Positions 1 through 64,000 of a stretch of 64,000 bases of DNA are shown here, in pieces. This DNA comes from Solwaraspora sp. WMMA2065 (GTDB lineage Bacteria > Actinomycetota > Actinomycetes > Mycobacteriales > Micromonosporaceae): contig NZ_CP128361.1 of assembly GCF_030345075.1 (NCBI RefSeq), positions 186,001-250,000 on the forward strand, given 5' to 3'. Below the pieces are notes generated by a model. It worked only from the letters and a program-made list of their open reading frames with translations, ran no database searches and had not been told where the DNA came from. The translations under genes and the position numbers were made by a program. Every line of letters starts with the position of its first letter. The first letter of the stretch is position 1.

Positions 1-237
1 CGTATCCCGGGGATCGTGTCGTTCGACCTGGGCGACGCCGAGCGGGTCGGCCGGTTCCTGACCGCGTCGAAACTGGTGTCGGCGGCCACGTCGTTCGGTG
101 GTCTGCACACGGCCGCCGACCGGCGGGCCCAGTGGGGCGACGACACCTCACCGGGCTTCGTCCGACTCTCCTGCGGCATAGAGGACACTGTGGACCTGGT
201 ACGCGACGTCGTCGCCGCCCTGGATGCCACCAACTGA
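1..237 (+). CDS. Cys/Met-metabolism PLP-dependent enzyme, C-terminal end (partial)
   Basis: The reading frame is open from the first base, so only the last 78 codons of the gene are in the window. The tail has the pattern typical of the cystathionine gamma-synthase/gamma-lyase family: a small-domain stretch with TSFGG, followed by FVRLSCGIEDTVDLVRD and an alanine-rich final helix. These enzymes act in the cytoplasm in transsulfuration or related sulfur amino acid steps. The PLP lysine and substrate residues lie upstream, so the exact reaction cannot be told. It points rightward and is the last core gene before the decayed island at 238-3700. Confidence 0.75.
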   Translation, partial: RIPGIVSFDLGDAERVGRFLTASKLVSAATSFGGLHTAADRRAQWGDDTSPGFVRLSCGIEDTVDLVRDVVAALDATN

Positions 238-399
238 GTCGCCATGGCAGTTATTGGCTCGGACTCGGCGGCCTACTGGTAGATGCATCGCGGTTCGGTT
301 AGGCGGTGCGGGTTGGTGTCAAGAGATATGTAAGGCCCTGATCGTTAAACGGGCCATCTCCAAGTACAACGCCTGCGGACCCGATATGGACCGCGTCAG

Positions 400-669
400 C
401 TACCGGACCACGATCGACATCACGATCATGACCAGCCCCTTGACACCACCCACACCGCCCAACTGAAACAGCGATGGTATTGGCTGATGCCGGACCGGCA
501 GGACCCGGGCAGCGATGTCCGCCTGGTAAACGGCGAAGTTCAAGCCACTGTCCGGCATACCGTCCGTGTTCGGCGCACCGTCGTAGTCGTATGACCGCCG
601 CAAGATCTTGTACCGGCCGGCGCACTTGTGGGAACCACTCCCAAACTCCGATGAGGAGGTACGGCAGCG
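400..669 (-). pseudogene. Remnant of a DyP-type peroxidase C-terminus
   Basis: This is a short leftward open frame without a credible start. Its middle reads HKCAGRYKILRRSYDYDG, then DSGLNFAVYQADIAARVLPVR. That resembles the C-terminal part of DyP/EfeB heme peroxidases, which have R-x-L/V-R-R-G/S-Y-x-Y-D, then D-x-GL-x-F-x-x-(Y/F)Q-x-D and F-V-P-V-Q. Upstream the frame is closed by a TGA at 670-672, and downstream it ends in residues that do not match the family, so it looks like a frame-disrupted fragment. The rest of 238-700 shows no other gene. Family assignment is from motif resemblance only. Confidence 0.42.
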
Positions 670-700
670 TCACCACTGACAGCCGTTGCGTTGACCAGCA

Positions 701-1668
701 TCAACGATCACCGAAGGCGAAGGGACCGATGTCATCGACGATCTCAACGGCCAAACCCGCCTCGTGAAGATCATCGATCAAGACTTGGTCACCTGTGATC
801 AGGACAGGCGACGTCCTGGGGCCCAGCCGTCGTAAGAAGTCGACGACCGGGCGCCGGCGAGCCGCCGCCGTTACTGGCACGTCGAGGATCGCGTACCCGA
901 TACTGGCCAAGGCGTGTCGGAACGTTGCGAGTCCTGGCACGTCAGGGCAGCACAGGATACCGACGGCGGTCGAACCCCCGATCTCCGCCAACAGACGGCC
1001 GAGATCAGCGCGGGGCTGGCCACGCAGCCATGCCTGGTCGACAAGTACGACGCGGCCGGTGAGCGACTCCGGCGCCGGTAATGTGCGTGGCGTCGCTGCC
1101 CGAAGCTCGAGGTGCGGCGTACGCTCAGCTACGGCGGCGGACTCAGCCTCGGCCGCATCGACGGGCACCGGAGTCACCAGATCGAGCAGGCTAGCGCCCC
1201 CGTTTCGGTCGGCGACCAGCAGACCGCCCTCCCATTCGACGATCCGCAGAGGGATACTCGCTGGGACCAGCTTCGCGGAAGGTTCGGACGCCTGAGTCCG
1301 CGCCTGGGCCTCCCAACAGCACACCGCTCCATCGTCGCCGCCCGTCACGACCCATCTTCCGCCGGCCAACGGCAGGACGGCCTGGATGCTCGCGCCACCC
1401 AGGTGATGCCCTAGCGTCTGCTCCTTGACTGCGCTTGGCCGCTGGCCGTCGGGCAGGGACCAACGCACGAGCCGACCTGCCTGATCTCCGGTGAAAACGG
1501 CTTTGCCATCGCGAGAAAAGGCGAGCTGCTTGACGGAGTGCGGATTTCGAGAAAACTCCTGCGCAGAGCCTCCCGTCAGCTTCCAGAGCACCAGCCTGCC
1601 ATCCTCCCCGGCGGATACCGCCCGTAAGCCGAAGGGGCAGACCGCGATCCGAAGGGCTTGCCCACTGT
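701..1668 (-). pseudogene. 5'-truncated WD40-repeat protein with NYN/PIN-like C-terminal domain
   Basis: About 320 codons remain. Three WD40-type repeats come first, each ending in a W-strand (VLWKL, VRWSL, CCWEA) with SAGEDGR, TGDQAGR and TGGDDGA before it. A variable linker follows, then about 120 residues that begin VVLVDQAW and end with SPVLITGDQVLIDDLHEAGLAVEIVD. Acidic residues at the ends of strands in VVLVD, VVDFL and TGDQ, plus the G-L-x-V-E-I-V strand, recall NYN/PIN-type RNase folds. A WD40 propeller normally needs about seven blades, and the frame runs straight into the IS inverted repeat (in-frame GTG at 1681), so the N-terminus was lost when the IS junction formed. WD40 is fairly sure; the nuclease-like fold is inference. 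Confidence 0.6.
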
Positions 1669-1684
1669 AGCCTCGATCCACCGA
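1669..1684 (+). repeat. IS1380 left terminal inverted repeat
   Basis: AGCCTCGATCCACCGA is the exact reverse complement of 3343-3358. The match stops on both sides, which fixes the element ends to within a base or two. Confidence 0.8.
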
Positions 1685-1719
1685 TGAAGGTCGGACCGGC
1701 AGGACCCCGGCTATAGAAA

Positions 1720-1781
1720 GTGCCCTCTGAACTGGAAGGATAGGAGTTCTGACGCTTCTATCGCTCGGTTCGAGAGGGCAC
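1720..1781 (+). other. Subterminal long-stem hairpin ahead of the transposase start
   Basis: GTGCCCTCT-GAAC at 1720-1732 pairs with GTTC-G-AGAGGGCAC at 1768-1781, giving a 13-bp stem with one bulged G and a 35-nt loop. It ends 7 nt before the transposase GTG. Structures like this in IS leaders can stop outside transcription from translating the transposase; that role is inferred here. Confidence 0.5.
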
Positions 1782-1788
1782 CTCGCAG

Positions 1789-3177
1789 GTGAGAATACGC
1801 CAGGACGCGCCGGTGGTGCGCGCGACGTTCGACGATCCGAATCTGGTGTCGTGTGCCGGTCTCGTTCCGGTGATGCGCCTGGCCGAGCAGGCCGGTCTGC
1901 ATGACGCGGTCACCGACCGGGTGCGGCTGCCGACGGACAAGGGCGCGAACCCCGCCGGGAAGGTCGCCACGGTCGTGGCGGGGATGCTCGCGGGCGCGGA
2001 CAGCATCGACGACCTCGACATCGCCCGGCACGGTGGCATGCGGTCGCTGTTCGGCAGCGTGTACGCGCCGTCGACGCTCGGGTCGTTCCTGCGTACGTTC
2101 ACCCACGGGCACGTACGGCAGTTACAGGCCGCCGCCCGCGACACCCTGATCGGTCTGACCGGCCGGGCACCGATCCTGACCGGCGCCGACACCCTGTGCT
2201 TCGTGGACATCGACTCCATGCTGCGGCGGGTGTACGGCAAGCAGAAGCAGGGCATCGGGTTCGGCCACGCCAAGGTCGGCGGCTACAACGTCTACCTGCG
2301 CGGCTACAACCCCCTGGTCGCGACGCTGTCCACCCCGCTGTCCGCGCCGGTGATCGCCGCCACGAGGCTGCGGTCGGGTAACGCCGGCTCGTCCCGGGGC
2401 GCCGCCACCATGATCGCCGAGGCCATCACGACCGCCCGGGCATGCGGCGCTTCGGGGGAGATCATGGTGCGAGCGGACTCGGCGTTCTACGCCAAGACGG
2501 TGATCAGCGGCTGCCGGCGTCGTGGCGTGCGGTTCTCGGTCACCTGCCGCATCGACCCGAAGATCCGCGCCGCGTGCGACGGCATCGCCGCCGACCAGTG
2601 GGTCGACATCACCTATCCGCAGGCCGTCCGGGACGAAGACGCCGGCCGGTGGATCTCCGACGCGCAGATCGCCGAAACCACGTACACCGCGTTCGCCGGC
2701 ACCCGACACGAGGCGACCGCCCGGCTGATCGTGCGCCGCGTCCGCCGCGACGACCCGCAACAGATCCCCGGCCAGGACGAACTCCTACCGACCTACCGGT
2801 ACCACGCCGTGTTCACCGACAGCCCGTACACCCTCGTACAGGCCGAAGCCCAGCACCGGCAACACGCGATCATCGAGCAGGTCAACGCCGACCTGATCGC
2901 CGGCCCCCTCGCCCACCTGCCCTCCGGACACTTCAGCGCCAACGACGCCTGGCTGACCTGCGCCGCGATCACGCACAACCTCACCCGCGCCGCCGGACAC
3001 CTCGCCGCGGGCACCTGGTCGACCGCCAGACCCGCCACCATCCGGACCCGGATCATCACCGTCGCAGCCCGCCTCGCCCACCGGGCCCGCACCATCCACC
3101 TACACCTGCCCGAGTACTGGCCCTGGCAGGCGGCGTTCGACAACCTGTTCACCGCCGTCCAGCCGGCACCCGGCTGA
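1789..3177 (+). CDS. IS1380-family transposase
   Basis: A 462-residue DDE transposase that catalyses cut-and-paste movement of the surrounding element. Candidate catalytic acids are D140/D142 in CFVDIDSM, D230 in VRADSAFY and E363 in HAIIEQVNADL. The C-terminal block GPLAHLPSGHFSANDAWL...THNLTRAAG is characteristic of the family in actinobacteria. The GTG at 1789 is chosen because it keeps the family's start (MRIRQDAPVVRATFDDP) and lies after the subterminal hairpin. No strong ribosome binding site precedes it. Full length and no disabling mutation seen, so it is probably active. Confidence 0.88.
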   Translation: MRIRQDAPVVRATFDDPNLVSCAGLVPVMRLAEQAGLHDAVTDRVRLPTDKGANPAGKVATVVAGMLAGADSIDDLDIARHGGMRSLFGSVYAPSTLGSFLRTFTHGHVRQLQAAARDTLIGLTGRAPILTGADTLCFVDIDSMLRRVYGKQKQGIGFGHAKVGGYNVYLRGYNPLVATLSTPLSAPVIAATRLRSGNAGSSRGAATMIAEAITTARACGASGEIMVRADSAFYAKTVISGCRRRGVRFSVTCRIDPKIRAACDGIAADQWVDITYPQAVRDEDAGRWISDAQIAETTYTAFAGTRHEATARLIVRRVRRDDPQQIPGQDELLPTYRYHAVFTDSPYTLVQAEAQHRQHAIIEQVNADLIAGPLAHLPSGHFSANDAWLTCAAITHNLTRAAGHLAAGTWSTARPATIRTRIITVAARLAHRARTIHLHLPEYWPWQAAFDNLFTAVQPAPG

Positions 3178-3258
3178 CCACACCCCACCAGCCGAAACCA
3201 GGCGGCCCGACCACAGGCCACAATCCCGTTCCACCCCGAACACTCACCCTCGGAGCAA

Positions 3259-3276
3259 GCCGATCACGTGATCGGC
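3259..3276. terminator. Perfect 18-nt palindrome near the IS right end
   Basis: GCCGATCACGTGATCGGC is fully self-complementary and lies 82 nt after the transposase stop and inside the right inverted repeat. It may act as the transposase terminator; there is no T-run. Confidence 0.4.
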
Positions 3277-3342
3277 GACTCCCTCACGCCCGCCGCACCA
3301 CCCAATACAGAAATGATCGACCAACATTCAGCGGCAACCGCG

Positions 3343-3358
3343 TCGGTGGATCGAGGCT
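3343..3358 (-). repeat. IS1380 right terminal inverted repeat
   Basis: TCGGTGGATCGAGGCT mirrors 1669-1684 exactly. Confidence 0.8.
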
Positions 3359-3359
3359 G

Positions 3360-3491
3360 AGGGACGGCAGTGTGGCGCTACGGGACAGCAAGGACATGTC
3401 CGGTCCGGTGCTGCGGTTCGACCCGGGCACGTGGTCGACCTTCGTCGACGGTGTGAAGGCGGGCGGGCTCGCCTGCGCATGGCGCCGGTAG
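3360..3491 (+). pseudogene. DUF397 protein, C-terminal fragment
   Basis: The frame right after the IS reads DGSVALRDSKD, then GPVLRFDPGTWSTFVDGVK, the conserved second half of DUF397 (usual form DGSVAVRDSKD-GP-L-F-P-x-W-x-x-F). Intact members are about 60-80 residues and usually sit beside an XRE-type HTH regulator in actinomycetes. Here the first half, the start codon and any HTH partner are missing, replaced by the IS end, so this is a dead fragment. 3492-3601 holds nothing recognisable. Confidence 0.7.
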
Positions 3492-3601
3492 CCCGCCGCC
3501 CGACGAACGCGGGTCCCGGGTCCTCAGCTACTCGGCGGTTACTCCTTGCATCATCAGGAGGATCCCGGGCCGGTCAGGGCACGGTGGGCGGGTACGCAGA
3601 G

Positions 3602-3632
3602 TAGGGTCAGCCGCGTGAGCGCGAAGACGTGA
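3602..3632 (+). promoter_or_regulatory. ddl promoter -10 and leaderless 5-codon upstream frame
   Basis: TAGGGT at 3602-3607 is a strong actinobacterial -10. Seven nt later a GTG at 3615 opens a tiny frame (V-S-A-K-T) that stops at 3630-3632. The transcript would therefore start on a start codon and then run 70 nt to the ddl ribosome binding site. The tiny frame may tune ddl translation or be incidental. Confidence 0.5.
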
Positions 3633-3702
3633 ACCGCGTACCGCCGGGCTCCCCCGACCTCGCCCGGCGGGCGCGTGCAGGCCGCGAACGAAAGGCACCC
3701 CT

Positions 3703-4806
3703 GTGACCAGCCCAGCCAAGACCCGCGTCGCCATCGTCTTCGGCGGCCGCAGCACCGAGCACGCGATCTCCTGCGTCAGCGCCGGCAGCATCCTGGCCGC
3801 CCTGGACACCGACGAGTACGAGATCGTCCCGGTCGGCATCACCCGCGCCGGGCGGTGGGTGCTCACCACCGGCGACGGCAGCCAGCTGGCCATCACCGAC
3901 CGGCAACTGCCGGAGATCACCGACCGGTCCGGCTCGGCCGTGGTGCTGCCCGCCGACCCGACCGGCAACGGGATCATGGTGCTGGACCCGGCCGACGGTC
4001 CGGCCGCTGCCCTGGCCGGCGTCGACGTCGTCTTCCCGGCGCTGCACGGCGCGTACGGCGAGGACGGCACCATCCAGGGGCTGCTGGAGATGGCCGGCAT
4101 CCCGTACGTCGGGGCCGGGGTGTTCGCCTCGGCCGCCGCGATGGACAAGGAGTTCACCAAGAAGCTGGCCACCGTCGAGGGCATCCCGACCGGCCCGTAC
4201 GCGGTGCTGCGCCCCGGGGTGAGCCTCAGCGACGCCGACAAGGAGCGCCTCGGCCTGCCGGTGTTCGTCAAGCCGTCGCGGGCCGGTTCGTCGTACGGCA
4301 TCACCAAGGTCTCCGACTGGGCCGACCTGGACGCCGCCGTCGCCACCGCCCGGGAGATCGACCCGAAGGTGCTGGTCGAGGCGGCGATCGTCGGCCGTGA
4401 GGTCGAGTGCGGGGTGATCGAGGGCGAGGCCGGCGGCGGCCCCGAGGCGTCCCTGCTGGCCGAGGTACGGGTGGTCACCGACCACGAGTTCTACGACTTC
4501 GATGCCAAGTATCTCGACAGCTCCTGCGAGTACGACATCCCGGCCGGGTTGTCGGAGCAGGTCACCCGGCAGGTGCAGGACTACGCCTGCCGCACGTTCA
4601 CCGCGCTGGACTGCGCCGGGCTGGCCCGGGTCGACTTCTTCGTCACCGACGACGACCAGATCTACCTCAACGAGATCAACACCATGCCGGGGTTCACCCC
4701 GACGTCGATGTTCCCTCGGATGTGGGCGGCCGCCGGCCTGGAGTACCCGAAGCTGGTGGACCGGCTGATCCGTACCGCGCTGAGCCGGGGCACCGGGCTG
4801 CGCTGA
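3703..4806 (+). CDS. ddl: D-alanine--D-alanine ligase
   Basis: A 367-residue ATP-grasp enzyme that joins two D-alanines in the cytoplasm for peptidoglycan precursor synthesis. Visible motifs are [12 protein letters not shown] at the N-terminus, [22 protein letters not shown] for ATP, FDAKY around residues 266-270 and [18 protein letters not shown] near the end for magnesium. The AKY tyrosine is present, as expected for a D-Ala-D-Ala rather than a D-Ala-D-Lac ligase. GTG start with GAAAGG upstream. In relatives ddl follows the Cys/Met enzyme closely; here 3.4 kb of accessory DNA separates them. Confidence 0.96.
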
Positions 4807-4821
4807 CCGACCGCCGGGACC

Positions 4822-4851
4822 CCAGACCGGACCAGACCGGACCAGACCGGA
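4822..4851 (+). repeat. Three tandem copies of a 10-bp unit
   Basis: CCAGACCGGA occurs three times head to tail between the convergent ends of ddl and the DUF3515 gene, followed by a diverged copy. No function apparent. Confidence 0.7.
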
Positions 4852-4868
4852 TCCGGACCGGACCCGAA

Positions 4869-5555
4869 TCAGGCGCGGCAGCCGCGCGGGGCGGCGTCCG
4901 CGTCGCTGGGCACCGTCTCGATCAGCGGGTCGGCGAACGCGGTCACCCACTGGCCCGGCTCGTCGTAGGAGCCGGGCACGCTCACCCGCACCGGGATCTC
5001 CCGGTCGACGGTGGTCCAGACGGTGGCGTCGGCCTGCTCGGCGGCGTGCCAGCAGACCCCGTCCAGCGCGTACACCAGGTCGGTCGGTGGGAACTGCGCC
5101 GCCGGCACCCCGCAGGCGACGGTGATCGGCGGTTCGCCGTACGCGGCGTTCTGCTCGGCACCGTCGGTGACCCGCCGCTGCGGCAGGTCGCGCAGCGTAC
5201 CCGGTAGTTGGGAGACCAGCGCCCGGCAGACGATCTCGGCGCGTTCGTCCAGCGTCGGGGCGGCGATCTGCACCGGCGTGGTCGGCACCGGCGCGCCACC
5301 GGCGGACGTCGCCGCCGACGGGTCCGCGGCGGCCCCGGGGTCGTCGTCGGACCCGGCCGGGGCGAGCCGGCTGAACGCGGCGAGCGCCACGATCACCGTC
5401 AACGGCAACGCCACCACGGTCGCCCAGATCGCCGCCTGCCGGGTCGTCCGGTCCGGCCCACCCGGAGCCGCCGGCCTGTCCGGAGACCGTCCGTCCGGAG
5501 CCGGATCGCCGGCCGGCGACTCGGCGGCAGAGACGTCCACCTGCTCAGTCGTCAC
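4869..5555 (-). CDS. DUF3515 family membrane-anchored protein
   Basis: A 228-residue protein with a disordered N-terminus, one membrane helix (AAIWATVVALPLTVIVALAA) and an extracytoplasmic domain. That domain has the DUF3515 pattern: CRALVSQLPGTLRDLPQR, then GEPPITVACGVP, then DREIPVRVSVP. Function unknown; conserved in actinobacteria next to ddl and thiL. The GTG at 5555 is chosen because it overlaps the upstream gene's TGA by 4 nt (GTGA), which implies translational coupling; an ATG at 5573 is the alternative. It converges on ddl. Confidence 0.8.
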   Translation of the reverse strand: MTTEQVDVSAAESPAGDPAPDGRSPDRPAAPGGPDRTTRQAAIWATVVALPLTVIVALAAFSRLAPAGSDDDPGAAADPSAATSAGGAPVPTTPVQIAAPTLDERAEIVCRALVSQLPGTLRDLPQRRVTDGAEQNAAYGEPPITVACGVPAAQFPPTDLVYALDGVCWHAAEQADATVWTTVDREIPVRVSVPGSYDEPGQWVTAFADPLIETVPSDADAAPRGCRA

Positions 5556-5785
5556 AGTCGTACCACCGAACACGTCAGGGTCCGGGTGATGCCCGGCACC
5601 ATCTGGACCCGGCTGACTATCATCGTCCCGAGTTCGTCCACGGTGTGCGCCTCGGTGAGCACGACCACGTCGTACGGCCCGGTCACCGCGTCCACCCGGA
5701 CCACGCCGGAGATGTCCGCGATCGCGTCGGCGACGTCGCGTGCCTTTCCGACTTCGGTCTGGATGAGGATGTATGCCTGGACCAC
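5552..5785 (-). CDS. Stand-alone Lrp/AsnC ligand-binding domain protein
   Basis: 77 residues, only the RAM (ligand-binding, oligomerising) domain of Lrp/AsnC regulators, with no HTH. The core reads AYILIQTEVGKARDVADAI, VDAVTGPYDVVV and VPGITRTLTCSVV. Such single-domain proteins usually bind amino acids and may modulate full-length Lrp partners; the ligand cannot be told here. The GTG at 5785 has AGGAG 8 nt upstream. The gene is translationally coupled to the DUF3515 gene downstream and is divergent from thiL. Confidence 0.85.
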   Translation of the reverse strand: MVQAYILIQTEVGKARDVADAIADISGVVRVDAVTGPYDVVVLTEAHTVDELGTMIVSRVQMVPGITRTLTCSVVRL

Positions 5786-5897
5786 GACCCGACTCCTATC
5801 CGCCGCCCGGGAGCGGCTCGAACGTGAAACTACCGTACGGAGCAGGCCGGATTCATGACGGTGCCCGAGTGGAGACGACAATGATCGAGGTGGACCG

Positions 5898-6836
5898 GTG
5901 AATGTGGCACAGGCCGGTGAATTCGGGCTCATCTCCCGGGTCACCGCGCGGCTGCACCCGGGGGCCGCCACCCTGCTCGGCCCCGGCGACGACGCGGCCG
6001 TGGTGGCCGCCTCGGACGGCCGGGTGGTCGCCTCCACCGACGTGCTCGTCGAGGGCCGGCACTTCCGGCGGGACTGGTCCAGCGCCGTCGACGTCGGCCA
6101 CCGCGCCGCCGCCGCGAACCTCGCCGACATCGTGGCGATGGGGGCGGTGCCGACCGCGTTGCTGGTGGCGCTCTGCGCCCCGCCCGAGACCGACGCCGGC
6201 TGGGCCGAGGACCTGGCGGTCGGCCTGTCCGACGAGGCGGCCAAGGTCGGCGCGAGCGTGGTCGGCGGCGACATGTCGGCCAGCCCGACCCTGACCATCG
6301 CGGTGACCGCCCTCGGCGACCTGCACGGCGCCATCCCGGTGCTGCGCGGCGGCGCGCACGCCGGTGACGTGCTGGCCATCGCGGGCCGGCTCGGCTACGC
6401 CGCCGCCGGTTACACGGTGCTGTCCCGGGGCTTCCGGTCACCGAAGCTGCTCGTGGAGGCGTACCGACGCCCCGAGGTGCCGTACGCCGCCGGCCCGGCC
6501 GCCGCGAACGTCGGCGCCAGCGCCATGATCGACATCTCGGACGGGCTGATCGCCGACCTGGGCCACGTCGCCACCGCCAGCCGGATCGGTATCGACCTGC
6601 GCCGGGCCGCCTTCGAGGTGCCGCCGCAGATGCGCGACACCGCCAACGCGCTCGGCGTCGACCCGTACCAGTGGATCTTCGGCGGTGGTGACGACCACGC
6701 CCTGGCCGCGACGTTCCCCGAGGATCTGCCGCTGCCGAAGGGCTGGCGGCGGGTCGGCCACGTGGTCAAGGGCGCCGGGGTCACCGTCGACGGTCAGCCC
6801 TACCAGGGCGTCGCCGGCTGGGAACACTTCCAGTGA
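5898..6836 (+). CDS. thiL: Thiamine-monophosphate kinase
   Basis: A 312-residue cytoplasmic kinase of the PurM/ThiL family that converts thiamine phosphate to thiamine diphosphate with ATP. Metal and nucleotide motifs are in order: GPGDDAAVV, STDVLVEGRHF, NLADIVAMGA, VGGDMSAS, DISDGLIADLGH and GGGDDHAL. Length is typical. GTG start at 5898; an ATG at 5881 in another frame closes at once, so it is not the start. Confidence 0.95.
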   Translation: MNVAQAGEFGLISRVTARLHPGAATLLGPGDDAAVVAASDGRVVASTDVLVEGRHFRRDWSSAVDVGHRAAAANLADIVAMGAVPTALLVALCAPPETDAGWAEDLAVGLSDEAAKVGASVVGGDMSASPTLTIAVTALGDLHGAIPVLRGGAHAGDVLAIAGRLGYAAAGYTVLSRGFRSPKLLVEAYRRPEVPYAAGPAAANVGASAMIDISDGLIADLGHVATASRIGIDLRRAAFEVPPQMRDTANALGVDPYQWIFGGGDDHALAATFPEDLPLPKGWRRVGHVVKGAGVTVDGQPYQGVAGWEHFQ

Positions 6837-6877
6837 GGCCGCGCCGGTCACCGCTGAGCCACCGCCGGTGACCGCAC

Positions 6878-6883
6878 TACGCT
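6878..6883 (+). promoter_or_regulatory. -10 hexamer of the leaderless GNAT gene
   Basis: TACGCT lies 7 nt before the GTG at 6891, and no ribosome binding site is present. This spacing is typical of leaderless actinobacterial transcripts. Confidence 0.6.
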
Positions 6884-6890
6884 TTACCGC

Positions 6891-7385
6891 GTGACTGATC
6901 TGCTTCAGACCGGCGTCGAGATCCGCCGGGTCCGCTACACCGACGCGGTGGCGCAACGCCTGGTGGCCGCCGCCATGGCCGATCTGGGTGCCCGCTACGG
7001 CGGCACCGGCGACGACACCCCGGTCGACCCGGCCCACTTCGACCCGCCCGGCGGTGCCTTCCTGATCGCCCACCTGGACGGGGCGCCGGCCGGCTGCGCC
7101 GGCTGGCGCAGCCATGGCAGCTCCGGCGAGGACGCCGAGCTGAAGCGGATGTACGTCGCCGACGCCGCACGCGGTCGCGGGGTGGCCCGCGCGCTGCTGG
7201 CCGCCGTCGAACGCTCTGCCGCCGGCCAGGGCCGCCGCCGGGTCATCCTGGAGTGCGGCGACAAGCAGCCCGAGGCGATCGCGCTCTACAGCAGCTGCGG
7301 GTACGCCCGGATCCCGAACTTCGGCTACTACCGGGACTCGCCGGGCTGCCTGTCCTTCGGCCGGGTGCTCAGCGCCGACTCGTGA
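6891..7385 (+). CDS. GNAT family N-acetyltransferase
   Basis: 164 residues. The acetyl-CoA binding motif A is clear: ELKRMYVADAARGRGVARALLAAVE, followed by CGDKQPEAIALYSSCGYARIPNFGYY, the usual motif B and C-terminal tail. It transfers an acetyl group from acetyl-CoA to an unknown small molecule or protein. A leaderless start is likely. It sits between thiL and the convergent rpmB, without functional hints from context. Confidence 0.88.
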   Translation: MTDLLQTGVEIRRVRYTDAVAQRLVAAAMADLGARYGGTGDDTPVDPAHFDPPGGAFLIAHLDGAPAGCAGWRSHGSSGEDAELKRMYVADAARGRGVARALLAAVERSAAGQGRRRVILECGDKQPEAIALYSSCGYARIPNFGYYRDSPGCLSFGRVLSADS

Positions 7386-7421
7386 CGGGTGCTCACCGCC
7401 CGACTGGTGACCGTACACAGT

Positions 7422-7453
7422 CAGCCGCCGGACCCGATCGGGTCCGGCGGCTG
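7422..7453. terminator. Bidirectional terminator between the GNAT gene and rpmB
   Basis: A perfect 32-nt palindrome (CAGCCGCCGGACCC, then GATC, then its complement) lies between two convergent genes. GC-rich hairpins without a T-run are common terminators in actinobacteria. Confidence 0.75.
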
Positions 7454-7484
7454 CGCTGAAACGTCGAGGTCGTGGGCGGCGCGG

Positions 7485-7679
7485 TCAGGCGCCCCGGACC
7501 ACCTTGCCGGCCTTGAGGCAGGAGGTGCAGGCATTCACCTTGCGGGTGTTGCCGCCACCGGCCGGGGTGCGAACGGTCTGGATGTTCGGGTTCCAACGGC
7601 GGTTGGTCTTCTTCTTCGACCACGGCACGTTGTGACCGAAGCCCGGCCCTTTGCCACAGACGTCGCACACGCTAGCCAC
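7485..7679 (-). CDS. rpmB: 50S ribosomal protein L28
   Basis: 64 residues, the normal length. It starts MASVCDVCGKGPGFGHNV and contains NRRWNPNIQTV, typical of L28. Cysteine pairs C-x2-C near the start and C-x2-C near the end form a probable zinc site, so this is the zinc-binding paralogue type. It is part of the large ribosomal subunit. Relatives have it in the same place beside the FakA-like gene, divergently arranged. Confidence 0.96.
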   Translation of the reverse strand: MASVCDVCGKGPGFGHNVPWSKKKTNRRWNPNIQTVRTPAGGGNTRKVNACTSCLKAGKVVRGA

Positions 7680-7898
7680 GGGATACTCCTGGGGATTTGT
7701 CGTTCATCAGGTCGCCGGTCGCCGGGACACACCACGCCCAGACAACCTGGCCAGGCTACCCGATCGACCACCCGGGCGGCCAATCGCCCCGGCCCGACCG
7801 TCCCGATGCCGCCGCCCGGCCGGATCGGGTCGTCTCCGCGCGCCGACCGCCCGGCCCGCACCCGGGTCGTCTTCACGGCGGCTGTCGGCGCGCGCCAG

Positions 7899-7904
7899 TA
7901 GGCT
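7899..7904 (+). promoter_or_regulatory. -10 hexamer of the leaderless fakA-like gene
   Basis: TAGGCT precedes the GTG at 7912 by exactly 7 nt; there is no ribosome binding site. This supports 7912 over longer in-frame extensions. Confidence 0.65.
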
Positions 7905-7911
7905 CATCGCC

Positions 7912-9609
7912 GTGCTGGACACCCTTGACGCCGCCGCCGTGCGCCGGTGGTGTTCGGGTGCGCTGGCAGCGCTGCATCGCCACCAGGGCGAGATCGACGC
8001 GCTCAACGTCTACCCGGTGCCGGACGGTGACACCGGCACCAACCTGGTCCTCACCCTCACCTCGGCGCAGCATGCCCTGGCCCTCGACCTGGACAACTCC
8101 TCGGAGGGGGAGCAGACCTCGCACGGGCGGGTGCTGCGGCTGATGGCCCGGGGTGCGCTGCTCGGTGCCCGGGGCAACTCCGGGGTGATCGTCTCGCAGA
8201 TCCTGCGCGCGTTGGCCGACGCGCTCACCGACACCGCCGTGGTGCGCGGCCGGGCCCTCGCGTCGGCGTTGACCGCCGCAACCGACGCGGCGTACGCGGC
8301 GGTCGCCCGCCCGGTCGAGGGGACGGTGCTGACCGTGGTCGCCGCCGCCGCGCGGGCCGCCGACCGGACCGGCTCCGACGACCTCGCCACCGTGGTACGG
8401 GCCGCCGCCTCGGCCGCCCGCGACGCCCTCGCCGCGACGCCCGGTCAGCTGCCGGTGCTGGCCCGCGCCGGGGTGGTCGACGCCGGCGGCCGCGGCCTGT
8501 GCCTGCTGCTCGACGCGCTGGCCGCCGTGGTCGGCACCCCGGTCACCGACAGCACCGGCGATCACCCGGCCGACCCCGGCGACACCGGCGATCCCGCCGA
8601 CCGGGTCCCTGGTAACCCCGGTGACGTCGGGCCCGCCGTCGACCCCCGCAGTGGGACCGGCTCCGAGGGGTACGCCTACGAGGTGCAGTTCCTGCTCGAA
8701 GCGCCGGCCGGGGCGGTCGACCGGATGCGGGCCGCACTCGCCGAGATCGGCGACTCGCTGGTCGTCGTCGGCTCCGACGCAGGGGGCGAAGACGACGGGG
8801 GCGAAGACGCAGGGGGCGAAGACGACGGGGACGGTCCGGTGTGGAACGTGCACGTGCACGTCGACGACATCGGCGCCGCCGTCGAGGCCGGCATCGCCGC
8901 CGGTCGCCCGTACCAGATCTCGGTCACCCGGTTCGCCGACCAGCCGGCGCCGCCGCTCGCCGGCCGGGCCGCCGTGGTGGTCGCCGCCGGCACCGGCCTC
9001 GCCGCCCTGTTCACCGGCGAGGGCGCAGGCGTGGTCGGCGGCTCCCCGTCCACCGCCGAGCTGCTCGACGCCATCCGCCGCACCGGCGCCGCCGAAGTGG
9101 TGGTGCTGCCCAACGACCCGGACACCCAGGCCGTCGCCGGCCTCGCCGCCCGGGAGGCCGAGGCCGGCGGCGTCACCGTCGCCGTCGTGCCGACCCGATC
9201 ACCGGTGCAGGCCCTCGCCGCCCTCGCCGTCCGCGACCCGCGACGCCGCTTCGACGACGACGTGATCGCGATGGCCGAGGCGGCCGGGGCCTGCCGGTAC
9301 GCCGAGGTCTGCCACGCCGCCCGGGAAGCGCTCACCGTCGCCGGCCGCTGCCGCCCCGGTGACGTGCTCGCCCTGGTCGAGGGGGAGGTGCTGCTGATCG
9401 GCACCGACCTGGCCGGCACCTGCCGCAACCTGCTGGACCAGCTGCTCAGCGGCGGCGGTGAACTGGTCACCCTCATCATCGGCGAGCAGGCACCGGACGG
9501 CCTGGGCGAGGCGGTGGCGGCGCACGTCGCCCGCTGCTGGCCGTTCGTCGAGGTGCACACCTTCGTCGGCGGGCAGCCGCACTACCCGCTGCTGGTAGGA
9601 ATCGAATGA
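7912..9609 (+). CDS. fakA: DAK2-domain protein, FakA-like fatty acid kinase subunit
   Basis: 565 residues. The N-terminal DAK2/DhaL domain has LNVYPVPDGDTGTN (metal and nucleotide binding) and GARGNSGVIVSQIL. A middle domain and a C-terminal EDD1-type domain with VVLPNDPDTQAV follow. FakA phosphorylates fatty acids held by a FakB (DegV) partner; no DegV gene lies nearby, so the role rests on the family. Odd: an acidic low-complexity insert of GGEDD/GGEDA repeats (about 8779-8831) interrupts the protein between domains. Followed 22 nt later by recG, the usual neighbour. Confidence 0.85.
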   Translation: MLDTLDAAAVRRWCSGALAALHRHQGEIDALNVYPVPDGDTGTNLVLTLTSAQHALALDLDNSSEGEQTSHGRVLRLMARGALLGARGNSGVIVSQILRALADALTDTAVVRGRALASALTAATDAAYAAVARPVEGTVLTVVAAAARAADRTGSDDLATVVRAAASAARDALAATPGQLPVLARAGVVDAGGRGLCLLLDALAAVVGTPVTDSTGDHPADPGDTGDPADRVPGNPGDVGPAVDPRSGTGSEGYAYEVQFLLEAPAGAVDRMRAALAEIGDSLVVVGSDAGGEDDGGEDAGGEDDGDGPVWNVHVHVDDIGAAVEAGIAAGRPYQISVTRFADQPAPPLAGRAAVVVAAGTGLAALFTGEGAGVVGGSPSTAELLDAIRRTGAAEVVVLPNDPDTQAVAGLAAREAEAGGVTVAVVPTRSPVQALAALAVRDPRRRFDDDVIAMAEAAGACRYAEVCHAAREALTVAGRCRPGDVLALVEGEVLLIGTDLAGTCRNLLDQLLSGGGELVTLIIGEQAPDGLGEAVAAHVARCWPFVEVHTFVGGQPHYPLLVGIE

Positions 9610-9631
9610 CGCAGCCGTTGTTGGGGGCCGG

Positions 9632-11845
9632 ATGACGCAGCCGTGCACGATGGACAGTCCGCTGAAGGTCAACCTGGGCGCGAAGACCGCCAAGGCGATG
9701 GCCGACCACCTCGACCTGCACACCGTCGGGGACCTGCTCTACCACTTCCCGCGCCGCTACGACCAGCGCGGCGAACACACCGACATCCGTTCGCTGGAGG
9801 TGGGGGAGCAGGTCACCGTCCTGGGCCAGGTGCGGCGGACCACCGTACGGCCGATGCGCCAACGGCGCGGCAAGCTGCTCGAAGTGGTCGTCGAGGACGG
9901 CACCGGCGGCACCCTGACGTTGACCTTCTTCGGCAACCAGGCGTGGCGGGAACGGGACCTGAAACCGGGCCGCTGGGGGCTGTTCGCCGGCAAGGTGACC
10001 GAGTTCCGGGGCGTACGCCAGCTCAACGGCCCCGAGTACGTGCTGCTCGGTGACGGTGCCGCCGACGGCGAGGTGGCCGCCGAGGACCCGGTGGAGGAGT
10101 TCGCCGGTGCGCTGATCCCGGTCTACCCGGCCGCCGCCGCCGTACCGACCTGGGTGATCGCCCGCTGCGTACGGACCGTGCTGGACGTGCTCACCCCGCC
10201 TGAGGATCCGATGCCGGCGGCGGTCCGGGCCAGCCGCAACCTGCTCGGCCTGCATCCGGCGCTGCGGCAGATCCACCGCCCGGCCGACGAACCCGAGCTG
10301 TTCCAGGCCCGGCGGCGGCTCAAGTGGGACGAGGCGTTCGCCGTACAGCTGACGTTGGTGCAGCGCAAGCTGCGCGCCGCCGACTGGCCCGCACGGCCCC
10401 GGCCCCGCGCGGACGGCGGCCTGCTGGCCGCGTTCGACGCCCGACTGCCGTACGAGCTGACCGACGGTCAGCGGCGCATCGGCGAGGAGGTCGCCGCCGA
10501 CCTGGCCACCGCGCATCCGATGCACCGGCTGCTGCAGGGCGAGGTCGGGTCCGGCAAGACGGTGTGCGCGCTGCGGGCGATGCTGCAGGTCGTCGACGCC
10601 GGCGGGCAGGCGGCGCTGCTCGCCCCGACCGAGGTGCTGGCCGCCCAGCACCACCGGGGCATCCAGGAGCTGCTCGGCCCGCTGGGGCGGGCCGGTGAGC
10701 TGGACGGCGACCCGGCCGGCACCCGGGTGACGCTGGTCACCGGGTCGCTGGGTGCGGCGGCCCGCCGGGCCGCCCTCGACGAGGTCCGCGACGGCCGGGC
10801 CGGCATCGTGATCGGCACCCACGCCCTGCTGTACGAGGGCGTCGACTTCGCCGACCTGGGTCTGGTCGTCGTCGACGAGCAGCACCGGTTCGGGGTGGAG
10901 CAGCGCGACGCGTTGCGGGCCAAGGCCGAGCAGCCGCCGCACGTGCTGGTGATGACCGCCACCCCGATCCCGCGGACGGTCGCCATGACCGTGTACGGCG
11001 ATCTGGAGGTGTCCGCGCTCACCCAGCTGCCCGGCGGCCGGTCGCCGATCGTCTCGCACGTGGTGCCGGCGGCGGAGAAGCCGGCCTTCCTGGAGCGGGC
11101 CTGGCGGCGGGTACGCGAGGAGGTGGCCGCCGGCCATCAGGTGTATGTGGTCTGCCCGCGCATCGGTGACGCGACCGGAACCGGCGTCGATGAGGAGCCC
11201 TCCGGTGACGGCGACGATCCCGGGGCGCGGCGGCCGCCGCTGGCGGTGACCGAGGTGGCGCCGCTGCTCGCCGACGGGCCGCTGCACGGGCTGCGGATCG
11301 AGGTGCTGCACGGCCGGCTACCGGCCGACGCCAAGGACGCGGTGATGCGTGCCTTCGCCGCCGGTGACGTCGACGTGCTGGTCGCCACGACGGTGGTCGA
11401 GGTGGGGGTGAACGTGCCGAACGCCACCGTGATGATCGTGCTGGACGCCGACCGGTTCGGGGTGTCGCAGCTGCACCAGCTGCGTGGCCGGGTCGGTCGG
11501 GGCTCGGCGGCCGGGCTGTGCCTGCTGGTCACCGACGCCGCCGACGGTACGCCGGCCCGCGAGCGGCTGGACGCGGTCGCGTCGACCACCGACGGGTTCC
11601 GGCTGGCCGAGCTGGATCTGGAGCAGCGCCGCGAAGGTGACGTGCTGGGCGCGACCCAGTCGGGTCGCCGGTCCCACCTGCGGCTGTTGTCGCTGCTGCG
11701 CGACGCCGACCTGATCGGGCAGGCCCGGGCCGAGGCGATCGACCTGCTCGGCGACGATCCGGAGCTGACCCGGCATCCGACGCTGGCGGCATCCGTCGGC
11801 ACTTTGGTCGACGCCGAACGCGCCGAGTACCTGGAGAAGGGCTGA
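9632..11845 (+). CDS. recG: ATP-dependent DNA helicase RecG
   Basis: 737 residues. RecG reverses and remodels stalled replication forks and Holliday junctions. An OB-fold wedge domain comes first, then helicase motifs: Walker A GEVGSGKT near residue 304, DEQH near 414, TATPIPRTVAM and the C-terminal LHQLRGRVGRG. The ATG at 9632 gives an N-terminus of MTQPCTMDSPLKVNLG; the ATG at 9650 is also possible. The start of the gene is a partial duplication of the end of the previous one (ATGACGCAGCCGT at 9607 and 9632). Confidence 0.95.
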   Translation: MTQPCTMDSPLKVNLGAKTAKAMADHLDLHTVGDLLYHFPRRYDQRGEHTDIRSLEVGEQVTVLGQVRRTTVRPMRQRRGKLLEVVVEDGTGGTLTLTFFGNQAWRERDLKPGRWGLFAGKVTEFRGVRQLNGPEYVLLGDGAADGEVAAEDPVEEFAGALIPVYPAAAAVPTWVIARCVRTVLDVLTPPEDPMPAAVRASRNLLGLHPALRQIHRPADEPELFQARRRLKWDEAFAVQLTLVQRKLRAADWPARPRPRADGGLLAAFDARLPYELTDGQRRIGEEVAADLATAHPMHRLLQGEVGSGKTVCALRAMLQVVDAGGQAALLAPTEVLAAQHHRGIQELLGPLGRAGELDGDPAGTRVTLVTGSLGAAARRAALDEVRDGRAGIVIGTHALLYEGVDFADLGLVVVDEQHRFGVEQRDALRAKAEQPPHVLVMTATPIPRTVAMTVYGDLEVSALTQLPGGRSPIVSHVVPAAEKPAFLERAWRRVREEVAAGHQVYVVCPRIGDATGTGVDEEPSGDGDDPGARRPPLAVTEVAPLLADGPLHGLRIEVLHGRLPADAKDAVMRAFAAGDVDVLVATTVVEVGVNVPNATVMIVLDADRFGVSQLHQLRGRVGRGSAAGLCLLVTDAADGTPARERLDAVASTTDGFRLAELDLEQRREGDVLGATQSGRRSHLRLLSLLRDADLIGQARAEAIDLLGDDPELTRHPTLAASVGTLVDAERAEYLEKG

Positions 11846-11896
11846 ATCCACGGCCAGGGCTGCGGCGGACCGGGGAACGGCTGCGGCCGGACAGGC

Positions 11897-11934
11897 GGAA
11901 GGGCGCCGACCGGGGGGATGGTCGACGCCCTTCC
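11897..11934. terminator. Terminator between recG and the LPXTG gene
   Basis: GGAAGGGCGCCGACC pairs with GGTCGACGCCCTTCC (one mismatch) around an 8-nt loop. It lies between convergent genes and probably serves both. Confidence 0.75.
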
Positions 11935-11989
11935 TCGGGGTGGTGCGGGGGGATGACTTGTCAGTCAGTCACGACCCAGGGTGGCTGAC

Positions 11990-13177
11990 TCAGGCAGTGA
12001 AGGTGACCCGCCGACGACGCGCCAGGTAAAACAGCACGCCACCGATGGCCAGCAGCGCGACGGCGCCAGCGGCGAGTCCGCCGGCGGCGGCACCGGTGAC
12101 CGGCAGGGAACCGCCGCCCTCGCCACCGGTGTCACAGTCCTCCGGCAGCTCCCAGGCGATCGTCTCGTCGAGCGCTGCCTCGCTGCTGAGCACGTGGACC
12201 TGGAAGCCTTTGGCGGCGTCGAACTCGACGACCTCGGTGACGCCCGGCTCGACGGTTACCACGATGGCGTCGCCCTCGCTCGGGGTCAGGGTCACGGTGA
12301 AGGTTGCGCCGTCCTCCGGATTGGCGAAACCGACGACCAGCTGGTCGCAGGTGGACTCGTAGCCGCCCTCGGGCTCGCCCGGCTCGACGCAGTTCTCCGG
12401 CTCAACCCACTTGTAGGGCTCGCTGACCGGCTCTTCGCCGTGGGTCACGGTGACCGGGCCGGCATCGCCAGGAACCTGAATGTCGTCCTTTCTCCGGCCC
12501 GGCTCAACGGTGTAGGTCTCGGAGAAATCCCCGGCCGTGACAGTCAGCTCGGCCGACTCGGTTGCGTTCTCGCCGTTGCTTACCGTAACCCAGACGGTAC
12601 CCGTACAGTCGGACAGGAAGCTGGCCGCCGGAATCACGACCGGGTCCTGGACATCTGGGGTCGGCGTGACATCGGGCGACGGGGTCGGCGACGGCGACTC
12701 CTCCGGAGACGGGGTCGGCGACGGCGACTCGGGGATGTCAACGGTGCAGTCGCCGCCGAGTTCGATCTTCCCCTTGCGGAACTTCTGCTCGGCATACCCG
12801 TCGTTCCACGCGCCCTTGACCGCCAGCGTGGCCTTGGTGGTGGTGCCCGGCACCCGCTGGGTACCGATGATGGCCGAGTTGACGCTGTACGGGTAGCCGT
12901 CCCGAATTCGGGTTCGGGCGATGCCGTCCAGCGTGGTGTCGGCCGGGGTGTGGTACACCGCGCTCAGCCGGAACTTGGTCGCCCTGAAATGCCACTCGCT
13001 GCGGACACTCCAGGTGATCTCCCATTCCCCGGTGGCGGTGTCACAGACGGCACTGCCGGTCGGCGCGGTGTAGTGCGCGCTGGCGGGGGTGGCGAGGGCC
13101 ACCGCGCCGACCATGCCGATCGTCGCGCCGGCGGCGATGGCCACAGCGCGCCGAAGCGGAGACTTCAGACGGTTCAC
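11990..13177 (-). CDS. LPXTG sortase-anchored surface protein
   Basis: 395 residues. A signal peptide (RRAVAIAAGATIGMVGAVAL, ending ATPASA) precedes a Cys-containing exported domain, a proline/serine/threonine linker with repeats of SPSPTPSPEE type, two further beta-rich segments, and a sorting signal: LPVTG, a hydrophobic helix and RRRR. A sortase would link it to the cell wall. Function unknown. GTG at 13177 with GGAG 6 nt upstream is chosen since it puts the signal peptide at the N-terminus; an in-frame extension upstream adds non-signal sequence. Confidence 0.82.
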   Translation of the reverse strand: MNRLKSPLRRAVAIAAGATIGMVGAVALATPASAHYTAPTGSAVCDTATGEWEITWSVRSEWHFRATKFRLSAVYHTPADTTLDGIARTRIRDGYPYSVNSAIIGTQRVPGTTTKATLAVKGAWNDGYAEQKFRKGKIELGGDCTVDIPESPSPTPSPEESPSPTPSPDVTPTPDVQDPVVIPAASFLSDCTGTVWVTVSNGENATESAELTVTAGDFSETYTVEPGRRKDDIQVPGDAGPVTVTHGEEPVSEPYKWVEPENCVEPGEPEGGYESTCDQLVVGFANPEDGATFTVTLTPSEGDAIVVTVEPGVTEVVEFDAAKGFQVHVLSSEAALDETIAWELPEDCDTGGEGGGSLPVTGAAAGGLAAGAVALLAIGGVLFYLARRRRVTFTA

Positions 13178-13529
13178 AGGTACTCCCGAGTGAGGGGGTT
13201 CAGGTGCCCGGCGCGGGCGTGCGCAACCGGACTGGTGAGGTGCAGTCCATGGTTCGGCGCGACAACGTCCCCGCGTCGTGCGTTGTGCCGGCGTATCCCG
13301 CGGCACAGCGCCAGACCTTAGCTGTTCCTGAACTGATGCGGTGACCCACAGGTCTGGCTAAGGATGATGTTGTCGATCCGAGACAATTGATATACGCAAC
13401 GTGTTTGCTCTCCGCGTACCGGGTGGCCTTTCTTGCCCTCACCTTTCTGCGGCAACAAGGGATGTGCTCGGTCACCTGAAAAGGGACTCGGTCGTCCGGG
13501 TCGGCATTCGACCGGTTTGGCTGATCGCG
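13178..13529. other. Intergenic region between the LPXTG gene and rsmD
   Basis: No gene seen. It holds two GCTAAGG-type motifs in opposite orientation, CCTTAGC at 13316-13322 and GCTAAGG at 13357-13363, plus CCAGACC/GGTCTGG beside them. These lie 139-186 nt before the LPXTG start, and the same hexamer is repeated upstream of the CAP-domain gene. A lower-GC patch follows at about 13360-13420. Confidence 0.4.
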
Positions 13530-13581
13530 TAGCGTGCCGGGGATGAGCGCACCGGCCGCCGTTGGGGTCCGCCGCCGATGA
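13530..13581 (+). promoter_or_regulatory. rsmD promoter with a leaderless 12-codon leader frame
   Basis: TAGCGT at 13530-13535 is followed 7 nt later by an ATG at 13543. It opens a frame encoding MSAPAAVGVRRR whose TGA (13579-13581) overlaps the rsmD ATG (13578) in an ATGA junction. Leaderless translation of the leader peptide would deliver ribosomes to rsmD. Confidence 0.55.
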
Positions 13582-14141
13582 CCCGGATCATCTCCGGCCG
13601 GCTCGGCGGCCGGCGGATCGCCACGCCGCCCGGCGCGAACACCCGGCCCACCTCCGACCGGGTCCGCGAGGCACTGTTCAGCACCCTCGGCACGATGACC
13701 GACCTGGCCGGGGCGCGGTTCGCCGACCTCTACGCCGGCAGCGGCGCGGTGGGTCTGGAGGCGCTGTCCCGGGGCGCCGAACACGTCCTGCTGGTCGAAT
13801 CCGACGCGCGGGCAGCCCGTACCGTCCGGGCGAACATCGCCGCGCTGGGAGCCGGCACCGGTGCCCGACTGATCACTGCCAAGGTCGCGACCGCGCTGGC
13901 CACGCCGCCGGACGGCGGCGGCTACGACGTGGTCTTCGCCGACCCGCCGTACGCGGTGACCGACGCCGAACTCCGGACCGCCCTGGACTGTCTCGTCGCC
14001 GGCGGGTGGCTCGCCCCGCACGCCGTCGTGGTAGTCGAGCGGTCAGCCCGGGGACCGGCGTTGACCTGGGTGGAAGGCGTCACTGCCGAACGCGGGCGGC
14101 GTTACGGCGAGACCATGCTTTGGTACGGTCGGCGATCATGA
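13578..14141 (+). CDS. rsmD: 16S rRNA (guanine(966)-N2)-methyltransferase
   Basis: 187 residues, SAM-dependent. RIISGRLGGRRIATPPG at the N-terminus, RPTSDRVREALFS, the SAM loop DLYAGSGAVGLEALSRGA and the catalytic VFADPPY are all present. It methylates G966 of 16S rRNA in the 30S subunit. It probably receives ribosomes from the leader frame at 13543, and its own stop overlaps the coaD ATG by 4 nt, so the two are coupled. Confidence 0.95.
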   Translation: MTRIISGRLGGRRIATPPGANTRPTSDRVREALFSTLGTMTDLAGARFADLYAGSGAVGLEALSRGAEHVLLVESDARAARTVRANIAALGAGTGARLITAKVATALATPPDGGGYDVVFADPPYAVTDAELRTALDCLVAGGWLAPHAVVVVERSARGPALTWVEGVTAERGRRYGETMLWYGRRS

Positions 14142-14632
14142 GACGAGCGGTGTGCCCCGGCTCTTTCGACCCGGTCACCAACGGACATCTCGACATCATC
14201 GGCCGGGCCAGCCGGCTGTTCGACGAGGTCATCGTGGGTGTCCTGATCAACCAGTCCAAGGCTGGCCTGTTCACCATCGACGAGCGGATATCGATGCTCC
14301 GCGAAGTGACCGGATCGTACCGCAACGTTCGGGTCGCGTCGTTCCGTGGCCTGCTGGTGGACTTCTGCCGTGCCCAGGAGGCGGCCGTCGTGGTCAAGGG
14401 CCTGCGGGCGGTCAGCGACTTCGACTACGAACTGCAGATGGCGCAGATGAACATCGGCCTGGCCGGGGTGGAGACGCTGTTCATGCCGACCAACCCGCTC
14501 TACTCGTTCCTCTCCTCCAGCCTGGTCAAGGAGGTCGCCAAGTGGGGCGGTGACGTCTCGGCGCACCTGCCCGAGGCGGTCCACGACCGGCTGCTCGCCC
14601 GGGTCACCGCGCCACCGACCCAGCAGGTGTGA
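14138..14632 (+). CDS. coaD: Phosphopantetheine adenylyltransferase
   Basis: 164 residues. It transfers AMP from ATP to 4'-phosphopantetheine, the penultimate step of coenzyme A synthesis. The nucleotidyltransferase motif PGSFDPVTNGHLDII starts the protein; VVKGLRAVSDFDYELQMAQMN and the YSFLSSSLVKEVA motif follow. The ATG at 14138 overlaps the rsmD stop (ATGA). Confidence 0.97.
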   Translation: MRRAVCPGSFDPVTNGHLDIIGRASRLFDEVIVGVLINQSKAGLFTIDERISMLREVTGSYRNVRVASFRGLLVDFCRAQEAAVVVKGLRAVSDFDYELQMAQMNIGLAGVETLFMPTNPLYSFLSSSLVKEVAKWGGDVSAHLPEAVHDRLLARVTAPPTQQV

Positions 14633-14684
14633 ATTGGGCCGGCCCGGCAGCTCCGGGCGGGCCGACCGAGCCGCGATGAACCGC

Positions 14685-14706
14685 CCGGCGCGTCGCGACG
14701 CGCCGG
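14685..14706. terminator. 22-nt perfect palindrome after coaD
   Basis: CCGGCGCGTCGCGACGCGCCGG lies 52 nt after the coaD stop and could end that transcript. No T-run. Confidence 0.4.
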
Positions 14707-14843
14707 ACCCGGGGTGGGATGGACCACATGTCGTCCGGGGTCGCATCATGATGGAGCGCCGACCGGTCCGGCAGTTGGGATGATGACGTTCTGGCCCGGC
14801 CTTGCCATCATGGTGGGTCGACCCTCCGACAACAGGGAGTGAG

Positions 14844-15347
14844 ATGCCGGTGGATCCATTCGACCGCATCGACGAGATCATCGCGATGGTGGAGACCGCG
14901 CGGGCCGTGCCGATGTCCCGGAACAACTGCATGATCGACCGGGCCGAGATGATCGGTGTCCTGGACCAGTTCCGGGCCGAGCTCCCCGCCGACCTGCGCC
15001 GGGCGGCGGCGCTGCTGGAGGAACGCGACAAGATCATGGACGCCGGCAAGCGCGAGGCGGACCGGATCATCAGCGAGGGCGAGGCCGAGCACGCCCGGCT
15101 GGTGTCGGTGAACGAGATCACCGTCTCCGCCGAGCACGAGGGCGCGCGCATAGTAGCCGAGGCCCGCGCCGAGGCGCAGCGGCTGCGCGCCGAGGTCGAC
15201 GACTACGTCGACACCGCGCTGGCCAACTTCGAGCAGTTCCTCACCCGGGCGCTGGCCTCAATAGAGCGTGGTCGGGACAAGATGCACGCGCTGCGGGAGA
15301 TCGGTACCTTCTCAGGTGAAGAGAACGAACGCCCGCTGCCCTTCTGA
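14844..15347 (+). CDS. SepIVA-like coiled-coil septation protein
   Basis: 167 residues, almost entirely charged coiled coil after VDPFDRIDEIIAMVETARAVPMSRNNCMIDRAEM. This opening and the position between coaD and DUF177-rpmF match Rv2927c/SepIVA of mycobacteria, a DivIVA-like factor needed for division and cell-envelope work at the septum. ATG at 14844 with GGGAG 4 nt upstream. Family assignment from sequence pattern and synteny; function by analogy. Confidence 0.75.
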   Translation: MPVDPFDRIDEIIAMVETARAVPMSRNNCMIDRAEMIGVLDQFRAELPADLRRAAALLEERDKIMDAGKREADRIISEGEAEHARLVSVNEITVSAEHEGARIVAEARAEAQRLRAEVDDYVDTALANFEQFLTRALASIERGRDKMHALREIGTFSGEENERPLPF

Positions 15348-15428
15348 CTGACCGGTGCCCCGGTTCGACGCCGCCGCCGCTGCTCGGGTAACCTGTTTTG
15401 TCGGCCTCTACCAGGCCGGAGTCCAACT

Positions 15429-15992
15429 ATGCGCAATCACTCGTCGAAGACACTCAACCCCAGGTCGCCGCTGGTTCTCGATACCCGGGAACTGCCGCGT
15501 CGCCCTGGCGCGTTGCGTACGGTGAGCCGGGTGGTGCCCGCGCCGGCGGACCTCGGGCTGGAGCTGAACGGCGTACCGGAAGGTGCCGACCTGAGCCTCG
15601 ATCTGCGGCTCGAGTCGGTCTCCGAAGGGGTACTCGTCTCCGGGACGGTCTCCGGGCCGGTCTCCGGCGAGTGCGGGCGTTGCCTGCGCCCGATCAGCGA
15701 GTCGCTGACCGTACCGATCCAGGAGCTGTACGCGTACGAGAACAGCACCACGGACGAGACGACCGACATCGACGAGGTGGGCCGGTTGCAGGGCGATCTG
15801 ATCGACCTGGAGCCGGCACTGCGGGACGCGGTGGTGCTTGCACTGCCGACCACCCCGCTGTGCCGCAGCGACTGCCCTGGGCTGTGCCCCGACTGCGGGG
15901 TGCACTGGGACGAGCTGCCGGACGACCACAACCACCAACAGGTCGACCCGAGGTGGGCCGGCCTGTCGCAACTGACCCGCCAAGAGGAGTAA
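15429..15992 (+). CDS. DUF177 (YceD) protein
   Basis: 187 residues. The C-terminal half has the YceD signature CGRCLRPI, ELYAYE, LEPALRDAVVLALPTTPLC and CPGLCPDCGVHWDEL, with cysteines placed as in a zinc knuckle. YceD-type proteins are linked to 23S rRNA accumulation and are nearly always upstream of rpmF, as here with only 5 nt between. Confidence 0.9.
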   Translation: MRNHSSKTLNPRSPLVLDTRELPRRPGALRTVSRVVPAPADLGLELNGVPEGADLSLDLRLESVSEGVLVSGTVSGPVSGECGRCLRPISESLTVPIQELYAYENSTTDETTDIDEVGRLQGDLIDLEPALRDAVVLALPTTPLCRSDCPGLCPDCGVHWDELPDDHNHQQVDPRWAGLSQLTRQEE

Positions 15993-15997
15993 GAGCC

Positions 15998-16171
15998 GTG
16001 GCCGTTCCCAAGCGCCGGATGTCCCGCAGCAACACCCGTTCCCGCCGGTCCCAGTGGAAGACCACGCCGGTGGTGACCGTCGAGTGCCCGCAGTGCAAGT
16101 CCGCGAAGCTGCCGCACACGGCGTGCACCGTCTGCGGCACCTACAACGGCCGCCAGGTCATCGAGGTCTGA
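15998..16171 (+). CDS. rpmF: 50S ribosomal protein L32
   Basis: 57 residues. VAVPKRRMSRSNTRSRRSQWK is the standard L32 opening, and four cysteines (CPQC and CTVC) form a zinc site. GTG at 15998 with GAGGAG upstream. It shares the operon with DUF177 and plsX, linking ribosome assembly and lipid synthesis as in most bacteria. Confidence 0.96.
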   Translation: MAVPKRRMSRSNTRSRRSQWKTTPVVTVECPQCKSAKLPHTACTVCGTYNGRQVIEV

Positions 16172-16181
16172 TCCGGTCGTC

Positions 16182-17267
16182 GTGACGCCGCCGGTCTCCG
16201 ACCGGGCGGCGCGGACCTCCCGGCGAACGCCGGGTGCCTCGTCTCAGGAGCGGGCCGGTCGGCCGGAACCGGCCGGCGCTGACTCCGGGACCGGCACCTC
16301 GCGGATCGCCGTCGACCTCCTCGGCGGGGATGGGGCACCCGCCGTCGTGGTTGACGGCGCTCTGCGCGCCTGCCGCGCCGATCCCGATCTCCAGCTCCTG
16401 CTCGTCGGCCCGCCGGACGCGGCGGACGACGTTCGCGCCGCGCTGCCCGACGACCAGCGCCGGCGGATCACCGTACGCCCGACAGGCGCGGCTGGCGGGT
16501 CGGCGGCCGGTACCGCCGCAGAGCCCGGCACCGGCCGGGCCGACGAATCGATCTGGGCCGGCATGGCCGCCGTCGCCGACGGCACGGCCGACGCGTTCAT
16601 CTCCGCCGGGTCAAGCGGCGCGATCGTCACCGCCGCCGCTCTCGGCCTCGGCCGGTGGCCGACCGTACGCCGGCCCGCCCTGGTCGTCACCCTCCCGGCG
16701 GTCTCCGGCCCGGTGGTGCTGCTCGACGTCGGCGCGACGGTCGAGGCGCGCCCGGCGACCCTGACCCAGCACGCCCTGTTCGGGGCCGCCTACCGTGCCG
16801 TGCGGCTCGGCCTGGACCGGCCCCGGGTCGGACTGCTCTCGATCGGTGCCGAGCCGGGCAAGGGCGACCGGGTCCGGCGTACTGCCGACACCCTGCTGCG
16901 GAGCCTCACTCTGCCCGCCGACGGCCGGTACGTCGGGCTGGTCGAGGGACAGGACGTCACACTCGGCGATGGCGTCGACGTGGTGGTCACCGACGGTTTC
17001 ACCGGAAATGTGCTACTCAAAGGCATCGAAGGCGCGTACGCGATGGCCGGCGGCCCAGAGCCGGGCCGGATCGCGCCCCGGGCGGCAGCCCTGCTCGGCG
17101 TCAACGGGACGGTGGTCGTCTGCCACGGCGCCGCCAGCGGCGCCGACATCGCCGCCGGTATCACCCTCGCCGCCGGACTGCACCGTGGCCGGGTGACCTC
17201 GACTGTCGCCCGGATGCTCGATGACATCACCCGGCTGATCGCAGAACAGGACGAGGTATCGCCATGA
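16182..17267 (+). CDS. plsX: Phosphate acyltransferase PlsX
   Basis: 361 residues. It makes acyl-phosphate from acyl-ACP for the first acylation of glycerol-3-phosphate. The core begins [20 protein letters not shown] and includes [11 protein letters not shown] and [16 protein letters not shown]. About 45 residues of disordered sequence precede the usual start, an extension not seen in most families; GTG at 16182 lies only 10 nt after rpmF. The stop overlaps rnc by 4 nt. Confidence 0.92.
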
Positions 17268-18097
17268 GTAACAACCAGTTCCGTCGTCCGCCGGTTGCCC
17301 ACCTGGAGGCCGCGTTCGGTGTGGCGTTCGAACCGGACCTGCTGGAACGGGCGTTGACCCACCGGTCGTACGCGTACGAGAACGGCGGTCTGCCCACCAA
17401 CGAGCGGTTGGAGTTCCTCGGCGACTCGGTGCTCGGTGTGGTGATCACCTCGGCGTTGTTCCACAGCCACCCCGACCTGCCGGAAGGGCAACTGGCCAAG
17501 CTGCGGGCCAGCGTGGTCAACATGCGGGCGCTCGCCGAGGTGGCGCGTGCCCTCGGCCCCCAGGGGCTCGGCCCGTACCTACTGCTCGGCAAGGGGGAGG
17601 AGAGCACCGGCGGGCGGGACAAGGCGAGCATCCTGGCCGACACCCTGGAGGCGCTGCTCGGCGCGATATACCTGCAGTACGGGCTGGACACCGCGTCGAT
17701 CGTGATCCGCCGGCTGTTCGACCCGTTGATGGCGGACTCCGCGAGCCGGGGTGCCGGGCTGGACTGGAAGACCAGCCTGCAGGAGCTGACCGCGACGCTT
17801 GGACTGGGCGTGCCCGAGTACCGCATCGACGACGCCGGTCCGGACCACGCCAAGACCTTCACCGCCTGGGTGGTGGTCGCCGGGCAGCGCTACGGCGGGG
17901 CCGAAGGCCGCAGCAAGAAGGAAGCCGAGCAGCGGGCCGCCGAAGCCGCGTGGCGTACCCTCTCCGCCCAGATGGCGGACTCCACTGCGGTCGCCGGCAC
18001 CGCTGCGCCTGCCAACGAGAGCGGTCCGGCTGTCGACGAGCCCGGTCCGGCTGTCGACGAGAACAACGCTGATGATGATCCGCCTGCCCAGGTCTGA
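17264..18097 (+). CDS. rnc: Ribonuclease III
   Basis: 277 residues. It cleaves double-stranded RNA in rRNA and mRNA processing. The endonuclease domain has the signature [13 protein letters not shown] near residues 46-58 and [15 protein letters not shown]; the dsRNA-binding domain follows at about 165-235. An acidic tail with a doubled GPAVDE motif ends the protein, longer than usual. ATG start with an ATGA overlap to plsX. Confidence 0.95.
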
Positions 18098-18138
18098 GCA
18101 GGCAAACACCACCGGCACCGGTCACGGAAAGGCCTGTC

Positions 18139-18993
18139 ATGCCTGAGCTGCCCGAGGTCGAGACGGTCCGGCAAGGACTGGCCGGCTGGGTGATCGGCCG
18201 GCGGCTGGACTCCGTGCAGGTGCACCACCCCCGGGCGATCCGCCGGCACCTGCCCGGCCCGGTGCACTTCGCCGCCGTACTCTCCGGCCGGCAGATTCGT
18301 GACGTCCGCCGCCGTGGCAAGTACCTGTGGCTGCCGCTGGACAGCGGCGACGCGATCGTCGGCCATCTCGGCATGTCCGGTCAGCTGCTGCTGCAGCCGG
18401 CCCACGCCCCGGACGAGACGCATCTGCGGGTCCGCTTCCGGTTCGCCGAGGGCGACCCGGAGCTGCGCTTCGTCGACCAGCGGACGTTCGGCGGGCTCGC
18501 CGTGTCACCCGGCGGCGCCGAGTTACCGGCCGAGATCGCGCACATCGCCCGGGATCCGCTCGACCCGGACTTCTCCGACGCCGCGTTCGTCGCGGCGGTA
18601 CGCCGACGTCGCACCGAGATCAAGCGGGCCCTGCTGGACCAGTCGCTGATCTCCGGGATCGGCAACATCTACGCCGACGAGGCGCTGTGGCGGGCCGGCC
18701 TGCACGGCACCCGGCCGACCGACCGGCTGCCGGCCGCGACGGTCACCAGGCTGCTCGCACACGTACGGGACGTGCTGCGGGCGGCGGTCACCGAGGGTGG
18801 CACCAGTTTCGACGCGCTCTACGTCAACGTCAACGGCCAGAGCGGCTACTTCGACCGGTCACTCAACGTGTACGGGCGGGAGGATCAGCCCTGCACCCGG
18901 TGCGGGGCGCTGATCCGCCGGGAGTCGTTCATGAACCGGTCGTCGTTCAGCTGCCCCCGCTGCCAACCTAGGCCGCGGGCCGTCCGCCGCTGA
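18139..18993 (+). CDS. mutM: Formamidopyrimidine-DNA glycosylase
   Basis: 284 residues. It removes oxidised purines such as 8-oxoguanine and cuts the DNA backbone. The catalytic Pro at residue 2 and Glu at 3 ([11 protein letters not shown]), [17 protein letters not shown] and a C-terminal C4 zinc finger (CTRC...CPRC) are all present. ATG at 18139 with GGAAAGG upstream. Last gene of the rpmF-rnc group; it ends 11 nt from the convergent CAP-domain gene. Confidence 0.96.
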
Positions 18994-19004
18994 CCGACGT
19001 CAGC

Positions 19005-20594
19005 TCAGCGCTCCGACCCGAACATCTGCGTCCAGTAGAGGGTCCCGTTCGACGAGGTGGCCGTGCCGACCCCCATGGCGACCGCGTCGCAGTTGAGGAT
19101 GTTGGCCCGGTGGCCCGGGCTGTTCATCCAGCCCTCCATGACCGCCTCGGCGGTGGGGTAACCGGCCGCCACGTTCTCGCCGATCGCCTGCTCGTAGCCG
19201 GCCCGCCTGGCACGTTCCCACGGGTCGCTGCCGTCGCTGCCGTCGTGCGACATCTCGTTGTTGGCTGCCTGGTCCTCGCTGTGCAGCCGGGCAGCCTCGG
19301 CCAGCTGGTTGTTGATCGTCACCGCGCCGCACCCGTTGTCGTCGCGCGCCGCGTTGACCAGCACCAGGACCTGCTGCTGCCGGCTGGTGTCCCCGGTGGC
19401 GGTCTGCTGCGGCGCGGCGCTGGTCTTCGCCGGCGCGGCGGTGGTGCGCTGCGGCCGGGAGCTCTCCGGGGCGGCGGTGCTGCGGCGTGGGCTCGGGGCA
19501 GCCGAGGTCGGCGGTGGCGGTGCCGGGCTCGCAGCCGGGGTCGGGGCGGCGCCGAGCTCGGCGTCGAGCACCTCCGGCTCGCCGATCTGCGGATCCTCCG
19601 TACCAGCGGACTGTTCGGTGAGTGGGTCGGTGACCGAATCTACATCCGTTGCCACGACGGTGTCGTCGGTGCCTTCGGTTGAGTCGTCGCCGAACCCGGC
19701 GCGCAGCATCGCGCCGCCGCCACCGATCGCCACCAGCAGCACGACGACCAGCGTGGCCAGGGTGACCGGCCCGACGGCGAGTCGGCGCCGTCGGCCGTCG
19801 GCAACCTCCGGGTCGGAGTCGTCGCGCGCGTCAGACCGCCGCCGACGGGCCACGCGGGTCAGCGACCCGGTGTCGGTCGGGTCCTCACGCGGCCCCCGGT
19901 CGTCGTCGGTCCAGCGATCGTCGCCGCTGGCCCAGCCGTCGTCACCACCGGGCCAGCCGTTGGCGTCGCCGGGCCCGTCGGACAGGTCCCGCAGCACGCT
20001 GTACCGGTGCGTCTCGGTCTCGTCGTGCCAGGCGTCGCTGCCGGTCCTGTCGTACCCGTGCGGAGCGTCGGCGTACCCCGGCCCGTCGGCGTACCCCGGC
20101 CCGTTTGGGCGGGCGATGAGGTGGGTGTCGTACCCCTCATCGGCGGGGCGGCCGTACGGCTGCGGGTGGTACCCGGCCTCGTGGGGGAGCTGCTGGGTCG
20201 GGTCAACGGGGTAGCCGCCGTGGGGTACGCCGTCGTACCCCGGGTGCCCGTCGTACCCCGGGTGCCCGTCGTACCCCGGGTGCCGGTCGTATGACTCCTG
20301 TCCATGGCGGTCCGCTCCGTACGCCGGGTAACCGCCGTCGCCGTAACTGACGCCGTCGTAGCCGCCATCGCCGGGTGACCGGCCGGCGGTCGGGTAGCCG
20401 TCGGTCGCCGCCGGGCCGGGGTAGCCGTCGGCCGATGAGGGGTCGGGCCGCCAGCCGGCGTCGAGGTGGTCGCGCCAGGAACTCTGCCCGAACCGGTCGG
20501 TGTCCCAGCCGGCGTCACCGGGTGCGGTGTGGTCAGCGGGCGGCGTCGGATCGCCGGGGATGGATCCATCGGCCCGGTCGTTGCGCCGGTACAA
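19005..20594 (-). CDS. Membrane-anchored CAP-domain (SCP/PR1-like) protein
   Basis: 529 residues. About 270 N-terminal residues are Gly/Tyr/Asp/Pro-rich and disordered, with three exact copies of HPGYDG. One membrane helix follows (LAVGPVTLATLVVVLLVAIGG), then a Pro/Ala/Ser/Thr linker and a CAP domain with LVNAARDDNGCGAV, LAEAARLHSEDQA, NNEMSHDG, ENVAAGYPTAEAVMEGWMNSPGHRANILN. The domain is predicted outside the cell; function unknown (many CAP proteins bind lipids). TTG start at 20594 with GGAGG 8 nt upstream. Confidence 0.85.
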   Translation of the reverse strand: MYRRNDRADGSIPGDPTPPADHTAPGDAGWDTDRFGQSSWRDHLDAGWRPDPSSADGYPGPAATDGYPTAGRSPGDGGYDGVSYGDGGYPAYGADRHGQESYDRHPGYDGHPGYDGHPGYDGVPHGGYPVDPTQQLPHEAGYHPQPYGRPADEGYDTHLIARPNGPGYADGPGYADAPHGYDRTGSDAWHDETETHRYSVLRDLSDGPGDANGWPGGDDGWASGDDRWTDDDRGPREDPTDTGSLTRVARRRRSDARDDSDPEVADGRRRRLAVGPVTLATLVVVLLVAIGGGGAMLRAGFGDDSTEGTDDTVVATDVDSVTDPLTEQSAGTEDPQIGEPEVLDAELGAAPTPAASPAPPPPTSAAPSPRRSTAAPESSRPQRTTAAPAKTSAAPQQTATGDTSRQQQVLVLVNAARDDNGCGAVTINNQLAEAARLHSEDQAANNEMSHDGSDGSDPWERARRAGYEQAIGENVAAGYPTAEAVMEGWMNSPGHRANILNCDAVAMGVGTATSSNGTLYWTQMFGSER

Positions 20595-21009
20595 GGTCGT
20601 TGCCTCCGCAGGTGGGTGGTCGGCCAGCGAGCCGCGTCCGGTGGGACCGGGGGCGCTGTGCCGGGTGCGACGCTAAGGCGTCCGGCGGCGCCCGGCAACG
20701 CTGCTAAGACAAACCGGCGATCCAGCTAAGGAAGAGATAAGGCGGACAGCTGTCCGGCTGAGGTTCTGCCGGTGAAACTGTGATCTGTGCCGCTAAACCG
20801 CCGCTGTTCGCACCTTTTGGGCGATAGATTCGATGGAGGAGGTGGGGTCCTCGTCTGGTGGAACTTGACGAAGCGGCGACTTCGGCGGACCATGGGGGTG
20901 TCGCCAGTCGCGCCCAGTCGCGCCCCCGCATGCCCGGGGGTTGACCGACACGAGGGTTCACGGGCGCGCGTTGGCCGGCCTTTCCGGCAGCGCATTACAA
21001 GGAGACGAA
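20595..21009. other. Intergenic region with a phased GCTAAG array
   Basis: No gene seen. Upstream of the CAP gene the motif GCTAAG(G) lies at 20672-20678, 20703-20708 and 20725-20731, with a variant GATAAGG at 20736-20742; start-to-start spacings are 31, 22 and 11 bp, close to 3, 2 and 1 helical turns. The first copy overlaps TAGCGT (minus strand, 20675-20670), a possible -10. The right half leads to the coiled-coil gene and carries a doubled CCAGTCGCGCC. Confidence 0.45.
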
Positions 21010-21204
21010 ATGGCGAAGGCCCTCTACGGCCACGTTGGTGCAGCACCCGACCGGCGCCTGCTCGACGAGGTCACCCGATTGCGTGCCACGGTACAGGCAC
21101 TGGAGTTCGAGATCACCCGGCTGCGGGCGGAGAACGACCGGCTCGCCGCAGCGGTCGCCGAGAGCGACGACCTGCTGCGGATCCCCGAGCCTGCGCTCAC
21201 CTGA
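21010..21204 (+). CDS. 64-residue coiled-coil protein upstream of smc
   Basis: The protein starts MAKALYGHVGAAPDRRLLDEV and continues as a leucine-rich heptad helix (LLDEVTRLRATVQALEFEITRLRAEN), ending in a short acidic tail. ATG at 21010 follows GGAG by 5 nt. Function not recognised; its own terminator sits 72 nt downstream, so it is a separate short transcript. It may dimerise by itself or with another coiled coil. Confidence 0.75.
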   Translation: MAKALYGHVGAAPDRRLLDEVTRLRATVQALEFEITRLRAENDRLAAAVAESDDLLRIPEPALT

Positions 21205-21275
21205 TCTCCACGGGCGCCGGTGCAGGCCGGCGCCCGCCGCCAGTGACCGTACGTACCGCTGATCGCACGCACCCC

Positions 21276-21311
21276 GCGCGCCGACACTCAAGTGCCGGCG
21301 CGCAGCTTTTT
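21276..21311 (+). terminator. Intrinsic terminator after the coiled-coil gene
   Basis: GCGCGCCGACACT pairs with AGTGCCGGCGCGC (one mismatch, 2-nt loop) and is followed by AGCTTTTT. A T-run terminator is unusual for this GC-rich DNA and is convincing. Confidence 0.85.
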
Positions 21312-21324
21312 GTCCGGGCCCGTC

Positions 21325-21371
21325 TGTGGCCCCGTTCACGTCCCATCCGTCGGCGGCCGCTGTGGCCCCGT
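21325..21371 (+). repeat. TGTGGCCCCGT direct repeats upstream of smc
   Basis: TGTGGCCCCGT occurs at 21325-21335 and 21361-21371, 36 bp apart, with GTCCGGGCC flanking on the outer sides of both. Possibly part of the smc promoter region. Confidence 0.6.
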
Positions 21372-21431
21372 CCGGGCCCCGGTGACGGCGCCCCAGCCGC
21401 GTCGGATCCGGTGACCGTCCGACCGACGGGT

Positions 21432-21437
21432 TAGCCT
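21432..21437 (+). promoter_or_regulatory. smc -10 candidate
   Basis: TAGCCT lies 59 nt before the smc GTG, leaving a leader of about 50 nt that contains ACGAGGA as ribosome binding site. Confidence 0.45.
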
Positions 21438-21496
21438 GTGCGGTACTGACCAGCACTGACGGCCGCACGGCGACCCGTCGGACGAGGAATCGGACC

Positions 21497-24400
21497 GTGC
21501 ATCTCAAGAGTCTGACGGTGAAGGGCTTCAAGTCCTTCGCCTCCGCCACCACCCTGAAGCTGGAGCCCGGGATCACCTGCGTGGTCGGCCCGAACGGCTC
21601 CGGCAAGTCCAACGTCGTCGACGCCATCGCCTGGGTCCTCGGCGAGCAGGGCGCGAAGGCGCTGCGGGGCGGCAAGATGGAGGACGTCATCTTCGCCGGC
21701 ACCGCCGGCCGGGCCCCGCTGGGCCGGGCCGAGGTCACGTTGACCATCGACAACACCGACGGTGCGTTGCCGATCGAGTACACCGAGGTGTCGATCACCC
21801 GCCGGATGTTCCGCTCCGGCGAGAGTGAGTACGAGATCAACGGCAACCACTGCCGGCTGCTCGACATCCAGGAACTGCTCTCCGACTCCGGCATCGGCCG
21901 GGAGATGCACGTCATCGTCGGCCAGGGCCAGCTCGACGCCGTACTGCACGCCAAGCCGGAGGACCGGCGGGCCTTCATCGAAGAGGCCGCAGGTGTGCTG
22001 AAGCACCGCAAGCGCAAGGAAAAGGCGCTGCGCAAGCTGACCGCGATGCAGACCAACCTGGACCGGCTGACCGACCTGACCGGCGAACTGCGCCGCCAGC
22101 TCAAACCGCTGGGCCGGCAGGCCGAGGTGGCCCGCCGGGCCGCCGGCATCCAGGCCGATCTGCGCGACGCCCGGCTGCGGCTGCTCGCCGACGACCTGAC
22201 CACCCTGCGGACCACCCTCGACAAGGAGATCGCCGACGAGACGGCACTGCGGCAGCGCCGTACCGAGGTGGAGTCCGAACACGCCGAGGTGCAGTCCCGG
22301 CTGGCCGAGCTGGAGTCGGCGCTGGCCGAGGACGCGCCGCTGCTCGCCGCCGCCCAGGACACCTGGTACAAGCTCGCCGCCCTGCAGGAACGCTTCCGGT
22401 CGACCGAGCAGCTAGCCGGTGAACGGCTGCGGCACCTGTCCGGCGTGCCCGACGACGAACGACCCGGGCGTGACCCGGACCAGCTCACCGACGAGGCGCA
22501 CCGGGTCCGCGAGCAGGAGGAGGAGCTGCGGGCCGCACTGACCGAGGACCAGATCCGCCTCGCCGAGGCGGTGGAGGGCCGCCAGCAGCTGGAGGCGCAG
22601 CTGGCCCAGGCCGAGCGGGCGCTGGTCGCGGCCGCCAAGGCGATCGCCGACCGGCGGGAAGGGCTGGCCCGGCTGACCGGCCAGGTCAACTCGGCACGCG
22701 CCCGCACCTCCAGCGCCGCCGACGAGATCTCCCGGCTCACCGCCGCGCACGCCGACGCGCAGGCCCGCGCCGACCGGGCCCAGCAGGAGCTTGATGCGGC
22801 CGCCGAACTCTCCACCGAGGCCGACCGGGACAACGCCGACCTGGACGCCCGGCACGCCGAGGCGGTCACCGCGCATGACGCCGCCGCCGCGCAGGTACGG
22901 CAGCTGTCCGACGCCGAGCGCCGGGCCGAGAAGGAGGCCGCCACCTGGCAGGCGCGGGAGGACGCGCTGGCGATGGGGCTGCGCCGGGGCGACGGCGCCG
23001 GGGCGCTGCTGGCCCGGGCCGACCAGGTTCCCGGGCTACTGGGCAGCCTGGCCGGCCTGCTCACCGTCGCGCCTGGACACGAGGCGGCGCTGGCCGCCGC
23101 GCTGGGTGGTCTCGCCGACGCGGTGGCGGTCACCGGCATTGACGAGGCGGCCGAGGCGATGCGGCTGCTCAAGATCCAGGATTCCGGCCGGGCCAGCCTG
23201 CTGGTCGCCGGACCCGCCGGGCCGGGAATGATCGGCTCGCCGGACACCCTGCGGCCGGTCATGCCACCCGGGGCGACCTGGGCGCCGGACGCGGTCAGCT
23301 GCCCCGATGAGCTCCGCCCGGCGCTGCACCGGGCGCTGCGGGACGTGATCCTGGTCGGCGACCTCGCGGCGGCCACCGCAGCCGTCGCCGACCATCCGCA
23401 GCTGCGGGCGGTCACCCCGGACGGCGACATCGTCGGCGCCTACGCTGCCGCCGGCGGGTCCGCCAAGGCCCCCAGCTTCATCGAGGTGCAGGCGGCGGTC
23501 GAGGAGGCCCGCAGTAACCGGCTCACCGCCGAAGCCACCGTCGCCGAACTGCGCGGGCAGCTCGACACCGCTCGGGAGGCGGCGGCCGGCCTCAAGGAGC
23601 AGGTCGCGCAGGCCGCCGCCGAGCGTCGACAGGCGGAGGGGCAGCGTAACGCCGCCGCCCGCCGGCTCGCCGAGCTCGGCGCTGCGGCCAGGTCGGCACG
23701 GGCCGAGGCGGAGCGGCTCGGGGCCTCCCGGGACAAGGCCGCCGAGTCCCGGGACCGAGACCTGGCCACGCTGGAGGAGCTGGAGGAGCGGCTCCGGCTG
23801 GCCGAGGCGACCCCGATCGACGAGGAGCCGTCGACCGCCGAACGGGACGAACTCGCCGCGATGCTGCCCGGTGCCCGGCAGAACGAGATGGAGGTCCGAC
23901 TCGCCGTCCGTACCGCAGAGGAGCGGGTGTCGTCGATCGCCGGCCGGGCGGACTCACTGTTGCGGCAGGCGGCGGCCGAGCGGGCCGCGCGGGAACGCGC
24001 CGCCGCCCGCCGGGCCGCCCGGGCCCGGGGCGCGCAGATCGCCCGCGCGGTCACCGCCGGCGCTCGCTTCGCGCTGACCCAGCTGGCCGACTCGATGGTC
24101 GACGCGGCCGCCGCCCGGGACGAGATCGCCAGCGCCCGCGCCGCGCGGGAGGCCGAGCTGCAGGAGGTACGCGGCGCGGCAAAGCGGCTCGGGGCCGAGC
24201 TGGAGCGGCTGACCAGCGCCGTGCACCGCGACGAGGTGGCCCGCGCCGAGCAGCGGCTGCGTATCGAGCAGCTGGAGGCGAAGGCGGCCGAGGACTTCTC
24301 GCTGGACGTGGAGACCCTGCTCGTCGAGTACGGCCCGCACCAGCCGGTGCCGCCCACCCAGGCCCAGCTGGCGGCGGCCGCCGCCGACGGCAAACCGGAG

Positions 24401-25198
24401 CCCACCCCGGTGCCGTTCGACCGGGCCACCCAGGAGAAGCGGTCGGCGAAGGCCGAACGGGAGCTGGCCCTGCTCGGCAAGGTCAACCCGCTGGCGTTGG
24501 AGGAGTTCGCCGCGCTGGAGGAGCGGTACAAGTTCCTCTCCGACCAGTTGGAGGACCTGAAGGCGACCCGCAAGGACCTGCTCACCGTCGTCGCGGACGT
24601 GGACGACCGGATCCTCGAGGTCTTCTCCAGCGCATACGCCGACACGGCCCGCGAGTTCGAGCAGGTGTTCACCGTGCTGTTCCCGGGTGGCGAGGGGCGG
24701 CTGGTGCTCACCGACCCGGACGACCTGCTGACCACCGGGGTGGAGGTGGAGGCCCGGCCACCAGGCAAGAAGATCAAGCGGCTGTCGCTGCTGTCCGGCG
24801 GGGAGCGGTCGCTGACCGCCGTCGCCATGCTGGTGGCCATCTTCCGGGCCCGGCCCAGCCCGTTCTACATCATGGACGAGGTGGAGGCGGCGCTGGACGA
24901 CGTCAACCTCGGCCGGTTGATCACCCTGATGGCCCAGCTGCGGGACCGCAGCCAGCTGATCATCATCACCCACCAGAAGCGGACCATGGAGGTCGCCGAC
25001 GCGTTGTACGGGGTCACCATGCGCAACGGCGTCACCCAGGTGATTAGCCAACGGCTCAAGTCGGCTGACGAGTCAGCGGCGCTGACCGGGCCGGAGTCGC
25101 CGGAGCCGAGCGCGTCGGAGCCGAGCGCGCCTACTGCGCAAGCCCCGCAGCCTGCTGAGGAGGCTGCGGCGTCGGCTGCGCCGCCGCCGAATCGGTGA
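21497..25198 (+). CDS. smc: Chromosome segregation protein SMC
   Basis: 1,233 residues. This condensin ATPase loops and organises the chromosome. The N-terminal head has GPNGSGKSN at residues 31-39; long coiled coils flank a hinge in the middle; the C-terminal head has LSGGERSLTAVAML near 1100 and the Walker B FYIMDEVEAALDD near 1123. A Pro/Ala/Glu-rich tail of about 40 residues ends it, and its last 68 nt overlap the convergent PhoD-like gene. GTG start with GAGGA upstream. Confidence 0.97.
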   Translation: MHLKSLTVKGFKSFASATTLKLEPGITCVVGPNGSGKSNVVDAIAWVLGEQGAKALRGGKMEDVIFAGTAGRAPLGRAEVTLTIDNTDGALPIEYTEVSITRRMFRSGESEYEINGNHCRLLDIQELLSDSGIGREMHVIVGQGQLDAVLHAKPEDRRAFIEEAAGVLKHRKRKEKALRKLTAMQTNLDRLTDLTGELRRQLKPLGRQAEVARRAAGIQADLRDARLRLLADDLTTLRTTLDKEIADETALRQRRTEVESEHAEVQSRLAELESALAEDAPLLAAAQDTWYKLAALQERFRSTEQLAGERLRHLSGVPDDERPGRDPDQLTDEAHRVREQEEELRAALTEDQIRLAEAVEGRQQLEAQLAQAERALVAAAKAIADRREGLARLTGQVNSARARTSSAADEISRLTAAHADAQARADRAQQELDAAAELSTEADRDNADLDARHAEAVTAHDAAAAQVRQLSDAERRAEKEAATWQAREDALAMGLRRGDGAGALLARADQVPGLLGSLAGLLTVAPGHEAALAAALGGLADAVAVTGIDEAAEAMRLLKIQDSGRASLLVAGPAGPGMIGSPDTLRPVMPPGATWAPDAVSCPDELRPALHRALRDVILVGDLAAATAAVADHPQLRAVTPDGDIVGAYAAAGGSAKAPSFIEVQAAVEEARSNRLTAEATVAELRGQLDTAREAAAGLKEQVAQAAAERRQAEGQRNAAARRLAELGAAARSARAEAERLGASRDKAAESRDRDLATLEELEERLRLAEATPIDEEPSTAERDELAAMLPGARQNEMEVRLAVRTAEERVSSIAGRADSLLRQAAAERAARERAAARRAARARGAQIARAVTAGARFALTQLADSMVDAAAARDEIASARAAREAELQEVRGAAKRLGAELERLTSAVHRDEVARAEQRLRIEQLEAKAAEDFSLDVETLLVEYGPHQPVPPTQAQLAAAAADGKPEPTPVPFDRATQEKRSAKAERELALLGKVNPLALEEFAALEERYKFLSDQLEDLKATRKDLLTVVADVDDRILEVFSSAYADTAREFEQVFTVLFPGGEGRLVLTDPDDLLTTGVEVEARPPGKKIKRLSLLSGGERSLTAVAMLVAIFRARPSPFYIMDEVEAALDDVNLGRLITLMAQLRDRSQLIIITHQKRTMEVADALYGVTMRNGVTQVISQRLKSADESAALTGPESPEPSASEPSAPTAQAPQPAEEAAASAAPPPNR

Positions 25199-26960
25199 GC
25201 CGGCGGCGGGCCACCTCACGCAACGCGCCGTCGGTTGTCGTGCCCTCCAGCGTCACCTCGGCCGTCGCGCCGTCGTGCAGCAGCGTGCTGACCGCGTTGC
25301 CGAAGTATGGGCCGTCCAGCTTGCGCCAGCGCACCGATGGCCTTGGCAGTCCGGCGGTGCGGGCCAGCGCCCGCAGCGCCGCCGTCGGCCCCCGCCACCA
25401 GCCCAACCGCATCAACGGCCGCATCAGCGCCGGCACCTGGTTGTGGATCGGTGAGCAGGTGAGCTGGTGCACCGGGGTGCGAACCCGCCCAGGCAGCACG
25501 GCCCGCGCCACGTACGAGTGGTGCACGTCGCCGGAGAGCATGCTGATCGAGGCCGGTGGCGGATGGCCCGGCCCGGTGCCGATCCGGTCCGGTTGCGTCC
25601 TGTCGGCGGCAGACGGCCCCGCGCCGATCCGGGCGAACAGTTGCCCGAGGTCGTCGAAGGAGCGCCGGAACGCGGCCCAGTGCTCCAGGTCCAGGGCCTG
25701 GCGCAGCCACTCCGACGCAGCCGCGACCCACCGCCGGGGCGACTCGGCCAGCCGTTCGTTCCACGACTCGAGGTGGTGGATGCCGGGCGGCATCAGCCAG
25801 GGCAGCGACGCGCCGACCACCAGATGGTCGTAGCGGCCGTGGGCCCGGTCGGTGAACCAGGCCCACTCACCGGCCGGCAACATGCTGCGTGCCCCCGGCC
25901 GCAGTACCCGGCTGCACCGGTTGTCCAGCACGATCACCCGGGTCCGGCCGACGTCCAGCGAGAAGCTCCACTGGTACTGCACCTGCGACCAGCGCTGCGG
26001 GTCGTGCGCGACGTCCGCCTCGGCGTCCACCCGGGCGCCGAATTCGCGCAGCACATCGGTGGCGTCGTCGGCGGCGGTGACCGCCCGGAACACCGGGTCG
26101 GCGGCGACCTCGTCCGGGGCCAGGTTGCCCAGGTGCTGGTAGACCCAGTAGGAGGCGAGTCCGCGGCTGATCCGCTCCGGCCACCAGGGCTCGCCGCGCA
26201 TCCGTGCCCGCCAGGCGGCCGAGGTGTTCCAGTCGTCGATCACCTCGTGGTCGTCGAAGATCATCACGCTCGGGACGGTCGACAGCAACCAGCGGATCTC
26301 CGGGTCCCGCCACGACTCCAGGTACAGCCGGGTGTACTCGGGGAAGCTGACCACCTGATCGGCTGGGGCACCGGGCGGTAGCCCGCGATGTCGGCGCCGC
26401 CGCCGCAGGAACCGTCGGATCACCGGCGACGTCTCGTCGGCGTACACCTGATCGCCGAGCAGGAGCAGCAGGTCGGGCCAGTCGTCGCCGGCCGGGTCCA
26501 GGCCGGCCAGCCGCCGGGCGTACGCGTCGAGCGCGTCCGGCGGCAACCGTCGGGCGGTGGAGTGCTGGGTGGTCTCCCGGCAGGATCCGAAGATCAGCCG
26601 CACCGGCTGGGCGTCGTCGTCGGCCCGCCGGGTCCGGATCACACTGCCCGGGTACGGCGAGTCCGCCTCCGGCCAGACCCGCCGGTCGTCGAGGAAGACC
26701 TCGTAGCGGTGGCTGGAGCCGGGGGCCAGCCCGTTGACCACCACGAGCGCGTAGTGGTGCCCGAACGCGCTGAAGGTGCGGGCCGAGCCGCCCGCCGTGC
26801 CCGTCGTCGCGACCCGTACCGTGGCCGGGGCGTCGGTCTCCACCCAGACGGTGGCCTGCCCGCCGACCACCCGCCGCAGCAACGGCCCGATCAGTAGCCG
26901 GGGGCCGGCCGCCGGTCGGAGCTGCGGGTCCGGTCCACCGGCGGTTGTGCCGTCGGTCAC
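25131..26960 (-). CDS. PhoD-like alkaline phosphatase/phosphodiesterase
   Basis: About 609 residues. An N-terminal beta domain (LLIGPLLRRVVGGQATVWVET) precedes the metallophosphatase core: FGSCRETTQ, LLLLGDQVYADE, MIFDDHEVIDDWN, and SMLSGDVHHSYVA late in the protein. These hold the metal ligands of the PhoD family. No signal peptide is visible, so a cytoplasmic site is likely; substrate unknown. GTG 26960 is chosen as start (VTDGTTAGG); ATG 27041 is an alternative but has no ribosome binding site. The end overlaps the end of smc. Confidence 0.85.
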   Translation of the reverse strand: MTDGTTAGGPDPQLRPAAGPRLLIGPLLRRVVGGQATVWVETDAPATVRVATTGTAGGSARTFSAFGHHYALVVVNGLAPGSSHRYEVFLDDRRVWPEADSPYPGSVIRTRRADDDAQPVRLIFGSCRETTQHSTARRLPPDALDAYARRLAGLDPAGDDWPDLLLLLGDQVYADETSPVIRRFLRRRRRHRGLPPGAPADQVVSFPEYTRLYLESWRDPEIRWLLSTVPSVMIFDDHEVIDDWNTSAAWRARMRGEPWWPERISRGLASYWVYQHLGNLAPDEVAADPVFRAVTAADDATDVLREFGARVDAEADVAHDPQRWSQVQYQWSFSLDVGRTRVIVLDNRCSRVLRPGARSMLPAGEWAWFTDRAHGRYDHLVVGASLPWLMPPGIHHLESWNERLAESPRRWVAAASEWLRQALDLEHWAAFRRSFDDLGQLFARIGAGPSAADRTQPDRIGTGPGHPPPASISMLSGDVHHSYVARAVLPGRVRTPVHQLTCSPIHNQVPALMRPLMRLGWWRGPTAALRALARTAGLPRPSVRWRKLDGPYFGNAVSTLLHDGATAEVTLEGTTTDGALREVARRRLTDSAAAQPTPQPPQQAAGLAQ

Positions 26961-27074
26961 CGGTGGTCCCTGCCGAACTGGTGTGCAGACATGGTCGACC
27001 TTTCGCGAGGGACGCGGGACGGCCTCTTTTCTACCCCGCATGCAGGCCCGTCACCCAGTTCCCTGACCGGTACC

Positions 27075-27215
27075 TGGGGTGTGGTCGCCGGCCGGCGACA
27101 CTGTTCCCGGGGGGGTGTGGTCGCCGGCCGGCGACACTGTTCCCGGGGGGTGTGGTCGCCGGCCGGCGACACTGTTCCCGGGGGGTGTGGTCGCCGGCCG
27201 GCGACACTGTACCGG
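27075..27215. repeat. Four tandem 35-36 bp repeats with a 16-bp palindrome
   Basis: The unit GTGTGGTCGCCGGCCGGCGA-CACTGTTCCCGGGG is repeated four times. Each copy contains the perfect palindrome GTCGCCGGCCGGCGAC, at 27084-27099, 27120-27135, 27155-27170 and 27190-27205 (spacing 36, 35, 35). The last copy differs slightly (ACTGTACCGG). It fills the divergent promoter region of the PhoD-like gene and ftsY. No CRISPR-like variable spacers, since the intervening bases are conserved. Confidence 0.9.
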
Positions 27216-27269
27216 GGGGTGGGTGTCACCGATGGGTGCGGTGGGCGGGACTCGGTCGCGGCCATCTGT

Positions 27270-27275
27270 CAGGAT
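27270..27275 (+). promoter_or_regulatory. ftsY -10 candidate (leaderless)
   Basis: CAGGAT is followed 6 nt later by the ftsY ATG, with no ribosome binding site between. Confidence 0.45.
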
Positions 27276-27281
27276 TTCCGC

Positions 27282-28487
27282 ATGGATTACCTCGTCCTCG
27301 CCGCGATCCTGCTCGGTGTGCTGCTGCTCGCCGGTCTCGGGCTGGTGGTGCCCCGGATGCGCCGGCAGCCTCCGCTGCCGCCGGCACCGCCGACCCCGCT
27401 CGGCGGCGAGCAGCCGCAGGAGCGCCCACCAGCCGACGGCGAGCGTCCGGCCGGCGTCGCCGTCGAGGAACGTCCGGTCGCGCCACCGGCCGAACCGGAG
27501 CAGGCGCCTGCGGAGCCGGTGGCGCCGGCGCCACCGACCCTGGAACGTCCGGAGCCCACGGCCGGGCGGCTGGTCCGGCTGCGGACCCGGCTGTCCCGGT
27601 CGCAGGGCCTGCTCGGCAAGGGACTGCTGAACCTGCTCTCCCGGGACCGGCTGGACGAGGAGGTCTGGGAGGAGATCGAGGAGAGCCTGATCACCGCGGA
27701 CGTCGGCATCGAGCCGACCCGGGAGATCGTCGACCGGCTGCGGGAGCGTACCCGGGTCCTCGGCACCCGCAGTGCCACCGAACTGCGTACGCTGCTCACC
27801 GAGGAGCTGGTCGCCGCGCTGGACCCGCAGCTCGACCGGGCGTTGAACACGGGCGGCGAGCCGAGCGTGATGCTGGTCGTCGGGGTCAACGGGGCAGGCA
27901 AGACCACCACCTGCGGCAAGATCGCCCGGGTGCTGGTCGCCGATGGCCGTACCGTGCTGCTGGGCGCCGCCGACACGTTCCGCGCCGCCGCCGCCGACCA
28001 GTTGACCACCTGGGCCTCTCGGGTCGGCGCCGAGGTGGTCCGCGGCCCGGAGGGTGCGGACCCGGCCAGCGTCGCCTTCGACGCGGTGAAGCGGGGCATC
28101 GACACCAAGGTCGACGCGGTGCTGATCGACACCGCCGGCCGGTTGCAGAACAAGATCGGCCTGATGGACGAGCTCGGCAAGGTCAAGCGGGTGGTGAGCA
28201 AGCATGGTCCGGTGCACGAGACACTGCTCGTGCTGGATGCCACCACCGGGCAGAATGGGTTGGAGCAGGCCCGGGTGTTCACTGAGGCGGTGGAGGTGAC
28301 CGGGGTGGTGCTGACCAAACTCGACGGCACCGCCAAGGGCGGTATCGTCATCGCGGTGCAGCGCAAACTTGGCATTCCGGTCAAACTGGTCGGTCTCGGC
28401 GAAGGTCCGGACGACCTCGCCCCGTTCGATCCGGCGCAGTTCGTCGACGCCCTGATGGGCGCCGATCCACGTGGAATGGATGCGTAG
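27282..28487 (+). CDS. ftsY: Signal recognition particle receptor FtsY
   Basis: 401 residues. FtsY docks ribosome-SRP complexes at the membrane. One N-terminal membrane helix (YLVLAAILLGVLLLAGLGLVV) anchors it; a Pro/Glu-rich linker leads to the NG domain with VGVNGAGKTTTCGKI near residue 201, GAADTFRAAAADQL, DTAGRLQNK and LTKLDGTAKGG. ATG at 27282 places the membrane helix at the start. Confidence 0.96.
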   Translation: MDYLVLAAILLGVLLLAGLGLVVPRMRRQPPLPPAPPTPLGGEQPQERPPADGERPAGVAVEERPVAPPAEPEQAPAEPVAPAPPTLERPEPTAGRLVRLRTRLSRSQGLLGKGLLNLLSRDRLDEEVWEEIEESLITADVGIEPTREIVDRLRERTRVLGTRSATELRTLLTEELVAALDPQLDRALNTGGEPSVMLVVGVNGAGKTTTCGKIARVLVADGRTVLLGAADTFRAAAADQLTTWASRVGAEVVRGPEGADPASVAFDAVKRGIDTKVDAVLIDTAGRLQNKIGLMDELGKVKRVVSKHGPVHETLLVLDATTGQNGLEQARVFTEAVEVTGVVLTKLDGTAKGGIVIAVQRKLGIPVKLVGLGEGPDDLAPFDPAQFVDALMGADPRGMDA

Positions 28488-28535
28488 CCTCGGGTGACGT
28501 ACCGCAATCAGGAGCCACGTCTCGGGAGACCGTAC

Positions 28536-29324
28536 GTGACCCAGCAGGAGATCCCACTGCGTGGCGGCAACGTCAGCACCGTGGTGCGGGTCGGAGACAC
28601 CGTCCGGCGCAACGTCGGCCCGTGGACGCCCTCGGTGCACGCGCTGCTGCGGCATCTGGAGTACGTCGGGTTCACCGGCTCGCCCCGGGTCCTCGGCATG
28701 GACGAACGCAACCGTGAGGTCCTCTCCTACGTCGAGGGGGAGTGCGGCGAGTATCCGCTGGCGCCGCACTGGGTCAGCGACGAGGCGCTGGTCACCGTCG
28801 CGACGATGTTGCGGATGTTCCACGACGCCCAGTACGGGTTCAATCCGCCGCGTAGCGCGGTCTGGCGTTCGTTCGGCCCGCCGCCGCCGGACACCGAGGT
28901 GATCTGCCACCACGACGCGGCCCCGCACAACGTGATCTGGCGTCCGGACGGTACTCTCGCCCTGATCGACTTCGACCTGGCGTCGCCGGGGGCGCGGATC
29001 TACGACGTCGCGTACGCCGCGTGGACCTGGGTGCCGCTCTTCTCCGACCGGGACTCCTACACGCTGGGTTGGCGGCACCCGGACCGGCCGCGCAGGCTGC
29101 GGCTGTTCGCCGACGCGTACGGGCTGATCCCCCGCGACCGGCACCGGCTGGTCCGGACCATCCGCAAGCGGGTCGTCGACCACGTGGAGGGAATTCGTCG
29201 GATGGCCGCCGCCGGAGATCCGGCGTTTGTTCGGATCGTGCACAAAGGTCATCTTCGTCGGCCGATGCGGGATCTGCGGCTGCTTGACTACGAACGGCAC
29301 ATCTTGGAGTACGCGCTGCGCTGA
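28536..29324 (+). CDS. Aminoglycoside phosphotransferase-fold (APH) kinase
   Basis: 262 residues. Kinase-fold features are EIPLRGGNVSTVVRVGDTVRR, the catalytic loop CHHDAAPHNVIW (H-x-D-x-x-x-x-N) and the metal-binding ALIDFDLASPG. The substrate is unknown, and most such chromosomal genes are not resistance genes. GTG at 28536 is preferred because GGAG lies 8 nt before it; an earlier GTG at 28494 has none. The last 19 nt, including the stop, are partly duplicated at 29333-29351. Confidence 0.8.
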   Translation: MTQQEIPLRGGNVSTVVRVGDTVRRNVGPWTPSVHALLRHLEYVGFTGSPRVLGMDERNREVLSYVEGECGEYPLAPHWVSDEALVTVATMLRMFHDAQYGFNPPRSAVWRSFGPPPPDTEVICHHDAAPHNVIWRPDGTLALIDFDLASPGARIYDVAYAAWTWVPLFSDRDSYTLGWRHPDRPRRLRLFADAYGLIPRDRHRLVRTIRKRVVDHVEGIRRMAAAGDPAFVRIVHKGHLRRPMRDLRLLDYERHILEYALR

Positions 29325-29473
29325 CGGGCGGCGAGTACCAGTTGCGCTGACCGGTCGCGGCCCGGGGCGGCAGCGGTCCGGGTACGGGTGACGAGTTCTG
29401 TCGCCTTCCGGACAGTAGGCGGTGGCTATTCGGTTGATATGACCCTGCCTGATCTGGCGATAGTGAAGTGTTC

Positions 29474-29510
29474 TTCACATGTTGGAAACAACCCGTCACG
29501 TGTTGGAAAC
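29474..29510 (+). promoter_or_regulatory. GlnR-type operator upstream of amtB
   Basis: Two half sites follow the actinobacterial GlnR pattern gTnAC-n6-GAAAC: TTCAC-n6-GAAAC (29474-29489) and GTCAC-n6-GAAAC (29495-29510), 5 bp apart. The centre lies about 127 bp before the amtB start. This predicts GlnR activation of the amtB operon under nitrogen limitation. Confidence 0.8.
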
Positions 29511-29618
29511 GGCACGGGCACCCTGCGTGAAACAGCTGCCCAGCAAGCTTCGCGCAACCGGCGAGCGGGCGATGCTGCCTCTTGGAGCCGGTTATGTTTC
29601 CAACTGAGAGGAGGCAGC

Positions 29619-30935
29619 GTGCCGGAACTAGATTCTGGTGCCACCGCCTGGATTTTGACTTCAGCCGCCCTGGTGTTGCTCATGACGCCCGGATTGGCGC
29701 TGTTCTATGGTGGCATGACGCGGTCCAAGTCCGTGCTCAACATGATGATGATGAGCTTCGGCGCGATCGGCCTGGTCAGCCTGCTGTGGGTCTTCTACGG
29801 CTACAGCATCGCCTTCGGTGAGGACGTCGGCGGCGTCACCGGTGACCTCTCCATGGCCGGCCTGCGCGGCATGCTCGAGTCGGGCTCCGAGGGCGGCATC
29901 CCGGACCTGCTGTTCGCCGTCTTCCAGATGATGTTCGCGATCATCACCGTCGCACTGATCAGCGGTGCGATCGCGGACCGGGCGAAGTTCGGCGCCTGGC
30001 TGCTCTTCGCCGGCCTGTGGGCCACCCTGGTCTACTTCCCGGTCGCGCACTGGGTGTGGGGCGGTGGCTGGATCTTCGAGCTCGGCGTCCTCGACTTCGC
30101 CGGTGGTACCGCGGTGCACATCAACGCCGGTGCTGCGGCACTCGCGCTGGCCCTGGTGCTCGGCAAGCGGGTCGGCTGGCCGAAGGACAAGTTCAAGCCG
30201 CACAACCTGCCGATGGTCCTGCTCGGCGCCGGCCTGCTGTGGTTCGGCTGGTTCGGCTTCAACGCCGGCTCGGCGGTCGCCGCCGACGGTGCCGCCGCGG
30301 TCGCCTTCATCAACACCCAGGTGGCCACCGCGGCCGCCGTGCTGGGCTGGATCGTCGTCGAGTGGTTCCGCGACGGCAAGCCGACCACCCTCGGCGCCGC
30401 CTCCGGTGCCATCGCCGGTCTGGTCGCCATCACCCCGGCCTGTGCCTTCCTGGAGCCGCTCGGGGCGATCGCGCTCGGCATCATCGCCGGTGTGGTCTGC
30501 GCCCTGGCGGTCGGCCTCAAGTACAAGCTCGGGTACGACGACTCGCTTGACGTGGTCGCCGTGCACATGATCGGCGGCATCATCGGCTCGCTGCTGATCG
30601 GCTTCCTGGCCGTCGAGGTGCTGGCCGGAGAGGGCAACGCCGGACTCATCTACGGCGGTGGCATCGACCTGCTCGGTCTGCAGGCGCTCGGTGTGGTCGC
30701 GGTGCTGGTCTACTCATTCGTCGTCGCCTACATCATCGGCTTCGCGATCGACAAGACCATCGGCTTCCGGGCCAGCGCCGACGCCGAGGTCGAGGGCATC
30801 GACACCGCCGAGCACGCGGAGAGTGCCTACGAGTTCGGTAGCGCCTCGGGTGGCGGCTTCGCCGCCGCCGGCATCGGGAAGGCGCCCGCCGGTTCGGGCG
30901 AGTCCGCACCGGTCAGCGAGAAGGTCGCCGGTTAA
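29619..30935 (+). CDS. amtB: Ammonium transporter
   Basis: 438 residues with about eleven membrane helices. AmtB/Amt family motifs are clear: LVLLMTPGLALFYGGMTRSKSVLNMMMMS near the start, DFAGGTAVHINAGAAAL, LLWFGWFGFNAGSA, and histidine-containing VHMIGGIIG. It conducts ammonium/ammonia into the cell. GTG at 29619 has GAGGAGG 5 nt upstream. It leads the amtB-glnK-glnD operon, the classic nitrogen-sensing set, behind the GlnR box. Confidence 0.96.
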   Translation: MPELDSGATAWILTSAALVLLMTPGLALFYGGMTRSKSVLNMMMMSFGAIGLVSLLWVFYGYSIAFGEDVGGVTGDLSMAGLRGMLESGSEGGIPDLLFAVFQMMFAIITVALISGAIADRAKFGAWLLFAGLWATLVYFPVAHWVWGGGWIFELGVLDFAGGTAVHINAGAAALALALVLGKRVGWPKDKFKPHNLPMVLLGAGLLWFGWFGFNAGSAVAADGAAAVAFINTQVATAAAVLGWIVVEWFRDGKPTTLGAASGAIAGLVAITPACAFLEPLGAIALGIIAGVVCALAVGLKYKLGYDDSLDVVAVHMIGGIIGSLLIGFLAVEVLAGEGNAGLIYGGGIDLLGLQALGVVAVLVYSFVVAYIIGFAIDKTIGFRASADAEVEGIDTAEHAESAYEFGSASGGGFAAAGIGKAPAGSGESAPVSEKVAG

Positions 30936-31298
<363 letters not shown>

Positions 31299-31332
31299 GT
31301 CGGCGAGCCCACCCAACCGGTAGGGAGAACAC

Positions 31333-33588
31333 ATGACCGACGGAGTCGGGGTCCGGCAGCGTCCTGCGGCCGGCCCCGGCCCGTCGCTGTCCGACGGCAT
31401 CGGTGCCGCCGCCCGCGTGGACCGGGCGGCGGCACTCGATGTCTGGCTGACCTCGCTGATGCCGGCCGGGCTGACCGGTATCGCCCTGGTGGCGGTCGGC
31501 GGACTCGGCCGGCTGCAGTGCTCGCCGTACAGCGATCTCGATCTCGTGCTGATGCACCGCGGCGTCGCCGGGATGGACGAGATCGCCGCCCGCCTCTGGT
31601 ACCCGGTCTGGGACGCCCGCCTCGGGCTGGACCACTCGGTGCGTACCCTGCCGGAGGCGCTGTCCGTCGCCCACGACGATGTCAAGGTCGCGCTCGGCCT
31701 GCTCGACGCCCGGCACGTCGCCGGCGACCGGGAACTCACCGCCGAGCTGCAGGCCGCCGCGACCGACCAGTGGCGGCGCACCGCCGTCCGCCAACTGCCG
31801 GCGCTGCGTGAGGTCACCGAGGCCCGTTGGCGGACCCACGGCGAGTTGGCCTTCCTGCTGGAAGGCGATCTGAAGGAGGCCGCCGGCGGGCTGCGCGACG
31901 TCGGGATCCTGCGCGGGATCGCCCTGGCCGGCATCGCCGACAGCATGCGTCCGGCCGCCCGCGCGGCCCATCTGCGGCTGCTGGACACCCGCGACGCGCT
32001 GCACGTCGCTGTCGGCCGGCGGGTGGACCGGCTGGTGGCCCAGGAACGCGCCACCGTCGCCGGCCTGCTCGACCTGGACGACCCGGACACCCTGCTGCGC
32101 CGGGTCGCCTCGGACGCGCGCACCATCACCCACGCCCTCGACGACGCCTGGCGCAGCGCCGACCGGCTGCGCTCGGGCCGTCGGCGCGGCGGCGGTCCGC
32201 CGGTGCGCCGGCCGGTGGCCCGCGACGTGGTCGAGCACGACGGTGAGCTGGTCCTCGCCCGGACCGCGATCGGGGCCCGCCCGGACCCCAGCCTGTCGCT
32301 GCGGGTCGCCGCGGCCGCCGCCACCAGCCGGCTGCCGATCGCCCGGGCGACCTGCGAGTGGCTCGCCGCGTACTGTCCGCCGCTGCCCGCGCCGTGGCCG
32401 GATGCTGCCCGGGCCGCGCTGATCACCCTGCTCGGCGCCGGTCCCGGTCTGGTGCCCACCTGGGAGACCTGCGACCGGTACGGGCTGGTTGACGGCTGGC
32501 TGCCGGAGTGGCCCCGGATGCGCAGCCTGCCGCAGCACAACCCGGTGCACCGGTTCACCCTGGACCGGCACCTGGTCCAGGCGGCACAGGAGGCGACCGC
32601 GTTCACCCGCGAGGTGGACCGGCCCGACCTGCTGCTGCTCGGTGCGTTCCTGCACGACGTGGGCAAGGGGCTGCCCGGCGACCACAGTACGGTCGGCGCG
32701 CCGGTGGCGACGCGGATCGCCGCCCGGATCGGGCTGCCCCCGGCCGACGTCAACATGATCGACAAACTGGTCCGGCTCCATCTGCTGCTGCCAGAGGTGG
32801 CCACCCGGCGTGACCTCAGCGACCCGGTGACGATCTCCCAGGTCGCCGCTGCGGTGGGCGACACCACCACGCTCGGTCTGCTGCACGGTCTGGCCCGCGC
32901 CGACGCCCTGGCGACCGGCCCGGCGGCCTGGTCGGACTGGAAGGGGCGGCTGATCGCCGAACTGGTCCGCCGAGTGCACACCGCGCTGGACACCGGGGTG
33001 CTGCCCCAGCCGCCGCGACCCGATCCGGCGCTGGTGGCGGGTCCACTGCCGGCCGTACACATCGACGGTGACGACCGGGTCGCGGTGGCCGCTGCGGACC
33101 GGCACGGCCTGCTCGCCGCGGTCGCCGGCTGCCTGGCCCTGCACCGGCTGGACGTGCTGACCGCGGACGCCTCCACGGTCGACGGGCGGGCGCTGGTCGA
33201 GTTCCGGGTCCAGCCCCGGTACGGCACCCCGCCGGACACCATCGCGCTCGCCGCCGACCTGCGGCGGGCGGTCGCCGGTGACGTGTCGGTCACCCAGCGG
33301 CTGCGGGGTCGGGCACTCGCCGCCCGGCGGGCCGGAGCCGACCCTCGGGTGGTGTGGCACCGGGAGGCCGCCACCGACGCGGTGGTGCTGGAGCTACGGG
33401 CGGCCGACTCGGCCGGTCTGCTCTACCGGGTGACCAGCGCACTCGACGAGGCCGGCGCCCAGGTGCGGGCGGCCCGGATCTCCACCCTGGGCGGTGACGT
33501 GGTCGACGCCTTCTACCTGGTGGGTGCCGGCCCGGACGACGCCGAGCGGGCCCGCCTGGAAGCCGCGGTGCTGGCCGCCGCCGGATGA
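31333..33588 (+). CDS. glnD: PII uridylyl/adenylyltransferase
   Basis: 751 residues. It modifies and demodifies the PII protein encoded just upstream. The nucleotidyltransferase core has VAVGGLGRLQCSPYSDLDLVL; the HD domain has FLHDVGKGLPGDHS; two ACT domains lie at the C-terminus (AAADRHGLLAAVAGC, RAADSAGLLYRVTSALDEAG). By analogy with Streptomyces and Corynebacterium it acts as an adenylyltransferase. Confidence 0.94.
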   Translation: MTDGVGVRQRPAAGPGPSLSDGIGAAARVDRAAALDVWLTSLMPAGLTGIALVAVGGLGRLQCSPYSDLDLVLMHRGVAGMDEIAARLWYPVWDARLGLDHSVRTLPEALSVAHDDVKVALGLLDARHVAGDRELTAELQAAATDQWRRTAVRQLPALREVTEARWRTHGELAFLLEGDLKEAAGGLRDVGILRGIALAGIADSMRPAARAAHLRLLDTRDALHVAVGRRVDRLVAQERATVAGLLDLDDPDTLLRRVASDARTITHALDDAWRSADRLRSGRRRGGGPPVRRPVARDVVEHDGELVLARTAIGARPDPSLSLRVAAAAATSRLPIARATCEWLAAYCPPLPAPWPDAARAALITLLGAGPGLVPTWETCDRYGLVDGWLPEWPRMRSLPQHNPVHRFTLDRHLVQAAQEATAFTREVDRPDLLLLGAFLHDVGKGLPGDHSTVGAPVATRIAARIGLPPADVNMIDKLVRLHLLLPEVATRRDLSDPVTISQVAAAVGDTTTLGLLHGLARADALATGPAAWSDWKGRLIAELVRRVHTALDTGVLPQPPRPDPALVAGPLPAVHIDGDDRVAVAAADRHGLLAAVAGCLALHRLDVLTADASTVDGRALVEFRVQPRYGTPPDTIALAADLRRAVAGDVSVTQRLRGRALAARRAGADPRVVWHREAATDAVVLELRAADSAGLLYRVTSALDEAGAQVRAARISTLGGDVVDAFYLVGAGPDDAERARLEAAVLAAAG

Positions 33589-33766
33589 CCGGGCGGCGCA
33601 GCGGCGGAGCCGGATGCCGGAGTGGCGGAAGCGGGCGGCGGCCGCAGGCGCTGGAGTGGCAGGAGCGGGCGGAGCGGGCGGCGGCTAGGCTTGCCAGGTC
33701 GGGCGGAGTCGCGTTCCGACGCCGCCGTGAGTTGCCCTGCCGGATCGACATACAGGATGTTGCGTC

Positions 33767-35326
33767 GTGTTTGACACTTTGAGTGATCGACTGTCCGGGA
33801 TCTTCGGCAAGCTCCGGGGCAAGGGTCGGCTCACCGACGCCGACATCGACGCGACCGCCCGGGAGATCCGGCTGGCGCTGCTGGAGGCGGACGTCGCGCT
33901 GCCGGTGGTGAAGGCGTTCATCGGCCGGGTCAAGGAGCGTGCCCGTGGCTCCGAGGTCTCCCAGGCGCTCAACCCGGCCCAGCAGGTCATCAAGATCGTG
34001 CACGAGGAGCTGGTCGGGGTCCTTGGCGGCGAGCAGCGCCGGCTCCGGTTCGCCAAGCAGCCGCCGACGGTGATCATGCTGGCCGGGCTGCAGGGTTCCG
34101 GCAAGACCACCCTCGCCGGCAAACTGTCCAACTGGCTCAAGGCGCAGGGGCACCAGCCGCTGCTGGTCGCCGCCGACCTGCAACGCCCGAATGCGGTCGG
34201 TCAGCTGCAGGTCCTCGGCGGGCGGGCCGGGGTCGAGGTGTTCGCCCCGGAGCCCGGCAACGGGGTCGGCGACCCGGTGGCCGTCGCGAAGGCGTCGATC
34301 GAGCATGCCCGCCGGTCGGCGCGCGACGTCGTCATCGTCGACACCGCCGGTCGGCTCGGCATCGACGCCGAGATGATGGCCCAGGCCGCCGCGATCCGCG
34401 ACGCGGTCGACCCGGACGAGGTCATCTTCGTCATCGACGCGATGGTCGGGCAGGACGCGGTCCGCACCGCCGAGGCGTTCCGCGACGGCGTCGGCATCAC
34501 CGGCGTGGTGCTGTCCAAGCTCGACGGCGACGCGCGCGGCGGTGCGGCGCTGTCCGTCCGGCAGGTCACCGGCGAACCGATCCTGTTCGCCTCCACCGGT
34601 GAGAAGCTGTCCGACTTCGACGTCTTCCACCCGGACCGGATGGCCAGCCGGATCCTCGGCATGGGCGACATGCTCACTCTGATCGAGCAGGCCGAGCAGG
34701 CCTTCGACGCCGATCAGAAGGAGAAGATGACCGCCAAGTTGATGGGCGGCGAGCAGTTCACCCTGGAGGACTTCCTCGACCAGCTCATCGCGGTGCGCCG
34801 GATGGGGCCGATCGCCAACGTGCTGGCCATGATGCCCGGGATGGGGCAGATGAAGGACCAGTTGGCCGAGGTCGACGACAAGCACTTCGACAAGGCCACC
34901 GCGATCATCCGCTCGATGACCCCGGGCGAGCGGACCAACCCGAAGATCATCAACGGTTCGCGCCGGGCCCGGATCGCCAACGGCTCCGGGGTCACCGTGA
35001 TGGACGTCAACCAGCTGCTCAACCGCTTCGCCGAGGCGCAGAAGATGATGAAGCAGATGGGCGGGATGATGGGTCTGCCCGGTGGCGGGCGGCGCAAGGC
35101 GACCAAGTCGCCGAAGAACAAGCGCAAGGGGAACAAGGGCGGCAACCGGGGCGGCGGTGCCCGGCAGCGGGGCGGCGGCGGGGTGCCGGCCGGCTTCCCG
35201 GGCGGCATGCCGCAGCTGCCACCCGGCCTCGACCCGAACGCGCTGGGCGGCGGCGACGGTCTGCCGCCCGGCTTCAAGCTCCCCAAGATCGACTTCAACA
35301 AGTTGAACAAGCGGGAGAAGGGCTGA
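33767..35326 (+). CDS. ffh: Signal recognition particle protein Ffh
   Basis: 519 residues. The SRP54 GTPase binds signal peptides and SRP RNA. N domain, then G domain with GLQGSGKTTLAGKL near residue 107, DTAGRLGID, SKLDGDARGG; the Met-rich M domain follows (MMPGMGQMK, MMKQMGGMMG). The C-terminus is extended by a basic and then Gly/Pro-rich tail, common in actinobacteria. GTG start. The preceding 178 bp contain TAGGCT and no gene. Confidence 0.96.
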   Translation: MFDTLSDRLSGIFGKLRGKGRLTDADIDATAREIRLALLEADVALPVVKAFIGRVKERARGSEVSQALNPAQQVIKIVHEELVGVLGGEQRRLRFAKQPPTVIMLAGLQGSGKTTLAGKLSNWLKAQGHQPLLVAADLQRPNAVGQLQVLGGRAGVEVFAPEPGNGVGDPVAVAKASIEHARRSARDVVIVDTAGRLGIDAEMMAQAAAIRDAVDPDEVIFVIDAMVGQDAVRTAEAFRDGVGITGVVLSKLDGDARGGAALSVRQVTGEPILFASTGEKLSDFDVFHPDRMASRILGMGDMLTLIEQAEQAFDADQKEKMTAKLMGGEQFTLEDFLDQLIAVRRMGPIANVLAMMPGMGQMKDQLAEVDDKHFDKATAIIRSMTPGERTNPKIINGSRRARIANGSGVTVMDVNQLLNRFAEAQKMMKQMGGMMGLPGGGRRKATKSPKNKRKGNKGGNRGGGARQRGGGGVPAGFPGGMPQLPPGLDPNALGGGDGLPPGFKLPKIDFNKLNKREKG

Positions 35327-35346
35327 GCGCCGTCGACCCCGCACCC

Positions 35347-36426
35347 GTGCCGCTGCACGTCCGCGGGGTCGTGCTGCCCGAGGACCGAACCCGGGACCTG
35401 TGGCTGGTCGGCGACCGGGTGACGCTGCACCCGGTGCCCGGCGCGACCACCGTGGTCGACGGCGGCTTCATCCTGCCCGGGCTGGTCGACGCGCACTGCC
35501 ACATCGGCATCGCCCGGGGCGGGACGCCGATCGGCTCGCTCGACGACGCCCGCCGGTTGGCCGGCGTCGACCGGGACGCCGGTGTGCTGGCGCTGCGCGA
35601 CGCCGGGTCGCCGTACCCGTACCCGCAACTCGACGACGAACCGGACCTGCCCCGGCTGGCCCGCGCCGGCCGGCACGTTGCACCGCCCCGGCGCTACCTG
35701 CGCGACATCGGCGTCGAGGTGCCGGCGGAGCGGCTGTCCGACACGGTGGCCGAGCAGGCCAAGGCGGGCAACGGCTGGGTCAAGCTGGTCGGCGACTGGA
35801 TCGAGCGGTCCGCGGGGGACCTCGCCCCGGCCTGGTCGGCGGAGGCGATGACCGACGCCATCGCCACCGCGCACCGGGCCGGTGCCAGGGTCGCCGCGCA
35901 CACCTTCGACGAGGAGGCGGTACGGATCCTGGTCCGGGCCGGGGTCGACTCGGTCGAGCACGGCACCGGGCTGAGCCCTGACCTGATCGACGAGATGGCC
36001 CGGCACCGGACTGCGCTGATCCCGACGATGATCAACATCGCGACGTTCGGCGGGATCGCCGACCGGGCCCGGGAGAAGTTCCCCCGGTACGCCGCCCACA
36101 TGATCAGCCTGCGGGACAGGTTCCCCGAGGTGGTACGCGCCGCGCACGAAGCCGGCGTGCCGGTCTTCGTCGGCACCGACGCCGGTGGCGGCATCGCCCA
36201 TGGCCGGGCCGCCGACGAGATGCTGACCCTGCACACTGAGGCGGGCATGCCGGCCGAGGCGGTGCTGGCCGCCGCCTCCTGGGGTGCCCGGGACTGGCTC
36301 GGCTTCCCTGGCCTGGTCGAGGGAGGGCTCGCCGACCTGGTTGTGTACCCGGCGGACCCGCGGGCCGACCTGCGGGTGGTCCGCGCACCCGAGCGGATCA
36401 TCCTGCGCGGGCGGGTGCTGCGCTGA
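35347..36426 (+). CDS. Amidohydrolase-superfamily protein (imidazolonepropionase-like)
   Basis: 359 residues. Metal ligands of the superfamily are present: DAHCHIG after strand 1, NGWVKLVGD with a candidate carbamylated lysine, AHTFDE, VEHGTGL and GTDAGGG. It hydrolyses an unknown cyclic amide or similar bond in the cytoplasm. The start at GTG 35347 lies 20 nt after ffh, so it is likely co-transcribed. The substrate cannot be told from the sequence. Confidence 0.85.
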   Translation: MPLHVRGVVLPEDRTRDLWLVGDRVTLHPVPGATTVVDGGFILPGLVDAHCHIGIARGGTPIGSLDDARRLAGVDRDAGVLALRDAGSPYPYPQLDDEPDLPRLARAGRHVAPPRRYLRDIGVEVPAERLSDTVAEQAKAGNGWVKLVGDWIERSAGDLAPAWSAEAMTDAIATAHRAGARVAAHTFDEEAVRILVRAGVDSVEHGTGLSPDLIDEMARHRTALIPTMINIATFGGIADRAREKFPRYAAHMISLRDRFPEVVRAAHEAGVPVFVGTDAGGGIAHGRAADEMLTLHTEAGMPAEAVLAAASWGARDWLGFPGLVEGGLADLVVYPADPRADLRVVRAPERIILRGRVLR

Positions 36427-36493
36427 CCCGGTGGCCGGGGCGGCCCTGAGCCGGCTGCGGCGGGTGCGTCGCGCAGCCGCCACCGGCGGCGCA

Positions 36494-36499
36494 TAGGAT
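36494..36499 (+). promoter_or_regulatory. proS -10 hexamer (leaderless)
   Basis: TAGGAT lies 8 nt before the proS ATG with no ribosome binding site. Confidence 0.55.
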
Positions 36500-36507
36500 G
36501 TCCGGTC

Positions 36508-37914
36508 ATGGCCCGCGTGCTCACACCTCGTGCGGAGGACTTCCCCCGCTGGTACCAGGATCTGATCGCCAAGGCGCAGCTCGCCGACAACGGACCGGTG
36601 CGCGGCACCATGGTGATCCGGCCGGCCGGGTACGCCATCTGGGAGCGGATGCAGTCCGAGATGGACAACCGGATCAAAGCGGCCGGCGCGGAGAACGCGT
36701 ACTTCCCGCTGTTCATCCCGGAGAGCTATCTGCGCCGCGAGGCCGAGCACGTCGAAGGCTTCTCCCCGGAGCTGGCGGTGGTCACCCACGGTGGCGGCAA
36801 GCAGCTCGCCGAGCCGGTGGTGGTCCGGCCGACCAGCGAGACGGTGATCGGCGAGTTCATGGCCAAGTGGGTCGACTCCTACCGGGACCTGCCGCTGCTG
36901 CTCAACCAGTGGGCCAACGTGGTGCGCTGGGAGCTGCGCCCCCGGGTGTTCCTGCGGACCAGCGAGTTCCTCTGGCAGGAGGGGCACACCGCGCACGCCG
37001 ACGAAGCCGACGCACGGGCGTACGCCCGACGAATCCTGCACGAGGTCTACGAAGACTTCATGGTCAACGTGCTCGGCATCCCGGTGCTGGTCGGGCGTAA
37101 GACCGCCCGGGAGCGCTTCGCCGGAGCCACCAGCACGTACACCCTCGAAGGGATGATGGCCGACGGCAAGGCGCTGCAACTGGGCACCTCGCACGAGCTC
37201 GGGCAGAACTTCGCCCGCGCGTTCGACATCACCTACACCTCCGCGGAGCGGGCGGTCGAGCACGCCTGGACCACCTCCTGGGGGGTCTCGACCCGGATGC
37301 TCGGCGGGCTGATCATGGTGCACGGCGACGACAACGGGCTGCGGGTGCCGCCACGGCTGGCCCCGGTCCAGGCGTACGTCATGGTGGTCAAGGCCGGCGA
37401 CGGGGTCGCCGAGGCGGCGGCCAAGCTGCGCGACGCGTTGCGCGACGCCGGGGTACGGGTCGGCCTGGACGACCGGGTGGACACGCCGTTCGGCCGCCGG
37501 GCCGTCGACGCCGAGCTCAAGGGATATCCGGTACGCGTCGAGGTCGGCCCGCGCGACCTGGCCGCCGGCAATGCGGTGCTGGTCCGGCGTACCGACGGGT
37601 CGAAGACCCCGGTACCGGTCGCCGACGTGGTCGGCGCGGTCCGCAACGCCCTCGACGCCGACCAGCAGCGGCTCTACGACCAGGCGCTGACGCTGCGTCA
37701 GACGCGTACCATCGAGGTCGGCACCCTCGCCGACGCCGTCGCCGCTGCGGCGACCGGATGGGCCCGGGTGCCGTGGTCGGTGGTCGGTCCGGCAGGTGAG
37801 GCCGAGGTCAACGCGCAGGGCGTCACCGTACGCTGCCTGCTGCGTCCGGACGGCTCGGTGCCCGACTCCGACGACGAGCCCGACCTGGTCGCGGTGCTGG
37901 CCCGCTCGTACTGA
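36508..37914 (+). CDS. proS: Prolyl-tRNA synthetase, archaeal/eukaryote-like type
   Basis: 468 residues, class II. It charges tRNA-Pro with proline. The sequence goes from motif 1 (GYAIWERMQSEMD) to VRPTSETVIGEFMAKW and motif 2 (RTSEFLWQEGHTAHA) without the 180-residue editing insertion of the usual bacterial enzyme, and it ends in a C-terminal Tyr (ARSY), both marks of the archaeal/eukaryote-like form. The anticodon-binding domain and C-terminal domain follow. Whether a second, bacterial-type proS exists elsewhere cannot be seen. Confidence 0.93.
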   Translation: MARVLTPRAEDFPRWYQDLIAKAQLADNGPVRGTMVIRPAGYAIWERMQSEMDNRIKAAGAENAYFPLFIPESYLRREAEHVEGFSPELAVVTHGGGKQLAEPVVVRPTSETVIGEFMAKWVDSYRDLPLLLNQWANVVRWELRPRVFLRTSEFLWQEGHTAHADEADARAYARRILHEVYEDFMVNVLGIPVLVGRKTARERFAGATSTYTLEGMMADGKALQLGTSHELGQNFARAFDITYTSAERAVEHAWTTSWGVSTRMLGGLIMVHGDDNGLRVPPRLAPVQAYVMVVKAGDGVAEAAAKLRDALRDAGVRVGLDDRVDTPFGRRAVDAELKGYPVRVEVGPRDLAAGNAVLVRRTDGSKTPVPVADVVGAVRNALDADQQRLYDQALTLRQTRTIEVGTLADAVAAAATGWARVPWSVVGPAGEAEVNAQGVTVRCLLRPDGSVPDSDDEPDLVAVLARSY

Positions 37915-37935
37915 CGCCCTGCCCTGCCGTCGGTG

Positions 37936-37967
37936 AGCGGCGCCGCCCGTTCGCGGGCGGCGCCGCT
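37936..37967 (+). terminator. proS terminator
   Basis: AGCGGCGCCGCCCG, TTCG tetraloop, then the exact complement: a 14-bp perfect stem 22 nt after the proS stop. A second palindrome, GGCCCGCCGGCGGGCC, follows at 37985-38000. Confidence 0.8.
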
Positions 37968-38051
37968 GTCGGGTCGTTCGTGCGGGCCCGCCGGCGGGCC
38001 GTTCGTGGACGGTGTCGCTGTCGTTGGGCATGGTGAGCGAGGGAGATGAAC

Positions 38052-38702
38052 ATGCGGTTTCAGCCCGGTCAGTTGATCATGCATCGGAATGTGCGGCGCG
38101 GGCGTCTCGGCTGGGTCCGTCCGGCCCGGGTCGTCGTCGACGACGAGCGGGGTCTGCTGGTCTGGGTCGACCGGGGCTCGCCAGTGGTCAACGAGGTGGC
38201 CGACGACGGCCGTGGCATGCGGGCGATGCCGTTCACCGAGTGGATCACCCGGTCGTACCGGATCAAGCACGGCCGCTGGCTCGGCCCCCCGGTGCTGAAG
38301 TTCCTGCCCGCCGGGGCCGCCCACTCGGTGTGGTGGTTCCGCGACGACGCCGGGAACTTCCTCAACTGGTACGTCAACCTCGAAGAGCCCGGTGTGCGCT
38401 GGGCCGACGGCGACCTCGCCGGAGTGGACGTAATCGACCAGGACCTGGACGTGGTGGTCCGCCCGGACCGCAGCTGGGTCTGGAAGGACGAGGAGGAGTT
38501 CGCCGAGCGGCTCGCCTTCCCGGAGCACTACTGGGTGCGTGACGAGGCGGCGGTACGGGCCGAGGGGCGGCGGGTGATCAAGATCGCCGAGTCGGGTGAC
38601 TTTCCGTTCGACGGGACCTGGTGCGACTTCCGGCCGGACCCGGCCTGGGCGCCTCCGGCCGAGCTGCCGCCCGGCTGGGACCGCCCGCCGGCAGCCGGCT
38701 GA
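38052..38702 (+). CDS. DUF402 domain protein
   Basis: 216 residues. The DUF402 (FomD/NTDP-like) barrel is visible in the middle: [28 protein letters not shown], then [25 protein letters not shown]. Some family members hydrolyse nucleoside diphosphates or CMP-linked intermediates; the substrate here is unknown. ATG at 38052 is chosen because GGGAG lies 6 nt upstream; an ATG at 38046 abuts that site too closely. Confidence 0.82.
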
Positions 38703-38934
38703 CCGCCGGGCACCTCGGGCTGACCGGCGACCCACCGGGGCCACCGGGTGTGGCGGTACGCCGCGGGTCTGGCAGAATAGTGTGTTGGTATCCGGTACGT
38801 GTTCGGCGCCCTCTACCCGGGCACGTCGCCAGTCCACCCGAGCTGCCTCTGGCCCAACCCCACTGTGCCGGTCGGCGTTCACCCGCGCACCGCCCTCGGG
38901 GGCCGGTGAAGATCGCAACAGGAGCGAACAAACC

Positions 38935-39432
38935 GTGGCCGTAAAGATCCGGCTTCTGCGGATGGGCAAGATCCGCAACCCGCAGTACCGCATCGTCGTC
39001 GCCGACTCGCGTACCAAGCGCGACGGGCGGGCGATCGAGTTCGTCGGGATCTACCACCCGAAGGAAGACCCGTCGGTCATCGAGGTGACCTCGGACCGTG
39101 TCCAGTATTGGCTCTCGGTCGGCGCTCAGCCGAGCGAAGCCGTCCAGCGTCTGCTGGAAAAGACCGGCGACTGGCAGAAGTTCAAGGGCCTGCCCGCCCC
39201 GGCGCCGCTGCTGGTGGCACCCGAGCGGGCCGACCGCAAGGCGGCGTACGAGGCGGAGGCCAAGGCCGCCGCAGGCGTCGCGGACACGCCGACCAAGCCG
39301 GCGAAGAAGGCCGAGAAGAAGGCCGAAGCGAAGTCCGAGCCGAAGGCCGAAGCGAAGTCCGAGCCGGCGGCTGCCGAAGCGCCGGCCAAGACCGAGGAGC
39401 CCACCGGTGCCGGCTCCGGCGAGCAGGCCTGA
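38935..39432 (+). CDS. rpsP: 30S ribosomal protein S16
   Basis: 165 residues. The first 80 or so are S16 ([36 protein letters not shown]). A Lys/Ala/Glu-rich tail of about 75 residues follows, with repeats of AEAKSEPK type, much longer than in E. coli but common in actinobacteria. GTG at 38935 with AGGAG upstream. It begins the rpsP-khpA-rimM-trmD cluster. The 232-nt gap before it shows a possible -10 near CAGAATAGT (38770) and no gene. Confidence 0.95.
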
Positions 39433-39433
39433 C

Positions 39434-39667
39434 ATGGTCCTCCGGCCCGCGCTGGAGCACCTGGTCAAGGGGATCGTCACCCACCCCGACGACGTACGGG
39501 TCCGGCTGGTCGACTCGCGCCGGGGCAAGCGCCTGGAGGTACGGGTGCATCCGGAGGACCTCGGCACCGTGATCGGCCGCGGCGGGCGCACCGCCAAGGC
39601 GCTGCGTCAGGTGATCGGGTCGATCGGCGGGCGTGGCGTGCGGGTCGACATCGTCGACTCGTACTGA
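39434..39667 (+). CDS. khpA: KH-domain RNA-binding protein KhpA
   Basis: 77 residues, one KH domain with the GRGG loop in VIGRGGRTAKALRQVIG. KhpA binds RNA, often with KhpB. One base separates it from rpsP, and its TGA shares an A with the rimM ATG (TGATG), so the three are coupled. Confidence 0.93.
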   Translation: MVLRPALEHLVKGIVTHPDDVRVRLVDSRRGKRLEVRVHPEDLGTVIGRGGRTAKALRQVIGSIGGRGVRVDIVDSY

Positions 39668-40236
39668 TGCTGTTGATCGTCGGTCGGATCGGCCGACCAC
39701 ACGGAATCCGTGGCGAGGTCACGGTCGAGGTCCGGACCGACGAACCGGAGATCCGGTTCGCCGCCGGATCGGTGTTGATCACCGATCCGGCGGCGGTGCC
39801 GGCCGTCCGCGAACCGCAGCAGCCGCCACCGCCCGGCGCGACCCTGGTCCGCGTCCCTGACCGGTTGACCATCGAGACGGTCCGCTGGCATCAGGGCCGA
39901 CCGTTGGTGCAGTTCGCCGGGGTTGTCGACCGCGACCTCGCCGAGGCGTTGCGGGGCGTACTGCTCTGCGTGGACAGCAGCGACATCGCCACCCCGGAGG
40001 ATCCGGACGAGTACCACGATCACCAGCTGGTCGGCCTGACGGCGGTCACGTCGTCCGGCGAGGTCCTCGGCGAGGTGGCCCGGATCGACCACGCGCCCGC
40101 ATCCGATCTGCTGGTGCTCCGCCGGCCCGGCGGCGGGTCCGCCCTGGTGCCGTTCGTCCGGACGATCGTGCCGGAAGTGGATCTCGCCGGTGGGCGGGTG
40201 GTCGTCGACGCCCCACCCGGCCTGCTCGACCTGTGA
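39667..40236 (+). CDS. rimM: Ribosome maturation factor RimM
   Basis: 189 residues. RimM helps form the 30S head and binds S19. The N-terminal domain has [24 protein letters not shown]; the PRC-barrel half has [22 protein letters not shown] and [13 protein letters not shown]. It overlaps trmD by 4 nt. Confidence 0.95.
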
Positions 40237-41039
40237 GCGCTCCGATGCCATCCGGCGCGGTGGCGCTGCAGGTGGACGTCGTCACGATCTTTCCGGACTA
40301 CCTGGCGCCGCTGGACCTGTCGCTGATCGGCCGGGCACGCCGAGCCGGCCTGCTCAGCGTCGAGGTGCACGACCTGCGCCGCTGGACGCACGACGTGCAT
40401 CGGACGGTGGACGACACCCCGTACGGCGGTGGTGCCGGGATGGTGATGCGCCCGGAGCCGTGGGGCGCGGCGCTGGACGAGCTGGCTGCTGCCGGACGGC
40501 CGCCCGCGCGGCTGGTGGTGCCGACCCCGGTGGGGGAGCGGTTCGACCAGGCGATGGCGCAGCGGTTGGCCGCCGAGCCTCGACTGATCTTCGCCTGTGG
40601 CCGCTACGAGGGGATCGACCAGCGGGTGATCGACGAGGCGGCGGGAGCGCTGCCGGTGACCGAGGTGTCCCTCGGCGATTTCGTCATCTTCGGCGGTGAG
40701 GTCGCCGTGCTGGCCATCCTGGAGGCGGTGACCCGGTTGATTCCCGGAGTGCTCGGCAACGCCGGATCGCTCGTCGAGGAGTCCCACTCGGACGGGTTGC
40801 TGGAGGGGCCGGTCTACACCAAGCCGCCGCAGTGGCGGGGACGCGAGGTGCCGGAGGTACTACGATCGGGCGATCACGGCCGGATCGCCCGGTGGCGGCG
40901 AGACCAGGCGCTGCTCCGTACCGTATCGCGTCGGCCGGATCTGCTCGCCGGACTGCCGGCCGGAAAACTTGACAAAAGAGACATTGCGCTGCTGGTTGCG
41001 GCCGGATTTCAACTGCCGGCCGGTGATGTGGCAGAGTAG
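40233..41039 (+). CDS. trmD: tRNA (guanine(37)-N1)-methyltransferase
   Basis: 268 residues. TrmD methylates G37 next to the anticodon and prevents frameshifting. The SPOUT knot motifs are [30 protein letters not shown] and [24 protein letters not shown] at 40233 overlaps rimM (GTGA); ATG 40245 is an alternative. Confidence 0.95.
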
Positions 41040-41095
41040 TGGGGTTGCCGCAGACGGGCATGCGTGTCCGGCTGCGAGGATCCCGCCAGCGGGAA

Positions 41096-41204
41096 GGCGT
41101 CGAACGTTGCGGCATCGAATGCTGAGGCGTCGAGCGTTCCGGCCCGGGATCAGAATCATCCATCCGCGCACCGCGAGACGGTGCGCCTTGAGTAGCCCAA
41201 GGAT
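41096..41204 (+). promoter_or_regulatory. Possible structured leader of rplS
   Basis: Three imperfect repeats (GCGTCGAACGTT, GCATCGAATGCT, GCGTCGAGCGTT) are followed by an exact 8-bp hairpin, GCGCACCG-CGAGA-CGGTGCGC (41166-41186), then CCTTG-n7-CAAGG (41186-41202), which would pair with the rplS ribosome binding site AAGGA. This arrangement suits translational feedback by L19, but that is inference. Confidence 0.45.
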
Positions 41205-41210
41205 GCAGCG

Positions 41211-41567
41211 ATGAACACGCTGGACGCTCTCGACGCCCAGTCGCAGCGGACCGACCTTCCGGACTTCCGCGCCGGTGACACGCTCAAGGTGCACGCCCGG
41301 GTCGTCGAAGGTAACCGTTCCCGGGTGCAGGTCTTCCAGGGCGTGGTGATCCGCAGGCAGGGTGCCGGCCTGCGGGAGACCTTCACCGTCCGCAAGGTCA
41401 GTTTCGGTGTCGGAGTCGAGCGGACCTACCCGGTCAACAGCCCGGCCATCGACCGGATCGAGATGGTGACCCGTGGTGACGTCCGTCGCGCCAAGCTGTA
41501 CTACCTGCGGGAACTCCGTGGCAAGGCCGCCAAGATCAAGGAAAAGCGGGAGAAGCAGGTCAGCTGA
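41211..41567 (+). CDS. rplS: 50S ribosomal protein L19
   Basis: 118 residues, standard length. [52 protein letters not shown] and [21 protein letters not shown] are diagnostic. L19 sits at the 30S-50S interface. ATG at 41211 with AAGGA 6 nt upstream, inside a small hairpin. Confidence 0.97.
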
Positions 41568-41634
41568 GCCCGCTGATCCCGGTTCCCGATCTCAGGACTG
41601 CCGCTGGGAGCTTTCGCCAACTACCCTTGCGGTA

Positions 41635-41766
41635 GTGACCGATGGGGAGCGCTACATCCGCGGCATCCGTCGTGGCGGCGGGAGTCAACTGTGCTACCGC
41701 TCGTGGCGCCTGACGAGAGGCGCCGTGGGCGGTAGCGCCGTGTCTCGGGACCGGGGAGATGCGTAG
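41635..41766 (+). CDS. Small leaderless frame before lepB (hypothetical)
   Basis: TACCCT at 41622-41627 is followed exactly 7 nt later by a GTG that opens a 43-codon frame beginning VTDGERYIRGIRRGGGSQL. It stops (TAG 41764-41766) one base before the first lepB GTG. The transcript should start at this GTG, so translation is plausible. The peptide is basic, has no recognised relatives and may only act as a translated leader for lepB. Confidence 0.45.
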   Translation: MTDGERYIRGIRRGGGSQLCYRSWRLTRGAVGGSAVSRDRGDA

Positions 41767-41767
41767 C

Positions 41768-42736
41768 GTGTATCCACAAGGAGACCAGGATCAGTGGCAG
41801 CGGCGTGCCTCGTCGGGGGCGCGGTCGCAGCGCAACCGTCGGGACGGCCGGGCGGTAGCGCGCCCGCGTCGGTCGGGCCAGTCCGGCATGCAGATGGTGC
41901 AGCGCAGGCGTCGGCAGATGCCGCTGTGGCAGGAGTTGCCGCTGCTGCTGGTGGTGGCCTTCTGCCTGGCGGTGCTGATCCGCTCCTTCCTGCTGCAGGC
42001 GTTCTTCATCCCGTCCGGCTCCATGGAGGACACACTGCTGGTCGGTGACCGGGTGCTGGTCAACAAGGTCGTTTACGACGTCCGGGATCCGGTGCGCGGC
42101 GAGGTCGTCGTCTTTCGGGGCACCAACGACTGGGCACCGGAGCACACCGACGACCCCGACCTCGGTTTCGTCGCCAAACTCGGCCGCACCGTTGGTGATC
42201 TGGTCGGGGTTGGCCGGCCCGGTGAGAAGGACTTCATCAAGCGGGTCATCGGCGTACCGGGCGACCGGATTCGCTGCTGTGACGACCAGGGCCGGCTGAC
42301 CGTCAACGACCAGCCGTTGGACGAGGCCGGCTACGTCCTGGAGGACTCGCCGCTGGACGTCCCACCGAGCCCAGGTGAGTGCCGGTCCCGGCAGTTCGCT
42401 GAGGTCGTGGTCGAGCCTGGACACCTGTTCGTGATGGGTGACCACCGACTGGTCTCACAGGACTCCCGCTGTCAGGGCTCGGTGCCGATCGAGAACGTCA
42501 TCGGCCGGGCCTTCGTGATCGTCTGGCCCCAGGATCGCTGGGACGGCCTGTCCGTGCCGGACACCTTCGACAGCCTGCCGCCGACGGCTCCGACTCCGGC
42601 GGCGGTCGATCAGCCGGGGGACGTTCCGGAGACCTCCGGTGACCTGGTGGTTGTGCTGCCAGTGATGATTCCGCTACTTTTCGCTTCGCGCTCCGTGCCG
42701 CTGTTCTCAGCCAGACGTCGTAGGCTCCGGTTGTGA
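41768..42736 (+). CDS. lepB: Signal peptidase I (first copy)
   Basis: 322 residues. A basic cytoplasmic N-terminus and one membrane helix (LPLLLVVAFCLAVLIRSFLL) precede the S26 catalytic domain: Ser in FFIPSGSMEDTLLVGDRV, Lys in DFIKRVIGVPGDR, and VMGDHRLVSQDSR. It removes signal peptides outside the membrane. A second hydrophobic segment lies near the C-terminus. GTG 41768 has GGGGAG 9 nt upstream; ATG 41759 abuts that site and is less likely. Confidence 0.92.
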   Translation: MYPQGDQDQWQRRASSGARSQRNRRDGRAVARPRRSGQSGMQMVQRRRRQMPLWQELPLLLVVAFCLAVLIRSFLLQAFFIPSGSMEDTLLVGDRVLVNKVVYDVRDPVRGEVVVFRGTNDWAPEHTDDPDLGFVAKLGRTVGDLVGVGRPGEKDFIKRVIGVPGDRIRCCDDQGRLTVNDQPLDEAGYVLEDSPLDVPPSPGECRSRQFAEVVVEPGHLFVMGDHRLVSQDSRCQGSVPIENVIGRAFVIVWPQDRWDGLSVPDTFDSLPPTAPTPAAVDQPGDVPETSGDLVVVLPVMIPLLFASRSVPLFSARRRRLRL

Positions 42737-43371
42737 TCGACGAGCAGACCGAGAAGAAGCCCAGTTCCTTCTGGCGTGAACTACCGATCCTGTTGGGTGT
42801 GGCGGTCCTCGTCGCGGTCCTGGTCCGGGCGTTCGTCCTGCAGACCTTCTACATCCCGTCGCCGTCGATGGAGCACACCCTCGACATCAACGACCGGGTG
42901 CTGGTCAACAAGGTCGTCTACCACTTCCGGTCGCCCGAACGCGGCGAGATCGTCGTGTTCCGGGCCCCACCGGAGTGGAGCAGCAACCCGGACGGTGAGG
43001 ACTTCATCAAGCGGGTCATCGGGGTCGGCGGAGACCGGGTCGAGTGCTGTGACGCCGAGGAACGGTTGATCATCAACGGCCAGCCGCTGGACGAGCCGTA
43101 CATCTACTCCGAGGGCGGGATCAGCGATCCCGCAGCGGTCGGTCCGTTCGACATCACCGTGCCGGAAGGACGGCTCTGGGTGATGGGTGACCATCGCTCG
43201 GCATCGGGTGACTCGCTGGAGCACTGGGACCGCAGCGGCGACATCGACTACGCGACCATCACCGAGGACTCCGTGGTCGGCCGGGCGTTCACCGTCTTCT
43301 GGCCACTGGACCGGGCCACCTGGCTCACCGTGCCGGAGCCGTTCGAGACCGTGCCGAGTTCGGGACCGTGA
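42733..43371 (+). CDS. lepB: Signal peptidase I (second copy)
   Basis: 212 residues, coupled to the first copy by a GTGA overlap. Same plan: helix LPILLGVAVLVAVLVRAFVLQ, Ser in FYIPSPSMEHTLDINDRV, Lys in DFIKRVIGVGGDR, MGDHRSASGDS. Shorter, without the long N-terminus. Tandem lepB genes in this position are common in filamentous actinobacteria and may split substrates. Confidence 0.92.
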   Translation: MIDEQTEKKPSSFWRELPILLGVAVLVAVLVRAFVLQTFYIPSPSMEHTLDINDRVLVNKVVYHFRSPERGEIVVFRAPPEWSSNPDGEDFIKRVIGVGGDRVECCDAEERLIINGQPLDEPYIYSEGGISDPAAVGPFDITVPEGRLWVMGDHRSASGDSLEHWDRSGDIDYATITEDSVVGRAFTVFWPLDRATWLTVPEPFETVPSSGP

Positions 43372-43462
43372 CCGGTCACGTCACGCCGTCCCGGACGGTG
43401 CGGTCGGCGGTGGCAGCGGCCCACGTGTCGTGCCGGTCGGCTTGTTCTCCTACTCTGGTCGG

Positions 43463-43963
43463 GTGACCGACGCGGAGCTGACGGTGGACCGAGCGCCAAA
43501 GCCGGCGTGCAACCGGCACGCGGCCCGGGTCCTGCTCGTCGACTCGGCGGGTCGGGTGCTGCTGCTCCGCGGGTACGACCCGGCCCGTCCCGGGCACCGG
43601 TACTGGTTCACCCCCGGCGGTGGACTGGAGCCCGGCGAGACCCCGGCCGACGGCGCGGTCCGCGAGTTGGCCGAGGAGACCGGGCTGCGGGTGACACCGA
43701 CCGAGTTGGGCACGCCGGTCTGGCAGGAAACCGTCGAGTTCCCGTTCGACGGACGGTGGTACCGCCAGGAACAGCACTTCTTCCTGCTGCGGGTGCCCAA
43801 CTGGCAGGTCGACACGAGCGGGTTCGACGCCATCGAACGCCGTACGATCGACGCTCACCGGTGGTGGCCGATCGGCGAGCTCGCGGCCACCCCGGAACGG
43901 GTCTATCCGCCTGAGCTGCCGACCCTGCTGCGCCGGCTGACGGGAGAGGCCGAACCGTGCTGA
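43463..43963 (+). CDS. NUDIX hydrolase
   Basis: 166 residues. The Nudix box GGGLEPGETPADGAVRELAEETGL matches G-x5-E-x7-R-E-U-x-E-E-x-G-U exactly. It cleaves a nucleoside diphosphate linked to an unknown group. TACTCT lies 6 nt before the GTG at 43463, so the mRNA is probably leaderless. It overlaps rnhB by 7 nt. Confidence 0.9.
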   Translation: MTDAELTVDRAPKPACNRHAARVLLVDSAGRVLLLRGYDPARPGHRYWFTPGGGLEPGETPADGAVRELAEETGLRVTPTELGTPVWQETVEFPFDGRWYRQEQHFFLLRVPNWQVDTSGFDAIERRTIDAHRWWPIGELAATPERVYPPELPTLLRRLTGEAEPC

Positions 43964-44805
43964 CTCCACCGCGTACCGTGGTGCGCCGTGAGGCCGGGCT
44001 CTACGCGTTGGAGCAGGCCCTGCGCCGACGCGGATTCGCCCAGGTCGCCGGCGCCGACGAGGCCGGTCGGGGTGCGTGTGCCGGGCCGCTGGTGGCGGCT
44101 GCGGTGGTGCTCGCGCCGGGCCGGCGGGGTGAGATCGACGGGCTGGCCGATTCGAAGCTGCTCACCCCGGGGGCGCGGGAGCGGGTCTACGCCTCGGTCC
44201 GTGACCGGGCACTCGCCCACCGGATCGTGGTGGTTCCAGCGGACGAGATCGACCGTCGGGGCCTGCACGTGTGCAATCTCGCCGCGATGCGCCGGGCGCT
44301 GGCCGGGCTCAGTCCCGCACCCGAGTACGTGTTGACCGACGGGTTCGGCGTCGACGGGCTCGGAGCGCCCGGGCTCGCGGTGTGGAAGGGTGACCGGGTG
44401 GCGGCTTGCGTGGCGGCGGCCAGCGTGCTCGCGAAGGTCACTCGGGACCGGCTGATGGTCGAGCTCGACGGGCGGTTCCCGGGTTACGGTTTCGCCGAGC
44501 ACAAGGGCTATGCCACCGCCGAGCATCAGGCCGCGCTGAGTCGGCAGGGGCCGTGTGCCGAGCACCGGTTCTCGTACGTCAACGTAGCGGCTGCCTCCGG
44601 CCGGTCCGCGAGCCCGCCCCGCTCCCGCCGACCGGCCGCCGAAGCTGACCGGGCCGATGGAACCGACTCGGCCGGTATCGGCATCCGTGAGCCGATGGGG
44701 CGTCCGGACCCCGTACGGGGTACCGTCGGCGTGGCGTTGGACGAGCAGCTTCGCCAACCGGCGCTACTGGGGGAAGATGTGGTCATGGAAGGCGGATGGC
44801 GATGA
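43957..44805 (+). CDS. rnhB: Ribonuclease HII
   Basis: 282 residues. It removes ribonucleotides from DNA. Catalytic motifs: GADEAGRGACAGPLVAAAVVL, LTDGF, and ASVLAKVTRDRLM; EHKGYAT near the end of the core. About 65 disordered residues follow the usual end, so this is longer than typical RNase HII. GTG start; overlaps both neighbours. Confidence 0.93.
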   Translation: MLTPPRTVVRREAGLYALEQALRRRGFAQVAGADEAGRGACAGPLVAAAVVLAPGRRGEIDGLADSKLLTPGARERVYASVRDRALAHRIVVVPADEIDRRGLHVCNLAAMRRALAGLSPAPEYVLTDGFGVDGLGAPGLAVWKGDRVAACVAAASVLAKVTRDRLMVELDGRFPGYGFAEHKGYATAEHQAALSRQGPCAEHRFSYVNVAAASGRSASPPRSRRPAAEADRADGTDSAGIGIREPMGRPDPVRGTVGVALDEQLRQPALLGEDVVMEGGWR

Positions 44806-45125
44806 GCGCCGAGGATCTCGAGAAGTACGAGACAGAGATGGAGCTGCAGCTCTACCGGGAGTACCGCGACATCGTCCGCCAGTTTTCGTACGTCGTCGAG
44901 ACCGAGCGTCGCTTCTACCTGGCGAACCAGGTCGACCTGCACGTGCGCAATTCTGACGGCGAGGTGTACTTCGAGGTCGAGATGCACGATGCCTGGGTGT
45001 GGGACATGTACCGTCCTGCCCGTTTCGTGAAGAACGTCAGAGTAATGACGTTCAAGGATGTAAATGTGGAAGAGTTGGACAAGCCGGAAATCTCACTACC
45101 GGCAGATTCCGGATTCAGCGGCTGA
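44802..45125 (+). CDS. DUF2469 protein
   Basis: 107 residues, highly conserved in actinobacteria (Rv2901c type), always after rnhB. MSAEDLEKYETEMELQLYREYRD, FSYVVETERRFYLANQVDLHVR and FEVEMHDAWVWDMYRPARFVKNVRV are diagnostic. Function unknown. ATG at 44802 overlaps the rnhB stop (ATGA). Confidence 0.92.
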   Translation: MSAEDLEKYETEMELQLYREYRDIVRQFSYVVETERRFYLANQVDLHVRNSDGEVYFEVEMHDAWVWDMYRPARFVKNVRVMTFKDVNVEELDKPEISLPADSGFSG

Positions 45126-45244
45126 CTTCAATGGGCGTCACCAGGTCGTCCGGGAACCGGGTATCGACGGGCACCGTCGGCGACCGAGACTCGACACATC
45201 GGCCGGCCGGTCCTTAGCAGATCGGCTGCGACGAGGTTCCGTTC

Positions 45245-45315
45245 TCCACAGTTGAGTCAGTATCCACAGTCTGTCGTCCGCTCGTCGAGGCCCTGCCCCG
45301 GTCGGGTGCCAGGTT
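45245..45315 (+). promoter_or_regulatory. Paired TCCACA operator and -10 of the M23 peptidase
   Basis: TCCACAGT occurs at 45245-45252 and 45263-45270, start to start 18 bp. A -10-like CAGGTT lies at 45310-45315, 6 nt before the ATG. The proximal TCCACA ends 41 nt before this hexamer. The same layout occurs before yraN and before the comM leader frame. Confidence 0.6.
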
Positions 45316-45321
45316 GTCGGC

Positions 45322-45879
45322 ATGAGAATACTGCTCCTGCCGATGCTGGTAGCGACGATCCTGTTCAGCACTGCGCCCGCGGTCCCCGCCACGGCGTTGG
45401 TCGCCGCTGCCGGACCACCACCGACCGGGTCCGCGCGCCCAGCTGCAGACCCGCGTTTCCATCCGCCACTGGCCGGGGCCGTCACGCTGAGCCGCCGGTT
45501 CGACCCGCCCCCGGTGCCGTGGGGGCGCGGACACCGGGGCGTCGATCTCACCGCCGACGTCGGCGCCACCGTGTACACCGCTGGAGCCGGCACGGTCAGC
45601 TACTCCGGTCGGATCGTCGACCGGGGCGTGGTGAGCATCAGTCACCCGGGTGGGTTCAGGACCACCTACGAACCCGTGGACGGCTGGCTCGCCGTCGGCA
45701 CCGCGGTCAGCGCCGGTCGTCCGATCGGCACCGTTACCGAAGGCCATCCGGGTTGTCCTGCCGACGCGTGCCTGCACTGGGGCCTGCGGCTGACGGACGG
45801 CAGCTACCTTGACCCGTTGCTGTTGCTCGGCAACGGACGTGTCCGCCTGCTGCCGCTCGGGTCAGCCGGCCCGGTGTAG
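45322..45879 (+). CDS. M23-family peptidoglycan endopeptidase
   Basis: 185 residues. A signal peptide (MRILLLPMLVATILFSTAPA) is followed by a compact LytM domain: RGHRGVDLTADVGATVYTAGAGTVSYSGRI, VSISHPGGFRTTYEPV and CLHWGLRL, which hold the zinc histidines and Asp. It would cut peptide cross-bridges of the cell wall outside the membrane. ATG at 45322, probably leaderless, behind the paired TCCACA operator. Its end overlaps the convergent aminotransferase by 18 nt. Confidence 0.9.
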   Translation: MRILLLPMLVATILFSTAPAVPATALVAAAGPPPTGSARPAADPRFHPPLAGAVTLSRRFDPPPVPWGRGHRGVDLTADVGATVYTAGAGTVSYSGRIVDRGVVSISHPGGFRTTYEPVDGWLAVGTAVSAGRPIGTVTEGHPGCPADACLHWGLRLTDGSYLDPLLLLGNGRVRLLPLGSAGPV

Positions 45880-47070
45880 CAGCGTGGGCAGCAGTTCCGC
45901 GAGCCGGTCGTAGTCTGCTGCCCGGTTGTACACCTGAGCGCAGATTCGCAGCCACGCCCGACCGGACCACCAGGCGACCGACACCTCGGTGGCCAGCTCG
46001 TCGGCGATCCGACGACGCAGCGCGGCCGCTGCGGCAGCGCTGTCGGCCGCGCCGGCCGGTAGCGGGACCAGCCGCATGGCCAGCTGGGCCGACTCTGGCC
46101 GGCGCGGATCGGGTACCGGGAGCCGCTGCGGCGGGACCCCCAGCGCATCGGCGATGGTCCGCTGGCCGTAACCGGCCAGTGCGGCGTTGTGCGCCCGGAC
46201 CCGGTCCAGGCCGAGGCTGCGCAACGCGTACAGGCCAGCCGGCGCAGCCAGCCACGCGGTGTAGTCACGGGTGCCCTGCCACTCCACCCGCGACGGGAAC
46301 CCGGATTCCTGCTCCCAGGAGACCCCCAGCGGCTCTAACCGTTCCCGCCACCGGGGCGCGACCGCCAACAGCGCCGTGCCGCGCGGCGCGAACGCCCACT
46401 TGTGCAGGTTGCCCACCCAGAAGTCGGCGCCGATCCGGTCGACCTCGACCGCCAGCATCCCCGGTACGTGGGCGGCGTCGACCAGGACCGGTACGCCGGC
46501 GTCACGGGCTACCGGGACCAGCTCGGCGACCGGGAACACCTGTGCGGTCGGCGAGGTGACCTGGTCGACCACCAGCAGCCGGGTCTGGCCCGGCCGGAGC
46601 GCGGCGCGCAGCCGCTCGACGACCTCCTCAGCCGGCGCCCCCAGCGGCACGGCTACGACGCGTGCCGTCGCGCCAGTGCGTCGGCACTCCCGCTCGACCG
46701 AGAGCGCGACCGCGCCGTACCCGTGGTCGGTCAACAGCACCTCGTCACCGCTGCCCAGACGCAGCGTCTGCAGCACGGTCGCGGCGGCGACGGTGACGTT
46801 GTCGACCAGTGCGGCGCACTCCGGGTCGGCACCGAGGAAAGCGGCCAGATGGCGGCGGGTGTGGCCGATCCGGTCCAGCAGACCCTGGGTGAAGAACCGC
46901 TGCGGGTCGGCCTCCATCTCGTCGCGTAGCCGCTGCTGCACCCGCTGCACCGTGACTGGGACCGCGCCGAACGCGCCGTGGTTGAGGTGGGTGACCGCCG
47001 GGTCGAGGGAGAACAGCATCCGTGCCCCAGGTAGCGGTTCGGGTGGGACCAGGCCGCCGCTCATCGGCAT
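45862..47070 (-). CDS. Class V PLP-dependent aminotransferase
   Basis: 402 residues, resembling isopenicillin-N-epimerase and cysteine desulfurase-like enzymes. HLNHGAFGAVPVTVQ at the N-terminus, VDQVTSPTAQVFPV and VDAAHVPGMLAVEVDRIGADFWVGNLHKWAFAPRG, with Asp and the PLP Lys (HKW). Reaction unknown. ATG at 47070; ATG 47064 is also possible. It is last in the yraN-comM-dprA-xerC direction, 59 nt after xerC. Confidence 0.85.
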   Translation of the reverse strand: MPMSGGLVPPEPLPGARMLFSLDPAVTHLNHGAFGAVPVTVQRVQQRLRDEMEADPQRFFTQGLLDRIGHTRRHLAAFLGADPECAALVDNVTVAAATVLQTLRLGSGDEVLLTDHGYGAVALSVERECRRTGATARVVAVPLGAPAEEVVERLRAALRPGQTRLLVVDQVTSPTAQVFPVAELVPVARDAGVPVLVDAAHVPGMLAVEVDRIGADFWVGNLHKWAFAPRGTALLAVAPRWRERLEPLGVSWEQESGFPSRVEWQGTRDYTAWLAAPAGLYALRSLGLDRVRAHNAALAGYGQRTIADALGVPPQRLPVPDPRRPESAQLAMRLVPLPAGAADSAAAAAALRRRIADELATEVSVAWWSGRAWLRICAQVYNRAADYDRLAELLPTLLHRAG

Positions 47071-47129
47071 ATCGTAGGCGAGCCGTCTCGGCCCGGTCCG
47101 GTGAGCAGCCCCTCCCCGGGCCGGCAGCC

Positions 47130-48131
47130 TCAGGCCCGCGGATGGGCCTGCCGGTACGCCGCCCGCAACCGTTCCACCGACACGTGGGTGTAGAGCTGGG
47201 TGCTGGCCAGCGAGGCGTGCCCGAGCAACTCCTGGACCGATCGCAGGTCGGCGCCACCCTCCAACAGGTGGGTGGCCGCCGAGTGGCGCAGTCCGTGCGG
47301 GGTGACGCGGGGTACACCCGCGTCGCGGGCAGCCGCGGTGACGATGCGGCGTACCACCGTGGCCTGGAGCCGGCCGCCCTTCGCGCCGAGCAGTAGCGCC
47401 TCGCCGGAGTGGGGCGACGCGAGCGCTGGTCGCCCATGAACCAGCCAGTCGTGGAGCGCCGCCCCGGCCGGCACTCCGTACGGCACGGTCCGCTCCCGGC
47501 CGCCCTTGCCCAGCACCCGGAGTACCCGCCGGCCCGGGTCGAGGTCGGCGAGGTCGAGCCCGCAGAGTTCGCTCACCCGGACCCCGGTCGCGTACAGCAG
47601 CTCCAGGACCAGTCGGTCGCGCAGCCGCAGCGGGCCGTCCGGACCGGTGCCGGTCGGTTCCCGGGTCTGTTCCCCGGCCGGCTGAGCCTGCGAGCCGGTG
47701 CCGTCGCCGTGCGGCATCAGCTGCGCGGCCTGCTCGACGCGCAGCACCGCCGGCAGCGTCCGGTGCGGCCGAGGGCTGGCCAGGGCCGCACCGGCATCGG
47801 CGCCGGTCAACCCGCTGCGGTGCGCCCAGCCGCTGAAGGCGCGTGCGGCCGCCGCCCGCCGGGCCAGCGTGGCCCGGGCGGCGCCGAACGTCCGTTGCCT
47901 GGCCAGCCAGCTACGCAACACCGTGATGTCGAGCCCGGCGGGGGAGTGGACCCCCATCCGGGCTGCGTGATCGAGCAGCGACACGACGTCACCGACGTAC
48001 GCCCGTACGGTGTGGGCCGAACGGTTGTCGACCAGAGCGAGGTGCCGCGCGAACGCGTCCACGGCGTCGCGCAGGCCGGACGGCAGACCGGCGTGCCGCG
48101 CGGCGGTGCCCCGGCTGTCGTCGTCGCTCAC
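47130..48131 (-). CDS. xerC: Tyrosine recombinase XerC
   Basis: 333 residues. An N-terminal SAM-like domain ([25 protein letters not shown]) leads to the catalytic domain with Arg in [13 protein letters not shown], Lys in [39 protein letters not shown] with the nucleophilic Tyr. It resolves chromosome dimers with XerD. GTG start overlaps the dprA stop (GTGA). It carries a Gly/Gln/Thr-rich insertion between the domains. Confidence 0.92.
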
Positions 48132-49387
48132 TTCCCGACCGTCGGCCCGGCGGCCCGATCGGTCAAGTCGCCACGCCGGCCGACCCCGGTGCCGGACCGT
48201 GGCGGCAACCGGTAGCGCCCGTCCGCGCCGGTGAGCAGCCCTCGGGCCTGCAGCGCGGAGACCGAACGCATCGCGGTGCGGATGTCGACGCCGGCCCGGC
48301 CGGCCAGCTCGTCCAGGTCGACCGAGCCGCGGCCGGGAACCGCCTCCAGGACCCGCGCCGTCTGGGGATCGAGCGAGTCACGGGGACGCTCGGGCCCGCG
48401 CGGTGGCGGTGCGAGGTCGATACCGATCCGGCCGATCTCCTCCTGCACGTGGGCGACCCCGGCGACGAGCCGGGCCTGCGGGTGGTCGCGCAGAATCTCG
48501 TGACAGCCGACAGACACGGCGGAGGTGATCGGCCCCGGCACCACCATGGTCGCCCGGCCCAGGGCCAACGCGCGCCGGACCGTCTGGGCGGCCCCGCTGC
48601 GGGCACCGGCCTCGACCAGCACGGTCCCGGCCGTCGCGGCGGCGATCAACCGGTTGCGGGTGAGGAACCGGTGCCGCAGCGGCTCGGCGCCGGGCAGCCA
48701 CTCACTGACCAGCAGCCCGGACTCGACGATCTGGTCGAACATCGCCGTGTTGCCGGTGGGGTACGGCCGGTCGATCCCGCAGGCCAGCACCGCCACCGTG
48801 CTGCCGCCAGCGGCGAGCGCACCGCGATGGGCGCAGGCGTCGATGCCGTACGCACCTCCGGAGACGATCGTCCAACCCTGCTCGGCAAGGCCGTGGCCGA
48901 ACTCCATGCTGACGTGACGTCCGTACTCGCTGGGCGCCCGGGAGCCGACCACGGCGACCGACCGGGCCAGCGCCTCGGCGAGCGGCAACGGCCCACGGAT
49001 CCACATGGCCAGCGGGGGCGCGCCGCCCCGGGAATCTCCGAAACCGGCACCGCCCGACCCCCCGCCGGGGCGACGGGCCAGCCGGGTCAGGTCCTCAACC
49101 TGGCACGGCCAGTCCGGATCGTCCGGCGTCACCAGCCGGGCGCCGACCCGCGCCGCCCGGTCGAGGGCGGCGGCGGCCACCTGCAGCGGATCGGCGGTCG
49201 CCAGCCGCGCGGAGCTCGCCGTCCGGGTCGGGTCGTCCGGGCTCCGCCCGGCGCGCAGCCGGGCCAGCGCCTCGACCGGGCCGACCGCCCCGACGAGCCG
49301 GTGAACGGCTTCGTTTCCGGGCTCGGCGAGCCAGGTCAACGCGATCCGGGCCAGCCGGCTGCCGGCCGTCTCGGCGCCCGGCATCAC
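48128..49387 (-). CDS. dprA: DNA processing protein DprA
   Basis: 419 residues. DprA loads RecA on incoming single-stranded DNA during transformation. The Rossmann core has [40 protein letters not shown] and [34 protein letters not shown]; a winged-helix-like C-terminal domain follows ([28 protein letters not shown]). GTG 49387 or ATG 49384 are both coupled to the comM stop. Confidence 0.94.
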
Positions 49388-50901
49388 AGCTCGCCCGTCC
49401 GCAGCTGGATGGCTTCGTCGATGTCGGCCGAGTCCGGCCGGGACCGTCCGTCCAGGTCCGCGATTGACCAGGCGAGTCGCAGAATGCGGTCGAAGCCCCG
49501 GGCGGAGATCGCACCGACGTCCAGCCGGCGGCGCAGTGCGGCGGTCTCACCGGCGGGCAGCCGCCACGGCGGGCGTCGCAACGCGGGCCCGGGGACCACC
49601 GAGTTGGTCCGCCACCCCTGGTTGGCCCAGCGCTGCCGGGCGGCCTCGCGGGCGGCGGCCACCCGGTCGGCGACCGTCGCGGTCGGTTCCGCCGGCGTCT
49701 GGGTCGTCATCAGGTCCACGGCCCGCAGCGCGGTGAGGCTCACCTGCAGGTCGATGCGATCCATCAGCGGACCGGACAGTCGGTTGCGGTAGCGGCGCCG
49801 TACCACGGGCGGGCACTCGCAGAGCTGGTCGCCGGCCGGTCGGGCGCACGGGCACGGGTTGGCCGCCAGCACGAGCTGGCACCGGGCGGGGTACTCGGTG
49901 ACCCCCAGGGCGCGGGTGATCAGCACCCGCCCCTTCTCCAGCGGCTGCCGCAACGAATCCAGCACCCGGCCGTGGAACTCGGGTGCCTCGTCAAGGAACA
50001 GGACGCCGTGGTGAGCCAGCGAGACCGCGCCGGGGCGGGCCAGCCCGGAACCGCCGCCGACCAGCGATGCGACGGTCGCCGAGTGGTGCGGGGCCTGGAA
50101 CGGCGGTCGGCGTAGCAGGGCGCTGCCCGGTGGCAGCACCCCGGCGATCGAGTGCAACGCGGAGACCTCCAGCGCCGCCGCGTCGTCCAACGGCGGCAGC
50201 AGGCCGGGGAGCCGTTCCGCCAGCATGGTCTTGCCGGCACCGGGCGGCCCGATCAGCGCCAGGTGGTGGCCGCCGGCTGCGGCGATCTCCAAGGCCCGCT
50301 TGCCGAACGCCTGCCCGGCTACGTCCGCGAGGTCCGGGCCGGCCTGGATGGTGCCCGGCTTCGGTGGCGGCGGATCGAGCAGCTCGCCGGCGCCACGGAT
50401 GAACGCGATCAGCCGGTGCAGCGTGTCGACGGCCTTGACCCGGACTCCCGGCACCACCGCCGCTTCGGCCGCGTTCGCGGCCGGCACCACCACCTGGGTC
50501 ACCCCGGCCCGGGCTGCGGCCACCACCATCGGCAGCAGCCCGCGCACCGGTCGTACGGTGCCGTCCAGGCCCAACTCGCCGAGCAGCGCCACACCGTCGA
50601 CCGGGGCGAGCGGCAGCTCTCCGGTGCCGCCGAGCAGCGCGGTGGCCACTGCGAGATCGAACCCCGAACCGACCTTGGGCAGCGTCGCCGGTAGCAGGTT
50701 GACGGTGATCCGCCGGTTCGGCCAGTGCTGCCCGGAGTTGACGATCGCGGCGCGTACCCGGTCCCGTGCCTCATGCAGGGTGGTGTCCGGCAACCCCGAG
50801 ATGATCACTGCCGGGAGCCCAGCGGCGAGGTCGGCCTCCACCTCCACGAGATGTCCGGTGACGCCGACCAGACCGACGCAGAGCACCTTCGCGTAGCTCA
50901 T
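49384..50901 (-). CDS. comM: Mg-chelatase-like AAA+ ATPase ComM/YifB
   Basis: 505 residues. An N-terminal Lon-like domain (GLPAVIISGLPDTTLHEARDRVRAA) precedes the AAA+ core with GPPGAGKTMLAERLPGL, FRAPHHSATVASLVGGG-type sequence, HHGVLFLDEAPEF and ANPCPCA, then a C-terminal magnesium chelatase domain. ComM is a hexameric helicase that extends strand exchange in natural transformation of proteobacteria. ATG at 50901 overlaps the stop of a leader frame. Start of the comM-dprA-xerC operon. Confidence 0.92.
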   Translation of the reverse strand: MSYAKVLCVGLVGVTGHLVEVEADLAAGLPAVIISGLPDTTLHEARDRVRAAIVNSGQHWPNRRITVNLLPATLPKVGSGFDLAVATALLGGTGELPLAPVDGVALLGELGLDGTVRPVRGLLPMVVAAARAGVTQVVVPAANAAEAAVVPGVRVKAVDTLHRLIAFIRGAGELLDPPPPKPGTIQAGPDLADVAGQAFGKRALEIAAAGGHHLALIGPPGAGKTMLAERLPGLLPPLDDAAALEVSALHSIAGVLPPGSALLRRPPFQAPHHSATVASLVGGGSGLARPGAVSLAHHGVLFLDEAPEFHGRVLDSLRQPLEKGRVLITRALGVTEYPARCQLVLAANPCPCARPAGDQLCECPPVVRRRYRNRLSGPLMDRIDLQVSLTALRAVDLMTTQTPAEPTATVADRVAAAREAARQRWANQGWRTNSVVPGPALRRPPWRLPAGETAALRRRLDVGAISARGFDRILRLAWSIADLDGRSRPDSADIDEAIQLRTGEL

Positions 50902-50984
50902 CGCCCGGTCTCCACCGGTGGGCCGTCCGTCGTGGAGGGTGGTCGGTCGTCGGTGCGCGGCGGGCGGCGGATGTCGTTTCTCAT
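50898..50984 (-). CDS. 28-residue leaderless leader frame of comM (hypothetical)
   Basis: An ATG at 50984 opens a frame starting MRNDIRRPP; its TGA (50900-50898) overlaps the comM ATG (50901) in an ATGA junction. A GACCGT hexamer lies 6 nt before the ATG, and the paired TCCACA boxes lie at -54 and -72 from it, exactly as for two neighbouring genes whose start codons are the inferred transcription starts. That makes this the likely transcript start of the comM operon. Confidence 0.5.
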   Translation of the reverse strand: MRNDIRRPPRTDDRPPSTTDGPPVETGR

Positions 50985-50990
50985 GGCTCG

Positions 50991-51061
50991 ACGGTCGCTG
51001 TCGGCGACCCGGGCGCCGGGCCGGGAAGGGGCGCGCCTGTGGACAAAGGTCCCGCTGTGGA
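50991..51061 (-). promoter_or_regulatory. Paired TTGTCCACA operator of the comM operon
   Basis: On the minus strand, two perfect TTGTCCACAG sequences lie with their TCCACA cores at 51061-51056 and 51043-51038, 18 bp apart. The proximal core ends 41 nt before GACCGT (50996-50991). TTGTCCACA is the actinobacterial DnaA-box consensus. Confidence 0.65.
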
Positions 51062-51091
51062 CAACGCGGCGACCGGTCGATGCCGGATGCT

Positions 51092-51119
51092 AGGCAACGG
51101 CTGCCAGGCAACGGCTGCC
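51092..51119 (+). repeat. Two tandem copies of a 14-bp unit
   Basis: AGGCAACGGCTGCC is repeated head to tail upstream of comM, downstream of yraN. No function apparent. Confidence 0.7.
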
Positions 51120-51141
51120 AGCCGACGCCGACCGGTCGGGC

Positions 51142-51165
51142 GACGGTGGTCAGAAGACCGCCGTC
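51142..51165 (-). terminator. Hairpin straddling the yraN stop
   Basis: GACGGTGGTC-AGAA-GACCGCCGTC forms a 10-bp stem with one G-U type pair and overlaps the yraN stop codon. It may separate yraN from comM. Confidence 0.45.
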
Positions 51166-51512
51166 AGGTGCCGGACCTGGGCCGCGCCGGACCGACCGAC
51201 GGTCACGCAGATCAAATCGAATCGCACCGGCCGCCGGCCATGTCCCGGGTTCGCGGCCAGCCAGCCGGCGGCCAGCCGGCGGATCCGCCGGGCCTTGGCT
51301 GTGGTGACCGCTTCCTCCGGCGCGCCGTAGCGGCCACTGCGGCGGGTCTTCACCTCGCAGAACACGATGGTGTCGGCGTGCCGGGCGATGATGTCGATCT
51401 CGCCGGCCGTACAGCGCCAGTTGCGTTCGACGACGACGAGCCCGGCGTCGATGAGGTGCCGTACGGCGCAGCGTTCGCCGTAGGCGCCGACGGCCTGCCT
51501 GATGTTGGTCAT
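51150..51512 (-). CDS. yraN: YraN/UPF0102 endonuclease-fold protein
   Basis: 120 residues, restriction-endonuclease-like fold: GAYGERCAVRHLIDAGL, WRCTAGEIDIIARHADTIVFCEVKTRRSG (the D-x-n-E-x-K core) and RFDLICVTV. The biochemical role is not settled; it is nearly always beside comM and dprA. ATG at 51512, probably leaderless (CACTTT 7 nt upstream), with a paired TCCACA operator. Confidence 0.88.
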   Translation of the reverse strand: MTNIRQAVGAYGERCAVRHLIDAGLVVVERNWRCTAGEIDIIARHADTIVFCEVKTRRSGRYGAPEEAVTTAKARRIRRLAAGWLAANPGHGRRPVRFDLICVTVGRSGAAQVRHLTAVF

Positions 51513-51519
51513 GTCTGGC

Positions 51520-51590
51520 AAAGTGCCCGGCGGTGACGGCCGATGTCGGGTGCGGTACGCCGTGGTTGTGGACGGCGGGCAGGCTGTGGA
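51520..51590 (-). promoter_or_regulatory. Paired TCCACA operator and -10 of yraN
   Basis: On the minus strand GTCCACAGCC and GTCCACAACC carry TCCACA cores at 51590-51585 and 51572-51567, 18 bp apart. The proximal core ends 41 nt before CACTTT (51525-51520), which is 7 nt before the ATG. It lies in the divergent region with the membrane protein gene at 51719. Confidence 0.6.
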
Positions 51591-51718
51591 CGCCGCGACG
51601 GCACCGGCCGCCGGCCTGCTAGCGCCGGTCTGACCAGCACCGGTACAAGATCGTCGGGGACGTCCGTGGAGCGGACCCGAGTGGCGGCGGCGGTTGCGGT
51701 GACATACGGTCCCTGTCC

Positions 51719-52639
51719 GTGGACCCGAACCGAAACTATCCGGACGACCCCGATCCCCGGTGGTACTCCGAGCGCACTTACGTCGATCCGTCCTGGCAAT
51801 CCTCCGACTCGAGCAGCGACCGGCTCGGTGACGACCCGTTCGGCGGCACCAGCCGGTACGCCAGCGGCGACGGTACCGGTGAACTTCGGGCCGCCCGGGC
51901 TACCCGGGCGGACACGACGGAAGGGGGCCGACGGCGCGCGGCGCCGGACCCGGCGTCGGCACCGCCGTACGGCGGAGTTCCCGCGTCGGCCCCGCCGTAC
52001 GGGGCGCCCGCGTCGGCCCCGCCGTTTGCGCCCGCGTCGGCCCCGCCGTTTGCTCCGCCGACGTCGGCACCTCCCGGAACAGCGAGCGGTCCACCGTTCG
52101 CGACTGCGGAGCCTCGGCCCGAGTCCGGTCCGGCAATCGATCCCGGCCGGCGGTCCGACTCCGCAAGGCGGTCCGATCCCGGCCGGCGGTCCGACCAGGG
52201 GCGGCCGGACGAGTCGGCCAGTTCGGTCGACGTCCCCACCGGGCTCATGCCACCGGTCACGCCCCGTCCGGCCGGTGATCCACCACTGATCGGGGAGTAC
52301 GGCGGCCGGCGGGCACCAGCGGGCAGCGTCGTCAGCGACGGGGTGTACCGCAGTCGACGTCCTGCGCTGGGGATCCTGTTCGCCGTCCTGGTGATGATCT
52401 TCGAGGTGCCGGCGTTGCGGCTGTTGCTCGATGGAGCGCTCGCCGATCCGGCCGAGGTCGGCGCGGTGGTCGCCGGTACGGCGCTGATGATCGGTCTGCC
52501 CGCGTTCGGTATCGGTCTCTACGCGCTGGCCACCGGGGCGACCAAGGTGGGTTCTCCGGTCGAGGCGTTGCTGCGTCCGCCGACCGCGCATCTGCTGGTC
52601 GGCCTGCTGCTGTTCGTGGTGGCCGGACTCGCGGGCTGA
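51719..52639 (+). CDS. Membrane protein with a low-complexity N-terminus (hypothetical)
   Basis: 306 residues. The first 200 are disordered, with tandem PASAPPYG/PASAPPFA repeats and RRSD-P-G repeats. Three hydrophobic helices follow: GILFAVLVMIFEVPALRLLL, GAVVAGTALMIGLPAFGIGLYAL and HLLVGLLLFVVAGLA. Family not recognised. GTG at 51719. A terminator lies just after its stop. Confidence 0.7.
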   Translation: MDPNRNYPDDPDPRWYSERTYVDPSWQSSDSSSDRLGDDPFGGTSRYASGDGTGELRAARATRADTTEGGRRRAAPDPASAPPYGGVPASAPPYGAPASAPPFAPASAPPFAPPTSAPPGTASGPPFATAEPRPESGPAIDPGRRSDSARRSDPGRRSDQGRPDESASSVDVPTGLMPPVTPRPAGDPPLIGEYGGRRAPAGSVVSDGVYRSRRPALGILFAVLVMIFEVPALRLLLDGALADPAEVGAVVAGTALMIGLPAFGIGLYALATGATKVGSPVEALLRPPTAHLLVGLLLFVVAGLAG

Positions 52640-52640
52640 A

Positions 52641-52676
52641 CCCTGCGGGCTGGCCGGGTCGCGACCCGGCGCAGGG
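52641..52676 (+). terminator. Terminator before rpsB
   Basis: CCCTGCG/CGCAGGG (outer) and CGGGTCGCGACCCG (inner, 14-nt palindrome) form a two-part hairpin beginning 2 nt after the stop of the membrane protein gene. TTGACA at 52684-52689, a possible rpsB -35, follows, but no convincing -10 is seen. Confidence 0.65.
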
Positions 52677-52861
52677 CGTACACTTGACAACCGGCGACCG
52701 CCTCGCGCGGTCGACCTCGCGCGCCCTTCTCCCCGGCGACAGCCGTGGGGGCGACGGTCCCCTGGTCCTGATCACTCAGGCCCACCATGATCGCCGACCG
52801 GGCGCCAGGACGCTCGGCCGCCGGCCGGCGTGACAACCAGGGACAAAAGGGAGAAGACACC

Positions 52862-53710
52862 ATGGCCGTGGTGACCATGCGTCAGCTGCTGGAGAGCGGT
52901 GTGCACTTCGGGCACCAGACCCGGCGCTGGAACCCGAAGATGAAGCGGTTTATCTTCACCGAGCGTAACGGCATTTACATCATCGACCTGCGCCAGACTC
53001 TCGACTACATCGAGAAGGCGTACACCTTCGTCCGTGACACGGTGGCCGACGGCGGCAACATTTTGTTCGTCGGGACCAAGAAGCAGGCACAGGAGGCCAT
53101 CGCCGAGCAGGCGACCCGGGTCGGTCAGCCGTACGTCAACCACCGCTGGCTCGGCGGCATGCTGACCAACTTCCAGACGGTGTACAAGCGACTGCAGCGG
53201 ATGAAGGAGCTGGAGGCGCTGGACCTGACCGGCACCGCGCAGGGCTACACCAAGAAGGAAACCCTGCAACTGTCCCGGGAGAAGGACAAGCTCAGCCGTA
53301 CGCTCGGCGGTCTGCGGGACATGCAGAAGGTGCCGGCGGCGATCTGGGTCGTCGACACCAAGAAGGAGCACATCGCCGTTGACGAGGCCCGCAAGCTGGG
53401 CATTCCGGTGATCGCGGTGCTCGACACCAACTGTGACCCGGACGAGGTCGATTTCCCGATCCCGGGCAACGACGACGCGATCCGCTCCGCCGAGCTGCTC
53501 ACCCGGGTCGTCGCGACCGCCGTGGCGGACGGCCTGATCGCCCGTTCCGGCAAGTCGCGTGGTGCCGAGGAGAAGCCGGAGCCGGGCGCCGTGGCCACCG
53601 ATGAGCCGCTGCCCGAGTGGGAGCGCGAGCTGCTCGAGGGGCCGGCCAACAAGGAGAACGAGCCCTCGGCCAGCAAGGAAAACGAGCCCGCTGCCGCCGC
53701 CGCGGAGTGA
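52862..53710 (+). CDS. rpsB: 30S ribosomal protein S2
   Basis: 282 residues. [42 protein letters not shown] and [16 protein letters not shown]-type sequence are diagnostic. The C-terminus has an acidic extension with a doubled KENEP motif. ATG at 52862 with AGGGAGAA upstream. First gene of rpsB-tsf. Confidence 0.97.
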
Positions 53711-53749
53711 CGACCACCCAAGCCGTCTGACGAGACTGAAGAGAGAGTC

Positions 53750-54580
53750 ATGTCCAACTTCACCGCCGCGGACGTCAAGAAGCTCCGCGACCTCACCGGC
53801 GCCGGCATGATGGACTGCAAGAAGGCGCTGCAGGAGGCCGAGGGCGACTTCGACAAGGCCGTAGAGATCCTGCGGATCAAGGGTGCCAAGGACGTCGGAA
53901 AGCGGGCCGGCCGCACCGCCGCGAACGGTCTGGTGGCCCACGCCGGATCGGCGTTGCTGGAGCTCAACTGCGAGACCGACTTCGTCGCGAAGAACACCGA
54001 CTTCATCGATTTCGCGCAGTTGCTGGTCGAGCACGGAGAGCAGATCAAGGCCACCGACGCTGAGGTGCTGCTCGGCTCCACCCTGCCGGACGGCCGGCCG
54101 GTCGCCGACGCGGTCCAGGAGCAGTCCGCCAAGATCGGCGAGAAGCTGGTGCTCAACCGGTTCGCCCGGCTCGACGGCACCGTCACGGTCTATCTGCACC
54201 GCAAGGCGCAGGACCTTCCGCCGCAGGTGGGCGTCCTGGTGGCGTACTCCGGCAAGGAGGACGAGGCGGCCGACGCCGACGCCCGCGGCGTGGCGATGCA
54301 GATCGCCGCGATGCGGCCGCGCTTCCTCACCCGTGAGGAGGTGCCGGCGGAGACGGTCGAGTCGGAGCGCCGGATCGCCGAGCAGACGGCCCGCGAGGAG
54401 GGCAAGCCGGAAGCGGCCATGCCCAAGATCATCGAGGGCCGGGTGAACGCCTTCTTCAAGGACTTCGTCCTGCTGGAGCAGGCCTCGGTGGCGGACAACA
54501 AGAAGACGGTCAAGAAGGTGCTGGCTGAGGCCGGCATCGACGTGACTGGTTTCGTCCGGTTCGAGGTCGGCCAGGCCTGA
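53750..54580 (+). CDS. tsf: Elongation factor Ts
   Basis: 276 residues. EF-Ts exchanges GDP on EF-Tu. [30 protein letters not shown] (UBA domain), then [24 protein letters not shown] and the C-terminal [22 protein letters not shown] at 53750. Followed by a strong terminator. Confidence 0.97.
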
Positions 54581-54670
54581 GCTGCGGTCCGGGCCGGTGT
54601 CCGGTGCGCCGGCCGGTCAGCGGCCGGCGCAGCCAGGTACCCGGTGAGGATCGAGACGATCGATCGATAG

Positions 54671-54710
54671 AGGAGGCCGTTGGTGTACGTGACAGGCACC
54701 ACGGCCTCCT
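54671..54710 (+). terminator. rpsB-tsf terminator
   Basis: AGGAGGCCGT pairs exactly with ACGGCCTCCT and GGTG with CACC after a one-base bulge, 90 nt after the tsf stop. Confidence 0.8.
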
Positions 54711-54717
54711 CGTTCCG

Positions 54718-54781
54718 TAGTCTGGGCACAAGGGTGAGTACGGCGGCGCTGAGGGCAGCTAGCGAAGGGCGGGTCGGATGA
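54718..54781 (+). promoter_or_regulatory. pyrH promoter and 15-codon leader frame
   Basis: TAGTCT at 54718-54723 is a probable -10. A GTG at 54734 opens a frame ([15 protein letters not shown]) whose TGA at 54779-54781 overlaps the pyrH ATG at 54778 (ATGA). The leader would be only a few nt long. Confidence 0.5.
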
Positions 54782-55545
54782 CGCAGGTAATGAGTGGACA
54801 CACGCTGGCGGCGGACGACCCGACCGCGCCTCCACCCGGGCGGTCCCGGCGGGTGGTACTGAAACTGTCCGGTGAGGTATTCGGCGGCGGAGCCATCGGC
54901 GTCGACCCGGATGTGGTGCAGGACATCGCCCGGCAGATCGCCACTGTCTCCCGGCTCGGGGTCCAGGTTTCGGTGGTGGTCGGCGGCGGCAACTTCTTCC
55001 GCGGCGCCGAGCTGCAGAAGCGCGGCATGGACCGGGCCCGGGCCGACTACATGGGCATGCTGGGCACTGTGATGAACTGCCTGGCCCTGCAGGACTTCCT
55101 GGAGAAGGAAGGCGTCGAGACCCGGGTGCAGAGCGCCATCACGATGGCCCAGGTCGCGGAGCCGTACATCCCGCTGCGCGCGATCCGGCACCTGGAGAAG
55201 GGCCGTGTGGTGATCTTCGGCGCGGGTGCCGGTATGCCGTACTTCTCCACCGACACCGTCTCGGCGCAGCGTGCTCTGGAGATCCACGCCGACGTGGTGC
55301 TGATGAGCAAGAACGGCGTGGACGGGGTGTACACCGCCGATCCACGGACCGACCCGACCGCCAGCAAGCTCGACACGGTGACCTTCGCCGAGGCGCTACG
55401 GCGCGGACTGCGGGTTGCCGACGCTGCGGCGTTCAGCCTCTGCATGGACAACGACCTGCCGATGTTGGTCTTCGGCGCGCAGGGCGACGACACGATCGTG
55501 CGCGCAGTCGCCGGCGAGCGCATCGGTACCTTGATCACGACCTGA
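54778..55545 (+). CDS. pyrH: UMP kinase
   Basis: 255 residues, amino acid kinase family. It phosphorylates UMP to [66 protein letters not shown] and [22 protein letters not shown] at 54778; an ATG at 54790 ([10 protein letters not shown]) is possible too. Confidence 0.95.
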
Positions 55546-55624
55546 CCGGCCGGACCGCGCGGCGGATCCGTACCGGCAGGTGCCAGCAGGGACACCGGAC
55601 CATCAGAAGGAGGCGACGGAACAG

Positions 55625-56182
55625 GTGATCGAGGAGACTCTGCTCGAAGCAGAGGAGAAGATGGAGCGCGCCGTCGAGCACGCCAAGGAGGAGCTGGGCG
55701 CGATCAGGACCGGTCGGGCCACTCCGGCGATGTTCTCCCGCATCGTGCTCGACTACTACGGAACCCCGACGCCGATCACTCAGATGGCATCCGTCGGGGT
55801 GCCCGAGCCGCGGATGGCCATCGTCAAGCCGTACGACATGTCGCAGCTCGCCGCGATGGAGAAGGCGATCCGCGACTCGGACCTCGGAGTCAACCCCAAC
55901 AACGAGGGGACCCAGCTCCGGATCCTGCTGCCGCAGATGACCGAGGACCGCCGGCGAGAGATGATCAAGGTGGCGCGCGGCAAGGGCGAGGACGCCAAGG
56001 TCGCCATCCGCAACGTCCGTCGTAAGGCCAAGGAAGAACTCGACCGCATCGTCAAGGACGGCGAGGCCGGCGAGGACGAGGGACGCCGGGCGGAGAAGGA
56101 ACTGGACGATCTCACTCACCGGTACGTGTCCAGCGTCGACGAACTGGTCAAACACAAGGAAACCGAGCTGCTCGAGGTCTGA
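55625..56182 (+). CDS. frr: Ribosome recycling factor
   Basis: 185 residues, the exact family length with GTG 55625 as start; in-frame extensions upstream lack similarity. [61 protein letters not shown] and [28 protein letters not shown]. It splits post-termination ribosomes with EF-G. AAGGAGG lies 11 nt before the start. It shares a base with cdsA (TGATG). Confidence 0.96.
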
Positions 56183-57555
56183 TGTCCTACCCCGAGACCG
56201 CTGGCGGCGATCAACCGGACGCTCGAACAAGGGCGCGGCACCCCGGCGCCGCGCCCGAACCGTCAGCTCCGGAGACCCGTAACGGCCATCCGCTGGCTGA
56301 GCGGTCCCAGCCGTACGGCGGCCCGAACGCCGTGCCCGGCCCGGTGTACGGCGGCGCCGCCCACGGCGGTCCCGTCCCCACCGGGCCGTACACCGGTACG
56401 GGGGAATTCCCGTACACCGGTTCCCACCTTGGCAACGGCGGTCTGCCCCACGGCGGCGCGCCAGCCGGTAACGGTCACGGCGCCGGGCACTGGTCGACCG
56501 GGTACCGGGACGGCGAGCGGGTAGCGCCGTCAACGGACCCGGCTCCGCAGGCGGGGCCGGACAGCTCGGCAGCGCGCCGGCGGGCCGGCGCGCGACGCCG
56601 TCGATCCGGCCGGTCTGGTCCGGCTCGGCCGGTGACCGAGCGCTCCGACCCGGATCAGCCGGTGCCGGAGCCGATCGACCCGCGTCGGGCCGGTCAGGAT
56701 CCGCCCGGCGAGGCCGGGAACGCACCGCCGACCGCCGACCGCCGGCCGTCGGCCGGCCGAAACTTGCCGGCTGCCATCGGCGTCGGCCTCGGGCTGGTCG
56801 TCGTGGTGCTCGGTTCGTTGTTCCTATGGCGGCCAGCCTTCCTGGTCGTCCTGCTGGCCGCCGTCAGCCTGGGCACCTGGGAGATGATCCGGGCGGTGCG
56901 TACCAGCGGCGCCCGTCCGCCGACGATCCCGTTGCTCGCCGGCGGCGCGCTGATGTCCGTGTTGGCCTGGCGGATCGGCCCGGATGCTCTGGCGCTCGGG
57001 TTGCTGGTGACGGTTCTGGCGATGCTGATCTGGCGGCTGGGCGATGGACCGTCCGGGTACCAGCGGGACGCGGCCACGGCCACGCTGATCGCGGTTTACG
57101 TCCCGTTTCTAGGTGGTTTCGCCGCGCTGCTGGCCAGTCGGCCGGATGGCGACCTGCAGATCCTGGTCACCCTGGCTGCGGTGATCCTCTCCGATACCGG
57201 TGGCTATGCCGCCGGTGTCTTCTACGGCAGGCACCGGATGGCGCCGACGATCAGCCCGAAGAAGTCCTGGGAAGGCTTTGCCGGGTCGGTGGCCGCCGCC
57301 GGGATCGGCAGCGCGGTGCTGCTGCTTCTGCTGCTCGACGTCATGCCGCTGTGGGGGGCGTTGTTCGGCGTGGCGGTGTCGGTCGCGGCAGTGCTGGGGG
57401 ACCTAGGCGAGTCCATGCTCAAGCGGGATCTCGGGGTCAAGGACATGAGCAACCTGCTGCCCGGACACGGCGGGCTGATGGACCGGCTCGACTCGATCCT
57501 GTTCGCGTTGCCGGTCTCCTACCTCGTGCTGTCGTTGATCGCGTTGGCCGGCTGA
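56182..57555 (+). CDS. cdsA: Phosphatidate cytidylyltransferase with a long N-terminal extension
   Basis: 457 residues. It makes CDP-diacylglycerol for phospholipid synthesis in the membrane. The C-terminal 270 residues hold about eight helices and the CDS signature [28 protein letters not shown]. The first 185 residues are disordered and rich in Gly/Pro/Arg, far longer than the enteric enzyme. The ATG at 56182 is coupled to frr. Confidence 0.93.
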
Positions 57556-57638
57556 GCGGTCGTTCAGAAGGGGGTGCCGGTCGATGCGCCCACCGTGGCG
57601 AGCCGGCCACGGCGGGATCGTGGGAGACTGGTCCTGCC

Positions 57639-58766
57639 ATGAGAAGCCTGCCGCTGACCCCGAGCCGTCCGGCGACCGTCGCGTCCGACGGTCGCCCCGC
57701 CCTGCCGCCCCAGCACCTGGCTGATCTCGATCTCGGCGAGCGGCAGACGCTGCTTGCCGGGCTCGGTCAGCCCGCCTACCGGGCGAAGCAGGTTTCCACC
57801 CACTACTTCGGCCGGCTGACCCGGGACCCGCAGGCGATGACGGATCTGCCGGCCACCGTCCGGGCAGGGGTCGCCGAACGGCTGCTGCCGACCCTGCTCA
57901 CTCCGGTGCGCGAAAGCGCGTGTGACAGCGGCGCCACCCGCAAGGCGCTTTGGCGGTTGCACGACGGAGCCCTGGTGGAGAGCGTGTTGATGGGCTACCC
58001 GGACCGGGTGACCGTCTGCGTGTCCAGCCAGGCCGGGTGCGGGATGGCCTGTCCGTTCTGTGCCACCGGTCAGGCCGGGCTGACCCGGAACCTGTCTACC
58101 GCGGAGATCGTCGATCAGGTCGTCCACCTCGCGGGGGTGGCTGCGGCGGGTGGCATCACCGGTTCACCGCCCCGGCTGTCACACGTCGTCTTCATGGGGA
58201 TGGGCGAGCCGTTGGCCAACTACGGCCGGGTGATCGCCGCCGTCCGACGGCTCTGCGCGCCACCACCGGAAGGGCTGGGTCTGTCACAGCGGCACCTGAC
58301 GGTCTCGACCGTCGGACTGGTGCCGGCAATGCGGCGTCTCGCCGGGGAAGACCTATCGGTGACTCTTGCGCTGTCGTTGCATGCGCCCGATGATGATCTG
58401 CGCGACGAACTCGTGCCAGTCAACCAACGGTGGAAGGTCGCCGAAGTCCTGGACGCCGCGTGGGAGTACGCGGACCGTACGGGTCGGCGGGTGTCCATCG
58501 AGTACGCGATGATCCGGGATGTGAACGACCAGCCATGGCGAGCCGATCTGCTGGGTCGATTGCTGGCTGGTCGCATGGCCCACGTGAATCTCATTCCGCT
58601 CAATCCGACTCCGGGCAGTCGTTGGGACGCCAGTCCCAAGCCGGTCGAGCGGGAATTCGTTCGCCGGCTGCGTGCAGCTGGTGTCGCGGTGACCGTTCGC
58701 GACACCCGGGGCCGGGAGATCGATGGAGCATGCGGGCAGCTCGCGGCCGCCGAGACGGCGTCATGA
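57639..58766 (+). CDS. rlmN: Dual-specificity 23S rRNA/tRNA methyltransferase RlmN
   Basis: 375 residues, radical SAM. It methylates A2503 of 23S rRNA and A37 of some tRNAs at C2. The cluster motif [50 protein letters not shown] and the Cys in GACGQL are present. ATG at 57639. Confidence 0.95.
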
Positions 58767-58803
58767 GCTACCGGTGTGATCAGCGAGTGAATCAGGAGAC
58801 GTA

Positions 58804-59907
58804 GTGGCGAGTCAGGGACAGCGCTTCCGGCGTCGGGCGCTTCGTCGGGGCTACAAGGTCGACGAAGTGGATGCCTTCCTCGACCGTGTAGAGGCCACAC
58901 TCGCCGGCGAGCCGGTAGGGTCACCGGTTTCCGCGCAGGAAGTGCACGATGTCGTATTCAGAGTCCGGTTCAACGGCTACGACGAATGGCAGGTCGACCT
59001 GCACCTGGACCGGGTGGAACGACAGCTCGCCGAGCTGGAGGAGCGTGGCCCGGCCGGTCGTGGCGCGGACACCCGTGCCGGCCGGCCCGACCGGCCGGCC
59101 CCGGCCGGGCGCGACGATCGTCCGATGCGTGACGAGCGCCCGGTCCCGTCGGCCGCCGCCGCGCTGCCGCCGCGGCCGGCGCCCGGTCAGCCAGGGCCGG
59201 TGCCCGGTCAGCCCGGGCCGGTGCCCGGTCAGCCCGGGCCGGCCCCCGATCCGTACGGCCACTATGCCGACCAGCCGACCGGGAGTTACGGCCGCTACGA
59301 GGACCCTCGGGGCGGCTACCCGCCGGGTGCTCCGGCAGGCGGCCCGCCGGTGCCGGCTCCGGGCGGGCCGCACCGCGGATTCGGTCCCGGCCCGGGCGGT
59401 CGGTTCGACGGTTTCGAGCAGGGCCGGCACGGTAAGGCCGACATGACGGCCGAGATCTACTTCCCGGATCGGCGGTCCGGCCAGTCCGGCCCGCCGTCGG
59501 GCGGCCACCCCGGCATGGGTGGCGCCCCCGGCGGCCACCCGGGGGTGGCAGGCGGCTACCCCGGCATGGGTGGCCCTCCCGGGGGCGGCGGCCACCCGGG
59601 CATGACGGGCGGCCACCCGGGCATGACGGGCGGACCGGCGGGACTGTCCGGTGGCGGCAGCCTGCAGCGGGTGGACCAGATCCGGCGGACCTTCCAGGTC
59701 CGCCGGTTCGGCAGCGGCTACGACCCGGCGCAGGTGGATCGGCTGTTCGAGGACATCCTCACCGCGATGGCCGGTCGGGGGCCGATGCCGGTGGACACGG
59801 CGGAACTCGACACAGTGCAGTTCGGGCTGGTGACCGGTGGCTACTTCGAAGCCGAGGTCGACGCAGCGCTCAAGGAGGTGCAGGACATCCTGCAGCGCGG
59901 CCGGTGA
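58804..59907 (+). CDS. Protein with DivIVA-like segments at both ends
   Basis: 367 residues. The N-terminal 75 match DivIVA N-domains (FRRRALRRGYKVDEVDAFLDRVEATL, then VVFRVRFNGYDEWQVDLHLDRVERQLAEL). The last 85 repeat the theme (VRRFGSGYDPAQVDRLFEDILTAM, then VQFGLVTGGYFEAEVDAALKEVQDIL). Between them lie Gly/Pro-rich repeats: PGQPGPV three times and GGHPGM-type units. DivIVA domains bind curved membranes or partners at poles and septa. Role unknown. GTG at 58804. Confidence 0.8.
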   Translation: MASQGQRFRRRALRRGYKVDEVDAFLDRVEATLAGEPVGSPVSAQEVHDVVFRVRFNGYDEWQVDLHLDRVERQLAELEERGPAGRGADTRAGRPDRPAPAGRDDRPMRDERPVPSAAAALPPRPAPGQPGPVPGQPGPVPGQPGPAPDPYGHYADQPTGSYGRYEDPRGGYPPGAPAGGPPVPAPGGPHRGFGPGPGGRFDGFEQGRHGKADMTAEIYFPDRRSGQSGPPSGGHPGMGGAPGGHPGVAGGYPGMGGPPGGGGHPGMTGGHPGMTGGPAGLSGGGSLQRVDQIRRTFQVRRFGSGYDPAQVDRLFEDILTAMAGRGPMPVDTAELDTVQFGLVTGGYFEAEVDAALKEVQDILQRGR

Positions 59908-59908
59908 C

Positions 59909-59939
59909 CGTTGATCCGGCCGCCCCGGCCGGATCAACG
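59909..59939. terminator. Bidirectional terminator
   Basis: CGTTGATCCGGCC, GCCCC loop, then the exact complement: a 13-bp perfect stem between the convergent DivIVA-like and DUF2631 genes. Confidence 0.85.
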
Positions 59940-59981
59940 TCGGCGGTCAGGACCGGCATCACCGACCGGGCCGGACCCCGG

Positions 59982-60203
59982 TCAGGATCGTAGGCCGTTG
60001 CGTCGTAGCACGGCGTCGCCGACGACGATGGCCAGCAGTCCGACGGCCAGGCCGATCAGCCAGATGTCCTCGACGCGGCCCTCATGGTTACCGATCAGCA
60101 TGGAGAGCAACACCAACGCCGAAACGATGGCGCCGATCCGCCCCAACTTGCGATGGCCCGGCTTGTGCTGGTCGGGTGAGGTCACCGGCTCGGTTCCGGC
60201 CAC
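59982..60203 (-). CDS. DUF2631 small membrane protein
   Basis: 73 residues with two hydrophobic helices (GAIVSALVLLSMLIG and LIGLAVGLLAIVVGDAVL). MAGTEPVTSPDQHKPGHRK, GNHEGRVEDIWL and LRRNGLRS are the conserved pieces of DUF2631, an actinobacterial family of unknown function. GTG at 60203 with AAGGAGGA upstream. Confidence 0.85.
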   Translation of the reverse strand: MAGTEPVTSPDQHKPGHRKLGRIGAIVSALVLLSMLIGNHEGRVEDIWLIGLAVGLLAIVVGDAVLRRNGLRS

Positions 60204-60432
60204 GGCTGGTCCTCCTTCTCGAACCGGCCCCTTCCGATGAACGGAGCCCGGTCACTCGCATGGATCCTGCCCAGTCTGGCATGACGTCGGCGGGCGCGGC
60301 ATCGGGACCCCGCCGGGGGATCCGTGCCGGTGCCGGGCCACCCGGGCAGGCAGAGCCGGAGCGAGCGGATCCAGACGTCGCCAGTCGGGGCGACCGCCGC
60401 CTCCGGTAGCGTTTCCGGCGTACACATCGCTT

Positions 60433-62046
60433 GTGACCGAGGGGGTCTGTACGGTGCGACTGACGGGTACCGGGCACGCCAGTATGCGGATCGACACGGC
60501 TGCGGGCAGCATCCTGTGCGACCCGTGGGTCAACCCGGCCTACTTCGCCTCATGGTTTCCCTTTCCGGACAACTCCCAGCTGGACTGGGAGTCCCTCGGC
60601 CAGGTCGACTATCTGTACGTCTCCCACCTGCACCGGGATCACTTCGACGCGGCGCACCTGAAGCGCTTCGTGTCGAAAAGGGCGACCGTGCTGCTGCCCG
60701 AGTACCCCACCTCGGAGCTGGAGGACGAGCTGCGCGAACTCGGCTTCACCAGCTTCCTGCGGACGAAGACCAACGAGGTGGTCGAGCTGGACGGCGGCCT
60801 CAACGTCATGATCCAGGCGTTGACCAGCCCGACCGACGGCCCGATCGGTGACTCGTCGTTGTGGGTCGAACACGACGGAGTCCGGCTGCTCAACCAGAAC
60901 GACGCCCGCCCCACCGATCTGTCGGTCTTCGCCGCGCTCGGCCACGTGCACGCCCACCTGCTGCAGTTCTCCGGTGCCATCTGGTACCCGATGGTCTACG
61001 AGCTGCCCACCAACGCCAAGACCGCGTTCGGCAAGCAGAAGCGGGAGCGCCAGTTCGACCGCACCTGGCGGTACATCGACGATCTGAAGGCGTCGTACGT
61101 CTTTCCGATCGCCGGGCCGCCCTGCTTCCTCGACGACGCACTGTGGCAGTTCAACGACATCCACGGCGACGAGGGCAACATCTTCCCCGACCAGCAGGTC
61201 TTCCTGTCCGAGTACGCCAAGGTCGGCGGCAGCAACGGAGTGGTGCTGCTGCCCGGCTCGGTCGCCGAGGTCACCGCCGACGAGTGCCGCACCACCCACC
61301 CGCAGCCGGTCGACGAGCTCTTCGCCAACAAGCAGGCCCACCTGGTCGAGATGCGGGAGCGCAAGCGCCCGGTCATCGAGGCTGAGAAGGCTTCCTGGCG
61401 GCACCCGGAGATCGACGTACTGGGCGAGATGAAACGTCGTATCGAGCCGTTGCTGGAGGAGTCGGTCTACCTGGCCAAAGGGGTCGGCGGCCCGGTCCGG
61501 TTCGACCTGGTCGACTACGACGGCGAGTCGGTCGAGTCGATCGTGGTGGACTTCCCCGGAAAGCAGGTGCGGCCGTACGGCGACGAGAAGGTCCGCTACC
61601 GGTTCCGCACCGATCGGGCCCTGGTGGAGCACCTGCTGCACACCGGCGAGGTCGACTGGGTCAACTCGCTCTTCCTGTCCTGCCGGTTCTCCGCCGCGCG
61701 GATCGGCCAGTACAACGAGTTCGTCTACGCGTTCTTCAAGTGCCTGTCCACCGAGCGGCTGCAGTACGCCGAGGGCTGGTACGCCGAGCAACGCCCGGAC
61801 GCCGAGGACGTCAGGATCGGTGACTGGATCGTGCAGCGCCGCTGCCCGCACCTCAAGGCCGACCTGACCCGGTTCGGCATCATCGACGGCGACCAGCTCA
61901 CCTGCCAGCTGCACGGCTGGCGGTTCGACCTGACCAGCGGACGGTGCCTGACCAGTGTCGGGCACGAGGTCCGAGCCCGGCGGGCCGGCACCCCGGCACC
62001 GGTCGAGTCCCAGACCCCAGCCGGCGAGCCGGTGGCGCAGGCCTAG
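60433..62046 (+). CDS. Metallo-beta-lactamase-fold / Rieske [2Fe-2S] fusion protein
   Basis: 537 residues. The N-terminal MBL domain has H65-x-H67-x-D69-H70 (SHLHRDHFD) and LLNQNDARP. A middle region of unknown fold follows, and the C-terminus carries a Rieske motif, C471-P-H473 and C491-x2-H494. This pairing recalls CMP-N-acetylneuraminate hydroxylase-like proteins, though with the Rieske at the other end. A redox or oxygenase role is likely; substrate unknown. TAGCGT at 60407-60412 may be its -10. Upstream 230 bp to DUF2631 hold no gene. Confidence 0.85.
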   Translation: MTEGVCTVRLTGTGHASMRIDTAAGSILCDPWVNPAYFASWFPFPDNSQLDWESLGQVDYLYVSHLHRDHFDAAHLKRFVSKRATVLLPEYPTSELEDELRELGFTSFLRTKTNEVVELDGGLNVMIQALTSPTDGPIGDSSLWVEHDGVRLLNQNDARPTDLSVFAALGHVHAHLLQFSGAIWYPMVYELPTNAKTAFGKQKRERQFDRTWRYIDDLKASYVFPIAGPPCFLDDALWQFNDIHGDEGNIFPDQQVFLSEYAKVGGSNGVVLLPGSVAEVTADECRTTHPQPVDELFANKQAHLVEMRERKRPVIEAEKASWRHPEIDVLGEMKRRIEPLLEESVYLAKGVGGPVRFDLVDYDGESVESIVVDFPGKQVRPYGDEKVRYRFRTDRALVEHLLHTGEVDWVNSLFLSCRFSAARIGQYNEFVYAFFKCLSTERLQYAEGWYAEQRPDAEDVRIGDWIVQRRCPHLKADLTRFGIIDGDQLTCQLHGWRFDLTSGRCLTSVGHEVRARRAGTPAPVESQTPAGEPVAQA

Positions 62047-62086
62047 CGCCTGACGTCGGCCGCGCCTGAAGTCCGCCGCGCCGCGA

Positions 62087-63736
62087 CTAGCGCTCGCCGT
62101 GCCCCAGGTCGGTGAGGATCCGCCGGGCGGCGTTGTGCCCGGCGGCACCGATCACGCTGCCCGCCGGGTGGCAGCCGGCGCTGCCCGCGTACAGGCCGGG
62201 CAGCCCGGTGGCGTACGGCATCCGGTCAGTGAACGAGACGGTGTTGTCCACGTGGTGGATGTGCCCGCCGGTGATGCCGAAGTGCGCCTCGATGCCGGGT
62301 GGGGCGAGCGGCACCGCGTCGGCGACCAGCGCGCTGGTGCCCGGCGCGTACCGGTCGCAGACGGCCAGCAGTTGTTCGACGTACCCGGGCAGCTCGGTCG
62401 CCCACGACGAACCCGCCGGCTGCCACGGCACCGACTGGACGAACAGCGCCGACGAGTGGTGCCCGGCGGCGTCGCGCAGCGACGGGTCGACGGTGGTGTG
62501 CAGGTACCACTCGATGGTCGGCTCGACCGGCAGCCGGCCGGCCCGCACATCGGCCCACATCGCCCGCAGCGCCGTCATCGGCGACTCGCCGTCGCCGCCG
62601 GGCAGCAGCGACGCCGAGCCGGGCAGCAGATGGATGGTGGCCCCGAACGGGCTGGGCGCGGCGTCCGGCAGGCAGCTGAACCGGGGCAGCCCGGTCAGCG
62701 CCAGGTTGACCTTCAACGTGCTGCCCGGCCGGCGGGTGGCGGCCAGCCGGTCGGTCAGCTCGGCCGGCAGCACGCCGTCGGGGGCCAGCTCCAGCAGCCG
62801 GTACGGGTCACAGGCACCGAGTACCACCTCGGCGGCCACTGACCGGCCGTCGGCGACGACGACACCGCTCGCGCTGCCGGCGTCCACGGTGATCGCGGTG
62901 ACCGGCGTGTCGGTGACGATCCGCGCTCCGGCGGCCCGGGCGGCGTCGGCAAAGGTCCGCGACACGGTGCCCATCCCGCCGGCGGCGATCATCCAGGTGC
63001 CGTCCGAGCCGGGCAGTCGGCACATGTTGTGCACCAGGAAGTTGTGACCGGTGCCCGGGTCGTCCGGCCCGGCGGTCAGCCCGCTCAGCCCGTCGGTGAC
63101 GGCGTACATGGCGACCAGCAACTCGGAGCGGAACTCGAAGCGGGCCAGGTAGTCGGCGACCGAGCCGCGGACCAGGTCGACGAGGACCTGCCGCAGCGCA
63201 GGGCGGACATAGCGCTGCGCGGTCTGTTCGACCGGCAGCGGCTCGGCCAGCCAGGCCGGCGCCAGGTCGTCGCGTAGCGCCGCCAGCTCAGCCTGCATGG
63301 CGTCGTCGGCGGCCACGTCGGCGGCGGAGAAGGCGGCGGACATCTGTGCCCGGGTCGCGGCCCGGTCGGTGCCGAACAGCAGGTACGGCGACCCCGGCCC
63401 ACCGGGGGTGGGCAGGAAGTAGTGCGGGTCGCGGCGCAGCACCGGGATGGCCACGTCGAGGGTGGCCAGCAGTTCCGGCGGCATCAGCCCTAGCAGGTAC
63501 GACCCGGTGGAGTGGCGCAGCCCCGGCGCCCGGGCGAACGGCTGCTCGGTGCGGGTGGCGCCGCCGATCACCTCGGCCGCCTCCAGCACCAGCACGTCGA
63601 GCCCGGACCGGGCCAGCAGGACCGCCGCGACCAGACCGTTGTGCCCGGACCCGATGACGACCACGTCGGCGCGGGCGGGCAGGTCGGCGCGCGTCGACGG
63701 GTCGGGTCGCGGCGCCGGAGAGTGTGACGTACCCAT
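62087..63736 (-). CDS. FAD-dependent oxidoreductase, phytoene desaturase/PYROXD2-like
   Basis: 549 residues. The FAD-binding motif ADVVVIGSGHNGLVAAVLLARSGLDVLVLEAAEVIGGATRTE starts the fold; the C-terminal GLPGLYAGSAGCHPAGSVIGAAGHNAAR completes it. It resembles phytoene-desaturase superfamily members of the PYROXD2 group more than carotenoid enzymes; no carotenoid genes lie nearby. ATG at 63736. Confidence 0.85.
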   Translation of the reverse strand: MGTSHSPAPRPDPSTRADLPARADVVVIGSGHNGLVAAVLLARSGLDVLVLEAAEVIGGATRTEQPFARAPGLRHSTGSYLLGLMPPELLATLDVAIPVLRRDPHYFLPTPGGPGSPYLLFGTDRAATRAQMSAAFSAADVAADDAMQAELAALRDDLAPAWLAEPLPVEQTAQRYVRPALRQVLVDLVRGSVADYLARFEFRSELLVAMYAVTDGLSGLTAGPDDPGTGHNFLVHNMCRLPGSDGTWMIAAGGMGTVSRTFADAARAAGARIVTDTPVTAITVDAGSASGVVVADGRSVAAEVVLGACDPYRLLELAPDGVLPAELTDRLAATRRPGSTLKVNLALTGLPRFSCLPDAAPSPFGATIHLLPGSASLLPGGDGESPMTALRAMWADVRAGRLPVEPTIEWYLHTTVDPSLRDAAGHHSSALFVQSVPWQPAGSSWATELPGYVEQLLAVCDRYAPGTSALVADAVPLAPPGIEAHFGITGGHIHHVDNTVSFTDRMPYATGLPGLYAGSAGCHPAGSVIGAAGHNAARRILTDLGHGER

Positions 63737-63790
63737 GTCCCGACCCTAGTCGCCGTGCGGCGTCCATGATGGGCCTGCGATAGTCGAGAC

Positions 63791-64000
63791 GTGTTCGCGT
63801 GGTGGGGACGGACCGTGGTCCGGTTGCGATGGGTGGTGCTGGCCGCCGCCGCGTTGCTGGTCGTCGTCGGGGTGACCTGGGGGACCGGCCTGTTCGGGGC
63901 GGTCTCCGGTGGCGGTTTCGCCGACCCGGCGGCCGAGTCGACGCAGGCCCGGGAGCGGATCAACGCCGAGCTGGGCAACCAGGACGTCGACGTGCTGGTG
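63791..64000 (+). CDS. MMPL/RND-family membrane transporter, N-terminus (partial)
   Basis: 70 codons, cut by the window end. FAWWGRTVVRLRWVVLAAAALLVVVGVTWG is the first membrane helix, followed by GLFGAVSGGGFADPAAES and QARERINAEL, the usual opening of actinobacterial MMPL exporters. GATAGT lies 6 nt before the GTG, so it is probably leaderless. Divergent from the oxidoreductase. Confidence 0.8.
   Translation, partial: MFAWWGRTVVRLRWVVLAAAALLVVVGVTWGTGLFGAVSGGGFADPAAESTQARERINAELGNQDVDVLV

Follow-up and report, generated by a model that had tools for sequence, protein, structure and literature searches.

The presence of paired TCCACA boxes upstream of several genes in this locus raises the question of whether they form the operator of a common regulon, and which protein would bind them. 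The window, a 64,000-nucleotide stretch of the Solwaraspora sp. WMMA2065 genome, contains 14 TCCACA hexamers across both strands, six of which make up three direct pairs, each with a pitch of 18 bp. These are the three pairs reported in the initial annotation, recovered by motif scan at the same positions with zero mismatches; its claim that the window holds no other such pair is correct, since no further same-strand pair lies within 100 bp.

The first pair (plus strand; distal box 45245..45250, proximal box 45263..45268) precedes an ORF for a M23 peptidase (45322..45879, plus strand; PF01551, E 3.4e-13) with a near-leaderless start. The other two pairs and their genes lie on the minus strand. 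One of them (distal box 51585..51590, proximal box 51567..51572) precedes yraN (UPF0102; 51150..51512; PF02021, E 1.9e-29), which is likewise near-leaderless. The other (distal box TTGTCCACA at 51056..51061, proximal box TTGTCCACA at 51038..51043) is located upstream of comM/yifB, encoding a Mg-chelatase-like AAA ATPase (49384..50901; TIGR00368, E 5.4e-138), with dprA directly downstream (48128..49387; TIGR00732, E 2.2e-60), followed by a gene for a XerC-like tyrosine recombinase (47130..48131; PF00589, E 1.7e-41) that matches TIGR02224 with E 4.2e-83, under the curated cut-off of that model. As previously noted, a nAnnnT hexamer, the inferred -10 element, is found 41 nt past each proximal box: CAGGTT (45310..45315) for the M23 gene, CACTTT (51520..51525) for yraN, and GACCGT (50991..50996) for comM. 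The start codon noted 6-7 nt past the hexamer needs one correction, for comM: there the start codon 6 nt past the hexamer, at window position 50984, opens a 28-codon leader ORF (50898..50984), also found in a genome of the same genus (G114), with a stop codon that overlaps the true start of comM at 50901 (ATGA).

Across the whole genome, exact TCCACA-N12-TCCACA occurs nine times, twice in a tandem repeat and seven times before genes, namely the M23 peptidase gene, comM-dprA-xerC, yraN, recA, an AbiEi/DUF559-type gene, comEA (with a comEC-like ORF coming next), and an ssb. A spacing of N13 brings in two Flp-pilus genes, ssd and tadA, giving nine promoter sites (seven N12 and two N13) scattered over several chromosome regions; the two of the 11 N12/N13 matches that were set aside both lie in one 18-bp tandem repeat. 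By family assignment, pilus, uptake, recombination or wall functions account for seven of the nine genes or operons (M23, comM-dprA-xerC, recA, comEA, ssb, ssd, and tadA), the remaining two being the nuclease-like yraN and the AbiEi/DUF559-type gene. The same operator stands before both uptake machinery and recombination genes (comEA, ssd, tadA, ssb, recA, comM-dprA, and yraN).

The genome-wide scan proposed in the initial annotation placed the pair frequency above chance. Nine exact pairs were found versus two for the reversed control pattern, and among the 36 pairs with spacers of 4-30, N12 accounts for nine and N13 for two, with 25 shared by the other 25 spacings at no more than four each. 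Dinucleotide shuffles gave 3.2 expected pairs versus 4 observed; they cover matches with up to two mismatches and therefore have no bearing on exact pairs. Sites with one mismatch were rejected as operators: the genome matches fell below the control (30 vs. 51), and the 21 one-mismatch matches were background-like, with nAnnnT at 39-42 in one of them. Also dropped were the pairs at 4845863 (N14), 5479629 (N16), and 1583170 (N17), and three boxes at 6235474, where inspection by eye gave no fitting geometry together with an evident gene.

The pair is retained in many orthologous promoters of relatives, and the absence from close relatives that would have spoken against a regulon was not borne out. 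Among the named loci, counted without those having less than 150 bp upstream (yraN 2/80, M23 6/63, rnhB 11/46, lepB 5/51), the pair precedes yraN in 50 of 78, the M23 peptidase gene in 34 of 57, and comM in 4 of 80. The control genes gave no pair: dprA (0/78), xerC (0/53), rpsB (0/65), tsf (0/63), rnhB (0/35), lepB (0/46), and an aminotransferase gene (0/31). Three further sets were each made up of the 30 best-matching loci, out of 59, 41 and 41 genomes with matches. Within the family, an exact N11-N13 pair was found at 23 of the 30 best-matching comEA loci and was absent from the searched stretch in seven, two of which have N14 by eye; recA carried an exact pair at 11 of its best 30 and lacked one in the searched stretch at 19. 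For ssd, sampled across the class Actinomycetes, 19 of the best 30 loci contained a direct pair and 11 did not, and TCCACA occurred 47 times in forward and three times in reversed orientation. The conservation has gaps: no pair was present at yraN in five loci of the Arthrobacter group (Arthrobacter, Pseudarthrobacter) or at the M23 gene in three Asanoa loci, a single one was found in nine Geodermatophilaceae M23 loci, and the strand bias was absent in three genomes of one family (3:3). In relatives, the operator also precedes some genes without an evident link to DNA uptake (pmm, WXG100, S8 peptidase, and DUF4192).

These data bear on the possibility that the pairs reflect chance, or oriC-type boxes spilling over near the origin. 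Some exact matches in relatives do sit in gyrA/oriC regions or coding DNA. Of 32 pairs in 30 family loci, just eight had nAnnnT at 40-42, the only offsets scored, so many single matches are chance, coding or oriC boxes. As an account of the operator, this explanation is contradicted by the controls and has next to no probability: exact pairs were found in 0 of 450 antisense control windows and at none of the seven neighbouring genes, and the Solwaraspora sites are not confined to one chromosome region.

The geometry of the promoters is similarly constrained. In 109 of 114 pair-bearing promoters, the proximal box is followed by a nAnnnT hexamer at a distance of 28-31 or 38-42 nt, ranges chosen after 78 of the 114 had been viewed; shifted control offsets gave 7 and 6 (this count uses a looser pair rule, by which comEA pairs number 24 instead of 23, and the -14 shift has eight offsets where the others have nine). 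The two distance classes differ by one helical turn, and a start codon often follows about 7 nt after the inferred -10. The boxes are asymmetric direct repeats with the extended core TCCACAG. Their pitch is 17-19 bp in 89 of the 107 pairs up to 60 bp apart in 80 named loci; in some other families, the boxes at ssd or comEA have a pitch of 20-21 or 28-33 bp. Between the 9-mers lies a gap of mostly 8-10 bp, elsewhere 11-12 or 19-24 bp, and the spacer is not conserved. Direct repeats of the OmpR or SARP type have a pitch of about 11 or 22 bp, which the observed pitches do not match. A pooled profile of 110 promoters, with comEA and recA rows preselected for nAnnnT at the expected offsets, contained no conserved -35 element, extra half-site, position-fixed palindrome or second position-fixed element. 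The location of the boxes upstream of the -35 region, with the -10 at two phased distances, indicates that the operator probably serves an activator. Boxes outside oriC are able to titrate DnaA, and the present boxes might likewise act by repression, insulation or DnaA titration instead of activation; we regard this as improbable, since titration or simple blocking would require neither a position upstream of the -35 region nor two -10 distances one helical turn apart.

From the observed sequence, geometry, conservation and family assignments we infer, with a probability of about 0.85, that many families of the class Actinomycetes have a DNA-uptake (competence) regulon and that the paired boxes serve as its operator. 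At the level of sequence, the member genes, the conserved operator and the -10 distance lend strong support to the earlier proposal of a competence-like regulon whose weak, near-leaderless promoters answer to one regulator. The regulator itself, activation by it and cells becoming transformable are predicted elements of this model. The activator would bind each asymmetric box as a monomer, which would fit direct repeats at least as well as the tandem dimer first suggested, and would recruit RNA polymerase from a fixed helix face. It would jointly switch on the Flp pilus genes (ssd, tadA), ComEA-ComEC, SSB, RecA, ComM-DprA-XerC, YraN, the M23 wall peptidase, and the AbiEi/DUF559-type gene.

The initial annotation named DnaA as a candidate; the box sequence fits this assignment, but the spacing breaks the double-box rule of E. 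coli. If DnaA is the activator, two wide-gap DnaA boxes would bring it into contact with RNA polymerase and competence would track replication status, a reading that we place slightly below even odds. The operator flanks agree with the 9-mer preference of DnaA boxes and resemble those of 306 TCCACA boxes from the first 1000 nt downstream of dnaA, a region taken from 29 loci of the family and box-bearing in 27. At positions -2 and -3 relative to the core, T has a frequency of 0.54-0.62 in operators and 0.55-0.58 after dnaA, compared to 0.19-0.23 in unpaired boxes, and G after the core 0.84-0.89, 0.66, and 0.29, respectively; before the core, however, A and G are about equal after dnaA, whereas operators favour G. 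DnaA is the sole protein found in this genome with a DnaA-type DNA-binding domain, and the variable pitch and unconserved spacer fit independently bound monomers. Elsewhere, DnaA is described as an established activator and repressor in a review (PMC8203912), the main text of which does not use the word "competence". According to PMC11317965, the E. coli protein favours a gap of 2-3 bp between boxes, and a single extra bp at purH greatly lowers binding; the gaps here are at least 8 bp. This genome does contain exact pairs spaced by 2-3 bp, at 4786171 (near dnaA), 4766751, and 4930578, but none at these promoters. The fuller proposal, in which natural competence in Actinomycetes has DnaA as its direct master activator, working via a new, wide-gap form of double DnaA box in helical phase with the -10, is more tentative still. 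If true, the state of replication initiation would decide when Flp pili, ComEA/ComEC, SSB, RecA, DprA/ComM, and the wall peptidase get made.

Alternatively, the activator may be a dedicated transcription factor of the class Actinomycetes, its site resembling a DnaA box by accident, which we hold to be nearly an even chance. The box gap unlike that of E. coli points this way, as do the marked forward bias of the boxes and their set distances to the -10, which look like those of a dedicated activator, and the 38 comEA loci of other classes, in which the operator was not enriched (forward:reverse 9:5 and 4:1) although DnaA is universal. A match of such a factor to the DnaA box over some ten positions, the 3' G among them, would be a coincidence, and among the operator-bearing genes of this genome only an AbiEi-like N-terminus, below the cut-off, hints at a regulator. 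A DnaA-like paralogue was rejected, the domain search to E 0.1 having returned DnaA alone.

Few actinobacteria have been studied for competence so far, and the operator is not described in titles or abstracts among the matches listed in the open-access PMC literature on the motif, DnaA in competence, actinobacterial competence regulators, transformation of Streptomyces and Micromonospora, and mycobacterial comEA regulons. The authors working on Micrococcus luteus wrote in January 2026 (PMC12849477) that its competence regulon was unknown and that both the cascade regulating it and the signals upstream were still to be identified. The conserved operator provides a predicted regulon list (Flp pilus genes, ComEA-ComEC, SSB, RecA, DprA/ComM, YraN, M23 peptidase, and AbiEi/DUF559-type genes), and could be used as bait for the regulator and as a promoter reporter for inducing conditions. 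It also suggests a role for this M23 peptidase and for yraN, which is widespread but functionally uncharacterised. Should the regulator be DnaA, replication would be tied directly to gene acquisition.

Among known systems, the actinobacterial DNA-damage promoters share recA with the present set, but the LexA and PafBC motifs differ from the common operator in sequence and place; by eye, a SOS-like sequence occurs before some recA genes. The DnaA-regulated promoters of E. coli (purH, polA, mutH/DARS2) and B. subtilis (sda) likewise carry a TTRTCCACA-like box in direct repeat, but with a gap of 2-3 bp rather than at least 8-10 bp; the targets here are DNA-uptake genes and a role of DnaA is a candidate one. 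The competence regulons of ComK in Bacillus, ComX/SigX in streptococci and Sxy/CRP-S in Haemophilus are alike in placing the uptake machinery and other genes, such as ssb, recA, dprA, and comM, under a single regulator, but their operators differ, and the pilus genes in the present set are of the Flp/Tad type. M. luteus is described as lacking homologues of the ComK cascade of B. subtilis, and its system differs from ours in that no operator or regulator figures in the relevant part of that account (PMC4322843) and in that the five Micrococcaceae yraN loci tested here carry no pair. The same source reports that the tad genes and comEA/comEC act together in Flp-pilus-dependent transformation of M. 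luteus, a combination frequent in actinobacteria, and it is in this gene set that the two systems are alike.

Three exact TCCACA-N12-TCCACA pairs, as described in the initial annotation, lie at 45245-45268 (+), 51038-51061 (−) and 51567-51590 (−), upstream of the M23 peptidase gene, comM-dprA-xerC and yraN, respectively. They account for six of the 14 TCCACA boxes on both strands of the window, and the further statement that no other such pair occurs there holds, as no additional same-strand TCCACA pair was found at 100 bp or less. The complete 6.74-Mb genome contains the exact pair nine times, versus two for the reversed control pattern. Among its 36 pairs with spacers of 4-30, N12 accounts for nine, N13 for two and every other spacing for at most four (hand count). 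Allowing one mismatch raises the count to 30, versus 51 for the control, and adds background only; the presumed -10 hexamer, nAnnnT, stands at 39-42 in one of the 21 new matches. At 5479629-5479666 of this genome (L428), two forward boxes with a spacer of 16 plus one reversed box lie between lsr2-like and clpC-like genes (named by eye), and the pair sequence is also present in G114, a genome of the same genus.

The exact pairs outside the window precede recA (PF00154 match immediately 3′ of the pair), comEA (SLBB and HHH_3 domains of ComEA), an ssb and an AbiEi/DUF559-type gene; the remaining two of the nine matches were set aside as an 18-bp tandem repeat. A widened search (N11-N13 plus G after the box) adds two N13 operators, before the pilus genes ssd (TIGR03815, E 7.9e-113) and tadA (TIGR03819, E 1.7e-145; T2SSE domain), each with its own operator and with other genes between them. 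This interval of ~3 kb, within own-genome locus L429 (4257500-4268500), contains XRE-type regulator-like and antitoxin-like genes, by eye. Directly 3′ of comEA, an overlapping 819-codon ORF was read as comEC, followed by a holA-like ORF (both named by eye). The other assigned families are SSB, M23 peptidase, YraN UPF0102 (nuclease-like), DprA, ComM (TIGR00368) and a XerC-like recombinase. By these assignments, pilus, uptake, recombination or wall genes make up seven of the nine operator-bearing genes or operons. The AbiEi/DUF559-type gene has an AbiEi-type N-terminus below cut-off (E 9.2e-5), and its operator-bearing relatives (L253, L098) end in a DUF559 domain above cut-off. By eye it looks split, with N-terminal and nuclease-like parts in different frames (L432, 2789500-2792500). 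A short near-leaderless ORF at 50898-50984 (−) of the window, seen also in L284 and L205, overlaps comM at its end through ATGA, which suggests translational coupling; it has 28 codons in the window and 13 in Plantactinospora mayteni.

The operator that the initial annotation had inferred from three sites is real and widely conserved before competence genes. In G114, nine pairs are similar, one for one, to the nine own-genome sites (by eye on the listing; four read in sequence). In 80 named loci obtained by a scan for ComM relatives, 107 direct TCCACA pairs occur within 60 bp, with 23, 33 and 33 at 17, 18 and 19 bp, and four control words give 0-13 pairs without a peak at 17-19 bp. An exact pair with a spacer of 9-15, inside −300 to +60 of the start, precedes yraN in 50/78, M23 in 34/57 and comM in 4/80 of these loci, versus none for the control genes dprA (0/78), xerC (0/53), rpsB (0/65), tsf (0/63), rnhB (0/35), lepB (0/46) and the aminotransferase (0/31). 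The yraN pair is present in Micromonosporaceae (33/36), Geodermatophilaceae (11/12), Frankiaceae (1/1) and unplaced actinobacterial MAGs (1/3), and absent from the Arthrobacter group (0/5); in Streptomyces it is exact in 4/21, including one that lies 203 nt upstream, and allowing one mismatch brings in 14 others. The M23 pair occurs in Micromonospora (12/12), the Actinoplanes group (6/8), Streptomyces (13/20) and Geodermatophilaceae (1/9), and in 0/3 Asanoa. At least one exact N12 pair is found in 117/121 genomes of the family sample, many such matches being coding, oriC-like or dispersed repeats.

Among the best 30 family loci returned for each gene, an exact N11-N13 pair precedes comEA in 23 (N14 in two more, by eye) and recA in 11, versus 0/450 antisense control windows. 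Upstream of ssd (best 30 loci, from 18 family labels), 47 TCCACA boxes are forward versus 3 reversed. A direct pair is present in 19 of these loci, at 18-21 bp in nine and at 28-33 bp, approximately one helical turn more, in ten; six of the 18 family labels have no pair. The comEA pairs in two genomes of family label f6 have pitches of 29 and 31 bp, with TAGCGT and ATG close 3′, and in three genomes of label f4 the strand bias before comEA is absent (3 versus 3). The box is not enriched at 38 comEA loci of other classes (9 forward/5 reverse in 33,000 bases, 4/1 in 10,644), which contain two pairs, at 30 and at 11 bp. Further genes preceded by the pair in relatives are a ComF-like phosphoribosyltransferase gene (L067, PF00156) and a pilus gene resembling RcpC/CpaB (L252, match below cut-off). 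Taken together, a competence regulon sharing this operator is strongly supported as a prediction from sequence.

Promoter geometry was assessed in 114 promoters picked by the pair alone (yraN 48, M23 27, comEA 24, recA 11, comM 4). The nAnnnT hexamer lies 28-31 or 38-42 nt 3′ of the proximal box in 109/114, ranges fixed after 78 of the promoters had been inspected, versus 7 and 6 when the offsets were shifted by +14 and −14. Measured from the distal box, most hexamers fall at 46-48 or 56-59, two classes that likewise differ by about one turn, and the hexamer-to-start gap at yraN is most commonly 7-8 nt (27/39 hexamers). A profile of 110 promoters gives boxes of the g(T/C)(T/C)GTCCACAG type, without a common -35 element or conserved spacer sequence. 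Fixed helical phase, a weak -10 and no -35 are what an activator touching RNA polymerase would need, and the operator likely acts by activation.

In relatives, the pair with nAnnnT at 39-41 also stands before genes without an obvious DNA-uptake role, namely pmm (L084, L097, L105), DUF4192 (L078), WXG100 (L025, L087, L096) and S8 peptidase (L095, L103), with S8 and L025 read by eye. In G007 (L065, L067-L073, L075, L076, L079, L080), the box pair is part of a dispersed repeat, present in 15 copies in the loci covered, in which it is followed by conserved sequence that includes ACGTTCGCCCC and, by eye, a G+C-rich inverted sequence; no gene is evident there. Exact pairs number 34-58 in G004, G026 and G083 as well. 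By eye, several recA promoters (L396-L425) have, besides the operator, a TGTCGG-N9-CTAGCGT stretch like the PafBC element, and SOS-like sequence lies near some. The recA ORFs of G001, G020, G032 and G036 have 732-773 aa, and the listed RecA match goes no further than profile position 198, the pattern that an intein would give.

The boxes may be bound by DnaA or, with equal weight, by a dedicated factor. The 306 TCCACA boxes in the 1000 nt after dnaA (29 loci) have the operators' flanking T preferences and 3′ G, which unpaired TCCACA in the named loci do not, and the sole own-genome protein found with a DnaA-type DNA-binding domain is DnaA itself. However, the operators, unlike the post-dnaA boxes, prefer G to A before the core, and their 9-mers are 8-10 bp or more apart, whereas the E. 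coli protein favours a gap of 2-3 bp in double boxes and binds far less strongly at purH once a base pair is added (PMC11317965). The main text of a review on DnaA as a transcription factor does not contain the word competence (PMC8203912).

The operator is described nowhere among the matches listed for open-access literature. For M. luteus, a 2026 paper states that the competence regulon is unknown and that upstream regulators are still to be identified (PMC12849477), and a mutant screen sought loci altering comEA/EC expression (PMC8467076). Another study reports that homologues of the ComK cascade were not found in M. luteus and that its tad (Flp) genes are required for transformation (PMC4322843).
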